Assembly: GCF_026914185.1 (NCBI RefSeq)
Contig: NC_070565.1
Span: 558,001 to 622,000 of the forward strand
Length of the DNA stretch: 64,000 bases
Reading direction: 5' to 3'
Source: Puccinia triticina
Taxonomy: Eukaryota; Basidiomycota; Pucciniomycetes; Pucciniales; Pucciniaceae
The translations under genes and the position numbers were made by a program. Shown here piece after piece: positions 1-64,000 of the stretch; position 1 is the first letter of the stretch, and each line of letters opens with the position of its first letter. Under the pieces are notes generated by a model. The model searched no databases and was not told the DNA's origin. It saw only the letters and a list, made by a program, of their open reading frames with translations.

Positions 1-2695
1 TGATGGGGGGTTTCGGAGGAATAACAACGATTTTTGGTTGTACCTCAGGTGGAGCATTGATTGGTTCGTCTTCCGAGTCAGAATCTTCAGGATCTTCATT
101 GGTGCTCTTTTGAATGGTTGTCAATTCTGGTACTGAGTTGTCTTCCAATTCAATGATGAAATCTTCGCTGATTGATGTTGATTTTTCGGGGAATGTGTGT
201 TCATCAAAAGTGACATCGTGTGTATTGATGATGCGATGGCTTTCGTAGTCGAAGATCAGATAATTTCGGTTGAATTCATCAAAGCCTACTAGAAAACCTT
301 TCCTGGATGTGGGACTAAATTTGTCGTCCATCTGAGCTTTCCTATTGTGAATGTACGCTAGGCAGCCGAAGGTTCGGATGTAGTTTAGGTTCGGCTTGTG
401 TCTGTACCAGAGCTCATATGCCGATTGAGGGAGACCATTTCTGGATTTATTGAAGATTCGATTTTGGATGAACACCGCCGCGTCGCACGCCAAGCTCCAG
501 TATTTGTTTGAGATACCGCTGTGTAGGAGCAATGATCTTGCTTTTGTTGAGATGGTCCGCATAAAGCGCTCAACAAGGCCATTCTGTTGAGGAGTGTATG
601 GCGCAGTGGTGTTTTTCACAATTCCAAGAGACTCGCAAAAAGGAATCAGGAGTGAGTTCAAGAATTCGCCACCTCCATCGGTGGTTGTCATTTTAACCTT
701 CCGGTCACAGTGTCTTTCGGCACGAGTTATGAATGATTGTATTGCATCAAAGACATCTTCTTTGGTTTTTGACTTGAGAAAAGAAATAAAGACCATCCTA
801 GTATGTTCATCGACAATTAACATGAAGTACAAGTGGTCGAAAATACAAGGAATTCTGATGATACCACTCAGGTCTATGTGAATGTTGTCTAGAGGATGAA
901 GGGAATACGGCTTTACTCCGGTTAGCGGGAGTTTAGTTGATTTGCTTAATTTGCATGTGTCGCAATTTGTGTTCTCTAGAGTCTTCTTCAGATAAGTGGG
1001 ATTTAGATGTCCTAGACGATTATGATCTGTATTAGATGCGATAGTGTCAGCTTCAGTTGGAATTACAAGATTGTGACGAAATTTGCTGACCGGTTCAATC
1101 TTGACGACCATGAGGTTGTTGACGTATCGGCCGCGGAGGAACGTTTCGTCGTCAAAAGCAACAATGAACTTCGACGAGTCCTTTGGGTCTTGCACTTCTA
1201 TGGCGCCCTTCTGCTTGAGAGCTCCGGCCGCGATTAAATTGTTTCGGAGGGATGGGATGTATAGCGAGTCAGTCAGAGTAAATTTTTCAATAGTAATTCC
1301 TTGAATGACGACTTCGCCCCGAGCTTCGACCTTCAACTCTTCTGAACCCGCTGTCATTATTGTATCTAGCGGTTTTGACGTATTGTCGATGTTGTGGAAA
1401 AACATGTAGTTGTTAAACATGTGGCTTGATGCTCCCGTATCCCAAATGGCTTCGAACTTGGGATGAACCGTGTTAACCTCGTTACCGTAAGCCATGAACA
1501 CATAATTTTTCTTGTTTTTGACAACTGTGGATGTACCGGTGTGGCTGGCAACGTTGATGGTTTCTGATTGATCGTTAGAATCAGACTGTGGTGGATTGGA
1601 TTTTGCGGTCCGTGCGACATTAACTCGGTTCTTTGGTGGGTTGAGCCCTCTAGCTTCGAACCATTCGCGTTCGGCTTGGGCGTTTCCGGGTTTTTTGAAA
1701 CATTTTGAAGCTGGGTGGGGTCCTTGACATTTGTCCGGTGTGCATCGTGGTCGATCAGTTTGTTGCGTTCGGGATGTGTTGCCTGCGAGTTTAAGATTGT
1801 TGAGTCCGTCGCTAATTTTTCCAGTCGAGGCAAATTTGAATTCGTCGTTCTCATCTTCATATTGTTTTAGGGAACGGATTACGGATTGAGTGTTTATTGG
1901 TTTAACGTTTCGGAGAATGTGTCTGACTTCGACTGAATGAGAACTATGCATTGAGTGTAAGAGTCTTCTACCCATGCTAGATTCGTCGAGGGTGCCGCCT
2001 TGATTGAAAAATTCGTTTTTGAGCTTGAGAAAGTTGTCGATATGAGATGATATAGAGGTTTTATAATCTTGTTTGAAATTTTCAATTTTGTTTTGAACCA
2101 GGTAGAGAGTCGCTTCGTTATCGGCTTGGTGAAAATCTTTAACCAGGTTCCATAAGTGTGCTGGACCTCGCTTGACCAGGGGAATCATTTTGCCCGGCGT
2201 CGGTTGTGCGTCTGGGTTTTCTTCGAGTTCTTCGTCGGTTGGAGGAATCATTTCTCTGACCATTGGTATTTCAACATCGTTTATAGCTGTTCTGAATCTT
2301 GCCGCGTTCGTTTCATCCATTCTAGAGTACATGAATTCGATGATGCAGCCGCGGTTGATTTCATTGATAGCCGGGTCAACTGATAGGTTGGTAAAATTGA
2401 TGTCGAGTAGATAATTGGCCAGGAAAATGGAATTCAGAGCTCCTCCGACTTGACAACACCAAATTGTATAGTTCTCGTCGGTGAGATCGTCTATTCCTTT
2501 GACTTTGTTGAGCATTGACGACATTGCGAACGCGTGAGCTTGATCTGCTCCGAGGACGAGTCCTCCTCGATTGATCGCATTCTTAGAGGCTTGTTTTTGA
2601 GCATTTCGGATTCTGAGTTGTTCTCGGGCTTGTTCCGATTGCACTTGATCTCCTTGGGCTGGTTGTGGATTCTGATTTTGGGTTTGGTCGGCCAT
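1..2695 (-). CDS. Ty1/copia Gag-Pol polyprotein, 5' part (element A)
   Basis: One open frame runs from ATG at 2695 to the left window edge without a stop where I checked it. Order along the minus strand: Gag (about 2695-1770); a Cys/His zinc-knuckle-like cluster CTPDKCQGPHPASKC near 1750-1705; aspartic protease with DTGASSHMF near 1440; GAG-pre-integrase zinc motif HNRLGHL near 1020; integrase core with IHIDLSG (about 870), TDGGGEF (about 680) and PQQNGLVERF (about 590), the three catalytic acidic residues being present. The protease-integrase order is that of Ty1/copia. Reverse transcriptase and RNase H must lie beyond the edge. The start lies 5 bases after the primer-binding site. I see no damage, so this copy may be young. 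Confidence 0.9.
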   Translation of the reverse strand, partial: MADQTQNQNPQPAQGDQVQSEQAREQLRIRNAQKQASKNAINRGGLVLGADQAHAFAMSSMLNKVKGIDDLTDENYTIWCCQVGGALNSIFLANYLLDINFTNLSVDPAINEINRGCIIEFMYSRMDETNAARFRTAINDVEIPMVREMIPPTDEELEENPDAQPTPGKMIPLVKRGPAHLWNLVKDFHQADNEATLYLVQNKIENFKQDYKTSISSHIDNFLKLKNEFFNQGGTLDESSMGRRLLHSMHSSHSVEVRHILRNVKPINTQSVIRSLKQYEDENDEFKFASTGKISDGLNNLKLAGNTSRTQQTDRPRCTPDKCQGPHPASKCFKKPGNAQAEREWFEARGLNPPKNRVNVARTAKSNPPQSDSNDQSETINVASHTGTSTVVKNKKNYVFMAYGNEVNTVHPKFEAIWDTGASSHMFNNYMFFHNIDNTSKPLDTIMTAGSEELKVEARGEVVIQGITIEKFTLTDSLYIPSLRNNLIAAGALKQKGAIEVQDPKDSSKFIVAFDDETFLRGRYVNNLMVVKIEPVSKFRHNLVIPTEADTIASNTDHNRLGHLNPTYLKKTLENTNCDTCKLSKSTKLPLTGVKPYSLHPLDNIHIDLSGIIRIPCIFDHLYFMLIVDEHTRMVFISFLKSKTKEDVFDAIQSFITRAERHCDRKVKMTTTDGGGEFLNSLLIPFCESLGIVKNTTAPYTPQQNGLVERFMRTISTKARSLLLHSGISNKYWSLACDAAVFIQNRIFNKSRNGLPQSAYELWYRHKPNLNYIRTFGCLAYIHNRKAQMDDKFSPTSRKGFLVGFDEFNRNYLIFDYESHRIINTHDVTFDEHTFPEKSTSISEDFIIELEDNSVPELTTIQKSTNEDPEDSDSEDEPINAPPEVQPKIVVIPPKPPI

Positions 2696-2699
2696 TGAT

Positions 2700-2711
2700 C
2701 TCTCGCTACCA
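2700..2711 (-). other. primer-binding site of copia element A
   Basis: Directly after the LTR end (TTTACA) the minus strand reads TGGTAGCGAGAG. The first eight bases are complementary to the 3' end ...CGCTACCA of fungal initiator-methionine tRNA, the usual copia primer. Its position between LTR and Gag start fixes the LTR boundary at 2712. Confidence 0.65.
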
Positions 2712-3211
2712 TGTAAATTTTAGACAGAAATAGACCAGGGTAGATCAAAGTGGAAATCTTATAACAATAAGAATTGGACCGGATAAACGACTCTGAACTC
2801 TGACAACTCGACAACACGGACTCTCAAGCAAACACACCTTATAACAATAAGAATTGGACCGGATAAACGACTCTGAACTCTGACAACTCGACGACACGGA
2901 CTCTCAAGCAAACACACCTGCGGTGGTAAGCGCAGTGATGTGGTTTTGGGTTTTAATTGGGGATTCGGGTGAAGGACGCGCACAAGAGTGATTTGGATTA
3001 GTCTCTTCTTCACAGGTTGATGATGTAAACGCGTGAAGAAAAGACTAGTAAGCTCGGGGGCGGGATGATTTGAGTTTTGTTGAGGGTGGAATTCTAATAG
3101 GGTTAGGTTAAGCTTTGGTATATTCGAGATGCGAGTGAGAATTGAAAATATGCGCTGCGTATTCATAATGAGTAGCCGGGAATTTTGACGCAAATTGCAT
3201 GTAATTCAACA
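2712..3211 (-). repeat. 5' LTR of copia element A
   Basis: On the minus strand this 500-bp stretch begins TGTTGAATTACATGC (3211) and ends TTTACA (2712), i.e. TG...CA as LTRs do, and abuts a primer-binding site. The outer boundary rests on the TGTTGAAT start alone, because the partner LTR is outside the window. Confidence 0.6.
2761..2920. repeat. 80-bp tandem duplication inside the copia A LTR
   Basis: ATAACAATAAGAATTGGACC... at 2761-2840 is repeated at 2841-2920 with one visible mismatch (acaacac versus acgacac). It lies in the 3' part of the LTR, near the expected R/U5 region. Confidence 0.9.
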
Positions 3212-4082
3212 TAGTTATATGTAGATGCATTGAAAAGTTTATGATTTCAACTTTGAACACCCTTTTTATTTATAACTATGGATTCCAAAGTCTTGCCCAA
3301 TAGTCAATATTCATATGAAAGATGCTGATTATATGAAGCACATTTGTTTAATTTTATTGTATTTCCAACACCGGGAAAAATAAGTTGTCATCAGACATCA
3401 GGTGAAATCAAGCAACAATGACTGTCACTTTTTTCCAGCTCTGCTTATAAGGACTCTGTCAAGTCCTTCACTCAAGGGGGCACGGTAACAGGTGTTGAGC
3501 CTGAGAATTCCAGCTCCAACAGGGTTGGGGTGAATTACTGGCAAAAACAGAGAGAAAGAGCTGTCAGAGTTCTCTGCCAAGCTAGGTAGGCAGGGCAAGA
3601 GGCAAAAGTATTGGGTTGAGGATGAGTGTGTGACATGGGGTGCAGCACCTTTGTGAAGTCAGTGCAATGTGCGGGCTTTGCACTGGTGCTACCACAACTA
3701 GGATACAACAGCCCCTTTGTTTCCTATAGGAGGTTTTCCATGTGTCCAACTGTGCCATGGGTGGATATCTCAATGGAATTAGGCTGATTTCAGCTGTAGT
3801 CTAGCAACATTTTATTTTTTATGGTGCAACGCTTGTTAAATTACAGAAACTAATAGAAAAACTTGGACAACATATCTTTTCACACTGTGCCAGAGACTCT
3901 GAGAGCACACGCTTCATAAAACACTTGGAGTTTGATCATTGATAGAGGCATTGAATACCAGAAACAGTGAAACAGTTTTGGGCTAGATAAATTGAATTTT
4001 GAACAAGAGTTTCTGAAAGGGAATGTATATTGAAGCTGACTAGGAGGAAAGTATCTTGATAATTTGTGCATATAATATTTAT
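3212..4082. repeat. intergenic DNA with a dispersed repeat (copy 1)
   Basis: No gene seen. Segments 3391-3450 (around CAAGCAACAATGACTGTCAC) and 3691-3745 (around CAGCCCCTTTGTTTCCTATA) recur in inverted orientation at 40320-40475, about 85% alike by eye. Copy 1 has roughly 240 extra bases between the two conserved blocks. The family is not identified. Confidence 0.55.
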
Positions 4083-5820
4083 TTAAGAAGAGGTACTTGG
4101 TCTGCTTCTTTGGAGCCTATCTGTTTTTTTATTCTTTTTTTCTAGTATCCAGCCAATGAGTTTCTTTTCGTGTTCAAAAGGACTTGACTTTTGGATTCTT
4201 TGAAGCAAGAGCCCGGGATGAGGGTCTTTTTTTTCGGCTCCGAACGCCCAATTCAATGCTGCCAATACCAGAACTCTTTTGTGAGCCGTAAATAAATCAA
4301 ATTTTTCCTTCAAGTTGTAAAAAGCGGCTGTACTTTCTCCTATCTCGGAGGTCAACGCTGTTTTCATGTCTTTGTCATTGTCCGCTAGTTTCAGAATTTC
4401 TTCTTTATCTCCTACGGATATAACGTTCAGGATACCATCATTGAGTAGTCAGAAGCGGGTACTGTTAGGTCATGAGGAGTGAATTCAACAAACTTAGGGT
4501 TGTGCTGAATCCTTTAGATGGGAACAACATTTCTAATTTCGAGGAAAATCAATTAGTGAGATGATTGGATTGATTCTAAGCAAAGGGCGTGACAAACCTT
4601 TCAGCCAGGGTGAATTATCCTCCGCAGCAAGAGTTATGTCTTGTTTGATTGCTCCCAAGAATTTATTCACAACTGCCCTTGTGGCACGGACATGAACGAG
4701 AAGATGCTTGTTTTTGGTGTTAGTGTACTTCAACTCAAGGCTGTCAAGACCATACAGCGCAGATACAGAAATTTGGACTCCAACATGGTCCCGAGTTTGT
4801 GTCTGTCTTCTGATAGTATATGCGAGAACGTCGAGCCATTGCTTGACATCTTCTGAGATATTGGGATTCTTCCAAATGCGTCTGAACTCAAGGTTGACCA
4901 AGGTGGAGTGGTATTGATCTTCCAATCGGTTGCTGTTCATCCGCTGGTCAAATGTCTTCATCTGCGAATTGAGTTTAGCGCCTGCCCAGGAAGCCTTGTC
5001 ATGCCAGACTGTGCCAAAGGTAGAAACAACCAATCAGCTCCTAGGAGTGAATGAGGCAGGGATCAAGCCGACTACTCTAGAATGGTCGTATCAGCTCACT
5101 TGCCTTGCTGGTAATATCCAATCACTGCAGAAGGTGGAAAGTCAATGAAAGCAATTTTGTGTCAATAAAAAAAATGTTGAAGTTATGGGTGGTGAGGCAA
5201 TTCAAAACGAGAGTCAGAAAACAGCTTGCGGTACTTAATCAGACAGAACGGTAGATGCAAGGATCCATTACTAACGCTGCTTTTCATCTAAAAATATACC
5301 GCGGGTCATCGTTTTAATCAGTTGAATGTACAAATTTATGCATGCGTCGTATAAGTGAAGCATCGCAGATAATTTCAAAACTAACCTGGAACGTGTTTAG
5401 TGGAATCTGGTAAAAAGAAAGAAACAAAGCATCAGAACCAGTTGTTGAGATTGAGTCTGGAACAACATATGATCAAGGTGATCAAAGGCGCTGATTTCGG
5501 GGTGGGGGTTTGACATAGCTGAGAAGATAAGATTTCGAAGAGCTCTATGCCTCACCTGAAGAGTGTTCTGATGGGGAATTTTCAACTGTCCCCTTGTCGG
5601 CCTCGATCAATCGCGACGCCTCACCTTCATGATCTGGTCTAGGAAACCAGTATTCGTCCAACAGAGCTTCACTGGCTCCAGCAGCGGGTGCTTTTTGTTT
5701 TGTGGATGATGAAGACCCCGCAATACTCTTTTTAAGCTTGTTTAAAAATGCTGGTGAAATGAAGTTCAGTTGCAAAGCAGCAAAGGAGAATAATAACGCG
5801 TTTGTTGATTTGAATCGCAT
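4083..5820 (-). CDS. candidate secreted protein gene, multi-exon, possibly broken
   Basis: Exon 1 (5820-5556) starts MRFKSTNALLFSFAALQLNF, a good signal peptide (short basic start, hydrophobic run), followed by a Ser/Lys/Ala-rich acidic stretch; it ends at a canonical donor CAG|GTGAGG. A later exon (about 5008-4598) encodes 137 codons with no recognised domain and has acceptor GGCACAG and donor AAAG|GTTTGT; a 21-nt exon at 5124-5104 with a GC donor may precede it. The last coding block (about 4450-4083) reads LNVISVGDKEEILKLADNDK onwards. To join it to the preceding block an extra base near 4440 is needed, so either I misplaced an intron or the gene carries a one-base deletion. Small secreted proteins without known domains are common effector candidates in rusts; that role is inference. 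Exon structure is tentative. Confidence 0.4.
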
Positions 5821-7578
5821 CTTGTGAGACTTGGTCAAGTAACCTGAAAAAGGACTTGAGGGTGGGCAGATTGTTGGCGGCGAAGCTCTCCAACGCGGCG
5901 TCTTATATTTTATCATTGGATCTAGCCAACTCGATTGGCTCGACATGCTTGGAAGCCGACATGTTTCAAGAGAGGTATTTATGTACCCGCAGGACATCTC
6001 CAGAAAATTATCCCCTCGTTTCAGGGGCCAGAGGGGCCGGCGCACCGAAGGTCGGGGGACGCGGCGCCCTTGAGGGCCGGATTGGCCGATTAAGGCAGTG
6101 GATATATAAAACGAGATTCAGACAGCCTTTCTGGAGAGAGCCCCGCAGCGCCTGCCTGCAACTCCGAAGGGAGGACTGACCATTCCGATGCAATGCCCTC
6201 CCAAGCATCTACATACCGTCACACACGAGCTCAACAAAGCCCCCAGGCACCGCGAGTCGTGGAAATGCAAAGGGACAGGTCGTAGTGCTGCACATCTCGA
6301 CCAGGCCAAAAGCTGTCCGCACTAATCGATCGTCTTGCCTTTGTCTGCCAACGAGGAAACTCGAGTCAAAATTCACAGGATGGGTGAATATGTAAGCTCC
6401 ACAATAGGAGCTTTGCGAGCTCAACAGGCCGAATACCACCTGTGTAGTCCGTCTGAATCACAGTGGAGCCCAACGGAGGGAAGATCAACATTTCATACCA
6501 TGGAAGATCAACATTTCATACCATGAGCAATTCATCATCATGATACATATCCGAGCCACAGCCTGTGTTGAAGTGTCAATCTAGCACTGCTTAACACATT
6601 AGGGGGTTTCAAAGTTGCTGGATCCTGCGTGCAGAAGCCAAATCAGGACCCAGAAGCAGGAAATAAACACTCCCGCAAAATGTGACCTGATTGGCGGTCA
6701 ACTTTGAGTGCCCCAAAGAGTCAACTTATCTCCCAGAAGAAATCGTGGCAGCAAATCAGATCACTCAAGATCTTTTGCTGCCAGTTTTTACTTGCTTGCA
6801 TCCCCAACCGGGGATAGCCGGGGGTTTGCACCTTGCATGCGGGCCGAGCGCGCCTACTAATTGGCCGTGCACGCGGCTGGGGTAGCCTGCCACCAATCCA
6901 TCCGACCGCCAACCACCGCCCTCGACCCACTACCCACTACACCCATTACCCACCACCGCCAACACCAACATCAAGGCCACCACAACTGTGATTGGAACCA
7001 GACAAATTGATCCCACCCGGCGATTGGAACGATTGGTTGCCGGTCTTGCTTCCATTTTTGCTCGCTCTGAATCATAACCGGGTCGCAACCCCTGGTAAGT
7101 CCAATTCACACTGGCCCCAACTCAATTGTTATGCTGTTCACGGCTTGTATGGCGGACCCAATCAAGCATATGCGGATGGGACGGCATGCAAGCTATTGCA
7201 GTTACAATTTCATGATGATATTTCCAAAAAAGAACAGATGGCTGACAACAATTGGAATGATCCATCCAGCGCAGCATTGAGTCAATCCCATCGGCCGATC
7301 CAGCACATGTAAGTGTTCTTTCTGTGTGTATTGATTCTTCTCTCCCTTTTTCAAACCTCTCAAGCCTGAACAAGAATTTATTGCCCGCTCAGACGGTTTT
7401 TGGCCTTGCAAGCGTATTTTGGCACCACCAATTGTGTTTCACCGCCCCCGCCGTTTTTTTTAGCCTTCCACCCGCGGTCTTGAGTCTTTTCTGAAAGTAA
7501 GTCAAGTTTTCTCTTCTGGTTAATTTTTAACTGAATGATATTACAACTGACAATTATAACTATTTATTTGATTTTTAG
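5821..7578. other. gene-poor region upstream of the transposase
   Basis: No convincing gene. A GC-rich block at 6020-6180 carries TATATAAA near 6110. A perfect 23-bp tandem duplication lies at 6479-6501 / 6502-6524. A pyrimidine-rich Pro/Thr-like stretch is at 6890-6980. An intron-like sequence GTAAGTC...TTTTTAG ends exactly at the transposase ATG (7579), so part of this region is probably transposase leader. Confidence 0.5.
6599..6717. repeat. Harbinger-type terminal-repeat sequences
   Basis: TTA|GGGGGTTTCAAAGTTG at 6599 and, inverted, CAACTTTGAGTGCCCC at 6702-6717. The first resembles the end of the Harbinger remnant at 38009 (CTAGGGGGGTTTCAAAGTTG), the second the end at 37914 (GGGGCATTCAAAGTTG). 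Either the left end of the transposon carrying the 7579 transposase, or a separate small foldback. Confidence 0.5.
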
Positions 7579-8937
7579 ATGGTACGCACATCGACTCGTC
7601 AACTAATGATCGGTCAGCTGGAGAGTGCTATTCAAAACAAAAAGATTAATCTGGTCCTATCAGAGCTCATGCGCAGCGACACAGAAGACTCATCCTCTAG
7701 CAACACGGATGAAACAGACACCTCAGATGATGATGATATGAATTCTTTAGTCACTTTTCAAACAGCTCTGGCAGCCATAAATTCTTCCCAATACCTTGGA
7801 CCTCGCCTCCCAGTGGCCAAACCACCAGTTATAACTGAATACCTTCTACACAATCTGGACAACAAATGATTCAAACAAGAATTTCGAATGTCTCGGGAAG
7901 CCTTCACAAGCCTATGCGACGAAATCTCCAACAACCCAATCTTTCAAAACAACTCGCAAAACCCTCAGCGACCTGTACCAGAGCAGATGATGGTAGCTCT
8001 CAAACGATTTGGATGCTATGGAAATGCCGCCTCCATTGGCATACTAGCTAGATTTTTTAGACTCGGAGAGGGGACTATTGAACTCTACACTAACCGGTGC
8101 ATAATGGCAGTTTTACAGATGCAGTCCCAGCTTTTCACTTGGCCAACACGCGAGAAACGCGCAACACTTTCAAACGAGTACGCTGATCTTGGCTTTGAAG
8201 GTTCAATTGGCCTGATAGATGGCACGTTGATAGTTCTGCATGAGTGTCCACAGAAAGACGGACCTGACTACTACTCCCGCAAGGGTTTCTACGCTATAGC
8301 TACTCTGATCGCGTGCGACCAAGCAAAGAATATCACTTATGTCTATACGGGATGGCCAGGATGTTCCCACAATCAGCGATTGACTAGTAATTCTCGACTC
8401 ACCACAACACCAAACAAATTTTTCTCTGCCGGAGAGTACCTCTTAGCGGACTCGGCATTTGCACCAACCGCACACATAGTTCCTGCTTACCGCCAACAGA
8501 GGAACCTCCAGCTTACCAATGATCAGCATAAATTCAATCAGCATTTGTCCTCAGTCCGTGTTGTAGTGGAAAACTGCATTGGCCTCTTAAAAGGACGATT
8601 TCAAAGCCTCAAAGGCCTCCGCATGCGCATATCGGGGAAGAGGGATTTGATTCGGGTCACTGCCTGGATAATGGTCAGTCTGATCTGATGAATAATTGAT
8701 ACGAAAAAATGCAACTTAACTCATTACCCTACTATATACAAACAGGCATGTGTTACACTCCATAAATATCTCAATCAGGGCGAAAATTTTGACTTAGATG
8801 AGGACACAACTGATTCACATCATCCACCTGATGATGACATTGAAGCAAATGAAATCGGCAACCACCACCCAACTCTTGCCGGGACAACCAAACAAACAGA
8901 GGTGATGACACAAGTTTTGGAGTTCCTTGCGCAATAA
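7579..8937 (+). pseudogene. PIF/Harbinger (HARBI1-like) transposase, one in-frame TGA
   Basis: Two exons, 7579-8673 and 8746-8937, joined by a GTCAGT...ACAG intron in phase 0, total 428 codons. The N-terminal 97 residues are acidic and Ser-rich. A TGA at 7867-7869 interrupts the frame; the same frame continues with FKQEFRMSREAF, and the paralogue at 38830 reads LDKTRLKQEFRMSQPYF, so a single residue became a stop. Counting from the Met at 7888, the DDE catalytic residues are D111 (GLIDGTLI), D188 (YLLADSAF) and E228 (VVENCIGLLKGRF), all present. The product would cut and paste DNA flanked by 3-bp TWA-type duplications, normally with a partner DNA-binding protein. Apart from the TGA the gene looks intact. 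Read-through or a start at 7888 could still yield the full catalytic domain. Confidence 0.85.
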
Positions 8938-9129
8938 GTTTAGCACCCCATCTGTTGTAACTCATCATACTTGTTGTTATTTCAAAAAGTAATTGTCTCC
9001 ATTTGATCCAAAACTGTGTTTAAAGTATTTGCCTCACCGGCAACTGGTCTTGTCCCCTGTGATTGTTTTAATATTCTGTGCAATGCGCGTGCAACAACTC
9101 ATCATAAGTAATATAAATGTGTCTATTTA

Positions 9130-10577
9130 CTAATATTTGTCTGGATACATGGCCAAACCAAATTGCCGGCTATCTTCCAAAGTCTCTAATGCCTGAGGGT
9201 CTGATTTACAAATACCCAGGTCCTCTGCAATTAGGCACAATGCAACCTCAGGAACTAATACTTTGCGCACTGCATATTCAACTGCAAGCGGTCGAGCCAA
9301 ATCCCGTGTTGAGTGGAGATGGGTGTTTGACAGAAACATCAAATTTAGTGCCTTGTATATTTCTTTGTATCCCTGCATGCCATAGCTTCAATAGGGAAAA
9401 TCAGCCTAGTACGATAAATTGAGAAAAGGAAGGTGTAAACTCAACTATCCTGGTTGCTCCAGCTCCATTGTGCCCATGTCACTGAAGACACTGCGCGCTT
9501 TTGTTGGGCCCATATTGCTCCATGCTTTTAACGCATCGTCCATGAACAAAGAGGGTGCTTGCCGAGTTAAGACTGTCACCAGATATTGTTGGAGTCCTTT
9601 CACACGACTGTAGTTTTGGCAGAACACAGGAAAAGTCAGATCTTCCCAAGTTAGTTGGTTCAGATTTCCACTCAACCTGTTCAGAGCACTAAAGTTTATG
9701 GTGCCAGGCCAGCCCTTTTTTAATCCTTCTGGAATGACATCTCTCTTGGCACGATGAAGCAGGCAATAGTCGGCATGTCTAGGGAGCTTTGATTTCACAA
9801 TTGCATGAGCTAAAATAATTTCAAGAAAAAATACAGATGAAGACTAACAGGAAGGTGTAAAGCATGAGGGTTTTCCATAGAAAATCGTTTCTGTATGATG
9901 TTGAGGTTCTCAAGATACTTGCCCAGCTTGGTGAGCTTTTCCGATGGCTGATTTGGGAGTGGTTCATCACAAAATTTGCACATTTCTTCTTGTAGGTAGA
10001 TAAGATCATTACTTGTGGGCTGAATTAAACAAATTTAAAATTTATCAAACTTACTTGAGTCACCAACATGCTCCTTGTCATCCACGGTGCATAAATCTGG
10101 CAAGTCATCTGATTCGCAAATGATTGAGCTTTCAGAAATTCCGGTCTTCATGTCCCTCTCTTTCGCCAGATCCATCTCTAGTAAAAGACCGTGCTCCGCC
10201 AGGGACTGCTCCATCTCAGTTCAAAGATTGACACATTGAGGTGGAGGGGAGTAGAGAAAATCTAACATTGGATCCAATGAGGGATTCGGATGATTGTCAG
10301 GTGATTTGCAATGATTTTTTGTGGGCACTGCCACCACTTTGGTATTGCAGATTTTGGGCTCCAAGGTGCTAGTGCTTGGCTTTGGTGATAGTGAGGCCAA
10401 CGGAGGTGAGCCAGGAGACATTTTTGATGTTGTCGGAAAAACGGATGTTGAAGATGCTTTGCTCTTACTTGGCTTCCTTGATGCTGTTGATTTTTTCTTA
10501 TGGACCTTAGAGCGGAGCGGCCTCTGGAATGTGAACTTGCACTTCAGTTTGCCAAGGATATCCGAGTTGCTAGACAT
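9130..10577 (-). CDS. RTC4-like domain protein, one in-frame TGA
   Basis: Exons 10577-10055, 9988-9849, 9786-9446 and 9385-9130; all introns are GT-AG and the four exons sum to exactly 420 codons, which supports the model. The N-terminal part is a basic Ser/Lys/Pro-rich tail. The C-terminal half matches the RTC4 (restriction of telomere capping protein 4) domain as I know it: CKFCDEPLP, CLLHRAKRDVIPEGLKKGWP, PGYYG spanning the last splice, and VRKVLVPEVALCLIAEDLG near the end. Function of this domain is poorly defined; yeast Rtc4 is linked to telomere capping. TGA at 10221-10223 falls at codon 119; an internal Met at 10214 would still give the whole RTC4 domain. The gene is convergent with the transposase (193 bp between stops) and divergent from the trihelix gene (208 bp). 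Whether it belongs to the transposon or to the host is open. Confidence 0.75.
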
Positions 10578-10785
10578 TGTTATAAGAAAGCACCAGTTGA
10601 GTCTTCAGATACAGATGAAGTGGACTTGTTCCGTCGGAGACCCACTGTCGCCCAGTTTGAGTAAATATGGTGCACTTGTGGGTTCAAAAAACCTGTACAC
10701 CTGTATCTTTATTGGTCTTCAAACTTGGGCATCTTATAAAAAAATCGGACACTTCCAATCTGAACAGCAACATAAAAGCAACAAA

Positions 10786-11015
10786 ATGGCTACCAATCAA
10801 ATCACCACCTCCCAAGATGAACCAAGAAGAGTACCAATTCCATGGGATCGAGATGGTGTCAACGGAGGACTCTCCAGCATTGATATTCTTCTCAATTGGC
10901 TGACTACCCCAGGCAACTACGACCGATGGCGTGCTGTAGCCACTGCCCATCATGGGCCTGACCGGCGAATCATATGCTTGGAGATACTTGAAATTTTAGA
11001 AGAACATGGTATAAG
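10786..11015 (+). pseudogene. trihelix-like small DNA-binding protein gene, 5' part (split by nest)
   Basis: ATG 10786 opens a frame with WDRDGVNGGLSSIDILLNWL and TTPGNYDRWR, which I recognise as the first helix region of a Myb/SANT-trihelix-like family repeatedly found beside fungal and oomycete transposons. The frame is cut at 11015 by the outer LTR element; it resumes at 27865. Removing the element and one ATAAG copy gives four exons (10786-11015, 27865-27881, 27937-28041, 28104-28240) summing to 163 codons with matching phases, so the insertion is the only damage I see. A sequence-specific DNA-binding role, possibly as the partner protein of the Harbinger transposase at 7579, is inferred. 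Confidence 0.65.
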
Positions 11016-11354
11016 TGTAAGAGCCCTGAATGGGGGGCTCTTCACTGGGCAGGTCTGGGGGCACTGGGACCGGACTCTAGAACCAAGGTGGGCTGAATTG
11101 CAGAGGGGGAGCTAGCTCGGGAGAGATGACAGATCAATCTCTCATTAGTTCTACTTACAACAGCCTGGACAGGACGGAGGAGGGTCAATACGGAAGGGAG
11201 CAAAGGAAAGAAGGGACTGGCTTACCTAGCTCGGGAGAGATGACAGATCAATCTCTACCGAGCTAGGAGGGGCGGGGGCGTGGTTGGACTATAAGCTAGG
11301 ACGAGTGGAGGCTTGTGATCCTTCTTGTGACAGCCCCAAGGCGGGGGGGTCACA
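11016..11354 (-). repeat. 3' LTR of the outer element
   Basis: 339 bp, 99% identical to 27521-27859. Contains two copies of AGCTCGGGAGAGATGACAGA (near 11115 and 11230). In coding orientation it begins TGTGACCCCCC and ends CTCTTACA. Confidence 0.9.
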
Positions 11355-12024
11355 TTCTCCCCTCCTATAAGGAGAGCTGTGTCACGGGCACAGAAGGGTT
11401 GGGCAGGCTGGGAGGAGTAGGGCTGTGGTGTGGGACGCAGGGACGGCATCGCCGTAGGCAGGGCAAGCAAGGGTGGGGCGCGGCGGGGATGGGGAATCCC
11501 AGTTCGGTACTGACGGCCAGTCGCAGAGTAGAGGGCAAATCCGGTTGATTTGTGGGCGTCCAGATCAGAGACGCCAGCGCCAGAGACAGTCCGCTCTGGA
11601 AGTCGTGGCCAGGTTGGGGCATTGGGTCGCGATCCCGCGGACAGAACAGAAAAAACAAGGAAACAGGGGGTGGAACAATGAAAGGGGACAGGGGGGGGGA
11701 GGGGGGGGGAAGGGGGTAGGGCGTTGGCGGGCGGCGGAACGGAGGCTTATGGGGTGGCACTGCGAACAGGCGGCCGCGTAAGCATCTGCCTCTGTGAAGC
11801 TGGTGAAGAGGACGGGGGAAAGGGGGCGGGGACACATACGGCTTGTCCATTGGGGAGTCGAGGAGAGGGCCGATTTGATCTTTGAGCGCGGTGTGGAACA
11901 CTTGTTGAGAGTCCTCAAAGTTAAGCGAGGGCAGCCCCTCGTGGGCTGCGTCAAACTTGGCAACGGCCGCCGCTTCAATATCGTCGGTGATGATGTTGTT
12001 CGTGTCCGCTGTTGACCGGTGGAT
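11355..12024 (-). other. region between the outer Gag stop and the 3' LTR
   Basis: Very G-rich on the plus strand with poly-G runs at 11689-11712. After the Gag TAA (12025) the same minus-strand frame stays open to 11365, but it becomes Pro/Arg-rich low complexity after the first ~70 codons, so only the first part (through FHTALKDQIGPLLDSPMDKP) looks protein-like. No reverse transcriptase or integrase motif. Ends in the polypurine tract. Confidence 0.6.
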
Positions 12025-13755
12025 TTATCCATCCAGTTCCTCCATAGCTTCCGCTGACGCCACGTCAAGAGCGGGGAAGAGGTCGTCTTCAGAAGATTCT
12101 ACCCCCGCTACGCCAGCAGGCCGGGAGGTCGCGCGGCCGGCGGCGGACAAGGTTGGCTTAGTGGACGGTCCGGAGGGGCTGTTCCAAGCTTTGGGTATCA
12201 TATAGTTTGGGGGTTTCGGCGGGGTCACAAAGGTGCCTGGCACCACCACGCGGGTTTGGTTAAGGGGGCCTGGGCAGTTCCCAGCAGTTGAGCCACAGTG
12301 CTGCTTACAGAAGTGGCATCTGCCAACGGAGTCGAGGTAGGCGTGTATGCGCCAGAAGAATTCGTCTCTGGAGAGGCCGCCAAATCTAGTCTCGGCCCCG
12401 ATGGTCTCACTAGTGCCGGGGTTAGTTGGGTTGCGGCGTGGGGGAGGACGTGCAGGGAGGACCGCTGCAAATCCCCTGACACGTTTTGTGAAACGAGCGT
12501 AATCAAAGGGTGTGGCTTCGAGGAGCTCAAAGCGGACGACGTCAGCATGGAGCTCGGTAGTTAGACCTAGCGTGATCCACTGCGCAAGGTCTTCGTCCGA
12601 GACTTCTGGCGGGTCGCAATCAAAGTTGATCATGCGTTGAAGCGTCCGGGCCCGTGTTTCGAAGCTGGTGAAGGTCTCGAGATCCCCCATTTTCAGAAGC
12701 CGGATCTTTGCTTTGAGTTCAAAACGCCAGCGGAGAGGGAGCGCTGCTTGGAAGAGAGCTTCCTTAAACTCTTTCCACGTCTTGCCAATGTAGTTCTTTG
12801 CTTCGTTGGAGTAGACCAAGAGTAAATTCGTCTCCTTGATCATGGTCCCGGTCAGGCAAACCTTATCGTCATCATTTAAGACGCCCTTTGTATCAAAGAA
12901 GATTTGGACGCCGTGGATCCAGGTCAAGAACGGCTCGATTTTGTGGTACGGCCCAACAAAGACGGGCCCGTCGGATGTTCGGAAACGCTGGAGATCAATA
13001 CGCCTCCCGTCAAGCGTGGTCTCGGTTGGTGGAGTAATAGGTCTGGTCGCCGTGCGAATCAAGACCTCTTCTAGGCGGGCGAAGCGTTCTGCATCTTCGT
13101 GTGCCCAGAGCTTGGCTGACTCCTGCGCTGCGCGCGCTCGTGCTTCTGCGGCTTGCTGCACTTCGACGTTGGCTCGATGCATCTGGAGGGTGAGTTGCTG
13201 CATTTGGGCGAACATCACAAGGGGGTCGAGGGTCAACGAGGGTTTGGGCGTTTCCCGTACGGGGTCCAGCGTGTTGTTGTTGGACGTCGGATCAGTCGTT
13301 CCCCCAACCTGGTCATTGGTCAAGGCATCCCGGTCCGTCGGATCCAAGGTGCCGGCTGGGTTGGCCATTGTTAAGTGGTCAGTGGAGAGGTGCGACAGCC
13401 TAGAGCCAGGGTGTGGTTGGGATGACTCTCCGGTTGTGCGGTTGATTTTTTTCACTGGCTCCGTGGGGTTGGGGTTTGCAAAGGATGGTAAGATGGGGCC
13501 TGGTAGCTGGGGGCCCGGCGGAGGAAGAGCGAGCGGGGCAGAGATTAGGGGGTAAAGGGGGACCGCCGGGGGGGGAGGAATCCGGATCTGGGGCTCATGG
13601 GTCACCGTCCAAGCCCGGACGGCTGGGGCGTTGTCTTCGGTTCCGGAGAATAAGGACGTACTCGACAATCCGCAGAAGCCAATAGCCGGTGGGAGACTCC
13701 AGAGATCTGCAAAGGGACGCAGGGGGGGTTGGGGAGCGGAGGTTTGGACGGACGA
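12025..13755 (-). CDS. Gag of the outer element, C-terminal 576 codons
   Basis: Pro-rich N-terminal part, then a helical region rich in Ala/Glu/Arg (VEVQQAAEARARAAQESAKL), then a retrotransposon Gag capsid-like domain containing FLTWIHGVQIFF, YIGKTWKEFKEALFQAALP and LETFTSFETRARTLQ, and a Cys cluster CHFCKQHCGSTAGNC in the place of a zinc knuckle. No protease motif follows. The 5' part of the same frame lies across the gypsy insertion at 27081-27282; the reading frame is restored across one copy of the ACGA duplication (...STQPS|SVQTSAP...). Codon use is GC- and CpG-rich, unlike the gypsy inside it. Confidence 0.85.
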   Translation of the reverse strand, partial: SSVQTSAPQPPLRPFADLWSLPPAIGFCGLSSTSLFSGTEDNAPAVRAWTVTHEPQIRIPPPPAVPLYPLISAPLALPPPGPQLPGPILPSFANPNPTEPVKKINRTTGESSQPHPGSRLSHLSTDHLTMANPAGTLDPTDRDALTNDQVGGTTDPTSNNNTLDPVRETPKPSLTLDPLVMFAQMQQLTLQMHRANVEVQQAAEARARAAQESAKLWAHEDAERFARLEEVLIRTATRPITPPTETTLDGRRIDLQRFRTSDGPVFVGPYHKIEPFLTWIHGVQIFFDTKGVLNDDDKVCLTGTMIKETNLLLVYSNEAKNYIGKTWKEFKEALFQAALPLRWRFELKAKIRLLKMGDLETFTSFETRARTLQRMINFDCDPPEVSDEDLAQWITLGLTTELHADVVRFELLEATPFDYARFTKRVRGFAAVLPARPPPRRNPTNPGTSETIGAETRFGGLSRDEFFWRIHAYLDSVGRCHFCKQHCGSTAGNCPGPLNQTRVVVPGTFVTPPKPPNYMIPKAWNSPSGPSTKPTLSAAGRATSRPAGVAGVESSEDDLFPALDVASAEAMEELDG

Positions 13756-14718
13756 TGTGGTGCTCCATTCCAAACCATAAGTAGTATTTTATTGCTTTTC
13801 TTTACATACATTCATCATTACATTTCCCATTTCCCCCATAACCCTTCACAAATACTTCATTATTATTGCATATTAAGATTCTACGCCAAATTTCACCTAT
13901 AGTAACTCATACATAGTACCCCCTTATCTTCAATGGTTCAGTAGTTATATAAGGATATAAGACTTACAGACAACCTACATTCTTCATTAGTTACAATACT
14001 CATTTCATTAGTAACCTACTTGAATCATTACAGTAAATTCCTTTTACATATTTATTCTCACATACTAAACCCTTTACATACATTTCTCATTATGTACTAT
14101 GCCTATTGTACACATTACATCATTGGATCTGTGCTTACCTCTTTCAGTAGTGCTCATCATTACAAGTAGTTACTATGTTCTCATCACTCTTCCCCATTAG
14201 TACATTCTTTTATTCCCATAACCAGCATTCCCCTTTCAGCATTGCTCATCATTACATACTGTTACTATGTTCACATCACTCTTCCTCATTTGTACAACCT
14301 TCATTCTCATAGCCAGAACTCCTTATTGTCTGTGCTCATCCTTCCTTCATATAAGAACTGTCTTTCCCCCCTCACTTGTACCTTATGCAGAATTTATAGA
14401 TAATTTTAGATACAGAAATTATAAGTGCCCATTCTCATCAACCCCTTGCCATTAAACCTTGCCATTGCATTCCCCACTCTCATCACTCCTCCAACTCTCT
14501 TACCCTCAGTAGTCAGTAGTTAAAGCTCATAGTACTAGCTCCTAAGATCAAGCAGGATTCAGCCACACCTTTTTCTTCTTTTTCTTAGTGTTACTCTCAT
14601 CCCCTCAGCATTAGTCAGGAAGGCAGCCTCATCAGCACCCTTGCATAGCTTACATTAGTACTAGTGTTGCTATCCATTTCCCTTCCAAGCTCTATTCTCC
14701 CCCTTGAGTAGTTCCACA
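13756..14718 (+). repeat. 5' LTR of the gypsy element
   Basis: Starts TGTGGTGCTCC, ends GAGTAGTTCCACA. TATA-like boxes TTATATAAGG (13946) and CATATAAGAAC (14348). A degenerate internal tandem repeat of period 92 starts at 14151 and 14243 (TGCTCATCATTACA). Almost no CpG. Confidence 0.92.
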
Positions 14719-14942
14719 AGTGGTGTCCCAACAGTGGCCATTCTATACTTCAGATATCTTCAGCTCTAGTAACACTCTTACCATCAGCTACATACTACTT
14801 CACCTACACTCCTCATACTCCTTTCTTTACAAATCAACTCCCTGCTTTTAGAATCAACTTCAACCAACAGTAACACTATCAGCATCTCCACTATCAACCT
14901 TCAACACCCTTCAGATTTAGAGTCAACTTATCTGCTTCAATC
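14719..14942 (+). other. gypsy leader with primer-binding site
   Basis: Two bases after the LTR comes TGGTGTCCCAACAGTGG (14721), a TGG-starting primer-binding site; the tRNA is not identified. The rest is a C/A/T-rich untranslated leader up to ATG 14943. Confidence 0.6.
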
Positions 14943-17360
14943 ATGTCTGCCCAAGGATCTCCCAACACCAATGTTGCTCCCAGTCTTTACCCTCCAGTGG
15001 ATCCATCCAGTAATGCTGCAGTTCAGGACTCCACCACTTCCAACACTGGTCAGACTCAGGTTCCTCCCAATGGTCCAGGTTATCAACCTTCTTCCAATGC
15101 TCCAGATCCCCAGGGTTCTTCTACTCCACAAGTCAACTCCAGTTCTTACAGACCTCCACCTGGACCTCAGACTTCCAGTATCCCTAGATACACAGGATAT
15201 AGAGATACCAATCAGCTTTCAGAAGATTCAGAAGATTTAAATGCACCACCACCCCGCTTTCCCAGGTTCCAGCGCCAAAGGGATGACTCAACACACTCTA
15301 CCAGGTCCAACACTCACTTTTTAAATAGGGAACCAGCTATGCCTAGGTATGAGGATCCTGTCAGCAGAGGAGTAAAGATCAAACCCATGGACAAAGAGCT
15401 CTTCTTTGATGGAACCAACATGCCTGTGGAGAAGTTCATTAGAAGGTATGAAAGTGCTGGAAGAGATGATGGTGCTAACTCTAAGGAACTGGCTGGACAA
15501 ATCATTGCTTTTATCAAAGGGTTGGACCTTAAGGATGAAGTGGAAGACATGTCAGGCCATGAAAACTTGGATTGGGAAACCCTGAAGAAACAGCTACTCA
15601 CCAGGTTTGGAACTTCTCAGCCATTGGTCAGATATACCAGGGAGGATCTCAGGAAACTAGTCTACAAATCTGCCCAGGATGGAGGAATCAGCACCTTGGA
15701 AACCTTCAACACATTCAGAAACAAGTTTGAAACCATCACTCACTACTTGGTAAGAATGGGGTACAGTACCAGCCTGGAGGAATTCAGACACCTTCTTTTG
15801 GAAACTCTTCACAAGGATCTGGATCAAAGAGTTACTAGGAGCTTGATGAGGGACAATCAAATGCTAGCCTCAAAGGATGGAGGTGATATCTTGCCAGACA
15901 CTGAAACTCTTCTTACCTACATTCACCAGGAAGTTTACTCAAGATCAGTGGTCAACAGAAGGACTGAATGGAGGGCAGAAGAGAAATTCACTTTGGACAA
16001 CTCACCTAGGACCTTCAAACCCACACCTGCTACTCAGGGAACTGCTCCTACTGCTTCTATTTCTCTGGACAAACAAGTGGAACTCCTTACCAAACAACTT
16101 GCATCCCTCACTGCTGGCAAAGGACTACCTCCCCACATGGACAAACCTGCTAGGACCTGGCCATTCAAATGCTATTATTGTCATCAGGAAACCCATGGAA
16201 CCAACAGCTGCTCTCAACTTGCCCAGGACATGTCTAGTGGTGCTGTTATCAAGGATGGCAGAGATTACAGACTTCCAGACAAATCAGTTATTCCCTGGAT
16301 TCCAAGCAGACCAATCAGAACCCCAGTGGAAGAGTACTCCAAAACTAAGCTCACATCTTCTTTTGGCCAACTAGAGGAGGACCCAGCCTATTATCAAACC
16401 CACAGTTATGAAGCAGACCTTGGAAAGAGGACCAGAAACAACTCTAAGGATCAGGATGAGGAGGAACCAGCCAAGTCAGACAAAAGGATCAGGAAGGAGA
16501 AACAGGACCTAATGGACATGGATACAGAGGAAATACTTCACATGACACAGTCCCCTACTCCTAGTGCTTCCAAATCCCCTACTTCAAAAGGCTCCCCTCA
16601 AGTCAGATTCCAGGATAAGGACAAGGATTCAACCACTGCACCTAAGGACAAACCAGTTAAGAAGACCTATTTGGAAAAGACTTTGGCCAAGGAGTACCCA
16701 GGAATTGAGGAGGAAGTGGCTAGTAGGATGTTGACTGCAGGAAAGATGGAGTTGGCCTTTGGAGAAATCTTTGCTATATCACCAGGAGTTACTGACTGTA
16801 TCAGGAAGAAGATAACCAACAGAAGGGTCCCATTGGATGGTGTCAAATCAGCAAACTTCACAGACATGGAGGATGGAGAAGAACCAGCACAGGAGCAACC
16901 CACTACTCACTACTCCTGCCCCCTTGGATACATCACCATCACTATTGGAGGAGAGAAACATCAAGCACTCTTGGATACTGGCTCTATGGTCAACATTATT
17001 CCTGAAACTCTTGCACATAAACTTGGATTAGTACTCACTGCTAAATCTATGAAGCTCAAAGGAATTGGAGGTCGCCTTACTGATATACCTGGAATTGCTG
17101 AAGATGTGGAGGTAACCATTGGGAAAGTAGTCAGGACAGTTCATTTCTGGGTAGCCAAAGGACCAGTTCAGATGATTATTGGAAAGCCTTTCTTGATGGA
17201 TGTCTCAGCTAACATCAACTACAATGGAGCCAGAGGAGAAGCACTTTCAATCATGGATTCAGCTGGTCAGACTTTTTTGGTTCCAATCATACTCCCCAGT
17301 AATCAGAAGTGGGAAACCAGCATACCTTCCAATTCTGGACTGGTAAATTTTTTAGATTGA
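14943..17360 (+). CDS. gypsy Gag-protease, 805 aa
   Basis: N-terminal 110 residues are Pro/Ser/Gln-rich. A capsid-like domain follows (YESAGRDDGANSKELAGQII onwards, to residue ~330), then a short Cys/His box FKCYYCHQETHGTNSC (about residue 403), an acidic-basic linker, and an aspartic protease with LLDTGSMVNIIPE (about residue 680) and the hydrophobic-Gly motif MIIGKPFL (about 745). The frame ends at TGA 17358-17360 just after a slippery heptamer. All arginines I checked use AGA or AGG, and long stretches contain no CpG at all. The product would assemble the virus-like particle and process Pol. Confidence 0.92.
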   Translation: MSAQGSPNTNVAPSLYPPVDPSSNAAVQDSTTSNTGQTQVPPNGPGYQPSSNAPDPQGSSTPQVNSSSYRPPPGPQTSSIPRYTGYRDTNQLSEDSEDLNAPPPRFPRFQRQRDDSTHSTRSNTHFLNREPAMPRYEDPVSRGVKIKPMDKELFFDGTNMPVEKFIRRYESAGRDDGANSKELAGQIIAFIKGLDLKDEVEDMSGHENLDWETLKKQLLTRFGTSQPLVRYTREDLRKLVYKSAQDGGISTLETFNTFRNKFETITHYLVRMGYSTSLEEFRHLLLETLHKDLDQRVTRSLMRDNQMLASKDGGDILPDTETLLTYIHQEVYSRSVVNRRTEWRAEEKFTLDNSPRTFKPTPATQGTAPTASISLDKQVELLTKQLASLTAGKGLPPHMDKPARTWPFKCYYCHQETHGTNSCSQLAQDMSSGAVIKDGRDYRLPDKSVIPWIPSRPIRTPVEEYSKTKLTSSFGQLEEDPAYYQTHSYEADLGKRTRNNSKDQDEEEPAKSDKRIRKEKQDLMDMDTEEILHMTQSPTPSASKSPTSKGSPQVRFQDKDKDSTTAPKDKPVKKTYLEKTLAKEYPGIEEEVASRMLTAGKMELAFGEIFAISPGVTDCIRKKITNRRVPLDGVKSANFTDMEDGEEPAQEQPTTHYSCPLGYITITIGGEKHQALLDTGSMVNIIPETLAHKLGLVLTAKSMKLKGIGGRLTDIPGIAEDVEVTIGKVVRTVHFWVAKGPVQMIIGKPFLMDVSANINYNGARGEALSIMDSAGQTFLVPIILPSNQKWETSIPSNSGLVNFLD
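17348..17354 (+). promoter_or_regulatory. programmed -1 ribosomal frameshift site U UUU UUA
   Basis: In the gag frame the codons are AAT TTT TTA GAT TGA; the heptamer T TTT TTA is aligned exactly as required for tandem -1 slippage. Slipping moves the ribosome into the pol frame (next codons AGA TTG AGA). Placed two codons before the gag stop. A weak downstream stem CCAGG/CCTGG (17362/17395) is possible. Confidence 0.75.
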
Positions 17361-18070
17361 GACCAGGTTTTCAGTTCCCTTCCCTTACAACTGCAACCCT
17401 GGAAAACAACCAAAAGCAACAAACTGTAGTCACTCATTCAGCAAAGTATAAATCAACTCTAAAAAATATAAAACCAGTAAACCAACCAATGCCATTATCT
17501 CTCAATCCCCCATTATCAAGGCCACCACTCTCAAGAGATCCTTACCTCACTCCTTTAAGCCCTTTTCCTCCACCATTCACTCCTACCTCCAAGATTACTC
17601 AAGAAAGTCTGGACCTCATCAATTTTGGACCTCCTGGATGGCTTTCTCCTCAAGAATATCTCCTGCTGGTATGGGTAATTGTGATTAGACAAGGTGCTTT
17701 GGCTTTTGTAGAAACAGAAAGAGGCCTTCTTAAACACACCTATGGACAGCCTTATATCATTCCAGTCATTCCCCATGAACCTTGGCAACAGAAACCAATT
17801 CCAATCCCTGCACCCATCAAAGACCAGGTTATAGAATTGGTAAGAGAAAGACTCAGCACTGGCCTCTATGAACAATCCTTTTCCAGTTATTCCAGCCCTA
17901 TATTTTGTGTAAAGAAGCAGGATGGTAAGCTCAGAATTGTACATGACCTTCAGAAACTCAACAAAGTCACCATTAAGGACGCTGGACTACCACCAAAGAC
18001 AGAGGAACTCATTGAATCATTCACTGGAAGGGCTTGCTATGGACTAGGTGATATTATGGGAGGATATGAT
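17354..18070 (+). CDS. gypsy Pol, first part (RT N-terminus)
   Basis: Pol frame entered by -1 frameshift (it overlaps gag by about 50 nt and also has an ATG at 17309). Contains the RT fingers: SSPIFCVKKQDGKLRIVHDL with QKLNKVTIKDAG, and ACYGLGDIMGGYD holding the first catalytic Asp. Cut at 18070 by the copia element. The frame continues at 20672 after one ATGAT copy. Confidence 0.9.
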
Positions 18071-18770
18071 TGTTGATATTAGTGCTTCATCCCTCTAGTA
18101 CTTCAAAGCTCCAAAGCTCGACCTCATACTCCAAAGCTCGGTCCTCATACTTCAAATCTTGTTCCTTCAAAGTGACATCATTTTGATCGAACCCTCGCTA
18201 TGACTCTTGCTTCTCTCCTGCAAGAACTCCGCTCGATCCTCTCCACCTTTGTTTCTCCCATATATAAACTCGTCGCTTATTCACACCTTCGACTTTTTCC
18301 TTCGGGGAACCTGCAACAACATTTGTTGCCTTATAGCTTCTTTATCACATCATCACAATATTAAGCTGTTCCTCCATTATCGATATCATCATCTTTTGAT
18401 CTCCTTTTCTCATTTGCTCCGCTCCCGATCTTCAGAGGTCTCTTTTCCATCAACGTCCTCAAGCAATCTATTCGCGAAGTCTCTTTCCCTTCCTATCAAC
18501 AAGCCGCCGACCATCAAGACGATCCGCCTCAAGTAGCTCAAAAGCCCAGTATGTTTATCTCAGAAGATCCTTCTCGACTGACCGACATTGACATTTGTTC
18601 TTTTCAGTTCTGCTTCTTTTCCTCCTTTGTGTCCTGTGTTGTCCTTTCTTCTCATTGTCCACCGACCTCTTGTTGTCTCTTGCCTTTAGGTACTTTTATT
18701 TTTCCTTTGTGTATTTCTCATTATCATCATGTTAAACTTACGAAATACAACTTTAGTTTGTCACTTCACA
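18071..18770 (+). repeat. 5' LTR of copia C
   Basis: 700 bp, TG...CA. CATATATAAAC near 18258 is a TATA-like box. The last 122 bp (18649-18770) reappear at 20545-20666 as the truncated 3' LTR. Confidence 0.88.
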
Positions 18771-18836
18771 GATTTACAGTCTCGTTTGGCTCACCTACGA
18801 CCAAACTCTTGAATTTCAAACTAGGGCAAGGACATC

Positions 18837-20544
18837 ATGTCGGGGACCGATAAAGGCAATACCGCGGCTTCGAACGGCGTTCCCATGCTTGATGGTTCCA
18901 ACTACACTAATTGGCACACTTGCATGTTCATTTATCTTTGAGGCAAGAAGTTATGGAACTGCTGCTCAATTCCAATCGAAGATGACGCCTCCGACGCTCA
19001 GAAGGTGGCCTATGAAGAAGCTAGCAACAAAGCGATTTCCATTATCACTTCTCGTCTTGATTCAAGATGTTATAACGAGGTTGTAAATTCGGTTACCATG
19101 TCTGACTCGATCGCCTTATGGAAGAAAATTGCTGCTCAATATGCTTCTCACTCCGTCATCAATCGCGGTCGGGTCTTTATGGGTTGGTCGGCGGAGATCT
19201 ATAAAGGAAATCTTCAAGCATATATCGACAAAACCAGAATTCATCTTCTCGATATTGACGCGGTTGGTGTCACACTTCCTCCCAATATTATTTCCTATCT
19301 GGTTCTTGGGAAGCTTATGCACGATGACGCTCTCGATAAAATCATTGACAATTGTGCTTTATCCGAAGACTGTACATCATCCCCGTACCTTGTTCTTGAT
19401 GCTCTTCAGACGTGGTTGACTCATAAAAGCTCTAAAAAGGAATCTGATCAAGGCACTGCTCTCATCACCACCTCCAATCAACCTTCCGGCGGTAAATTTC
19501 CCTTCAAAGTTATTCATTATTGCGCAAATCAAGAGCATAATCCTGAAGTTACCAACCATCAAGAATCTCGTTGTTTCGAGAAATATCCTCATCTTCAAAA
19601 TGCCAATCCACCCAAGACCAACAAGAAGAACTCAAATGCAAGTGCAAGTTTTGCCCATGCGTCCGTCTTTGTGTCGTTTGTATCCGGACAACCTACTGAA
19701 GATGTTGTCATCGATTTGGCTGCGTCACATCACATGCTTTGCAATAGAAATCTCTTCACCTCCTTTACTCATGAGAAGGTTGTTATCAAGACTGGTAATC
19801 CGGACACTCCTCTTATCGCTACTGGACACGGCACTGCGGAAATCTTCACTAATGGTCGAGTTATCAAATTACTCGACTGCTTGTTCGTGCCAAACATTTC
19901 GCAACAATTAATCTCTCTTGTTCGCCTCATCAATAAAAGCATCAAGATCATGAAAAACACTCAATTTTTTGATATTTCCGATGACACCGGTTCTTTGTTT
20001 TCCGGAGAGATTGTCGATAATCTCCTTCATGCTCAATACATTCGATGCCCGAAGGCTCTTGTCAATATCAAAGATTCAGACCACGAGCTATGGCATCATC
20101 GTCTTGGACATCCTAGTGATCAGGTTATGAAAACGATGGGACTTCCTTCTTCAAAAATAAACTCGTTATGCGAGGTATGTGCTTGCTCCAAGATGACTCT
20201 TATCCCTTTTCCCAGTCATTTTTCTCCCGTTCAATTTCCTCTTCAACGGCTTCACATGGATCTGGTCGGACCAATCAATCCTCCTTCCTTATCCGGCTTC
20301 AAATATTTTCTCACCATTGTTGATCAATACTCATCATTTAAATTTGTTCGGTTTCTGAAGGCAAAATCCGACACTTTTGAAGAATTCAAACAATTCGCCA
20401 ATTTAGTTGAAAACCTTCAAGAACATTCCATCAAAGAAGTCGTCTCTGATCAGGGAGGAGAATTCCTCAATAGTCAATTCAAGGAGTTCTTTGCTGAAAA
20501 AGGAGTTCTTCAGGTTTTTTCTCCTGCTGCGACTCCGGAGTTGA
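18837..20544 (+). pseudogene. copia C Gag-protease-integrase fragment
   Basis: Frame from ATG 18837 is broken by a single TGA at 18939-18941 (codon 35, reading FIYL*GKKLW, arginine expected) and continues open from there. Gag region includes SIALWKKIAAQYASHS and GRVFMGWSAEIYKGNLQAYI; protease shows VVIDLAASHHML where DTGASHH would be usual, so the catalytic Asp is kept but the Thr-Gly lost; integrase zinc motif HHRLGHPSDQVM and core residues LHMDLVGPI and VSDQGGEF are present. The frame runs into LTR sequence after FSPAATPE, losing the third acidic residue and everything downstream. Not autonomous. Confidence 0.88.
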
Positions 20545-20666
20545 TTCTCATTGTCCACCGACCTCTTGTTGTCTCTTGCCTTTAGGTACTTTTATTTTTC
20601 CTTTGTGTATTTCTCATTATCATCATGTTAAACTTACGAAATACAACTTTAGTTTGTCACTTCACA
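20545..20666 (+). repeat. truncated 3' LTR of copia C
   Basis: 122 bp matching 18649-18770 base for base as far as I can read; ends TTCACA followed by the ATGAT duplication. Confidence 0.88.
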
Positions 20667-20671
20667 ATGAT

Positions 20672-23080
20672 GAAAGAGAATTAGCTCCAGAATCCAGACC
20701 TTTGACCACCTTTGAAACACCCCTTGGAAGATTTCAACTTACCAGATTACCCCAAGGAGCCACCAATTCAGTTGCAGTTTACCAGGCCCAAATGATGTGG
20801 ATACTCCAGGATGAATTACCTCAACATATGGGAATCTTTGTGGATGATGGAGGTATAAAGGGACCAACCTCTGACTACAATGAAGAAACTCTAAAGGACA
20901 ACCCCCAGATCAGAAGATTTATCTATGAATATGCCATTACTCTGGAAAGGATTCTTTTCAGGATTGAAGAAGCTGGACTCACCATCTCTGGGAAGAAATT
21001 TGCTTGCTGTGTACCTGCTCTGGATCTGGTTGGCCATGTGGTTTGTAAGGAAGGCAGAAGGATATCCATCAAGAAGCTCAACAAAATTGAAACCTGGCCA
21101 ACTCCCACCACTCCTTCAGATGTCAGAGGATTCCTAGGTATCTGTGTATATGTTAGAATGTTCATTAAAAATTACTCAACCATTACTGCTCCACTCAGAA
21201 GACTCACCAGGAAGGACTCCTCTTGGGATTGGACTGAAGATTGCCAGGATGCCTTTGAGGACCTTAAAAGGATTGTTGGAACTGATATCACCCTAAAGAA
21301 ATTGGACTATGGACCTGATGCTGGCTTAATCAAACTCTCAGTGGACTCCAGTGTTATTGCTGCAGGTGCTGTTCTTACTCAACAGGATTCTGATGGATTG
21401 GATAGGCCTGTGTTATATGAGTCAGTAGTCTTTTCACCCAGGGAATCAAAGTACTCACAATCCAAATTAGAACTCTGTGGTGTTGCCAAGATCCTCAAGA
21501 AACTTCAAACCAAACTGTGGGGTCAACATTTTCAACTCAGAGTGGATGCCCAGTGCCTTATTGGAATGATCAACAACCCTTCACTTCCCAATGCCCCTAT
21601 GAACAGATGGATTGGATTTATTCAGTTATTCTCCTATGACCTTGTTCACACTCCTGGAAAAACTTTCACCTTACCTGATGGACTTTCAAGAAGACCCCCT
21701 GATTCTGATGAAGATGATTGTCCTAGCTTTGATGAAGATGAAACCTGGATCAAACCTCACCCTGGATTTGGAACTAAACATTCTTCTTTTGGCCTGCTTC
21801 TGGGGAAATCAGCTCAGTTGGGGGAGGGGGTAAGTAACTTGCAGCAAGGAATTTGGAAGCATCTCCAGGAATACCTTTCAACCATGAACAAACCTCCAGG
21901 ATGCAGCAGCCTGGAATTCAAGCAAATTTTGCACAAATCAGCCAACTTTTTCCTTTCCAATGGAGTCTTGCACAGGATCAACAAACCATTCTCCCAGATA
22001 GTAGTCACCTCTCCTTCAGCTCAGAAATCCATCCTCAATTCCCTTCATGAATCCTTAGGCCACAGAGGTATTGCTGAAACCTACAGAAGAATTAAACTCA
22101 GATTTTGGTGGCCAGGTCTCAAGAGAGGTGTTACCAAGTGGGTCCAGTCTTGTGAAGCTTGCCAGAAGAGGAGTTCAAAATTGCCAATGGAACCCAAGAA
22201 ACCTACAGGAGCAGCAACCATCTTTGGAAGAGTCAGTTTGGATACAGTTCACATCAAAGCTGGCAAATGGAAGTACCTGGTAATTGCAAGAGATGACCTT
22301 CCTGGATGGGTAGAGGCAGTTGGACTAGAAAAGATTCAGGCAAAGAAAATCTCTCAGTGGTTCTTGGACAACTGGATCTACAGATATGGAGCCCCTTGGT
22401 CAGTCACAGTGGATGGAGGCTCTGAATTTGGACAACAATTTCAAAAATCCCTTCTGGAATCTGGAATCAAAATCAAAGTCACCACCCCTTATTATCCTGA
22501 AGCAAATGGTATGGTAGAAAGAGGACATCAGGCAATTAAGGATACCTTGGTCAAGCTCTGTGGAAAAGAAGGCAAGAAGTGGAGGAATTATTTACCTTTA
22601 GTTTTATTTGCAGACAGAATTTCCACCAAGAGATCAACTGGTTACTCACCTTATGAGCTAGTTCTTGGACAGCCCCCCATCTTACCCATTGATTTAGAAT
22701 TGGAAACCTTCTTTGGAGTGGATTGGTCAAAGGTAGAATCAACTCAGGATCTTTTATTGGCTAGGACTCAGCAGCTTGAAAACAGGGATACCATCTTGCA
22801 GCAAGCACACCAGCAGCTCATGGATTCCAGGAAAAACTCTGTGGATTATTGGAACAAAAAGAAAACATCAAGGCAGCCACTAAAGAAAGGTCAATTAGTA
22901 GTAGTGTATAACAAATCTCTGGACTCTCAATTTGGCAAGCTCTTTGAAAATAAATGGAATGGTCCTTACAGAATCAAAGCTCAAAACCCAGGAGGATCTT
23001 ACATCTTGGAAGAATTGGATGGCACAGAATTGGCCAGAAGGTTTGCTGCAACTCATGTCAAGGAATACCACTCCAGGTGA
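20672..23080 (+). CDS. gypsy Pol, second part (RT, RNase H, integrase)
   Basis: Resumes RT at ERELAPESRPLTTFETPLGR and RLPQGATNSVAVYQ; catalytic motif GIFVDDGGIKG. RNase H: LSVDSSVIAAGAVLT, ESKYSQSKLELCGV, DAQCLIGMIN. Integrase: HESLGH...CEACQKR zinc domain (about 22045-22165), core LDTVHIKAGKWKYLVI, VTVDGGSEFG and PEANGMVERGHQAIK giving D, D, E; C-terminal NGPYRI (GPY/F-type module), no chromodomain seen. Ends TGA 23078-23080. Intact except for the copia insertion. Confidence 0.92.
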   Translation, partial: ERELAPESRPLTTFETPLGRFQLTRLPQGATNSVAVYQAQMMWILQDELPQHMGIFVDDGGIKGPTSDYNEETLKDNPQIRRFIYEYAITLERILFRIEEAGLTISGKKFACCVPALDLVGHVVCKEGRRISIKKLNKIETWPTPTTPSDVRGFLGICVYVRMFIKNYSTITAPLRRLTRKDSSWDWTEDCQDAFEDLKRIVGTDITLKKLDYGPDAGLIKLSVDSSVIAAGAVLTQQDSDGLDRPVLYESVVFSPRESKYSQSKLELCGVAKILKKLQTKLWGQHFQLRVDAQCLIGMINNPSLPNAPMNRWIGFIQLFSYDLVHTPGKTFTLPDGLSRRPPDSDEDDCPSFDEDETWIKPHPGFGTKHSSFGLLLGKSAQLGEGVSNLQQGIWKHLQEYLSTMNKPPGCSSLEFKQILHKSANFFLSNGVLHRINKPFSQIVVTSPSAQKSILNSLHESLGHRGIAETYRRIKLRFWWPGLKRGVTKWVQSCEACQKRSSKLPMEPKKPTGAATIFGRVSLDTVHIKAGKWKYLVIARDDLPGWVEAVGLEKIQAKKISQWFLDNWIYRYGAPWSVTVDGGSEFGQQFQKSLLESGIKIKVTTPYYPEANGMVERGHQAIKDTLVKLCGKEGKKWRNYLPLVLFADRISTKRSTGYSPYELVLGQPPILPIDLELETFFGVDWSKVESTQDLLLARTQQLENRDTILQQAHQQLMDSRKNSVDYWNKKKTSRQPLKKGQLVVVYNKSLDSQFGKLFENKWNGPYRIKAQNPGGSYILEELDGTELARRFAATHVKEYHSR

Positions 23081-23259
23081 AAACAATAAATAAGGAATAA
23101 TCAATTCATTTCTCTTCTCTTTTCTCTTTCTCATCTTCTTACACAATAACATAAAAACAAAATAAAATCAAATCTATAAACAAATCAGAAATAAAATCAA
23201 TAAAAATCATTTTCAAACACTCTCAAATAAAATAACTAATTATAAAATCAAAAGCTCAC

Positions 23260-24068
23260 CTCTTCTTCTTTTATCACTACATCACCCTCTTCCATTTCAC
23301 TTCCCTCCTTCTCCTTCTCCTTCTCTTTTCCCTTCTCCTTATCTAAAAAAAAAAAAAAAAAAAAAAAATCAAAAGACATAAAAAGAAAATTAAAGCATAA
23401 CATTAGTAAAAGTCTTCAATAAAGAATAAAAAAAAAAAAAAAAAAATATAGAATATATTAGAACTTACCCTCAGCTCTTATCCTCTCCATTTCTGCTTCT
23501 ACTCTCCAACCATCTTCCTCCTCTTCCACTTGGTCCCTCATCCTTAATAATTCCAGGGCATTCCTCTCCTCAGTTTCCTCTATCATGGCATCTATTATGG
23601 AATGAGTATCCATCTAAAAATCAAAATAGAAACAGGGAAAAATATCGGTATTATAATCAATCTTCTTTCTTTTCAAATTCTTATTCATATACATACGGAA
23701 TCCATTCGACATACATGTGTAAAAGCGTCGTGGAACCGGCTATACAATTTAAGGCGTGCGTTTCGTGTGGCAACCGGGTCGTCAAGGTCCTCACGAGCGA
23801 AGGCGAGGAGTCCTTGTTGGATATAGTGGCGCAAGGCATTGACTTCTTCAGGTTTAAAAGAATCTCTCATACCGGTGTTGTACGCGTGAATGTTGTCGAC
23901 GAACGAGTGCGCTCTGCGAATAGAAAAGGGTATTTTGTAGGAAGGTCTAATGACAGCCTCTTCGTCAAGCTGCGAAGATGATATGGACGTATTGGACGAA
24001 GAATCTATCGAGTTTTCAATGATACCTTTCGGCGATGAGGGCGTGGAAGTGGCGCTGGAGGCAAACAT
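23260..24068 (-). CDS. antisense spliced gene carried between gypsy pol and 3' LTR
   Basis: ATG 24068 on the strand opposite to gag-pol. Exons 24068-23697, 23613-23469 and 23342-23260, with introns GTATGT...TTTTTAG and GTAAGT...TTTTTAG; exon lengths sum to 200 codons with consistent phases. A further exon near 23110 or a short run-on end is possible. Exon 1: Ser-rich start, then FKPEEVNALRHYIQQGLLAF and a conserved-looking helical segment; exon 2: HSIIDAMIEETEERNALELL, acidic coiled-coil-like; exon 3: highly charged Lys/Glu. No domain recognised. CpG-rich, in sharp contrast to the surrounding element, which suggests capture of host DNA. Antisense ORFs at this place are known from plant Tat/Ogre gypsy elements; a rust equivalent is inference. 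Confidence 0.55.
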
Positions 24069-26117
24069 TACGGATATCGAATGCGATAACGGAACTTTTC
24101 CGTTGGCCGACGACCTGGGGCCTTATAGATACTCATTCTTCTTCATTTTATGACGTCATAGACGCCTTCACCTTTCGAAGACGTTTGGCGCGGATTCTCT
24201 TTCATTCTTTTAATTTTTGACTCTGGTGTTCGACCCAGTTTAATCTACCCTTTTCCGATATCTCCTGGCGCGTAAATACCGCGATCATTTCATCTAAACA
24301 CCCTTTTCAGACGCAGGAGTTCATTTGGGCAGTCCCTCGGCGGTACCTTTGGTTTATTTCATTATGTAGCCCTTGGATTTCAACTTCTTTGCGGTGGAAA
24401 CCGCGGAAATTGTAATGAAACTTTGGAGTGTTTCAATAACGATTCGGCCGACCTCAAAATACATATTACACCTTTCCAGTTTCACCTTTCCAATCCTGGC
24501 TTTCGTCTGAATTTGGTTTTAGCCGATTCTATCGAGCGGTTTTGGAATTATAAGCGCTCGAAGTTTTTTAGGATTTACGCGGCCTCATTTACGGCTTTCA
24601 TTTAGCGTCCACGGCGGCCCATCGGCCGAATTAATCTTTAATGTTGCTCGATTGTCCATTCATCTCCTCCTTCTTGCCTTTCGAATGAGCCCGGAATCAG
24701 AACTTTTCATCGACTGAAATCCAAGTTATACCGAAAACATATTACCTTATATTTACGCGGTGTTACTACTATGCGCGCCCGCGGATTTCGCTTGGATCTT
24801 TAATCGGCCCTACACAACCGAAAATCAACCCTTAAAAATAATCAGTATATACCATTTTAATTTGGAGAATCGGCTCTTTCGAATGAGCTTGGTTTCAAGA
24901 AAATTCATCGAGCCGTTCCGAAGATACGGGTCGACCATTTCCTTTTCTTTTTGTTGACGTTCCGCACGCGCGTTTCCCGCTTGGAGCCCCCGCTCAGACA
25001 ACAGGACCCCTCTTTCGACATTACACACAATAAACACATGTTCCATTCCCCGTCTGGACAAAATGAAGAAATCCAATCATCCAGGCAATTCATGGAATTC
25101 CTCCATCATCATCATCATCCTAAATCATTCTTTCTGAAAAATAATCATTCATTCATCCATCAATAATTCACTCCTCCATGAAAGGAATCTAAGCACCCAT
25201 CATTATTCCCTGCCATCAATCATTCATTTTGAACCCAAACTCAATTGACTCCTCCATGAAGAAATCCAATAATCCAGTCATTCATTCAATTCCTCCCTCA
25301 TCATCATCATCCTAAATCATTCCTTCTGGAAAATCATCATTCATCAATTCCTGAACATCAATCATTCCTCCATCATCATCTTCACCCTGTATTCTAGGTA
25401 TTCTTCAGCCAACAAACCAACCTTTCATTCATTCACCATTATAATCAATTTCTTCCAACACATTGCAGCTCAGAAGCCACCCAACTTGAGCAAGAATATT
25501 CTTTGGACAGCTTATCAGCCTCCCTGGACTTCAAATTCTCTTCACAGAACTCTACATTATATACTCAGATACTCAGAAATTCAGCCATTCAACCCCAAAT
25601 CATTCACAACCTTCAGAAACTACAATTATCAACCCCATCATTCATCATCAATCATTGCATTCTTCCATTGGCCTCAGTTAGGCAGGAAAATTATTGTATT
25701 CTTCAGAGTGGAAATTAGTCTAATATGTGTCTGTCTCAAGGATATTGCCTTCAGCAGAGTTAGATCTTCTTAAACATTCACCCCTCATTGATAATTGGAC
25801 CTTCTTTTGGATACTGGACTCTTTGAATTGGATACTGGACTATGGATACTCTGGATACATAGGACTATTGGACTTTGGATTGGATTTGGATACCTTGGAC
25901 TCAGATATACTGGACTTGGATTATACTTGGATTCTATTGGCTTTGGACACTGGACTTTGGATTTGGATTACTACTCAGGACTTTGGATTTCACCTTTTGG
26001 AGGAAGAACACTGGACTTTGGAACTTTGGACTCTTGGACTCAACATTCTTCAACTCTTTCTGGATCACTCTTCTCTTTGGTGCATTGCCTGGGGACAGAC
26101 AATAAGTTGGGGGAGGA
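24069..26117. other. gypsy 3' noncoding region
   Basis: 24069-24990 is CpG-rich and could be the promoter of the antisense gene. From about 25000 CpG vanishes. A direct duplication of period 193 starts at 25063 and 25256 (ATGAAGAAATCCAAT) within ATTCATTC/CATCATCAT-rich DNA. 25795-26070 is a degenerate array of GGACTTTGGA-like units ending just before the polypurine tract (26109-26117). Confidence 0.7.
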
Positions 26118-27080
26118 TGTGGTGCTCCATTCCAAACCATAAGTAGTATTTTATTGCTTTTCTTTACATACATTCATCATTACATTTCCCATTTCCCCCA
26201 TAACCCTTCAAAAATACTTCATTATTATTGCATATTCAGATTCTACGCCAAATTTCACCTATAGTCACTCATACATAGTACCCCCTTATCTTCAATGGTT
26301 CAGTAGTTATATAAGGATATAAGACTTACAGACAACCTACATTCTTCATTAGTTACAATACTCATTTCATTAGTAACCTACTTGAATCATTACAGTAAAT
26401 TCCTTTTACATATTTATTCTCACATACTAAACCCTTTACATACATTTCTCATTATGTACTATGCCTATTGTACACATTACATCATTGGATCTGTGCTTAC
26501 CTCTTTCAGTAGTGCTCATCATTACAAGTAGTTACTATGTTCTCATCACTCTTCCCCATTAGTACATTCTTTTATTCCCATAACCAGCATTCCCCTTTCA
26601 GCATTGCTCATCATTACATACTGTTACTATGTTCACATCACTCTTCCTCATTTGTACAACCTTCATTCTCATAGCCAGAACTCCTTATTGTCTGTGCTCA
26701 TCCTTCCTTCATATAAGAACTGTCTTTCCCCCCTCACTTGTACCTTATGCAGAATTTATAGATAATTTTAGATACAGAAATTATAAGTGCCCATTCTCAT
26801 CAACCCCTTGCCATTAAACCTTGCCATTGCATTCCCCACTCTCATCACTCCTCCAACTCTCTTACCCTCAGTAGTCAGTAGTTAAAGCTCATAGTACTAG
26901 CTCCTAAGATCAAGCAGGATTCAGCCACACCTTTTTCTTCTTTTTCTTAGTGTTACTCTCATCCCCTCAGCATTAGTCAGGAAGGCAGCCTCATCAGCAC
27001 CCTTGCATAGCTTACATTAGTACTAGTGTTGCTATCCATTTCCCTTCCAAGCTCTATTCTCCCCCTTGAGTAGTTCCACA
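26118..27080 (+). repeat. 3' LTR of the gypsy element
   Basis: 963 bp; the differences from the 5' LTR that I found are near 26211, 26235 and 26266. Followed by ACGA. Confidence 0.92.
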
Positions 27081-27282
27081 ACGAGGGCTGAGTAGAGGGG
27101 TTAGGGGGACCGGTGTCCGAGGGAGAATCTGTACCTGACGGCACGGGTAGGCTTGCGGCTAGAGCTCTGGACTTAGCTTCTTTCGCGGCCGTGCGCTTGG
27201 CTTTGTTGGCTTCTCGGATGATTTTCTCGGTGTTGGTTAGTGGGAGCAAGCTGTCGGAGGGAATGTTCCGCCTCGTGGACAT
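27081..27282 (-). CDS. Gag of the outer element, N-terminal part
   Basis: Frame from MSTRRNIPSDSLLPL (ATG 27282; an in-frame ATG at 27396 preceded by a poly-Lys run is possible but looks like a T-tract artefact). Basic Ala/Lys-rich stretch, then Ser/Pro-rich; interrupted at 27081 by the gypsy and continued at 13755. Confidence 0.7.
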
Positions 27283-27520
27283 GCAGGTGGTCCAGTTGGT
27301 AGAGCAAGTCAGGAAGGCGGGCTGGAAAGTCGGGGCGGATGGTCGGTGGACAATCGGACGGGCAGGACGGGCGGTTTTTTTTTTTTTTTTGGACAATAGG
27401 CGGGCGAGGCAGACGTTGATAGGCAGACCAAACAGAAAACGGGGAAAACAGACAGGCTACGGGGTTCGGGCGGAGGCGAGTGGCTCGGCAGTGTTGAGGG
27501 TTGGTTCAAGAAAAAAAAAG

Positions 27521-27859
27521 TGTAAGAGCCCTGAATGGGGGGCTCTTCACTGGGCAGGTCTGGGGGCACTGGGACCGGATTCTAGAACCAAGGTGGGCTG
27601 AATTGCAGAGGGGGAGCTAGCTCGGGAGAGATGACAGATCAATCTCTCATTAGTTCTACTTACAACAGCCTGGACAGGACGGAGGAGGGTCAATACGGAA
27701 GGGAGCAAAGGAAAGAAGGGACTGGCTTACCTAGCTCGGGAGAGATGACAGATCAATCTCTACCAAGCTAGGAGGGACGGGGGCGTGGTTGGACTATAAG
27801 CTAGGACGAGTGGAGGCTTGTGATCCTTCTTGTGACAGCCCCAAGGCGGGGGGGTCACA
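27521..27859 (-). repeat. 5' LTR of the outer element
   Basis: 339 bp partner of 11016-11354; followed by TSD ATAAG. Internal side shows CTTTTTTTTTCTTGAACC on the coding strand, with no clear TGG-type primer site. Confidence 0.9.
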
Positions 27860-27864
27860 ATAAG

Positions 27865-28240
27865 TCACTGTGATGACAGGGGTATGTCCCCAATTTCTCC
27901 TTTTTTTCGACATATCATTGATCATATTTCTATTAGGAATAAACACAAAAAATTTCCACCTCATAAAGACCTACAAATCTGCACGGGATTTTGTCTGCTA
28001 TGCCACAAGAAACCGCCGGGTGGATGATCCAATAATTCTTGGTCAGTGTTTAACAAGAACATGCCTTGGGATCTTTAATTGACTACTGGCTCGTTCTTTG
28101 CAGATTACGCTAGAAGAGTCTGCCAATACTGGGACGTACTGGACCAAGTTATGCACCCTGGGGACATCCGGGCGATTGAAAGGATGGATGAAAACCATGG
28201 AAATGCAGATTCCGACAACAAATCCACAAATACCAACTGA
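27865..28240 (+). pseudogene. trihelix-like gene, 3' part
   Basis: Exons 27865-27881, 27937-28041 and 28104-28240 with introns GTATGT...TATTAG and GTCAGT...TTGCAG. Encodes INTKNFHLIKTYKSARDFV and, across the last splice, DYARRVCQYWDVLDQVM, the two later helices typical of this family (a Cys-x-Tyr/Trp motif near the end). TGA 28238-28240. Continues the 10786 gene. Confidence 0.65.
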
Positions 28241-28701
28241 GAGTTAGAACTCCGTATATATCCTGTGATGTGTAACCCAGCCAACGCAATCAACACGAAA
28301 ACATACAATTATGCACAAAAACATAGCCAAATTGTGTTCTGTGTCTCAATTGTAATTTCTTTGGAGCATCATTTCAGAGACCACAAAAAACTAAGAATGA
28401 TTGTAAGAAAAATGTCACATGAGAATGTGAAAACTTGGGATGGGATCACAACTTTCCAACGCAGTAGGCCCTCTTGTCTAGTAGAAGCCCGTTTTTTTAT
28501 TGGAAAAGAGTCAATAAGTCTCATATATACAAGTGTTGGAGGAGCAAAAAAATTGAACTTACCAGTATATCAAACATCAAACAACTCGTGATCAGATTTT
28601 TCTTCGGACTCATCTGAAGTCTTGCTGCGTCTGTGGCCGCAAACCCAAATGCAACGTCAGGTGACGCTGCGGGCCGCAACAACACCTATTTGCCCGTAGT
28701 G

Positions 28702-28734
<33 letters not shown>

Positions 28735-29128
28735 TATGTGAGTTCGACTCTCACAGTACACGAGGTTGTGGGTTCAACACCCAGTTCACTCGGACCTTTC
28801 TTTTCACTTGTTCAATAGCCTGCACAGACCTGAGCTCAACAAAACCTTTCTGGAGGAGGGCCCCGCAGGGTCTCTGTGTGTGCTTCAGGGAGAGTGCCCT
28901 CTGAGAAAATTGGAGCAACTAAAGTGCATTTCTTATTAGATTCTAAGTACAATAATTGATGTATTTAGAGAAACAATGAAATGTTGAGTTTGCTATGCAC
29001 CTAAAGGCAAATCAAGCTGTGCCGAGGTGCTAGGCTGAGCAGGGCTGAGTTTAGGTTGGAAAGGGAGTGGGGCTGTTTAATGACTTGAACACTGTTCAAT
29101 AGAATTGTGCTCCAGTCAGTACCCGCTT
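28241..29128. other. gene-free mosaic with a tRNA-like sequence
   Basis: No coding signal. Holds the tRNA-like element below; the stretch around 28850-28910 (GGGCCCCGCAGGGTCTC) is a small GC palindrome. Confidence 0.5.
28690..28790 (+). ncRNA. tRNA-like sequence, probable SINE head or tRNA pseudogene
   Basis: A-box-like TCAATGGTTAGAGCA (28702-28716); stem AGCAT/ATGCT (28713-28717 / 28727-28731) around a loop containing CAT (Met-type anticodon); perfect T arm GTGAG-TTCGACT-CTCAC (28738-28754), which is a good B box. A second T-arm-like GGGTTCAACACCC lies at 28770-28782. No acceptor stem can be formed, so it is not a functional tRNA gene. No poly-A tail located. Confidence 0.5.
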
Positions 29129-29665
29129 TGCTCCTTGTCTTGTCTGTAGCTTTTAGTCTTTTAGTGCTTACAAGTATTGCGCTTCTTATAGCAATATTCT
29201 TGTTTTGTTTTGGCAGAGTGATTCCGCTATAGCTGGAGCTGCTTGTTGAACGTGGTTCATCTTTGTCAGCTCTGTGTCTGTTTTGGTTCTTTGCTTGATA
29301 GGGTCTATTATGCTTACGGTGGTTCTTAGCCTCCGTGATTCTACCGAGTAGGTTGTCTCTGGTCTTGGATCCGATTGGTTCCGCAAGGGTTCTGAGTCAG
29401 AACAAGATGCAATCAGCTTTGTACTTAAAGTCTGTTTGTCTCTTACCTCGGGAACTTACAAGGTTCTTCTGGGGTCTGTTTGGTCTTTGGGTCTGGCTGA
29501 GTCTGCTGCTGTGTAACATGGCGATACATTTTAGCTTTCTGGCCGGTTAGGGCTTTGGGTCTGGGCTGCGAAAGGGGGCTTACCTCTCTTCCAAGCTGGG
29601 TCTGTCTTGCGGTCTAGCCGCGCTAGTTTCCCAGCTGGTTGCTGCGCTTGGTCTGTATTCCAACA
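29129..29665 (-). repeat. probable solo copia LTR
   Basis: On the minus strand starts TGTTGGAATACAGACC and ends GGAGCA, flanked by CGCTT (29124-29128) and CGCTC (29666-29670), four of five bases alike. No internal region on either side. Confidence 0.45.
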
Positions 29666-29674
29666 CGCTCCCCT

Positions 29675-30043
29675 CAGAGCATCTGCATCCGTTGCTAAGT
29701 TAGTCTGGACTAACTAGCTTGGATTACGGTCGGAGTAGGCTAATCCAAGTGGCCAACCGCATTGGTGTAAATTGGGAGGTCCAAGGCTGTCGGAGATTAT
29801 GTGATTAGGTGCCTGTATGGTATGTGTTTGGCACCTAAACACATAGAGTTCATGCCATTGAGCATGATGCATATGCATTTTAGAGGTTAGTCCGAGGACT
29901 AGTGGGGGCTAGATTTATACCCCACTAGCTCCAAACCAAGCTCTGGGTCAAGTTGATCCCCGGTTGATCCAACCTGATGCGGTTGCGGGGTTGAACTAAG
30001 TGCCCTAATCCGGGCTAACTTAGCACCCGGTGCGGATGGTCTC
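29675..30043. mobile_element. degenerate MITE with ~30-bp inverted ends
   Basis: Left CAGAGCATCTGCATCCGTTG followed by CTAAGTTAG; the right end, read inverted, is TGAGACCATCCGCACCGGGT then GCTAAGTTAG. Contains an internal hairpin CTAGTGGGG/CCCCACTAG. No ORF. Superfamily not certain. Confidence 0.5.
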
Positions 30044-30193
30044 ATAAATTAAGAGGGACTGATTTCTCAAAATTCTAGTTGAGCCAATTGGTGCACGCCC
30101 CAAGCTTCTCATTACACAGGCAAACCCGACGAAACCGTCTTGGAATACCCAGAATGTGACGGTTATTATCGATGGAACAGAGGATGATTGCCT

Positions 30194-30542
30194 TCAATGA
30201 TCAAGATGCTGCAGATCAGCGGGATTTTGCTGGGAATCTGGCCAAGAATTACTCCGATCTTCATGGCAATCAAGCTGGGTGGTGATCCAAATGAAAGAGG
30301 CCAAGACGGCGGCAGAAGCGATGATCAGTAACCAGTCCATTCTTCTGCTTGATCTCCGTCCCTCCGCCCAAGGACCTGTGTGCTGGAAAACGGACAAGAC
30401 ATCGACGGCGACCATCAACCCGGAATTTTGAACTCTTTCCACTGGCAATCACAATCAAGACAAAGCCAAGAGCAAAGATCAGTCCATCCCTCATGCCCAT
30501 TGCATCTTGAGAGGACAGGAACCAGATTTTGCTAAGGGGCAA
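30194..30542 (-). pseudogene. small membrane-protein-like relic
   Basis: Two overlapping minus-strand frames that look like one gene with a frameshift near 30430: the first has GLIFALGFVLIVIASGKSSK, the second DWLLIIASAAVLASFIWITT, both good membrane segments. No family recognised; could be chance. Confidence 0.25.
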
Positions 30543-30560
30543 GCGCAGCTTAGGACTTGA

Positions 30561-31179
30561 TCAACCAAATAATATGAGCGTCTGCGTAAATTGAGACATG
30601 AGGATGCAATCAATTATCAAGTCGCCGAGGTAGTATGCTATCTCCGACCACAGCTCACCCTCTTCCTCAACTTAACTCTTCATCTAGTGAACAAGTTGAA
30701 GAGCGCCCCGCCGGGATGTTTGGTGACAGGCTTTCTTAAACTATGTAGGATTTATCTCATAGAATTATTTCACAGCTTTCATTTTGCTCTAGAATTTTTT
30801 ATCTAAATCTCCAGTTTAGATTGTGGCTGAAGGTTCCAGAGTGTTGCAGGTCAAATGGAATGTGGTAAGCCATGGGTTTAAAGATGCATTTTATTGCAAA
30901 GAACAAGATCTGTGTGATTTTGTGTCTATACTGACGATAGCTGGCCTTACGATATTGATGGGGGTTTTCTATGATCACTCATGTATTCTGTTTTTCAGAA
31001 AGCTTGGACGGATGGTCCTGCTTGCTGTGCAAAAATCATGGCATTCCATGATTTTTTTTTTTTTTTTTTGCCTTGTGGCGTGAAAACAGGATCACTTCCA
31101 CTTTGGCACAGCCAGGAAGGCTGTGTCCAGTCGTGGCATTTGAAAGGCTCCAGCCAATGAAATTTCTGCTCCCTTTTTA
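30561..31179. other. no gene seen
   Basis: AT-rich unique-looking DNA with an 18-nt T run near 31051-31069. Confidence 0.4.
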
Positions 31180-31340
31180 GGCCCCGTTTGGCTGCCGCGT
31201 TATACGTCATAAATTGTTGAATTTATGACGCCGCAACCCAAAGTTTGCCCCCCGTTGCCACCAAAACTTTGAAACCCCCGGGGGTTGCGCGTCATAAATT
31301 CGACCATTTATGACGTATAACATGGCAGCCAAACGGGGCC
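31180..31340. mobile_element. 161-bp Tourist-like MITE, copy 1
   Basis: Ends GGCCCCGTTTGGCTGCCGCG and, inverted, GGCCCCGTTTGGCTGCCATG; flanks TTA (31177) and TTG (31341). Same length and sequence type as 41734-41894, in opposite orientation. Whole element is a foldback with inner arms GGGTTGCG.. around a GGGGG/CCCCC core. Confidence 0.8.
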
Positions 31341-31612
31341 TTGGTGGTTGATAGTCTCATTGTTCCTACAAAAATGTCTTGGATTGGACTCGATCTTTTC
31401 AACAGGGAGAATCCTCCGGCAGGATACTTCTTGGCCTCCGAATTATGGCGGATTCCAGGCTTGGTCCGCAACCGGCGCAATTGACCATAAGTTTTTTTGT
31501 TCTCTAGATCAAAGTGAAACTGAAACACCTGTCTGGTCTTCAGCCTCAGGTGATTGACTGCAACACTAGTTTCAAGTTTTTCTACAAAAAGTTTTCAACA
31601 ACAAACAAATCA

Positions 31613-32674
31613 ATGTGGGCAATGATCAAATCCAAGAAGCCAAAGCTTTTCCCAATCAAATTCCTTGCTTCCTCAACCCTTGAGGATTTCAAAGAGGTTG
31701 TTGCAAGCAAGTGCAATGATCAGTTTGACAGCGCTGGCAATCTCATTCAAAACGCCATTATCAAAGGATCGCCACGTATTGAGTGGAAAGTGTCAATGAA
31801 TATTGCTGATGGCGACGAGTTCAAGAAGTCCGCTGACTACCAAATCACGGATGAGTCTTCATTCAATCACTGGACTGCTTCCGTCATTTTGACTGGCCGG
31901 GACCGCATGAAGGCGTCAATGAAGCTTCTCATGATCAACCCTGAGACCACCAAGAAACAAGCTAAGGCCGTCATTGATGTCAAGAAGCATGTCTTGACTC
32001 AAAAGGTTGCAATATCAGCCTCATCGTTGGAATGCAACCAATCCATCCAATCCTTCAGCAATCACTGTTGATGGTAATTTCGATGCAATCAATCTTTATA
32101 CTAATCAAATATTTCCTGCAAACCCGCCCAATGTGAAGTATGAAACAAGAATGCCTGTGCATATCAACCCAACCAATCCCACTCGATATATACCTTTGAC
32201 TGTTGTGATGGTCCAACAATGGGCCTATGCCATTGTAAGTAACTCACCAATATATCCACATTAAAATTCCAGCAGACTGAAATAATGCTCTGTTAGGTTC
32301 AAGGGAAACAGGGAGTGGACGTTTGCACACCCCCTGCGGGATTCAAATTCAAGAATTTCTCAGCGGCAAAAAAGCGCAAACTCCACGAGTCACATACCCA
32401 CCAAAGCCCCAGCCCCAACTCCGATTCTGATAGCTCGTCTATTATTGATCTAGAAGTGAACCTCCTCAACGAGTACCTCACATTTGTCAAGATACCACTG
32501 GTCAATAGAGATGGTATAGTTGCCATTCTCACCCAGAACAAGGCCACTAATCCCAAAGTTTTCCAATCTAAGGGTATACCCCAAGAAAGCATGATACAAT
32601 GGGGAGTACCAGAGGTTTATGTGGCCCAGTTGCGCAAAAATGTGTCCAAATTTGTCCAATCTAATGCCTCTTAG
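31613..32674 (+). CDS. unknown multi-exon gene
   Basis: Exon 1 from MWAMIKSKKPKLFPIKFLAS (ATG 31613), lysine-rich, about 140 codons ending in the region KKHVLTQKV (near 32012). A second coding block in another frame (about 32030-32235, NATNPSNPSAITVDGNFDAI onwards) needs a one-base shift or an unseen intron. It splices by GTAAGT (32236)...TTAG (32297) to a last exon 32298-32674 ending KNVSKFVQSNAS. Middle part has Ser/Asp-rich nuclear-protein-like stretches. No domain known to me; probably a rust multi-copy family. Upstream 31366-31480 also reads protein-like (IGLDLFNRENPPAGYFLASE) and may be an earlier exon or relic. Broken or intact cannot be decided here. Confidence 0.45.
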
Positions 32675-33440
32675 TAGATTTGTATTCACTTTGCCTCCTT
32701 GATCACAGAAATATCCATTGTATCACCCAAGCTGATTATCACATTGTAGTCTTAGCCAGTCCAAATTCTCCAATCAGCTTGATTAACACCTTACAGTCAA
32801 ACTTAGCTTGATAATTTTACCTTTTCTTTTCTTGATCACAGAACTATTCACCATGTAACCCAAAAAATTATTATCACATTGTAGCCTTAGCCAATCACCT
32901 TGATCACATCAGCTTGATTAACACCTTACAGTCAAAATTAGCTTGTTTTTATTGTCTTGATCTTATAAAAAATTACCCTTCTGTGTTTCCCAAGAGCAAA
33001 TGCACCCTCTCAATCACAAGAACTGGACACCAGAGCAGTTATTGAAACTGATAAGAATCAAAAAAGCCCATATCCAAGTTGGACCTTCCACTTCTAGTGC
33101 TAGACCGGTCCCACAGATCAATTGTGTGTGGATATAACTTTGATTGCGCCTCAGTGCAATTTCATTTCACAATACATGCCATTGTTTGAGCAAAATAAAC
33201 ACTCATCAGCGGAGACAATTGGCTCGGCAAGAGGACATGATATGATCAGACAGGTAAGAGATTTAAGCTGCTGGGTAATACTGTTCATGATATTTTTATT
33301 GAACATTCATCAGGGGTAAGAGTTGACTTGGAAAGAGGTCAGGATCAGTTCAGACAAGGCATTGTTGATCAGGTTGGACAACTTATAGATATGTGGGGTC
33401 AGGAATGGATAATCTTGATCAAGGTCAGAGTGGAAGTTCA
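32675..33440. repeat. intergenic DNA with a diverged tandem duplication
   Basis: CTTGATCACAGAA... at about 32698-32815 and 32832-32945 are diverged copies (shared TCAGCTTGATTAACACCTTA, TTATCACATTGTAG). No gene in the rest. Confidence 0.6.
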
Positions 33441-34570
33441 TCAGTTCGGGCCTGGCGGGACGCAGTAACCAGCGTGTTCAAATACTTTGTAGCTGAACTC
33501 GGCAGTCAGGAGTTTGCCTGCCACTTTTCTTATTTCCCAATCGGGGTTGATGGCATTGTTAAGGACCTGAGACGCCCGTAAGTTGCTATTGATGGCGGCA
33601 AATCCAAGCTCAATTGGATTTAACTCGGGGCAATATGGCGGGAGGTACAAAAGTTGGACCCCAGCCGCCTCGCAAAGGTCCCGCACCCGTTCGCCGCGGT
33701 GGACAGCGGCGCTGTCACAAGCCAAAAGAGAATTGACATCTGGGTAGCAATTCATACGAGGTAGCTGGTTTGTGGTGTCAGTCGTGTAACTGAACAGATA
33801 TAGGGAAAGAGACTTGAGACTTACCAAGTCATGCTCTAAGAAATGTTCAAATTTACATCCAGTGAATGTTTTGGGAGTTGTGGTGAGAGCTGCGAGTCCA
33901 TCAATCGAGATGGCGGCGAGTAGGCTCAAGCAGAGAGGATTTTGGTTGACAACAAACCAAGCTGCTAGGGTCCCTCGCACTGACCTAGCGTACGATCGAA
34001 GGAGGTCGTTGTCACAGAATGAGCTTTCATCTGTGACAAAAAAACCAATTTAGTTAATGCACAGATACCCCGGATGTCTTGGGATACTTTCCTGTGAATA
34101 CCAAAAAGTCAGCGGGGAAAAATTCCATCTGCTCAACATAGCTGTATGTGCGAATGAGGGATTTCCAAATGTTGCGTGTTTTGGGTTTATTTAACGTTAT
34201 CAACAATCGATCAACAAGGTTTTTGTGGACCGCCTCAATGGAGAGTAGGGTCCTGGATGAGTTGTTTAATTGTTCTTGGATTTCTGCCAAGAACAAGCTG
34301 GGCTCCGATCAAACAAGTTCAACAATGAACTCACACTTGTTGTTGGTGAGTGCTTGGTTGGCCCCGGGCCTCGTACTTATCCGGATCCTTTACGACACAG
34401 CAAGTTTCTTTGAATAGGTGTAGCCAGCAAGAGAACGACTGCCAAGAGACTGAAAGACTCCAAGAGACTGAAAGACTCAGCATCCAAAAGATCTCTGCCA
34501 AACTGATCCCCTGGAGAGCCATCCGGACCACGGCAATCTTGGTTGCCGGTGCATACGGTTGGAAAGCCAT
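33441..34570 (-). pseudogene. decayed mariner/IS630-like transposase
   Basis: N-terminal helix-turn-helix from MAFQPYAPATKIAVVRMAL (34570) and ISLAEI; winged-helix part FLAEIQEQLNNSSRTLLSIE; catalytic DDE_3 part with ESSF near 34020, CDSAAVHRG and the diagnostic YLPPYCPELNPIELGFAAI at the third acidic residue. Damage: an 18-bp tandem duplication in the HTH (34443-34460/34461-34478), a frameshift near 34331, TGA at 34309-34311, and an intron (34091-34031) whose donor reads CAG|GAAAGT where CAG|GTAAGT is expected. A second intron, GTAAGT...ACCAG (33824-33765, 60 bp, stop-free), looks intact. No functional enzyme can be made. Confidence 0.8.
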
Positions 34571-34629
34571 TGGATTGGTTGTGGAGGCTGCGTTGTTGAG
34601 TTGAAAACGTGAGGCGGAAGCCGGAACGG

Positions 34630-34905
34630 CGAACTTAACTAAGTCCCTCCCCTGCCTGAGGCTTCGCCAGAGGGACTTATGACTAATCTGCATTTCTTGC
34701 ATGAGAGATATTTTTGTTTTGGTGGTGTTTTGCTTAGAACCACCATAACTCAACCCTGATTATCCCAAACCTTCTAAGTTTTCAGTGGCTGGTACGCCTG
34801 CATCTGCCCCTCCTTCTGATATAATTTCAGACTCCCCTGCCTTCACATATTGTCTTTTGCTTATTACTTGGACTTTGTGAAGAAGTTCAAGCGGTAAAGT
34901 TATGT
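34630..34905. repeat. dispersed repeat with AAGTCCCTC/GAGGGACTT hairpin, copy 3
   Basis: AACTTAACTAAGTCCCTCCC... to 34840 matches 36944-37157; 34841-34905 (CACATATTGTCTTTTGCTTA) matches the inverted right flank of the 37817 arm. A short stem AAGTCCCTC...GAGGGACTT (34643-34677) lies at its start. Confidence 0.75.
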
Positions 34906-35107
34906 GGTTATTGTCAGCCTTAGAGTCAACACAGCTGACCTAAAGTCTGCCTCTTTTCTACTTATTACATATGAAATTACTTCATATCTTTTTCATCTTA
35001 AGAGATATCATTGTTTTGACTTCATTTTCTGTTTCCTCATGCAATTTTAACCCTAGTTACAACTTAACAATTCTTTGTAACTATACTCCTTCCCTGAGTT
35101 CTTGAGT

Positions 35108-36191
35108 TGTGGCGCGCATGCGCAGTTGTGACGTGTCAGCGCTACCAGGCGCTGTGGTAAGCCAATCCTGATCTACCCAGAAAACCAGCAACCATCAATC
35201 ACAATGCTGTCACACCTCAAGAATAAATCCCATACCTCTGGCCCCCTTGTCAGCAAAGCCCAAGCCCCTCAACATCCCCACTCAATGGACATACCCTGGA
35301 TAATAGTATTCCCTCTTCCCACACTCCCCCTCTCTTGGATAAACCCTCTTCCTAGTCTCAAACATCTACCCAGATCACATTTTACCCCCTTCTTCTAGTG
35401 TTTCCTTAGAACCATGTGCTCAAAGATGTATAAGCACCCTTGAAACCCTTCACCCTCCAAACCCAACATGATACACATTATGCTAGACATAGCCCCAAAC
35501 CCCACCTAGATTATTACTTCCTGAAACACTTCATGAAACACCTGACTCCTCCTATCTTAGATCCTTAGATTACTTCTTCCTGAAACACTTCCTGAAACTC
35601 ATAACTCCTCCTATCTTAGATCATAGAATATTCTACCCCTATTATGTCTCACATATCCCCTCCTCCAACTAGGAAGATTGCACCATAGCCCCCAGAAGAT
35701 GGCATCATCCCCACCCACTATTACACCATCATGTGACTCCTTGAACCACTACTCTGACCACATGGCTGTTTCATCCTATAGAAGTAGAATGTTCTATGCT
35801 TCCCTGCAGGTTATCCTTGTTTCCTCATGGCTCCTCTTTCTTGTGTATATAAACTGGGTTGTTTTCCTCTTCATTTATTCCCCATCAGATCCTGTCAAAG
35901 TAATTCAGATCACTGGTCACCATTCACTAGCCTAGCTTATGCCATTAAATCAGAGTGGACAAGCTTGATAAGTCTATGCCAAATATATCAGGTTGGACAG
36001 ACTTTACATTACCTTTAACTTGCTATTAGATTAGTAGAAAGTAAACCCTTAGACAAACCTCAAGAATCCTCTATAGCCACACCTTTCCATAAGAGTCCAC
36101 ACTCTTATATTCTTTTTCTTGTTCCCAGAGAGGCAGCCCATTAAAGCACCATTCCCTCTCCAGCTCTATTCATCCCAAGAGTAGTTCCACA
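35108..36191 (+). repeat. LTR-like sequence, probable solo LTR related to the gypsy family
   Basis: Ends CCAAGAGTAGTTCCACA (36191), the same terminus as the gypsy LTR; TATA box GTATATAAAC at 35845; CpG-poor like that LTR except the first 50 bases. Start is uncertain (TGTGGCGC 35108 or TGTGACG 35127), and I find no duplication. Confidence 0.5.
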
Positions 36192-36808
36192 GCGCGCCAA
36201 ACCACATGTACATATGTAATTACATAAGCAAACTGTGAAAATTTTCGAAGTCAGGATCCCCCTTGCCTGAGGAGGATCTACAGACTTCAGCACACCAGAA
36301 CCACACCCCAGATAACCCAGGATCACCACCAAAGAGACTACCACGCTCCCAGTATACCTACCGTCACAGGCGCCTAGGATATTGACAGTAAGTAGACTCT
36401 TTTCACTGAACCTTGCTTATCCAGAGTGAAACTCTGTTTCTCTTGACTGTTTCTTCTTTTCTTCAACTCTTGCAATCTTAAAAGATCAAAAGGTTATCTC
36501 TTGTTAAGACCTACAAAACCAGAGCAGAGTAGTAACCCTACTTCTGAATCCCACCAACGTTTCCTTGTTGTGAGTGGAGGCTGTTGCACTCTTTCGTGGC
36601 CTTGCACAGCTGGCATCCAACTTTTCTAGGTTGAGAATAGCCCAGATCAATTAATTAAGACTTAAAGTCTAGGCCTGATCTTCTCTTTCTCTCTTTCTTT
36701 CTTCTCTCTCTGTTTGTATTTCTTTATCCCAAGAAATCCAACCAGAATCCCCCCATTTTCCTTGTGTCCTGTTGTCACACAAGAGACACAGGCTCACAGT
36801 TATCGGGA
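36192..36808. other. no gene seen
   Basis: Could be leader sequence of a lost gypsy relative or unique DNA; pyrimidine-rich stretch at 36680-36725. Confidence 0.35.
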
Positions 36809-37817
36809 ACAGCACAAGTTTAAGCTGAAGCAATCTGCCCGTACCACCCACAGCATGGGGATCGTGACGTCATCAATACTTAGCTGTGTGGATGGCAATA
36901 TCCATGGTCAACAGCCTGATCCCCCCCCCTACTGTTCCGGCAAACTTAACTAAGTCCCTCCCCTGCCTGAGGCTTTGCCAGAGGGACTTATGAATAATCT
37001 GCATTTCTTGCATGAGAGATATTTTTGTTTTGGTGGTGTTTTGCTTAGAACCACCAGAACTCAACCCTGATTATCCCAAACCTTCTAAGTTTTCAGTGGC
37101 TGGTATGCCTGCATCTGCCCCTCCTTCTGATATAATTTCAGACTCCCCTGCCTTCATCTTCACCTTAATCCTTTTATTTTTTTAAAATACCCATTTCCTT
37201 GAAATTATTGGAATTTCCACCGGATCAGAAAATAACTGTCCGGACCGTGTGCATTCATCTCAAGGTCAATTTGCTGATACAAGATGATATAAGTATGTGT
37301 TTTGATTTTTTTGCACCAATTCTCAGCTTTGATTGGGTCCCAATGCGGTTGGGTAGTGCACTATGGAAACAGTAAATGAATCAAGAATGAAATGGAGTGA
37401 TGTGCTTGACATCACGATTATTTTGATTTTTATTCTGTTTTTCAAAACATTTATTTTAAAGATACATGAGCTAGATACAAGGAATATAAAGTACATGATA
37501 ATTTTGTTGAGAGAAATGCCATTCAGAAAAAATGGGTCTTGTGAGGAAGGATTGAGAAATGATGGAGTAATGAGGAATATAACCATGAGCGTGGTCAATT
37601 ATCCGGATCTCTCATGCAAGAAATGCAGATTATTCATAAGTCCCTCTGGCAAAGCCTCAGGCAGGGGAGGGACTTAGTTAAGTTCGCCGGAACAGTAGGG
37701 GGGGGATCAGGCTGTTGACCATGGATATTGCCATCCACACAGCTAAGTATTGATGACGTCACGATCCCCATGCTGTGGGTGGCACGGGCAGATTGCTTCA
37801 GCTCAAACTTGTGCTGT
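36809..37817. repeat. large inverted repeat, 211-bp arms
   Basis: Arm 36809-37020 and inverted arm 37607-37817 are about 97% alike, spacer 586 bp. Landmarks: ACAGCACAAGTTT, GTGACGTCATCAATACTTAG, the AAGTCCC hairpin, ends at CATGAGAGAT. The left arm continues (37021-37157) as in copy 3 at 34690-34840; the right arm continues outward (37820-37890) as at 34841-34905. No transposase inside. Confidence 0.85.
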
Positions 37818-38299
37818 GCCCAATAAACACATAACTTTACCGCTTGAACTTCTTCACAAAACCAAGCAATAAGCAAAAGACAATATGTGATGAGTTCTTC
37901 CTCATGAGATAGTAGTAGGGGCATTCAAAGTTGGCCATGCATGACTTGCATGTACTTTTGCAAGTTGGTATTCAAGGCTTTTCTTGAGCACCAACACTCA
38001 AAAAAACTAGGGGGGTTTCAAAGTTGACCTGTGCGTGCATGCAGGTCACTTTGCATACCCCAATTTGGCGGGGAGACTTGCATGCCAAACTGGCAAGTCG
38101 ACGTTCAACATTTGAGTTGAACACCAACTTGCCTTGCCACGTAAGTCGGCTGTCCTGCCCCTTCAGCACTCATCTCAAACCTCAGCCACCACTCAAGATC
38201 ACCCCTCGCCACAGTCACCAGCCCCCTATCCCAAGAAAACTCATAAAACACAGCCATTGACCTCCCTCTCTTCAAATGCTCTTCAGCCACATCCTCACC

Positions 38300-38830
38300 C
38301 TAACATCTACAAAACACCATCACATCTACAAAGCTCTTCTTTGAATTTCTTGTACACTCGCGCCTTACAATTGGAACCCATAGGAAAAGAAGCACTAACC
38401 TTTCAAGATATAGGATTGCCCCTATATTTGTCCTTGAGCAGTATAAGATAACTGCCCCCTTGGATATTTGGAAAAACCAAGCTAACATGCCGACCAAGGC
38501 TCCATTGCCATACAGTCCCATCTGCTTCAATGTGACCATCAGTTTCTCGCGGACAGGGTGTTGAGGGATGTTTGAGTTGTTTTGGAATATTGGTTGGCCT
38601 TTGATTTTGGAGAGAAGACAAAAGAAATAGGGCTGAGACATCCTGAATTCCTGTTTGAGCCGTGTTTTGTCAAGGCTGAAGAGGTATTTTGTGTTGTCTG
38701 GAGCACGGCCCAATTGTATGCGAGGAGTGAGGTCGCGGTGTTTCTTGATCATGATGAGCGCGACGACAGCATCCTCCAAGTTGCTGTTCTTGCTTGAGTC
38801 GGATTCGTTGTTCAAGGCGGATTCAACCAT
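38300..38830 (-). pseudogene. Harbinger transposase, N-terminal fragment
   Basis: Starts ATG 38830. LDKTRLKQEFRMSQPYF, PIFQNNSNIPQHP and LMVTLKQMGLYGNGALVGML align with the N-terminal part of the 7579 transposase (LKRFGCYGNAASIGIL). The frame leaves homology after about residue 150 and the DDE domain is absent. Confidence 0.75.
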
Positions 38831-39136
38831 GGCTCCCCAGACTTGGCTTTGGATGAGGCGGTTTGATCAATTGATTGTTGAAGCTTGCTCTGTGTGACGG
38901 GGCATGGTTGGATGGGTTGTGTGGGGTGGTGGAAAGTGTGAAATGTTGTGGGTGTATGGGTATGAGGCTATGAGCTGGAGAGTTCTGCCAGACCGGGGCC
39001 CAGAGCGGGGTGCTCAAGGTAAGTTTGAAGTTTAGCAGGGGACATGCCAGTATGCAAATTTACTTGCATGCAAGCGGGATTTTACTTTGAATCCCACTAC
39101 TATTCAAGAAGCTTTGGGGGGTGTAGTACAATGTGA

Positions 39137-39206
39137 CTTGCATGAACTTTTGCAACTTGGTGTTCAAGAATGAACTTGAACACCAACTTGCAAAAGTGCA
39201 TGCAAG
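39137..39206. repeat. 32-bp-arm hairpin at the Harbinger remnant end
   Basis: Arms 39137-39168 and 39175-39206 (CTTGCATGAACTTTTGCAAC.. against its inverse) with two mismatches and a 6-nt loop. Confidence 0.85.
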
Positions 39207-39235
39207 TAGCATCTGGCCCACTTTGCAACCCCCTA

Positions 39236-40543
39236 GTAAAAGACTATGTTGGCCACAAATGAATGCAAAACAACTTCCGGCCCATTCCTGCTCTAACTTA
39301 ACACAAGTCCCCCCTGGTGGGAGCGCTGTGGCTGGCGGCGAAGCCGCCCCTCCCGCAGGGAGGGACTTGCGCATTATCCCAAATTTTACGCGGGAGCAGA
39401 AAGTTCATTTGGCTGAGAGGTTTTTAAAATTTTTATAGCTCCTCCCCCAGCCTCTCCACCAATATGCCCTATCTGTACCCTATGCTACTTTTCTTTCTCT
39501 ACAATTTGGTCTACTCAGATTTTTTCTATCCCAATCTGTTGACCTTTTCAAAAGATCAAAAATGCACAAGTCTTCCAAATGAGGCTCCACTTGTTCGGGA
39601 CTCCAGGAGTTGTTTTTCTGGCTACAAGATAAATGAGTGGCTCAAATTCCTTGCAAGAACAGAACCTAAAACTCTGTGTATTCAGTTTTTCTATATTGGT
39701 TGGGATTTTTAGTGTAGCAGATCCTTTCTGCTCCTGCTTAAATCAAGACATAACTCATAAGCCTCTCCTGCGGAGAGCCCTCCGGGCGGGGTCCCCCGGA
39801 CCCTCCGCTCAAGAGGCTTTGTTAAGCTAGTTCCTGCTTGGGATTTGCATTGAGCAGATGATAAAAGACAGCAAGGGTTGCCACCCTCTTATAAGCTGAG
39901 GAACAGTAGAATTTAACCGTGGGGTCCTTGAAATTCTCTTTATGTTCTTTGCTGGATGTGGACATTGCACTTCTAATTTGGGGATCCTCCGCAAATATTT
40001 TTTTGAAAGTTTGTCAATTTCCTGGTAGGAGTTCTATGATGGACAAAATTCAATTTCAATGGGGTCAGGTGTGATTCATTGATAAAGAAAACTCATTTTC
40101 CAAACCCTCCTGATGGATTGAGTGTTTCTAATTTTGGGAAAGAAGGGGCAGTGAAGACGTATATACCAGGAACAGATACTTAACAATAATAAAACAAACT
40201 GTTTTCCCATCTAAATATCTCAATTCATTCCCTGCACACCTAATCTTGCACGTATCTAAGCCCTCACCAGGAAAAATAAACTGCCACTAGACTACAGAGG
40301 ACATCAGCCTAAGTCCACTGAGCTAACCACCAGTTGAACAGCTGGCCGCATGGACAGCCCCCTGTAGGAAACAAAGGGGCCATTGTAGCCTAATTGTTGT
40401 AGCGCCAGAGCTGGAAAAAACTGACAGCCATTGTTGCTTGATGTCACCTGATTTCTGGTGACAATTGATTTTTACTGGTGCCTTGTCCCCGAAGCGGCCG
40501 GGGGGCACCCATTTTGGCCTGGGAGAGATTCATAGCATTGAGT
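39236..40543. other. gene-free region with GC hairpins and dispersed repeat copy 2
   Basis: 39308-39370 is an AAGTCCC...GGGACTT hairpin-type block (GGCGGCGAAGCCGCC inside); 39755-39825 is a second GC-rich palindromic block. 40320-40475 is the inverted partner of the 3391-3745 repeat. No gene. Confidence 0.5.
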
Positions 40544-40839
40544 CAGGATGTAAACGGGTCGGATCCAGGTTGGAAAACTGTGCCCAAACCCAACCCAACA
40601 TAAATGCCGGGTTGGGTTGGGCCAGGTCAAATATTCAAATACGCTGACCAAACCCGCACCCAATTAGGCATGATGCAGGTTGGGTCGGGTCCGGGGCGGT
40701 TCTTGGGTTGAACCAACCTTTTACAAGATAGGAGAAAAGAAAAAAAAGAAGGAGAATAAGGATAAAAAATGTGAGATTAATTTTGAGTCCTGGAGCTTTC
40801 ATGTATATACAACAGGAGATCAAGTGAAATAAAAAGAAT

Positions 40840-43331
40840 AAAGACCATTTTGAGCCAGAAGGTGCAAGGGATACCAAATCCAAGTTGTCATCATCACACA
40901 CTATCAGCCCCTCTTCAGCTTGGATCCAGTTCTGCGCGCATACAAGGGCTTCAAGAGTGGTCGGTTGTAATCGTGTTTGCTTACTGCCGAGTACTCTTCC
41001 GCCTGTGGAGAATGCCGACTCCGATGCAATCGATGTCATCGGAGTCATAAGAACTGATCTTGCAAGTATCACAAGCGTTGGGAACTGATTGATGTGGGTG
41101 CTCCACCAGGAGAGAACAGAAAACAACTGTTGTGTTTCAACAACAATCGGAGGTTCCTGGAGATAGATTTCTAGCTCGGCCGTTGTAGAGACCAATTGGG
41201 CAACCTTCTTCTTCTTGAGATATTTCTTGAATCACTCATCATCTTCATCAATAGTTGCAGTGTGTCTTGCAACGGCCGACTTGTTTTCATAAAGATCAGG
41301 GCTTGAGCAACTGTTTGATGCGAGTGATTTGTTTTTGTTGCAAATCACTTCATCAAACCAGGCGGATAAATTTTTTTTAATCTGTTGATTGTGATTATAG
41401 CATCATCCTCGCCAAGTTCTTTGGAGAGAATTGATTCAATCCGCTGGAACTTGCAACAAGGATCAAAGACTTGGTTAACTTGATTGCTGTGATATCTTCC
41501 ATTGGAAGCCAGTATTTGTCGAATTTCTCCTGCATTGGCTGGATCATTTCGAGTATGTGAGGCAATCTGCTTTTTTGAGAGACTTTGAGCTCCTTGTTGA
41601 TCTTCTTCATTGTTTTTTAGGCAATGTGTGCAGTAGGGTATTGTGTCATTCCAAGTTTTAAAGTAGCTAGATTGAATAATCATTAAATTTGATGTCAGCT
41701 ATTTGATGTATGATAATTCAATGCAGAAAATAAGGCCCCGTTTGGCTGCCACGTTATACCTCATAAATGGTCGAATTTATGACGCGCAACCCCCGGGGGT
41801 TTCAAAGTTTTGGTGGCAACGGGGGGCAAACTTTGGGTTGCGGCGTCATAAATTTGACAATTCATGACGTATAACGCGGCAGCCAAACGGGGCCTAAGAA
41901 AAGACTGACCGGAGTGGAAAGCAGACAAAGATTCCTTCATAGTAGCAATCTCCACACACTCGGTTGAGGTAGGACAGTGAGAGTAGTTAGCATCTTGAAT
42001 TGCGAGCTGGTCAAATTCTTCCTTATACGGGAGGGCCGAGTTGATCATGAGAAAAGTGGAGTTCCAGCGGGTTGGAACATCCACAGATGGAAGGGCTTGC
42101 TGTTCCATTCCGATGATATCAATTGCCTCCTTGAAGGACTGCTTGCGCGAAGGGGTGCTCTTGGTGTAAAAAACGCTGTCCCGAATCTTATTGATAGCTT
42201 CAGAGAAGATCTTCAGGCCGTCCTTCACAACCAAATTGATAACGTGTGCAAGGCACCAAACATAGAAATACTTTCCATTCATATCAAGGGGAACAGTTCT
42301 CCGAGCTGAAATGACGGATATCACTTGAGTGATCGCAGAGTTGTTGCTTGCGGCGTTGTCAACGGTGATTGATGCCACCTTTTCCAAAATTTTCCATTCA
42401 ACCATGGTGCTTAAAAGTTGGTCAGAAATAGTGACGCCAGTGTGGGGAGTAGGAAGCTCTTTGAACAAGATGATGTGATTATTCAGATGCCAGTTGGATG
42501 TAATAAAATGAGCCAAAACAACCATATACAGTGTTTGGTTAGACGATGTCCAGAGATCAGTAGTTAAGGCAATTTGATCAACCCCAGAAATCTTGACCGC
42601 TAGCAATTCTTTCATTGTATTGTAAATTTCCATGATATCGGTCTTGAGGGTTGTACAAGTAAAGAACTTGAACTTGGGTTGTAATGAGGCAACAAAGGCC
42701 TGGAATAAAGGTTGTTCAACAAAGACAAAGAGCAGTTTGTGTGTGATAATCATTTTTGTTAGAAGCTCGTGTGAGGCGGTCTGAGAGAATATCCAATTGG
42801 ATGCGTTTGATCCTTCCACGCTGGCTGACAGTTTCAACATTGTTTGCTTGCTGGAGGTGAGGAAGGAGCTGCATTGTTTGAGGTGACGCCATAAATGCTT
42901 GGTCCCATTGCTGCTCTTACCTTCAAGTTGTACTCGACAGTAATGACAATGAGCCTTTGTGCCTTCACCTAAAAAATTAAAACAAAGAAAGGTTATGATT
43001 GGCAGTTAGCAGAATGAAGTTATGAACACATGACTTCGAAGAAGAAAAAAAAAGTAGACTTGCCGGTTACTTTCTTGGTGAAGTGCTCCCAGATGTCGCT
43101 GGTTGTCTTCTGTTTTTTTGAAGCTTGATTGGTTGATTGAGATTCTTGCGCGCTGGATACTTCATGTTCTGTTTTTTTTTTCACATTGGGCTGAGACGTC
43201 TGACCGGGACCCTGGGTGGTAGTTGCTGTACTGGTGACTTGAGAAACCACGATGGAGGCCAAAGAATCTTCTTCTTTGTCAGACAAACTGGGAATCACGG
43301 CCGCAGGTTGTTTTCTCTTGGACCGTTGCAT
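40840..43331 (-). pseudogene. hAT transposase (BED finger to dimerisation domain), decayed
   Basis: N-terminus from about 43331 (MQRSKRKQPAAVIPSLSD), then SDIWEHFTKKVTG joined by a GC-AG intron (43063-42969) to a BED zinc finger HCHYCRVQLEG...GTKHLWRHLKQC (42968-42845). Catalytic core: LTTDLWTSSNQTLYMVV (D), SITVDNAASNNSAI (D), VWCLAHVINLVVKDGL, VDVPTRWNSTFLMI. C-terminal dimerisation domain at 41195-40900: SWWSTHINQFPTLVILA and SIASESAFSTGGRVL. The part between (41640-41345) needs a frameshift near 41475 to join EKFDKYWLPM with QVFDPCCKF, so the gene is probably dead. MITE at 41734 sits in what looks like an intron (GTCAGT...ATCTAG). Confidence 0.8.
41734..41894. mobile_element. 161-bp Tourist-like MITE, copy 2
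   Basis: Same family as 31180-31340, inverted; perfect 3-bp duplication TAA (41731-41733, 41895-41897), the target preference of PIF/Harbinger MITEs. Confidence 0.88.
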
Positions 43332-43354
43332 TGTTGGGGTAGGAGTTGGACCGT

Positions 43355-44217
43355 TGTGGTGCTCCATTCCAAACCATAAGTAGTATTTTATTATTTTATT
43401 TTACATGTATTCATCATTACACTGCCTATTACCCCACACCCCTTCACAAATATCTCATTATTATTGCATATTCAGATTCTACGCCTCATTTCACCTATAG
43501 TCACTCATACACAGTACCCCTTTATCTACAATGGTTCAATAGTTATAGAGGATATAAGACTTACAGAAACCTTACAGTCTTCATCAGTTACAATACTTGT
43601 TTCATTAGTAACTTAGTTGAATCATTACATCACATTCTTTTCATAGATATTTTCTCACATACTAAACTCTTGACATACATTGCTCATTATGTACTGTGCC
43701 TATTGTACACATTACATCATTGGATCTGTGCTTACCCCTTTCAGTAGTGCTCATCATTAAAAGCTGTTACTATGTTCACATCACTCTTCATCATTTGTAC
43801 AACCTTCATTCCCATAGCCAGAACTCCTCAATGTCTGTGCTCATCCTTCCTTCATATAAGAACTGTCCTTCCCCCCCTCACTTGTACCTTATGCAGAATT
43901 TTAGATACAGAAATTATAGTACCCATTCTCATCAACCCATTGCTATTGAATCATTGCCATTGCTTTGCTCCTTTCAACCATTGCCCCAACCCTCTCATCC
44001 TCAGTAGCCAAGCAGTAGTTAAAGCTCATAGTACTAGCTCCTAAGATTAAGTAGAAATCAGCCACACATTTTCTTTCTTTTTCTTAGTGTTACTCTCATC
44101 CCCTCAGCATTAGTCAGGAAGGCAGCCTCATCAGCACCCTTGCATAGCTTACATTAGTACTAGTGTTGCTATCCATTTCCCTTCCAAGCTCTATTTTCCC
44201 CTTTGAGTAGTTCCACA
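43355..44217 (+). repeat. solo LTR of the gypsy family
   Basis: TGTGGTGCTCC...TTCCACA, 863 bp, homologous to the 963-bp LTRs at 13756 and 26118 but visibly diverged and with one instead of two copies of the 92-bp internal unit. Flanks CCGT/CTGT. Inserted just upstream of the hAT transposase start. Confidence 0.88.
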
Positions 44218-44468
44218 CTGTAGGATGGGTGAGGGGATATCTGATATCCTGATTACATTGGACTTAATTGGGTCAGGGTTGGGTCATCGGGCCGACCCAA
44301 AAAGGAATTTGCCTGCCCAAACCCAAACCCGATTAACAATTGGGTCTTGCCGGGTCGGGTCGGAAATTGAGTTTATGACTATTAGGCTACCCAAACCCAA
44401 CCCAAGACCCATTGGGTCTTGGGTCTCTGTTGGGTTGACCCAACCCACTTGAATCCTGAGATTCAGCT

Positions 44469-45246
44469 GTGGTAGACAGAAAGGTTCCCCTACATCAAAA
44501 ATAAAAAAAAATCTTTGTTTTCATTTCTTTACATAATATTCATCAGAAATCACGGACTATGGCGCAAGAACAGGACTCTACAGGACTAGAAGTTATATTC
44601 CAAGCTACATTACACCTCACCTCCTATTACAACCTCATGTTTACATACACAACCCAGCTGCTGGACAGCTACACATACTCATTTACACTGCATAGTATGT
44701 ACATACATTCTAAATTAGTGGATTTTCCCAACTGACATCTGCAGGTGACATCATAGAAGTACCACATTAAATCCCTCATGTTCTGACCAATCACAGTCAC
44801 TCATTCAGATGTTTGTACCTTCTACATGTCATGTACATTTCCAACCAACCACATTCACTCATTCAGTTTCCCTGCAGCTAAAATCCCTCATACAGGGCTT
44901 CCTTGTAGCTAAATTCCCTCACATTTGTCTATATAAGGAGCTCTCTCCCCCCCTCAGTTCAGTACCCACCTATCACATACCCCACAACATTACATACCAT
45001 CCAAACCCTTGACACATTATAACAACCCTTACCAACTCAATAACAGCTGAACTCACTCTCCTATTCTCATATCTCTCACCTCAGTTCATTACTCACCAAT
45101 TACAGTCACCCCAACATTTACATTTACAATCTTACATATACTTAACAACCTACATACATAACAACCCTTACATTAACAATAACAACAATGCATTCAGTGT
45201 CATCAACAAGTTCATCTTGAACCAACCAACCTTATCACTTCATTGA

Positions 45247-45278
<32 letters not shown>

Positions 45279-45290
45279 ATCTGATAGTAT
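44469..45290 (+). repeat. LTR-like CpG-poor sequence
   Basis: Begins TGTGGTAGACAG beside the hAT end, has TATA box CTATATAAGG (44932), a C-rich start-like stretch and CAACAACCC-rich tail. No partner or duplication found; could be another solo LTR. Confidence 0.3.
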
Positions 45291-46005
45291 AGAAGGGCAG
45301 AGTTTGCACCTCCATCATCCCCTTCTCCATTCAGCAAAAGCTTCTCAGGAACACTTTTGAGTCTTACACTGCTGAGTCCTCATTCCCCGTACACGGATTG
45401 GGAGAAGGCAGGCGCACTTTTGAGCGGATCCCAAGCCTCCAGGATTGGTAATCTGTGCAGTTTGAGGCAGAAGAGACCTAGGCACATTTAGATGGTGGGT
45501 TAGTTTTGGGAGCCTTTCTCAGGCAAACAAATATTCACCACTCACCTCTCACCATTGTCCTTGCCCTGGCATCCATGTCTCCATATCATACTTGTGATAG
45601 CCTGATGCACCTAACTCCTGACTTGACATCTCCAAGACCCTTGTGGGTGGACAGGGGGCAGTGTGGTGAATGTGTGGCGTTGGATGTTTCCTGGGTTGTT
45701 GTTTGCCAGGGCAAGGACCACACATGGTATGTATGCGGGTTGTTGGGAGTGGCGTGTTGGGTGGTGCGGCAAGGTGGAGGTGCCACCAAGGCAGTTACGG
45801 TAACTTAGGAAGGCGGGTGGTGCTTGCTAAAGGTGCGGTGCAGTGGGGTGTTGCTGGTGGGTATATAAAGAGGAGGGGGTGAGCCGTTTGATCCTCATGG
45901 GATTTGGTTTTGTCTGCCCCCTCCCTGGGAGGCCCGTAACTGCTTGGTTAAGCCCTCCCTGGCTAGTTTACCAACCGGTCCTCTTTTGCTTGTTGCTCCG
46001 GCACA
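45291..46005. other. no gene seen
   Basis: G-rich stretch with a TATA-like GTATATAAAG at 45859; open frames on both strands here look like chance. Confidence 0.35.
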
Positions 46006-47148
46006 CACCAGGGGAGATATGTTCCCACTCCCCAGGGAGTGCCAGAGCTGAATTTGATGTGAGTTTTGGTCGGATGTGAGCCTGATGTGCATCAGTAACT
46101 CATCCCTAAATGAATTGAAGTGGATGCAGAAGTGAGTCAAAAGTCAGTCAGAATTGATTTGGGAGTCAACACAATGGTGTGTAGAATTCTTTTGTTTTCT
46201 AGGTACAACTAGAGGAAAAAATATGATGAAATGACATTTCACCCAAGTCCAACTCATCAATTGCTCCTGTTTGATGATGTCAAAGGATAGGAAAGCAAAA
46301 TTGCCATTCTTGAATGTAATTCCTGTAAAAAAAAAATGAGTTTCTTGTCATCCAAGTATATTAAAGCCTCAGTTTCGTGGAAAAAAAATTCAAGGGTTTC
46401 CCCTACAAATGACCAAAATACAAAAAAAAAAAATCAAAGGTTTCCCCTTTTACAAAATAAGCATCCACAGGCTGAGATTCAGCTCACAAATTAAGCAAAA
46501 CACAAAAAAAAAGACTAGAATACAACATGATAAAACAAGCCTGCACCCTGCCACCTAACATCAGCAAGCTGATGTATCATGGCCCACCACCCATCCCTGT
46601 CTAGCAGGGTTAAAAAGTGGTGAGAGGAAGACCCCCAGCCCGTAAGCACAGGGGGGTCCACGAGTATCCCCCGCCGGACTGCGCAAATGCAACAGCGGAC
46701 GGGGGTGAGACGACCCCCCGGCTGGAAACCAGCCCGAGGAGTTGCCTGAGGAAATAACGTTGACTCAGGACCAGTATTTATAGACGCAGCCGCACCAGAA
46801 CCCTTCTGCGGCGCTATCAACTGATCTACCGCTCCACGACTGGTTGTCTTGGAAATCACTCACAGCTACCAAACAAGCCCTCACATATACCTATGCTCAG
46901 CCACCGCATCAAGATCAACCAGACCACCACCGCTCCAGATGTTGCATGGCGTTAACAGTGGTGTCAACACCATGCCCCTTTGACGCCACCACCACAGCCT
47001 CAGGTATGTCTGAATTTCACAGTACGTAGTGCTTTGAGAAGACCCTAACACTGACTCTGCGTGTAATACTATGTTTCAGGTTCAACCACACAATCCAGGT
47101 ACGAGGCATTCCAAGGCTGATTCTTCGCTCATCCACTGACCTGGAGAC

Positions 47149-48130
47149 TTGACCTTTTCACCTCCCCGCCTCATTAATAGTCCGTCCCCGGTCCGGGTTG
47201 GAGGAAGAGGCGGTGGTCAAGTAGGACCAACAGAGCTTGTAGATTGCCCTGATCAAATGGATCACCTCCCTCGTCGCCGTCTTTGTGCCAAGCTTGATTC
47301 ATTGTACCTCCGCCCGACGCCAGCTCACCGCGATCTCCCGGCTGCTCTTCAACAATGGTACCTTCGCCCGAAGCCAGCTCACTCCAGCCCGCTCGCCCGA
47401 TCTTTGCAAGAGCCATCCACTACTGACCATCGTCACGCGCAGGGGAGAGCGGACGAAGACGAGCCAAGTGAAATCAAGGGGAACCTGGCCTTCTGGTCCT
47501 CCAGGTCCGCCGCCTGGACCTCCAAAACCGCCGCGACTCCCGCCACCACCTTTGTCAAACTCATCGCCAAAGTCGACATCCTTGCCCTCCCGCCCATCGT
47601 CTCCATCGACTTCGTCCAGCGCTTCTTTGCCTACCATGTCGCCGCTGCCCTTGTCCTCCTCTTCCAGCACAACATGCATCCCCTCCCCGACTCAATTCTT
47701 GCCAGAACTTGCAGGCTCAAGCTCTGCTTGGACACGCCTAGAGACCTTGCTAGCTACCTTCCTCAAAGCTGTCAGTGCCCAATGCTTGTATCAAGAAAAA
47801 TAATGCCTCACCCTGCTCTCGATCACCGTTGAGTCCCATTGGCTGATCCTCTTTTGCCAGCCCATTTTCATCTCAGGCTTGGTTTGGTTGATTGGCTCTA
47901 GAGGAGGAGACGACGTTGACAATGGGGGATGGCAAATGGAGCTCGGAACATGCGCCGATGCTGCTGCATTAAGCCTTGACCGCCAAGCATGAAGGCGCAG
48001 CAGCAGCCTCCTTCTCCTTGTTGGAGGGGGATGGGGAGGAGAAAAAGATCTTCAACCAGGTTGCCGAGATCTTCTTCCGCCCCCAAAGCTGCACCCGCCT
48101 CCTCGCTGTCCTACTCGGCCTTCTATCCTA
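47149..48130 (+). other. GC-rich open reading region, possible unknown gene relic
   Basis: 47149-47832 is open in one frame; the part VKLIAKVDILALPPIVSIDF with VQRFFAYHVAAALVLLFQHN looks protein-like, and a later in-phase-less stretch at 47975-48128 reads SFSLLEGDGEEKKIFNQVAE. High GC at third positions and tandem CTCACTCC/GCCCGAAGCCAGCTCAC repeats (47330-47390) warn that this may be chance. Family unknown. Confidence 0.25.
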
Positions 48131-48185
48131 GACGACCGGGCGCTGATCCCGGGCCCGGGCGAGCTGTTTTGGAGCGTGGCCAAGG

Positions 48186-48244
48186 GCTCTTATGCGCTCA
48201 AACGACTAGCCAAGACTTGGCTATTCGTTTGAGCGCATAAGAGC
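48186..48244. repeat. 59-bp near-perfect palindrome
   Basis: Arms 48186-48214 and 48216-48244 (GCTCTTATGCGCTCAAACGA...), 28 of 29 paired around one unpaired base. Confidence 0.92.
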
Positions 48245-49588
48245 TAAGAAGAAGATGTGAAACGAAATTTTGAGCCCGACAAAGAACAGGAAAATAAGGG
48301 GCGCCCCAAGCCCCGCAAACAGCACGTGCGCGTGGCTGTGCCCACCACCCAACAGACGCTCCCGCCGCACCACAAGAAACGGCCCACCACGCTCCGCTGC
48401 CACTCTCAGTCTCTCGCCCCCCATCCGCTACTGGTTCTGGTGGGGTTTCGCGGAAGCCGTTGGTGATCTGTAAGGATGACTTTTCTTTGGTTTTGAGAAC
48501 TTTTGTCATTGTTTCCATGTGTATTTTTATCTGACATGCAATTCTAAGGTGAACTCTTTGCATTGAACCCTGGAGAAGACCCTCTTATGATTTGATAGGT
48601 GAAAAAGAAAACATCAAGGATAAGTTTACTAAAGACAAAATGATCCACTTATCTAAACAATGAGATAGTTCAATTTGATTTAATTGATAATCTGGTCAAA
48701 CATCAACTAATTCTTGTAAATTTTGGGTAAACTAAGATCAAACTAAAATAATTGAGTGAGCATATTTACTTGGTTTTTTGAGCTAAATAAGAAGATTGTC
48801 ACTGCAAAATGGCAATTGATTAAAATCCAAAGGGTGGACGTCTGAAGAGCAACATCTTAATCTTCTCTATGTTTGTACATTTATATGGGGAAATCCCTTT
48901 TGTTACTTGGGGCTTTTGAAAAGGGCAAACCCATGATGAGTTTTTTGTGATTTTGATACTTTTGTAGGAGGGATCCTTGAAGTTTTATTCTATGATTTGC
49001 AGGATTTCAATCTACTTATTTGGAACTCATGCAACTTTTTGGGGCAGTTGGGGAAATCATGCAATGCACTACATGATTTCTCCAATTTCCCAAAAATTCA
49101 TTTGCCTGATGGTATATTAGAAATTTTGTAAGGGGGGGTGGAAGGGATAAATCTGCCATGTGGCAAATGTTTTGAGGGATAGGAGCAGGAAAAGTCATGA
49201 CTCATCTGGCCCTAGAATGTGCAGCGGCGCAGCCGCCTTGGCCTCTAGTTCACATTATATGCCCTCATGTACAAAATTAAAGTAAAAGTCAACTTGGTAT
49301 TATTGAGTTTAGAATTTTGGAATGTGGTAATGTTGCAGTAAAATTAGTGAAACCCATTTTTTTGGAAATGCTGTAATTAATTTGAATTTGGCTAAAAAAA
49401 TGGTGATAAACTATTGTATTGGGGTGAAAGTCTGAGGTAAGTCAAGGTTGGATTGCAGTGCCACCCCAGTTTGGCCACATATCCTGGCCTCTTCACAAAA
49501 ATGATTGTGTGATTTTTTGTTTTTTTTTTTTGCTTTTCAAAATCCACATGTGCACATGCAAGTGAACTTCTTTGCACTTTGCTAATAG
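48245..49588. other. no gene seen
   Basis: AT-rich. GCAGCGGCGCAGCCGC palindrome at 49223-49238 recurs inverted near 57470. Confidence 0.4.
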
Positions 49589-49589
49589 T

Positions 49590-49718
49590 CACCCTAATGT
49601 ACGTGCGTACATTGAGGTGGAAATATCACAGGATGGGCCTTTCACAGCCACATGAAAAGTAAAAACTTTGTGTTGAGACACCAATTTTCCCCCTGATGTA
49701 CACGAGTACATGAGGGGG
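49590..49718. repeat. pair of hairpin units, period 99
   Basis: CACCCTAATGTACGTGCGTA... (49590-49619) and CCCCCTGATGTACACGAGTA... (49689-49718) are each inverted repeats; the sequence after each (CTTTCACA..CCATGAAAAG) is also conserved. Confidence 0.75.
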
Positions 49719-50006
49719 ACAATATGACATACTGCGCCTTTCACATCCCCATGAAAAGGACACACTGGTCATGGAGCCAAGAAAGGCCTATATTTTGGAT
49801 GAGTTCTGGATGAATTCCAGATGAGTTCTGAATTATTCCTTGGCAAGTTATGGTTTATTTCAGGATGATTTCCAACTGATTTCAAGCTGACTTCCAGTCT
49901 TGTTCATACCTGTTCAATATATCTTTACCAAAGGACTCCAGCACAGTTATGGAAAAGAGTTACGGTAAGGCACTCCCTGGGGAGTGGGAACATATCTCCC
50001 CTGGTG

Positions 50007-52318
50007 ACAGCTGGAGGGTCATCCATAGGGCCTTTGGGCCTTTGCGGATATTTCAACGTGCCAGGCAATTTTTGCCTCATTTTGTGAGAAAAAAAAATAC
50101 CCCAAAACTTAGATCTGCAGGTCTAGAATTCTGTGGATTTAAGAAAGTGGGATTTACAATAAAGAGAGACCTGGCGTAACATTACAAAAATATGGGCATT
50201 TGCTTTCCTACCCTTGTATGTGGACATTTGAAGATAAAGATCAGTATTTAGTACTTGTGCTGGCATCTGTACCTTCTGAATATTTTGATGCTCGAAAGAG
50301 AGACATTGCGGAAAACAATAAGAATTGGGAGTGTTCTTGGCAATTTAATGTCTGGATTAGAATGAATTGATGGACAATCTCGAGGCCTAAATCATACATG
50401 GAAGATGTGCTAGAGATTTGTATTGGAAAAGAAAAATATTGTGGTAGTTCTCGTTTAGGAAGACAATGAAGAACTGGTCACGGATTTTTTAACGCGGAAT
50501 TGAAACAAGAGTCCATATGGAAGTGGTCGTGGAGTGAGGATAGGGTTATAATATTGCCCACACCAGGAGAAGGGAGAAAATCGAAAACCGTATTTGGAGG
50601 AGATTTTCATCGATATTGGTTCATCCTGCGGGTGGAATCCAATATTCTTCAGCTTTATCCGCTGACGCGTATTTGAGGGTAGCCGCCTTCGAATCGTGGG
50701 CTGCCTCGCCGGCAATCTGCATTCCTTGTGTGCTGTCCGCCAGTTGACAGATAAACCATGAGTGGCATAAGGCGCTAGATGCAGTGAGTCGCATCTTCTG
50801 ATGCTAAAGGGTGGGGGAAAGTGTAACGATTGTGTATGTTGGACGGTACGAGGGACATGGGTTTTTGATGCTCATCTGCAAGGCCTTGTCTTGTTTCGGA
50901 GCAAGCTGACCGATCCGTTTGATTTCCACATCGCCGATGGGCTCCGCTTGTCTCAAGGTAAACTACATGAGCCTTGCGCCGGGGTGGTAGGTATGAGGTG
51001 TCTCTAGCATTCGACTTCAGCTGCAGCATGTCCGCTTGTGGCTCCATGTGCGGTGTTTAAGACTGCTTGCTCATTACCTTTCTTCAGTAAACGACGGGAA
51101 TGTCATGTCTATAACAATTCTGCTTTCGCTTCATTCTTCATTCTTGCACTTGTGCATTCCGGGGGTATTCATAACCACAAGTCACTCGAGACAACGGAGC
51201 AGGAACCTATCCCGCATATAGTGATGTAGGGCTCAATTATGTTTCCCTTGTGCCAGCTAGGTCTTACTCAGCTTCTCTGATCCTTGCTTTCCTTTCGTCC
51301 GTTTTGCAATCTAAAATCCTGAGAGACAGTGACAAAAAGGCTAGTAAACCACTTTTCACTCATAGCTTACAAGGTCGCATGCTTGGAACCACGCCAAAGA
51401 TGCATTCCCAAGGTTTTTCGTGCCAGGACAGTTCCATCACCCGCCGGTGCCCCTTTGATTTGAGTTGGCCTGCCGATCAGCCACCACAGAATCCGGGAGC
51501 CTGTGGGTGCCGTTGATCACTTGAAACGTTGAGCAGCCTGTAAAGGAGTCTTTCAGATCTACTACAAACGCGGTCAAGGATTCCTTTCTTTCCGATCGAT
51601 CAAAAACATGATACCCTTCTCCCTATCTTTGTTCTGGGTACAATTAATATGTCTAACATCGATCCAAATGAACATTTAGATATTTGGTGTTCATACTGAA
51701 CAATTCTGCTTGAGCCAGTACTCTCTTCCTATGCCTTGATTAGGAGTGTTCATCAAAACGGGATAAGATCACCTGATGACGGTCGGAGTTGCAGTTGATC
51801 CCAGAGTGAATGGCGATAAAATCAATGCCACACACGTCTATAATATGTAAAATTTTATATCAAGATCCCTTATAGTCCAGCAGCCGGCTCGGCTGCTCTA
51901 GCTTATACTGAAAAGAGGAGTGGCGAGTTTCAAGGCGAAGTATACTGGACAGCTGACCGATTGAAGCTAGGAAAGGGGAAAGAGGCTGATTCTTGGTTAT
52001 TTATTGGTTAAGATGGGCTGGACCTGCTGACTCCTGAATAAGAGAAGAGGCGATTGAAAGCAACAGCTGACTCCGAAATCGGGTGTATGTAACGTAGCCC
52101 AGTGAGTGGTAGCACACAGCATGCATACACCTTACATCACACTCGTCACACCCGCATGTCACGTGCTTGTTTCATCAGTGTCAGGTTACGCCGGCAGTCC
52201 CCTATAAACTCATCGATAGCAAAGAAGGCGTCATTGAATCCCCACACATTTCCATCCTGTCCAATCCCAATCTTCTGACTTCCTTCCATCACACCTACAT
52301 ATTTACTTGCAAGCCAAG
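50007..52318. other. gene-free region upstream of GDH2
   Basis: No family recognised in any frame. The GDH2 promoter should lie in the last 500 bases; GCATGTCACGTGC (52154) contains a CACGTG E-box. Confidence 0.45.
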
Positions 52319-55300
52319 ATGTCCGATAACCTCCTCGCCCCAGATCCCGTCAAAGCTACTGGTCAACTTCATGTGCCCGGATTCACTCCTAGTGCAACAC
52401 CTGAACCTCCTCATCGTCACCATGTACGTTGACTTCTGCTCTGTTATTTTATTTATGATTAATGAGCATGATAAATATTCTTTGGTATATCCTGGGAAAT
52501 TCTGACTCATCTCGATTTGTTGATTCTTTAAAAAATATTGAATACTTTAGGTTGTGAAAAATACAGCGGGTTACGAAGATATCGTCTTTGAGGGCAAGAA
52601 AACCCAAGCCTTGAACGTTGAGGAGATCGTCGGAAAGAGTGGTTTTGTTCCCCAGAATTTGGTTCACAACGAGGTTGCTTGGTTGTAAGTCCATTTGGGT
52701 TTTAAAAATAACAATAACAAAGTATTAATTTTCTGGTGGTCCCATATTCACTCACTTGTCCTCTTTCTTCTGCTTTCTAGCTACAACAACCTCGGCATCG
52801 GTATGTGCTTCTCTGATCCGATTCCTCACTTGGAAAGCGCTGTAAAAGGATTATATTATATCGGTACTGATCGGGCGGATATACCTTTTGTGGTGTGGAT
52901 GACGCATAGATGACCAGTATTTCCGCATGGAAAGTGCGGAGACTGTGGCAGAGCACGTCACATCTTTGTACGGGGCCAAGATTCTCGCCTGGTCTCGTCA
53001 TCAGAAGCAGCTCGATATCAATCTTGAAAAGGAGACCGAAACAAATGCAGTTTACATTCACTCTTCCACTCCCGGGGTGTCTGACCCGTCGACCAATTTC
53101 GAGGCTAGGTGAGCACTGCTCTTGCTTGATATTGCCTCTCTTAATCTTGATTGACATCCAGCCTCTTCCCTCAAAACGCTTACTTCGTGTCTGCTCGATG
53201 TTCACCAGGATTGACGAAAAATTCTTAGACATTCCAATGAAGGACGGCACGTTCAGGTTAGAAACCTATCGATCAGCTGGTAATGTGGCTTCCAACGTGG
53301 CCCAGCGTCAGTACCTTCACTTTGCGTCATCGTCTCTATTTTTTGCCAACACATGGTGCGCACACATCCGGCTGACAATCAAATTCCCTCCTCAAACAGA
53401 ATTACGGTGCTACTTCGTAACCAAGTGCAACTTTGTCAATCCATCACCGGATGCGAAATCTGCTGATTACTCAGACATCCGAAAAGTTTCTGATCAGACC
53501 TTTTTATCCAAGGTTTCCCCGAACACGCTCGAGATTTATCAATCATTGATGCAAGCTGCCTTGACTCGGACGGGTCCAGTTGTCGAGTGTTACGAGGTCG
53601 AAGGCAACACTCTGGAGCGAAGGGTGGTGATTGCCTACAGACACGCTAGTACCAACCACTTCTTTAGTGCCATGAGTGATTTGTATCACTTCTATGGCCT
53701 CTACAGTACCCGAAAATACGTTGGTAAGCCTTGAACACTGATTCATTCGCTCTTGACAGAGTGATGACTGATTATTTTGAATGTGCTTCTTGCTATGCTA
53801 TGCCAGAACGGTTCAGTAATGGCATGACCATTATTTCTATCTATTTGCATTCCCTTCGTGGCCCTCCTATGTACGTAATTGACAATTGATCAATCGCGCC
53901 CTTTGCGTTTTGTTCTTGACTCTAGCTTTTTTCTTTCCATGATGTGCATCCTAGCGAGTCCGCAATCACCCAAGTCATTCGCGAGGCATCATTAGTCTTC
54001 TGTCTTCCCAACAATCCGTTTTTCCAGCCATCGACACACCATGCAGTTCAGGAAGCCGCCTATGCATACTGTGCTTCAATCTTTTCGCAGCACTTTCTTA
54101 ATAGACTGGGACCTTCATACCTTGCCCTCAAGGGTCTCCTGAACGAGTCAGATCCGATGCAAGCCGGCGTCCTTAACGACATTAAAAGAAGGTTCAGAGA
54201 AGAGACTTTCACCCGTCAGAGTATTACCGAAGTCGTCTTGGCTTATCCTTCAATTGTTAGTATTTCACTCGACCTTGCCCTCTCGTTCTCCTGATTTCAG
54301 TCGCTGATGAGGATCAAAACTCTCTAGATCCGATTACTTTACGTAAACTTTGCCTTGGTTCATTACATCAATGCATCTTCATCACGGCAACAGTTGATGT
54401 CAGTCGTTTTTCACCCCCTCCATAGGCTTTTCGAGATGCTGATAGTCAATCTTCGATTCTAGGCCCACCTTATCTTACCAGAGACTGCAAACCGGAACAC
54501 CTTTGACTGATGAAGAGTTGTATGCAAATATTCGCAAATCCGCCTCCAATTCGCATGATCTTCAAGTCTTGGAAAGCTTCCTGGTGTTCAACAAACACAT
54601 CTTGAAGACCAACTTTTACACTCCGACTAAAGTAAGTCAGTTCAGTGGCTATGGAATCCGCAATAGTATGACTCACTCACCGGGAAAATATCAGGTTGCA
54701 CTTTCTTTTAGATTGGATCCGGCATTCCTACCGGACGCCGAATATCCCATGACGCCGTATGGACTTGTGATGGTAGTCGGTTCGGACTTCAGAGGGTTCC
54801 ATCTAAGGTTCAAAGATGTTGCGCGAGGTGGGATCCGAATTATTCGTAGTCGGAACAAGGAGAACTATTCGATCAACCTTCGACAGCAGTTCGACGAGAA
54901 CTACAACTTGGCATTCACTCAATCCTTAAAGAACTCGACCATCCCGGAGGGAGGTGCTAAAGGAACGATCCTACCCGAGCTGGAATCAAATCCTAGGGCA
55001 TGCTTCGAGAAATATGTCGATGGTATCTTGGATCTCTTGATCCCTGGTCAATCGCCTGGGATTAAAGATCCAATCGTTGATCTTTACAATCGGCCGGAGG
55101 CTCTGTTCTTTGGTCCTGATGAGGGAACTGCGGACATGATGGATTGGGCTGCATTGCATGCCCGAGAAAGAGGCTATGATCAGTGGAAGAGTTTTACTAC
55201 CGGAAAGAGCGCCGGTCTATTAGGCGGTATCCCTCATGATGCCGTAAGATTCTCATTTCCTCTCACTCCAGCTAAAATGGCAATTACTCTTTAACACCCA

Positions 55301-57064
55301 AAACTTCGTTTGTTATAGTTCGGTATGACCAGTTTGTCCGTTCGGCAATTCATCGTCGGCATCTACCGCTCATTAGGCCTCAAAGAGACCGAGGTCACCA
55401 AAATTCAAACAGGGGTATGTCAAATAGATACAATCTTGCTTGTGGGCAGCCTGAAAATGAAGTCACTGCTCACAACTGCGGGTCTGTGTCATCTAGGGTC
55501 CTGATGGAGATTTAGGATCAAAGCAAGTTGCCACCTTCAAGAATTGATCTCGCCAATTGATGCATTTTATTTCAGTTAGACTGACTGCTTTGGACTCCTC
55601 TTTCCTCTGGATATGCAGTGAGATCTTGTTATCCAAAGATAAAACGATTACGATCATTGATGGTAGCGGTGTGATACATGACCCAAAAGGATTGGATCGG
55701 AGTGAACTAGTCCGTCTTGCCCATGCTCGGCAGATGGTTAGTAAATTTGATTCGAGCAAGTTCAGCAAGGAGGGATACTTTGTCTCCGTCGACGCCAACG
55801 ATGTTGTTCTACCCAGTTGAGTACTATGCTGCTAGGTGTATGCCAGTTTGAATCACTTACTGATGGGACCTTCACTCAGGCGGCGAGATCATACCTGATG
55901 GAACCGCTTTCAGAAATGACGCTCATTTCCGGTACAAGGCTGACATCTTTGTTCCCTGTGGTGGCCGACCCGAGGCCATCAATGTGGGCAATGTGACAAG
56001 AATGTGGGATGCTGAAGGCAAGCCGAACGTGAAGTATATCGTTGAGGTCAGCAGATCATATGTTATTTCTAGAATATTGGGACTATGAGCTCATGCCGGA
56101 ATTATTTTTTATAGGGTGCGAACTTGTTCATCACCCAGCAAGCCCGTCTGGTGCTCGAGAAGAAGGGTTTGTTCACTTTTCTTGGGGAGGATGGCTTGGT
56201 GTTGGGGGATCATCGAAGTCTAATGAGAGTTTCTTTTACAGGTGTCGTGTTGTTCAAAGATGCTTCTGCGAACAAAGGAGGCGTCACTTCGTCTTCCTTG
56301 GAGGTCTTGGTTGGCCTTGGATTAGATGACAAGGAGTACCTCGAATTAATGACGTCGCAAAACTCACCAGGGTTCTCGGAATTGTAAGCAAGATGGATTC
56401 TGAGTAGGAGAGTGCAAACAGAATGGAAATGAATTCGTGTTCTTGTTTTTAACAGCTATACGAATTATGTCCGAGACATCCAACGCACGATCACGATGAA
56501 TGCGGCGGCGGAGTTTCAATGTATATGGAAAGAATCGATGAATGGGCAGAAGCCACGAGCGGTGATCACAGATGAAATCGGAAAGATCCTCATGAAGCTG
56601 CAGACCCAATTAGAGGAATCCGATCTCTTCGACAACCTTCCTGGTAGAAAGGCCGTCCTTAAACAGGCCATCCCGAAAACCTTGATTAGCAAAGTCGGCT
56701 TGGAGACGCTCATGACTCGGCTGCCTGAATCCTATCAGCGCAGTTTGTTTGCTAGGTTCGCAGTCCGCTTTCTTCCGCTTTTGTTTGCATGCTTACTTAT
56801 CACATTCGTCTTTTCCCCCTTCCGTCCTATTATCTAGTTTCGTCGCTTTCAAATATATCTTCCAGTATGGTCTATCGGCCTCCGCCGTCGATTTCTTCCG
56901 TAAGTCTCTCCACAATTTTTCTCTCGATTCCCACCAGGTCTTTGATAACTCACTGGACGATCCGGTTCTCTTCCCACTAAAAAAACCACTTCCGATTTTT
57001 AGATTTCTTCTCTCATTTCAAAGATGATGCCACCGAAGCGACCAAGAATCCTTCCGCTTCCTGA
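52319..57064 (+). CDS. GDH2: NAD-specific glutamate dehydrogenase, 19 exons, 1071 aa
   Basis: Oxidative deamination of glutamate to 2-oxoglutarate with NAD, feeding carbon to the TCA cycle and releasing ammonium. Exons: 52319-52423, 52551-52684, 52781-52800, 52910-53108, 53209-53723, 53807-53870, 53955-54255, 54328-54402, 54482-54631, 54695-55243, 55319-55414, 55497-55522, 55619-55815, 55880-56046, 56115-56166, 56242-56383, 56456-56755, 56838-56899, 57003-57064. They sum to 1072 codons and every phase fits. Motifs: VARGGIRIIRSRNKENYSIN, PEGGAKGTILPE (substrate lysine), FFGPDEGTADMMDWAALHAR, and GGPDGDLGSNEIL across the 55523-55618 intron, which has a GC donor. Exon 3 is only 20 nt. The 54632-54694 intron is stop-free and a multiple of three. 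Length is normal for the large fungal enzyme. No damage seen. Confidence 0.95.
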
Positions 57065-57795
57065 ACTCCCTAGAAACCTCATCATTAAAAAAAAACTCAA
57101 ATGTTCGTCTTATTTTTTTTATCACAAACAAAATTAACTAAGCATAAGGCATATCGTGTAATTTTCCTTCCCCTGGCCGCCACCTTTCCTTCCTATGTTT
57201 AGTTAAACACAGGCATGCTCTGTCTTTTTCTCCGAAAGATGTGAGTGTAAATGATGTACATAAATATGCACAAGATATACATATACGCATGTGTATGTAT
57301 ATAGAAAAACTGTTCTTTTTTTGTCCAATGACATGAAACCTTTTCTTCCTTTTTTTACGCAAAACTATTCTTTCCCGGGCGAGATAAGCACTCCTATTCC
57401 AAGTAGTCGGAATAGCGTGATTGGTTCTTGTGTGTTTGTATTATGATATTCTGCCACTAGACTCAGGGCGGCTGCGCCGCTGCTCGTCTCAGGCTTTGCA
57501 TTAAGGAACAGCATCAACAATTTTGATCCCAAAACTTTCTATTAAATTCTAATTTGCGCTTGAATTATGAGGGTATCCGAGTGTTGGCCGTGTTTGGCGC
57601 TATCAATGGCAAATATTTTAATCTGAAATTGAGTGGAGAAAACCCTGTCCCAGTCAGTCAAGTTGATTTATTGGTCAATGTACATGATTTTTACATCAAC
57701 CAACCCAGATCTGGCACATAAGAACTCACACTGCAAGTCCCTCCCTGACGGTAGGTCGCACTTTGTGCGAGGCGCTTCGCGTCCCCGAGTCCATT
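57065..57795. other. GDH2 downstream region
   Basis: No gene. AAGTCCCTCCCTGACGG near 57738 is another member of the AAGTCCC hairpin-type family; the TSD CCAAT of copia B ends it. Confidence 0.45.
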
Positions 57796-57800
57796 CCAAT

Positions 57801-58058
57801 TGTTAGAGTCCTCCGGTGGAATCAGTAGTGCCAAGATTACATAAACAGTGTTTAGCATAATCATGTACTTACAAGCTAAACCTAACCGGTGCTAAGTCAT
57901 CATCAACCGGTTAGGTTTAGACTACATAACCTGGTCGGACCCGCGCCCGGCTCCAGTCTCTTTTCCTCACCGAGATTTGGAGCCGGATTCATCAGTGCCG
58001 AGACTGACCGCGACGGGACTGTTCCGCCCAGTTTCCCATTTGCCTGAGGCATCTTATA
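57801..58058 (+). repeat. 5' LTR of copia B
   Basis: 258 bp. Contains a perfect hairpin CTAAACCTAACCGGT (57876-57890) / ACCGGTTAGGTTTAG (57906-57920). Ends in TA rather than CA. Confidence 0.9.
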
Positions 58059-58098
58059 GGTTAAAAGCCGAATGCTCTACCGACTGAGCTAACCGGGC
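58059..58098 (+). other. primer-binding site complementary to the 5' half of tRNA-Lys(UUU)
   Basis: Directly after the LTR. The inverse reads GCCCGGTTAGCTCAGTCGGT then AGAGCATTCGGCTTTTAACC: acceptor strand, D arm and anticodon arm of a lysine tRNA with anticodon TTT, nucleotides 1-40, and nothing of the 3' half. The LTR/TSD structure shows this is an element part and not a tRNA gene hit by insertion. Confidence 0.85.
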
Positions 58099-58149
58099 GT
58101 TGATGGGATTATTCTCTCCACCGGCCGCTTACTGTCGTCGGGGTGGAAA

Positions 58150-60847
58150 TTGAATTATGACGGAACTCAGGCGACTTTGATGGACCCTTGTAACAATAGA
58201 TATGAAACTGTTTTCCATAACTATTGTTGGTCTCTCAAGACCAGTTCCATCCTGCAATCAAAGAAGGTGTCTCAGCTGCCATCTTTTGACCCCTACGTAT
58301 GGCACATCCGCCTCGGCCACGTCTCGGACGAGGTGGTTAAAAATTTCCTTCGCATCAACTATCCGGATGTGAAAATACATTGGAAATCGTTCTTCTGTGA
58401 GCAGTGCGCCAAGTCTAAGAGCCTCGACAAGAAGATGTTGGGCATGGAAACTCAGATCCCTCGCGATGAGCCCCTAGATTTCTGCGTTTCAGATGTCATT
58501 GGTCCACTCAACCTTGACATCAACGGATGCCGGTATTTAGTCACTCTGAGAGACCACGCAAGTACATACACATTCTGCGCGCCTATGCAACATCGGAGCG
58601 ATGTTCCAGACAAGATCATGGGATGGATTCGACACCTCAAGACCGCCCTTGGAAAGGTACCGACATACCTTCGCTGTGACAACGCGCTGGAGTATACCAA
58701 AAGCCTTAAGCCACAACTGGAGGCAATTGGTACCACCTTGGCGCCTGTGACTCCCTATTCCCCGGAACAAAATGGAGAGGCTGAGCGAGTCAACCAAACA
58801 CTCGGTGACATGGCTCGTACCATGTTGCACTCCAGTGAGTTATCCAGCAAGTGGTGGAGTTTTGCTTATCCAACGGCTGCACATCTACACAACAGAATTC
58901 CCAACAGCCAAACTAAAGACAAAACACCACTTGAGCTCCTCTACAAGGTCAAGCCCATCGCAGCGACTCTTTCCGTTTGGAGCGCGTGTGATCATCCACA
59001 TTCCGAAAGAACAGAGGAAGAAACTTGACGAGCGTGCGCGTGAGGGTCAACTACTTGGGTATCCAGCTTCTGGCACTGGTTGGTTGTTTTGGGTCCCCAG
59101 TGAACAAAGGATGGTACACTCCAGCTCCGTGAATTTTCCCAATTTTCAAAAGTTGCCGGTTAAAAAGGCTCCGACAACGACTGCTCCCGATCTTGTTGCG
59201 GCACCGGAACCCACGGAAACTCAAGTAGATCTCATCTTGAAGCAAATCATACTCCGTCTGGGTGAAGAGAAAACAGCGGAAATAGCGGAAGAAGAACGTC
59301 ACCAACTCTCCCTTTTGTCGACAGATGAGGAACACAACTTGCCGAAGACAATCAAGCAAGCCCTCGCCGGTCCAGATGCTCATCTATGGCGCGAGGCTGC
59401 TGAATATGAAATGCTTAAATTCGGTCAGTTGGAAGTCTGGATCCCCACCAATCCACCAAAGGCTTGCAAGGCACTGGGTGCGCGCTGGGTTTTCTCAATC
59501 AAGCAAAAACCGGACGGATCCATTGATAAGTACCGTGCTCGGTATGTTGCAAAAGGCTTCAATCAACAAATGGGACTGGATTACAATGAGACCTACGCGC
59601 CAACGGCTTCCCTCAACACACTACGCCTACTCATCTCTCTTGCGATTTCCAACAATCTCCACACAGCAACCTTTGACGTGAGCTCCGCCTACCTATACAG
59701 CCCAATTGAGGAAGAGGTGTATATACAACCTCCGGTTGAGATCACTCCCTCACTTAAGGGTAAGGTTATGCGTCTCAAGAAGGCTCTCTACGGCACCAAG
59801 CAAGCTGCGCGCTGCTGGTGGAAGTTCTTCCAGAAAACTGTAGAGTCACTAGGCTTTGAGGCTAGCAAAATGGAACCGTCTCTGTACCTTTTTTGACGCG
59901 CCGGCCATTTCATAATTATCTGGCTTCATGTCGATGATGGTTTCGCGGTGTCCTTGGAAAAACATTTGCTGAATGAATTACGACATGGTATGGAAAAACA
60001 GCTAGAGATTAAATGGTCCGACGATGTTCGACGCCTTGTGGGAATTGAATTCACGTGGGATGGTCCCCATCTTCGACTAGCTCAATCACTCATGGCCAAG
60101 CAAATTGTTGAGACTTATCACCGGAAGACGTTGCCGCACCATTGCCCTCTACCAGAATCTGACCTCGAAGCCTTCTCAGGCGACCCTGTTGATCAAACTG
60201 GTTATAGGTCTGTAATTGGATCTCTGATGTACCTTGTGTGTGGTACCAGACCAGATCTGTCTTATGGAGTCAATTTGTTGGCGCGGTTTTCGGCGGCACC
60301 ATCGGAGGAACACTGGAAGGCGCTTGACTGGTTAATTGGATATTTGGGACGAACGGCGGATAGGGCCCTTGTGTACAGGGCGGGAAACGGCGGCATGGAT
60401 CTTTGGACGGATGCAAATTGGGGCGGAGAACACGAACGGTCGATGACGGGCTATCTACTCACTCATGGCGGAAACAGTGTAGCATGGGGTTCTAGACGTC
60501 AAACAGTCGTGGCGATGTCAACTTGTGCGGCTGAATACCTTGCACTCTCGGAGGGCGCTCAGCAACTGGCGCATTTTCTCAATATCTTTTAAGAAATCGG
60601 ATTTAGCCCTAAGTTATTGATGCATTGCGACAATGAAGCTGCTATACTCATTGCTACGGACAACACCTCAAAAAAGAAGACAAAATATCTCCGGCGAGCC
60701 TTCTATTTTGTGAATGACTTGATAAGAGAAAACAATATCAACGTCTCGTGGACCAGTACTCACAATCAACTGGCGGATGTACTCACAAAGCGCTTGGGAC
60801 CAACAAAAATGACGGGGGCGTTGGATCAGCTAGGTGTGAGCCGGTAG
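58150..60847 (+). pseudogene. copia B Pol: integrase, RT, RNase H
   Basis: Pre-integrase HIRLGHVSDEVV with CEQCAKSK; integrase core FCVSDVIGPL, LRCDNALEYT, PYSPEQNGEAERVNQ; RT region KALGARWVFSIKQKPDGSID, TATFDVSSAYLYSPI, KALYGTKQAARCWWKFF and the catalytic IIWLHVDDGF; RNase H WTDANWGG, TCAAEYLALSEG, MHCDNEAAI, ADVLTKRLG. Damage: a one-base frameshift near 58970, TGA at 59894-59896 (YLF*RAGHF), TAA near 60590 (LNIF*EIGF). One frame continues through all three. Not functional as it stands. Confidence 0.9.
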
Positions 60848-60869
60848 TTTTTGTAATCTTGGAGGGGGG

Positions 60870-61219
60870 TGTTAGAGTCCTCCGGTGGAATCAGTAGTGC
60901 CAAGATTACATAAACAGTGTTTAGCATAATCATGTACTTACAAGCTAAACCTAACCGGTGCTTAGTCATCATCAACCGGTTAGGTTTAGACTACATAACC
61001 TGGTCGGACCCGCGCCCGGCTCCAGTCTCTTTTCCTCACCGAGATTTGGAGCCGGATTCATCAGTGCCAAGACTGACCGCGACGGGACTGTTCCGCCCAG
61101 GTTAGTACAGTCTTTTATGCAATTAACTTACCAAGATTTGGAGCCGGATTCATCAGTGCCGAGACTGACCGCGACGGGACTGTTCCGCCCAGTTTCCCAT
61201 TTGCCTGAGGCATCTTATA
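60870..61219 (+). repeat. 3' LTR of copia B with internal duplication
   Basis: 350 bp; 92 bp longer than the 5' LTR because a ~59-bp segment (AGATTTGGAGCCGGATTCAT...) is repeated, separated by about 33 bp of new sequence (GTTAGTACAGTCTTTTATGC...). Confidence 0.88.
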
Positions 61220-61224
61220 CCAAT

Positions 61225-61760
61225 CTCCCGCACTCGGGGCATTTCGGGAATGGTAATTCCATTTCACGTAAGAGATTTTGATGACATGTCTGTCTACAAC
61301 TCACTGTGTAGTAGCATATTAAGTACAAGGATGGCAACAACAATTTTATAGCGTAGTTTACAAGGAAGCTTGTCGCTTCTGTTACTCGTTCAGTGTCTTG
61401 GCAGACACCTGGGACCTCCCGGAAGCACCTCCCAAACAGGCGGGCTTCCCAAGAGGGCCGAGTGTGGGTTGGTAGGGTGAGCGCGCCTAACCCTATCCAA
61501 GACGGGCTTTATAGCCCTTGCAAGGAGGGATTTGGGTTTTTTGAATCCGGCAGCCGCTGGGTAAGTTAGGCCGGAAGCCCACGGGAGTGGGTGCCGGCCG
61601 GAGGGCGCGCAAAAACACCCCGGAACAGAAGCCGTGGCTCGACCCACTTCTCTTGAGTGGTTACGAGAAGAGCCAAGCCACGCTTCTGTGTCCCTCATTC
61701 CTTCCATTGTGTCTACTCTGTTCTTTCTGGGACATCATTGGGTGAAGTACAGATGTTGGA
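61225..61760. other. 3' terminal region of the DIRS-like element
   Basis: Gene-free; GC-rich with several short inverted pairs. The true end of the element is not identifiable without its other end. Confidence 0.4.
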
Positions 61761-62756
61761 TTACTTCCAGATTTTTTCTAGCTCTGCGATACGTTTGTAT
61801 GTGTCGGCTAAATCAGTGGGAGAGTAGTCTCTAATGTATAGTTTATAGCAGTTAGAGGTCCATCTCCCCAGGTCACAAATCTCCTCCGTTGGGACGCCGA
61901 TAGCGTACCTTAAGGAGGCGCCTCCTACGCGGAAGGAGTGACCGGATAAGTTCGGGCAGCCATTGGAACTCCAGATTTGTTTTAGGAGCCGGACGACGGC
62001 TGATTTGGAGAGGTGGATTCTGCCTTCTGCGCTGTGGTGTCCGAAAAGTGAGGTATCGCCTGGCCCGGCTTCCTTGAGTCTTCTCTTGATGGCTTCGACA
62101 GGGCACAGCATGTGTTTTAGACTGTGAAGGTGGATGGTTTGGGTGGTGCCTGGGGCACAAGTCTTGGCTCCTCTGATTGCGAGTTCGACGGCCTCGCCCA
62201 ACGCGGTTTTGGAGAACTTCACATCAGACGTAAGGAGCGCTGCGGACCATCTTAAGTTCCCTTGTGCGGAGTCGTAGGTAAGTTCCGAGAGTCTCGCCAT
62301 CCCCCAGAAAGCAACAATGGCCATGTCTAAAACTGACTTCCCAAACTTGTCGCCTTGAGCGAGGCTAAGCGCTAGAATGGTTAGGTGTTCGATCATGACC
62401 GGTGACTTCCTTGGTCGCTTGGGTCTTTCGGCATCTGCGTGTGCGGATGCCTGGAGGAGAACGGTGACTTTCGCCTTCGAATCGTTGGGGAATTCGGCTG
62501 AGTGATAGAGGTGCCAGGCTTGGAGTCCAAAAAGGTATTTTGCCAAGGTCACTGATGAGACGTCGTGCTTGGTTGGGTGTTCGAGTTTCCGGCCTGCCCA
62601 GCAGCAGAACCTATAGACGTCATCGGCCGTGATAGGAAGTTTGAAGGGGAACTCTTTTACCGCTACTTTAAATCTCACAAATTTTCTAACCCCGCTATTA
62701 TAGCTTAAAGTAGTATTCCATTTGTATCCTCTTAGTCCATTCTGCCAGCTGGGCAT
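61761..62756 (-). CDS. tyrosine recombinase of a DIRS-like retroelement, 331 aa
   Basis: Site-specific recombinase that would integrate circular cDNA. Catalytic residues of the phage-integrase fold: R155 in WGMARLSEL, H273 and R276 in GHSFRVGGASL, and Y307 in LGRWTSNCYKLYIRDY; N-terminal SAM-like part with VYRFCCWAGRKL. Lies downstream of a DIRS-type RNase H on the same strand (443 bp gap), which distinguishes it from a Crypton. Frame intact. Confidence 0.88.
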   Translation of the reverse strand: MPSWQNGLRGYKWNTTLSYNSGVRKFVRFKVAVKEFPFKLPITADDVYRFCCWAGRKLEHPTKHDVSSVTLAKYLFGLQAWHLYHSAEFPNDSKAKVTVLLQASAHADAERPKRPRKSPVMIEHLTILALSLAQGDKFGKSVLDMAIVAFWGMARLSELTYDSAQGNLRWSAALLTSDVKFSKTALGEAVELAIRGAKTCAPGTTQTIHLHSLKHMLCPVEAIKRRLKEAGPGDTSLFGHHSAEGRIHLSKSAVVRLLKQIWSSNGCPNLSGHSFRVGGASLRYAIGVPTEEICDLGRWTSNCYKLYIRDYSPTDLADTYKRIAELEKIWK

Positions 62757-63198
62757 TCACTGGCTTAGGATTAGGGTATGACTGATTGAGGCATAGTGTT
62801 GCCTAGGTGGCGTGCTCAAAACTTGAGCCTCTCAATCATGTGAGCGGGCCCGGGAGCTACTGCCTAGTAGATCCCCAAGCCGGCTCCGTGTGGGCTAAGG
62901 GGAGTTAGCTACCTTCTCACTTTGGTCGCCGCTACCTTTGCTCAGGAAGCTCAAGGTTTCTGGGCGTCTCCTTCTGGGAAGGAGAGTGAGTCTGGCTCTA
63001 GGGGGGTTGAGTCAACCCTCCTTTCTGCCGCTAAACTCTTAATGGTTCCAGGTTTCTTAGGTGATTAGCACTCTAATGTCGGAGCCCGCTCCCATAACTC
63101 AGGTGTTACCTGAGCCTGGCTTCGAGCCTGGTAACCATCCCTTAGCCAATTGTGGTGTTTCTATTACGCGCATGGTCTCGTGATCTATCAACATGGGT
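62757..63198 (-). other. spacer between RNase H and recombinase
   Basis: No ORF; contains several short inverted pairs (e.g. TTGAGCC/GGCTCAA type near 62815). May hold terminal-repeat or circular-junction sequence of the element. Confidence 0.4.
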
Positions 63199-64000
63199 TT
63201 AGAGATCCACCTGGGTGATCAGTTCCTCTAGGTCTCGAGGGATCTTTATGAGAATCTGGTCTCTCATCCTGTGGCCGTTGCGCAATCCTCTTGACAGCCC
63301 ATCTGCTCGGTTGTCCGCTGATTGTACCCTTTTCGCGACAAGGTTGATCTGATGCTCAACCAGTACCTTCTGGATTAGCTTCCATTCCGAGTTCACAAAT
63401 CGGTCACCTGATTTCCTTTTGAGGATTACCGATTCGGTCGTGGAATTATCGGTCCATACTATGAATGTTTTGCTTCCTTTCGCTCCAATCTTGATGAGCA
63501 TCATCAACTCTAGTCGTACCGCTATTGTTTCCAGGCGAGCTATCCTTTCTTCTTCCAGGTCTTCTATCAGGCCTCTGCTGAGTTTCTTGGTTGAAAGTAG
63601 GCAAAATTGGGCCCACTTGCGGCCTATTAGTACGCCAATGCCGAAACTAGTGGACGCGTCGCCCACCCACCCAATTTCTGTCGGGTCGGGGTTTGAGATG
63701 AGTCTAGTGGCTTTGAAGTTCAAAAGTGTGGAAAGCCATTCGTGTAAGTCTTTGTTTACGTCGTCTGGGACCAGTCGGCATGTCCGGCGGTCGATCCACT
63801 CCATCATCCAGCGGTAAAGGCTACAGAGATAACACCGGAGCTGAGGTAGGATGTAAGATACGTGGTTGAGTCTGCCCACTAGTATCTCCACCTCTGCGTA
63901 CTTGAAACGGGCGCCTAGTTCTAGGTACACCTTGATCTGAGAGATTCTCTTCTTAATCTTCTCTTCTGGGAGCCGCACCGTCTTGTAGAGGCCGTTCCAA
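63199..64000 (-). CDS. DIRS-like reverse transcriptase C-terminus and RNase H (partial)
   Basis: Runs in from beyond the right edge. RT-connection YAEVEILVGRLNHVSYILPQ; RNase H GWVGDASTSFGIGVLIG, EERIARLETIAV, VWTDNSTTESVIL and RVQSADNRADGLSRG provide the D, E, D, D set. Stop at 63199. Typical DIRS order RT-RH-YR. Frame intact in the visible part. Confidence 0.85.
   Translation of the reverse strand, partial: WNGLYKTVRLPEEKIKKRISQIKVYLELGARFKYAEVEILVGRLNHVSYILPQLRCYLCSLYRWMMEWIDRRTCRLVPDDVNKDLHEWLSTLLNFKATRLISNPDPTEIGWVGDASTSFGIGVLIGRKWAQFCLLSTKKLSRGLIEDLEEERIARLETIAVRLELMMLIKIGAKGSKTFIVWTDNSTTESVILKRKSGDRFVNSEWKLIQKVLVEHQINLVAKRVQSADNRADGLSRGLRNGHRMRDQILIKIPRDLEELITQVDL

What the first reader, a model, noticed from the sequence alone, without database searches (positions are those of the whole stretch)
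58059..58098. Copia element primed by a half tRNA-Lys
The 40 bases after the 5' LTR are complementary to nucleotides 1-40 of a lysine tRNA (anticodon TTT), ending exactly at tRNA base 1 and starting just 3' of the anticodon loop. Most copia elements use 8-18 nt of initiator-Met tRNA; Drosophila copia is primed by a 5' half of tRNA-iMet. A Lys half-tRNA primer in a fungus, with the whole half copied into the element, would be new to me. CCAAT duplications rule out a disrupted tRNA gene.
Basis: partly seen in the sequence, partly recalled or inferred. Interest (0 to 1): 0.88.

Follow-up and report, generated by a model that had tools for sequence, protein, structure and literature searches.

The report
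Copia element carrying its tRNA primer
A mobile element in a wheat leaf rust genome carries, next to its left terminal repeat, a copy of the cut half of a host transfer RNA that very probably started its own DNA copying, a molecular fossil of how these elements replicate.

Summary
The 40 bases are real: the exact complement of nt 1-40 of spliced tRNA-Lys(UUU). All 7 such genes found have an intron after nt 37. The host is Puccinia triticina by a contig-length match.

They are not the family's primer-binding site. Four of 4 relatives examined have an 11-nt site, GGTTAAAAGCC, then other leader. The window copy lost about 1.6 kb; the tRNA copy sits at that junction and stops at tRNA nt 1, with a 3-nt match to the parental sequence.

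Six more captures were found: four of Lys(UUU), two of the Lys(CUU) half after another LTR type. Six of 7 reach tRNA nt 1.

Best reading: copia groups here are primed by 5' halves of the two tRNA-Lys. Plus-strand synthesis sometimes copies the whole half, then transfers to a wrong place.

Other families also match the half in further leader blocks. Block 3 is GCTAACC at 15 non-capture UUU-type sites. In a CUU-type search allowing either letter it is the cognate GCTAGCC at 43 of 43 sites, 2 of them captures.

The parts
57796..57800 (.). Target site duplication CCAAT, left copy
   Evidence: Read directly; identical to 61220-61224
57801..58058 (+). 5' LTR (TGTTAGAG...CTTATA), 258 bp, with one copy of a tandem repeat of which the 3' LTR and the relatives' LTRs hold two
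   Evidence: 3 differences in 256 aligned bases against the 3' LTR plus 92 gap columns (which aligned from 2 bases inside each LTR)
58059..58069 (+). Primer-binding site GGTTAAAAGCC, complementary to tRNA-Lys(UUU) nt 30-40
   Evidence: Present at the LTR edge in 4 of 4 relatives and in many other families
58059..58098 (+). Captured copy of the 5' half of tRNA-Lys(UUU), nt 40 to 1, spliced form
   Evidence: 40/40; absent from the 4 relatives beyond the first 11 nt; 7 of 7 genes have an intron after nt 37
58096..58098 (+). Junction microhomology GGC shared by the tRNA 5' end and the parental sequence ...CCAGGC/GTTGATGG
58099..59028 (+). Remaining internal region; homology with relatives resumes here, about 1.6 kb beyond their PBS; ORF 58150-59028 with a weak gag_pre-integrase match
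   Evidence: Pfam PF13976 25.9 bits, below its cut-off of 28.4
58772..59896 (+). ORF with SH3_retrovirus and Ty1/copia reverse transcriptase (RVT_2) domains; the frames are broken and the element is defective
   Evidence: Pfam PF07727 129 bits, PF25597 45.7 bits on the piece 58997-59893; ORFs
59948..60592 (+). ORF in the position of the end of RT and RNase H (by position; no Pfam match)
60861..60869 (+). Polypurine tract GGAGGGGGG before the 3' LTR (plus-strand primer, inferred)
   Evidence: Read directly
60870..61219 (+). 3' LTR, 350 bp, with two copies of the tandem repeat as in relatives
61220..61224 (.). Target site duplication CCAAT, right copy

Best explanation
The element is a defective Ty1/copia retrotransposon of a large group in Puccinia triticina whose minus-strand DNA is primed by a 5' half of tRNA-Lys(UUU), cut after about nt 40, paired by nt 30-40 to an 11-nt PBS flush with the LTR. 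In the founding reverse transcription of this copy, plus-strand strong-stop DNA did not stop at the end of the PBS but copied the whole attached half-tRNA to its 5' end. Its 3' end (...CCGGGC) then paired through GGC with a minus strand that had stopped early, and both strands were extended. The result was integrated with a 5-bp duplication: LTR, copy of the half-tRNA, truncated interior, LTR. A second group of elements does the same with the half of tRNA-Lys(CUU). Shown: sequence identity, agreement with the spliced form, exact end at tRNA nt 1, deletion, microhomology, duplication, recurrence with two tRNAs. Inferred: the primer role, the order of steps, the cut at nt 40.
For: 1. 40/40 match to spliced tRNA; 7 of 7 Lys(UUU) genes have introns after nt 37, and so do the 8 Lys(CUU) genes read. 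2. Four of 4 relatives (interior 84.7-95.5% identical) carry only the 11-nt PBS; the window copy lost about 1.6 kb with the tRNA copy at the junction. 3. C15:2226581 holds 40/40 with another LTR and another deletion; GGGC shared at the junction; duplication GGTCG. 4. C10:2917102 holds 39/40 of the Lys(CUU) half, 100-bp LTRs, duplication CTTTC on both sides, and a short pol-like interior. C16:504392 holds the whole Lys(CUU) half with 6 extra bases inside, joined to the stretch just before the 3' LTR. 5. Six of the 7 captures found reach tRNA nt 1 exactly, one stops at nt 7. For the 4 Lys(UUU) captures that reach nt 1, what follows is not the upstream flank of any of the 7 genes. 6. C8:2228689: LTR plus tail lies in a known empty site with GAATA on both sides. 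C6:2701414: LTR plus tail with ATCC at both edges. 7. All 7 substitutions in captures are C-to-T type changes at CpG (6, which left out the last 6 non-tRNA bases of C8:2228689; 1). 8. Orientation: antisense tRNA downstream of the LTR on the plus strand is what copying of an attached primer gives.
Against: No small-RNA or cDNA data show the half-tRNA or its 3' end. The two readable junction microhomologies are short (3 and 4 nt); for C10:2917102 the relatives are too distant to read one. C10:978545 shows no clear target duplication and its left LTR edge is unclear. The C8:2228689 insert ends in TGTCA and starts with TTTTAG where related LTRs start with TGTTAG; neither is explained. The C6 duplication is 4 identical bases, not 5. 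The 3 nt beyond the splice site lie within the old PBS, so the splice state alone does not prove an RNA source. In the CUU group ordinary leaders already match much of the half, so capture and PBS are less sharply separated there. Ty1 and Ty3 are reported not to inherit the primer sequence (PMC7472051 section 13), so copying of the primer is unexpected for this superfamily.
Confidence: 0.82

Rival explanations
1. The 40 nt is the true, inherited primer-binding site of this element: a long PBS that pairs with the whole half-tRNA, lost by decay in relatives.
For: Other families keep further blocks matching the half, and duplex energies are beyond shuffles for many of those leaders.
Against: Four of 4 relatives have an 11-nt PBS followed by unrelated leader; the interior of L010 is 95.5% identical to the window copy. 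In the window and C15 copies the sequence after tRNA nt 1 lies 1.6 and 0.8 kb further on in relatives, each with its own breakpoint. The gap from block 1 to block 3 is 12-16 nt in the 8 UUU leader types and 15, 16, 17 or 19 nt in 41 CUU sites, against 18 in the tRNAs; among captures it is 18 except in C16:504392, which has 6 extra bases.
Confidence: 0.06
2. The tRNA stretch came from genomic DNA: the element recombined with, or inserted into, a tRNA-Lys gene.
For: tRNA-Lys exon 1 exists at 15 gene places.
Against: Genes carry an intron after nt 37, yet captures read on to nt 40 as spliced tRNA. None of the 4 Lys(UUU) captures that reach nt 1 continues into a gene flank. CCAAT, GGTCG and CTTTC duplications show clean single insertions.
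Confidence: 0.02
3. The half-tRNA was joined as RNA: the primer still attached to minus-strand DNA was ligated by its 5' end to the 3' end of a broken minus strand and later copied.
For: Gives the same orientation and the same exact end at tRNA nt 1.
Against: Does not predict GGC and GGGC microhomology at the two readable internal junctions, and needs a ligation step.
Confidence: 0.06
4. The primer is a whole tRNA-Lys paired internally through its anticodon arm, cut only when synthesis starts.
For: No RNA data tell when the cut happens.
Against: Synthesis must start from a 3' end at about nt 40, flush with the LTR in families A and C, so a cut half is needed at the moment of priming.
Confidence: 0.04

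Closest known systems
Drosophila copia, half tRNA-iMet primer
   Same: Ty1/copia element primed by a half-tRNA (one passage in PMC5371799; the initiator-Met identity and cut site are recalled)
   Different: Lys instead of initiator Met; here copies of the primer itself are found in genomic elements
Plant copia lineages Osser, Bryco, Gymco-II (half tRNA-Met) and Bianca (half tRNA-Ile)
   Same: PBS complementary to half-molecule tRNA, only in Ty1/copia (passages in PMC6317226)
   Different: The passages name no Lys half and no captured primer
Candida Tca2 (half tRNA-Arg) and yeast Ty5 (half tRNA-iMet)
   Same: Fungal copia elements with half-tRNA PBS (recalled; not confirmed by any search)
   Different: Other tRNAs; other fungi
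Ty1 and Ty3 primer handling
   Same: Fungal LTR elements; both use a bipartite PBS (passage in PMC5371799), comparable to the further leader blocks seen here
   Different: Reported to inherit the PBS strictly and not the primer sequence (PMC7472051 section 13; Lauermann and Boeke 1994 seen only as a reference title)
Retroviral plus-strand strong-stop DNA (HIV, MLV)
   Same: The primer tRNA sequence is copied during second-strand synthesis (PMC7472051 section 13)
   Different: There only about 18 nt of a whole tRNA are copied (recalled); here the whole 40-nt half

Membership tests
Ty1/copia (Pseudoviridae) | Copia-type reverse transcriptase (RVT_2) with the integrase region upstream of RT | tested here: met
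   PF07727 129 bits, SH3_retrovirus before it, weak gag_pre-integrase match upstream; the integrase core itself gave no Pfam match at E 1e-3
Ty1/copia (Pseudoviridae) | LTRs with a 5-bp target duplication | tested here: met
   CCAAT in the window, GGTCG at C15, CTTTC at C10:2917102
Half-tRNA-primed copia elements | PBS next to the LTR complementary to the anticodon arm, not to the tRNA 3' end | tested here: met
   GGTTAAAAGCC flush with the LTR pairs with tRNA-Lys nt 30-40
Half-tRNA-primed copia elements | Primer is a tRNA cut in the anticodon stem, detected as RNA or as start of cDNA | not testable with these tools
   Indirect only: captured copies cover nt 1-40 and are flush with the LTR, or 1 nt away in family B
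Retrovirus-type primer copying | DNA of the element contains a copy of the tRNA primer beyond the PBS of its relatives | tested here: met
   29 nt beyond the 11-nt PBS in the window copy and 27 nt beyond the 13-nt PBS of its relatives in the C15 copy; that the strand was plus-strand strong-stop is inferred
Multipartite PBS (Ty1/Ty3 type), window family | Further leader blocks complementary to the primer tRNA | tested here: not met
   Leader of L010 no better than shuffles, 29% of 300 reach it; local alignment also negative
Multipartite PBS (Ty1/Ty3 type), other families here | Further leader blocks complementary to the primer tRNA | tested here: met
   15 UUU-type non-capture sites with GCTAACC, reversed control 2; 41 CUU-type non-capture sites with cognate GCTAGCC, none with GCTAACC, control 0. 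That the blocks act in priming is not testable here

The most novel reading that the evidence does not exclude
Rust copia elements copy their half-tRNA primer during plus-strand synthesis as a regular step. Because a half lacks the 3' part of the tRNA, the copy can run to the tRNA 5' end. This leaves captured primers and tailed LTRs, and lets many families keep a three-block PBS (nt 30-40, about nt 18-23, nt 5-11) that matches nearly the whole cognate half-tRNA, telling Lys(UUU) from Lys(CUU) even at tRNA nt 7, far from the anticodon. That would be a primer-inheritance route thought absent from this superfamily. (Raised from 0.30 after searches showed the second tRNA and the cognate block.)
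Probability: 0.4. Interest if true: 0.82.

Novelty: new variant of a known kind. Interest (0 to 1): 0.7.

Why it matters
Half-tRNA primers are mostly predicted from PBS sequence alone. Here a genome holds the primers themselves as DNA, with their exact 5' end, in seven copies and for two tRNAs, which is near-direct evidence for half-tRNA-Lys priming in a basidiomycete. It also makes a standing question testable in genome data: do Pseudoviridae copy their primer? Ty1 is reported not to. Captured primers can be searched for in any genome and would name the primer of a family without biochemistry.

Tried and rejected
Rejected: long inherited PBS for the window family; recombination with a tRNA gene; chance. 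The 17-mer scan for Lys(UUU) captures had a high background (18 sites, reversed control 11), so each capture was accepted only after reading 34-40 matching bases. The matching scan for Lys(CUU) gave 49 sites, control 29; I read 23 of the 49 in context, so the count of CUU captures is a lower bound. Leaders L100, L101 and L102 match 24-33 nt of the CUU half and were not counted as captures.

Local alignment of leaders beyond nt 13 with the UUU half: of 12 distinct rows, 5 were captures; of the 7 ordinary leaders 2 (L030, L079) had P below 0.01 by 500 shuffles and 5 (L010, L042, L052, L056, L061) did not; leaders too near a locus end (such as L078, L080, L081, L083, L085) were left out by the script. 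Duplex energies with the UUU half: of 15 ordinary leaders 7 beat all 300 shuffles (L030, L078, L079 and 4 short leaders chosen because they hold GCTAACC); L085, L056 and L042 were borderline (0.027, 0.030, 0.070); L080 (0.10), L010, L052, L061 and L083 were not significant. With the CUU half: of 16 leaders 10 beat all 300 shuffles and all were at 0.04 or below, but 14 of these 16 had been picked by a 17-base match, which favours them. In held leaders of CUU type, 4 of 20 distinct 42-mers hold GCTAGCC and 1 GCTAACC; in UUU type 11 of 29 hold GCTAACC and 0 GCTAGCC, captures included. The exception with GCTAACC appears to be L114, whose PBS would fit an Asn(GUU) anticodon better. For UUU-type sites the genome-wide search asked only for GCTAACC, so the either-letter test was made for the CUU type alone. 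Copies of one family are not independent; 41 CUU sites are 28 distinct strings.

ARAGORN (bacterial settings) found no tRNA in the window and misnamed or missed intron-bearing genes; exons were read by script. No title or abstract start in the listings pointed to captured half-tRNA primers or a Lys half in fungi. I saw passages of PMC5371799, PMC6317226, PMC7472051, PMC5014426 and PMC7175516, and section 13 of PMC7472051 whole; no other paper was opened.

Full report
OBSERVATION. Window 58059-58098 lies flush against the 5' LTR of a copia-type element (LTRs 57801-58058 and 60870-61219, CCAAT on both sides, GGAGGGGGG before the 3' LTR). It is the perfect reverse complement of tRNA-Lys(UUU) nt 1-40. 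Seven genes with this exon were found and read; each has a 20-29 bp intron after nt 37 and splices to 73 nt, and in none are nt 1-40 contiguous. The spliced tRNA folds as a cloverleaf with TTT at nt 34-36. The element is Ty1/copia by its RT (PF07727, 129 bits) and is broken. The host is Puccinia triticina: P0084 is annotated PtA15_5A216 [Puccinia triticina] on a contig of 8,063,893 bases, exactly the length of contig C5 here.

THE FAMILY'S OWN PBS. Four relatives with both LTRs (L010, L013, L014, L022; interior 84.7-95.5% identical) all read LTR end, GGTTAAAAGCC (tRNA nt 40-30), then TGCTCGCTGC..., not tRNA. The same motif sits at the LTR edge of many other families, sometimes as 13 nt. TATAGGTTAAAAGCC occurs at 149 sites at up to 1 mismatch, against 12 for the reversed control. 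So a large group shares a half-tRNA-Lys PBS, and the extra 29 nt are special to the window copy.

THE WINDOW COPY IS A CHIMERA. The sequence after the tRNA copy, GTTGATGGGATTATT, lies 1605-1608 nt after the PBS start in the relatives, 40 nt in the window. Relatives read CCAGGC before it, the window CCGGGC; the shared suffix is GGC. The junction is exactly tRNA nt 1 joined to the upstream coding region. The 5' LTR also lacks one copy of a tandem repeat that the 3' LTR and relatives hold twice; whether this arose in the same DNA synthesis is unknown.

SIX MORE CAPTURES. A scan for GGTTAAAAGCCGAATGC at up to 2 mismatches gave 18 sites (reversed control 11): 5 captures including the window, 6 tRNA genes, 5 leaders of the L030 type and 2 unrelated. 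(a) C15:2226581 (L009): 40/40, another LTR, duplication GGTCG, LTRs 5 differences in 328; the interior resumes where relative L072 is 805 nt past its PBS start; GGGC shared. (b) C6:2701414 (L015): 39/40 after a family B LTR and one spacer base; a single LTR with a tail; ATCC at both edges. (c) C8:2228689 (L071): nt 40 to 7, then TGTCA; the 328-bp insert is flanked by GAATA, which a homologous empty site on C11 holds once. (d) C10:978545 (L012): 37/40 after a family C LTR; old, edges unclear. Reading the remaining sites and a scan with the Lys(CUU) letters gave two of another tRNA. (e) C10:2917102 (L097): 39/40 of the Lys(CUU) half after an LTR ending CACAACA, then a short interior that reads like copia pol by eye and matches other elements; 100-bp LTRs with 4 differences, CTTTC on both sides. 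(f) C16:504392 (L099): the whole Lys(CUU) half with 6 extra bases inside (GTACCA after TACCA), then a T run and the last bases before the next LTR. Eight Lys(CUU) genes were read and all carry introns. All 7 substitutions across the captures are of the C-to-T type at CpG, so the captures were probably perfect when made. In (b) the PBS reads GGTTAAAAGCC, as the tRNA predicts, while the two related leaders in hand read GGTTAGAAGCC; on few data, this hints that the PBS part too was copied from the tRNA.

MECHANISM. Antisense tRNA directly after the LTR on the plus strand is what plus-strand strong-stop DNA looks like if it copies the attached primer. Retroviruses do this as part of the normal cycle; Ty1 and Ty3 are reported not to inherit the primer (PMC7472051, section 13). 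With a half-tRNA the template ends at nt 1, which explains why 6 of 7 captures reach exactly that point. A 40-nt tail does not fit the short PBS on the minus strand, so the normal second transfer fails; the window and C15 copies were rescued by pairing of the last 3-4 nt of the tail with a minus strand that ended early. Captures (e) and (f) have the same layout with larger deletions; their junctions could not be compared with a close parent (for (e); not tried for (f)). Captures (b) and (c) look like an LTR end integrated with the tail still on. Inferred, not shown: that the half-tRNA is the primer, its cut after nt 40, and the order of steps.

FURTHER BLOCKS IN OTHER FAMILIES. GGTTNNAAGCC, 10-24 bases, GCTAACC (complement of Lys(UUU) nt 5-11) occurs at 18 sites, 3 of them captures, reversed control 2. 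The other 15 form 8 leader types in my grouping, three of them family B; exact TCTACC (complement of nt 18-23) lies between in 2 of the 8 types, close variants in most others. The two tRNAs differ at nt 7 (U in UUU, C in CUU). A search for GATTAAGANTC, 10-24 bases, GCTARCC, which allows either letter, gave 43 sites (control 0): 43 of 43 have the CUU-cognate GCTAGCC. Two of the 43 are captures; the 41 others are 28 distinct strings, with CTACC between the blocks in 34 of 41 (21 of 28 distinct; shuffled middles gave at most 4 in 2000 rounds). Spacing is mostly 16 (29 of 41), none 18 as in the tRNA. The blocks therefore follow the cognate tRNA. The sequence does not decide whether they are an extended pairing site like that of Ty1/Ty3 or old captures kept in part; the fixed, shorter spacing favours selection for pairing. 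The window's own family lacks the blocks.

LITERATURE. Half-tRNA priming is known: Drosophila copia (passage in PMC5371799) and plant lineages with half Met or half Ile (passages in PMC6317226). The listings showed no report of a Lys half in fungi or of captured half-tRNA primers; the library is open-access only, so this is weak evidence of absence.

VERDICT. The 40 nt is a fossil of the primer in a chimeric copy, not a 40-nt PBS. It is a new variant of a known kind of priming with unusually direct evidence, and the cognate leader blocks point to a wider use of half-tRNA-Lys in this genome.

Noticed in passing
C8:2228689 (L071:2701-3028): The tail of this single LTR stops at tRNA nt 7 and ends in TGTCA before the duplication; the insert starts TTTTAG instead of TGTTAG. 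The source of TGTCA is unexplained.
   Followed up: partly
L078, L079, L085, L111, L112, L114 (leaders): PBS variants GGTTAGAAGCC, GGTTCAAAGCC and GATTAACAGTC would fit anticodon loops of Arg(UCU), Gln(UUG) and Asn(GUU); possible primer switching by single changes (anticodons read by eye, no tRNA gene compared).
   Followed up: no
L100 (C16:462233), L101 (C8:480282), L102 (C11:1329631): Leaders after LTR-like ends that match 24-33 nt of the Lys(CUU) half; long PBS or partial captures, not resolved.
   Followed up: partly
L098 (C6:5632660): A stretch equal to Lys(CUU) nt 1-33 apart from nt 1, then unrelated sequence; nature unclear.
   Followed up: partly
window 61761-64000, minus strand: Next to the element lie ORFs of 331 and 266 aa that look by eye like the recombinase and RT/RNase H of a DIRS-type element; Pfam gave no match.
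   Followed up: no
window 57801-58058 and 60870-61219: LTRs of this family carry a tandem repeat about 91 bp apart; the window's 5' LTR lost one copy, the 3' LTR did not.
   Followed up: partly
window 54503-55294: ORF that looks like part of a host NAD-glutamate dehydrogenase (by eye, no search).
   Followed up: no
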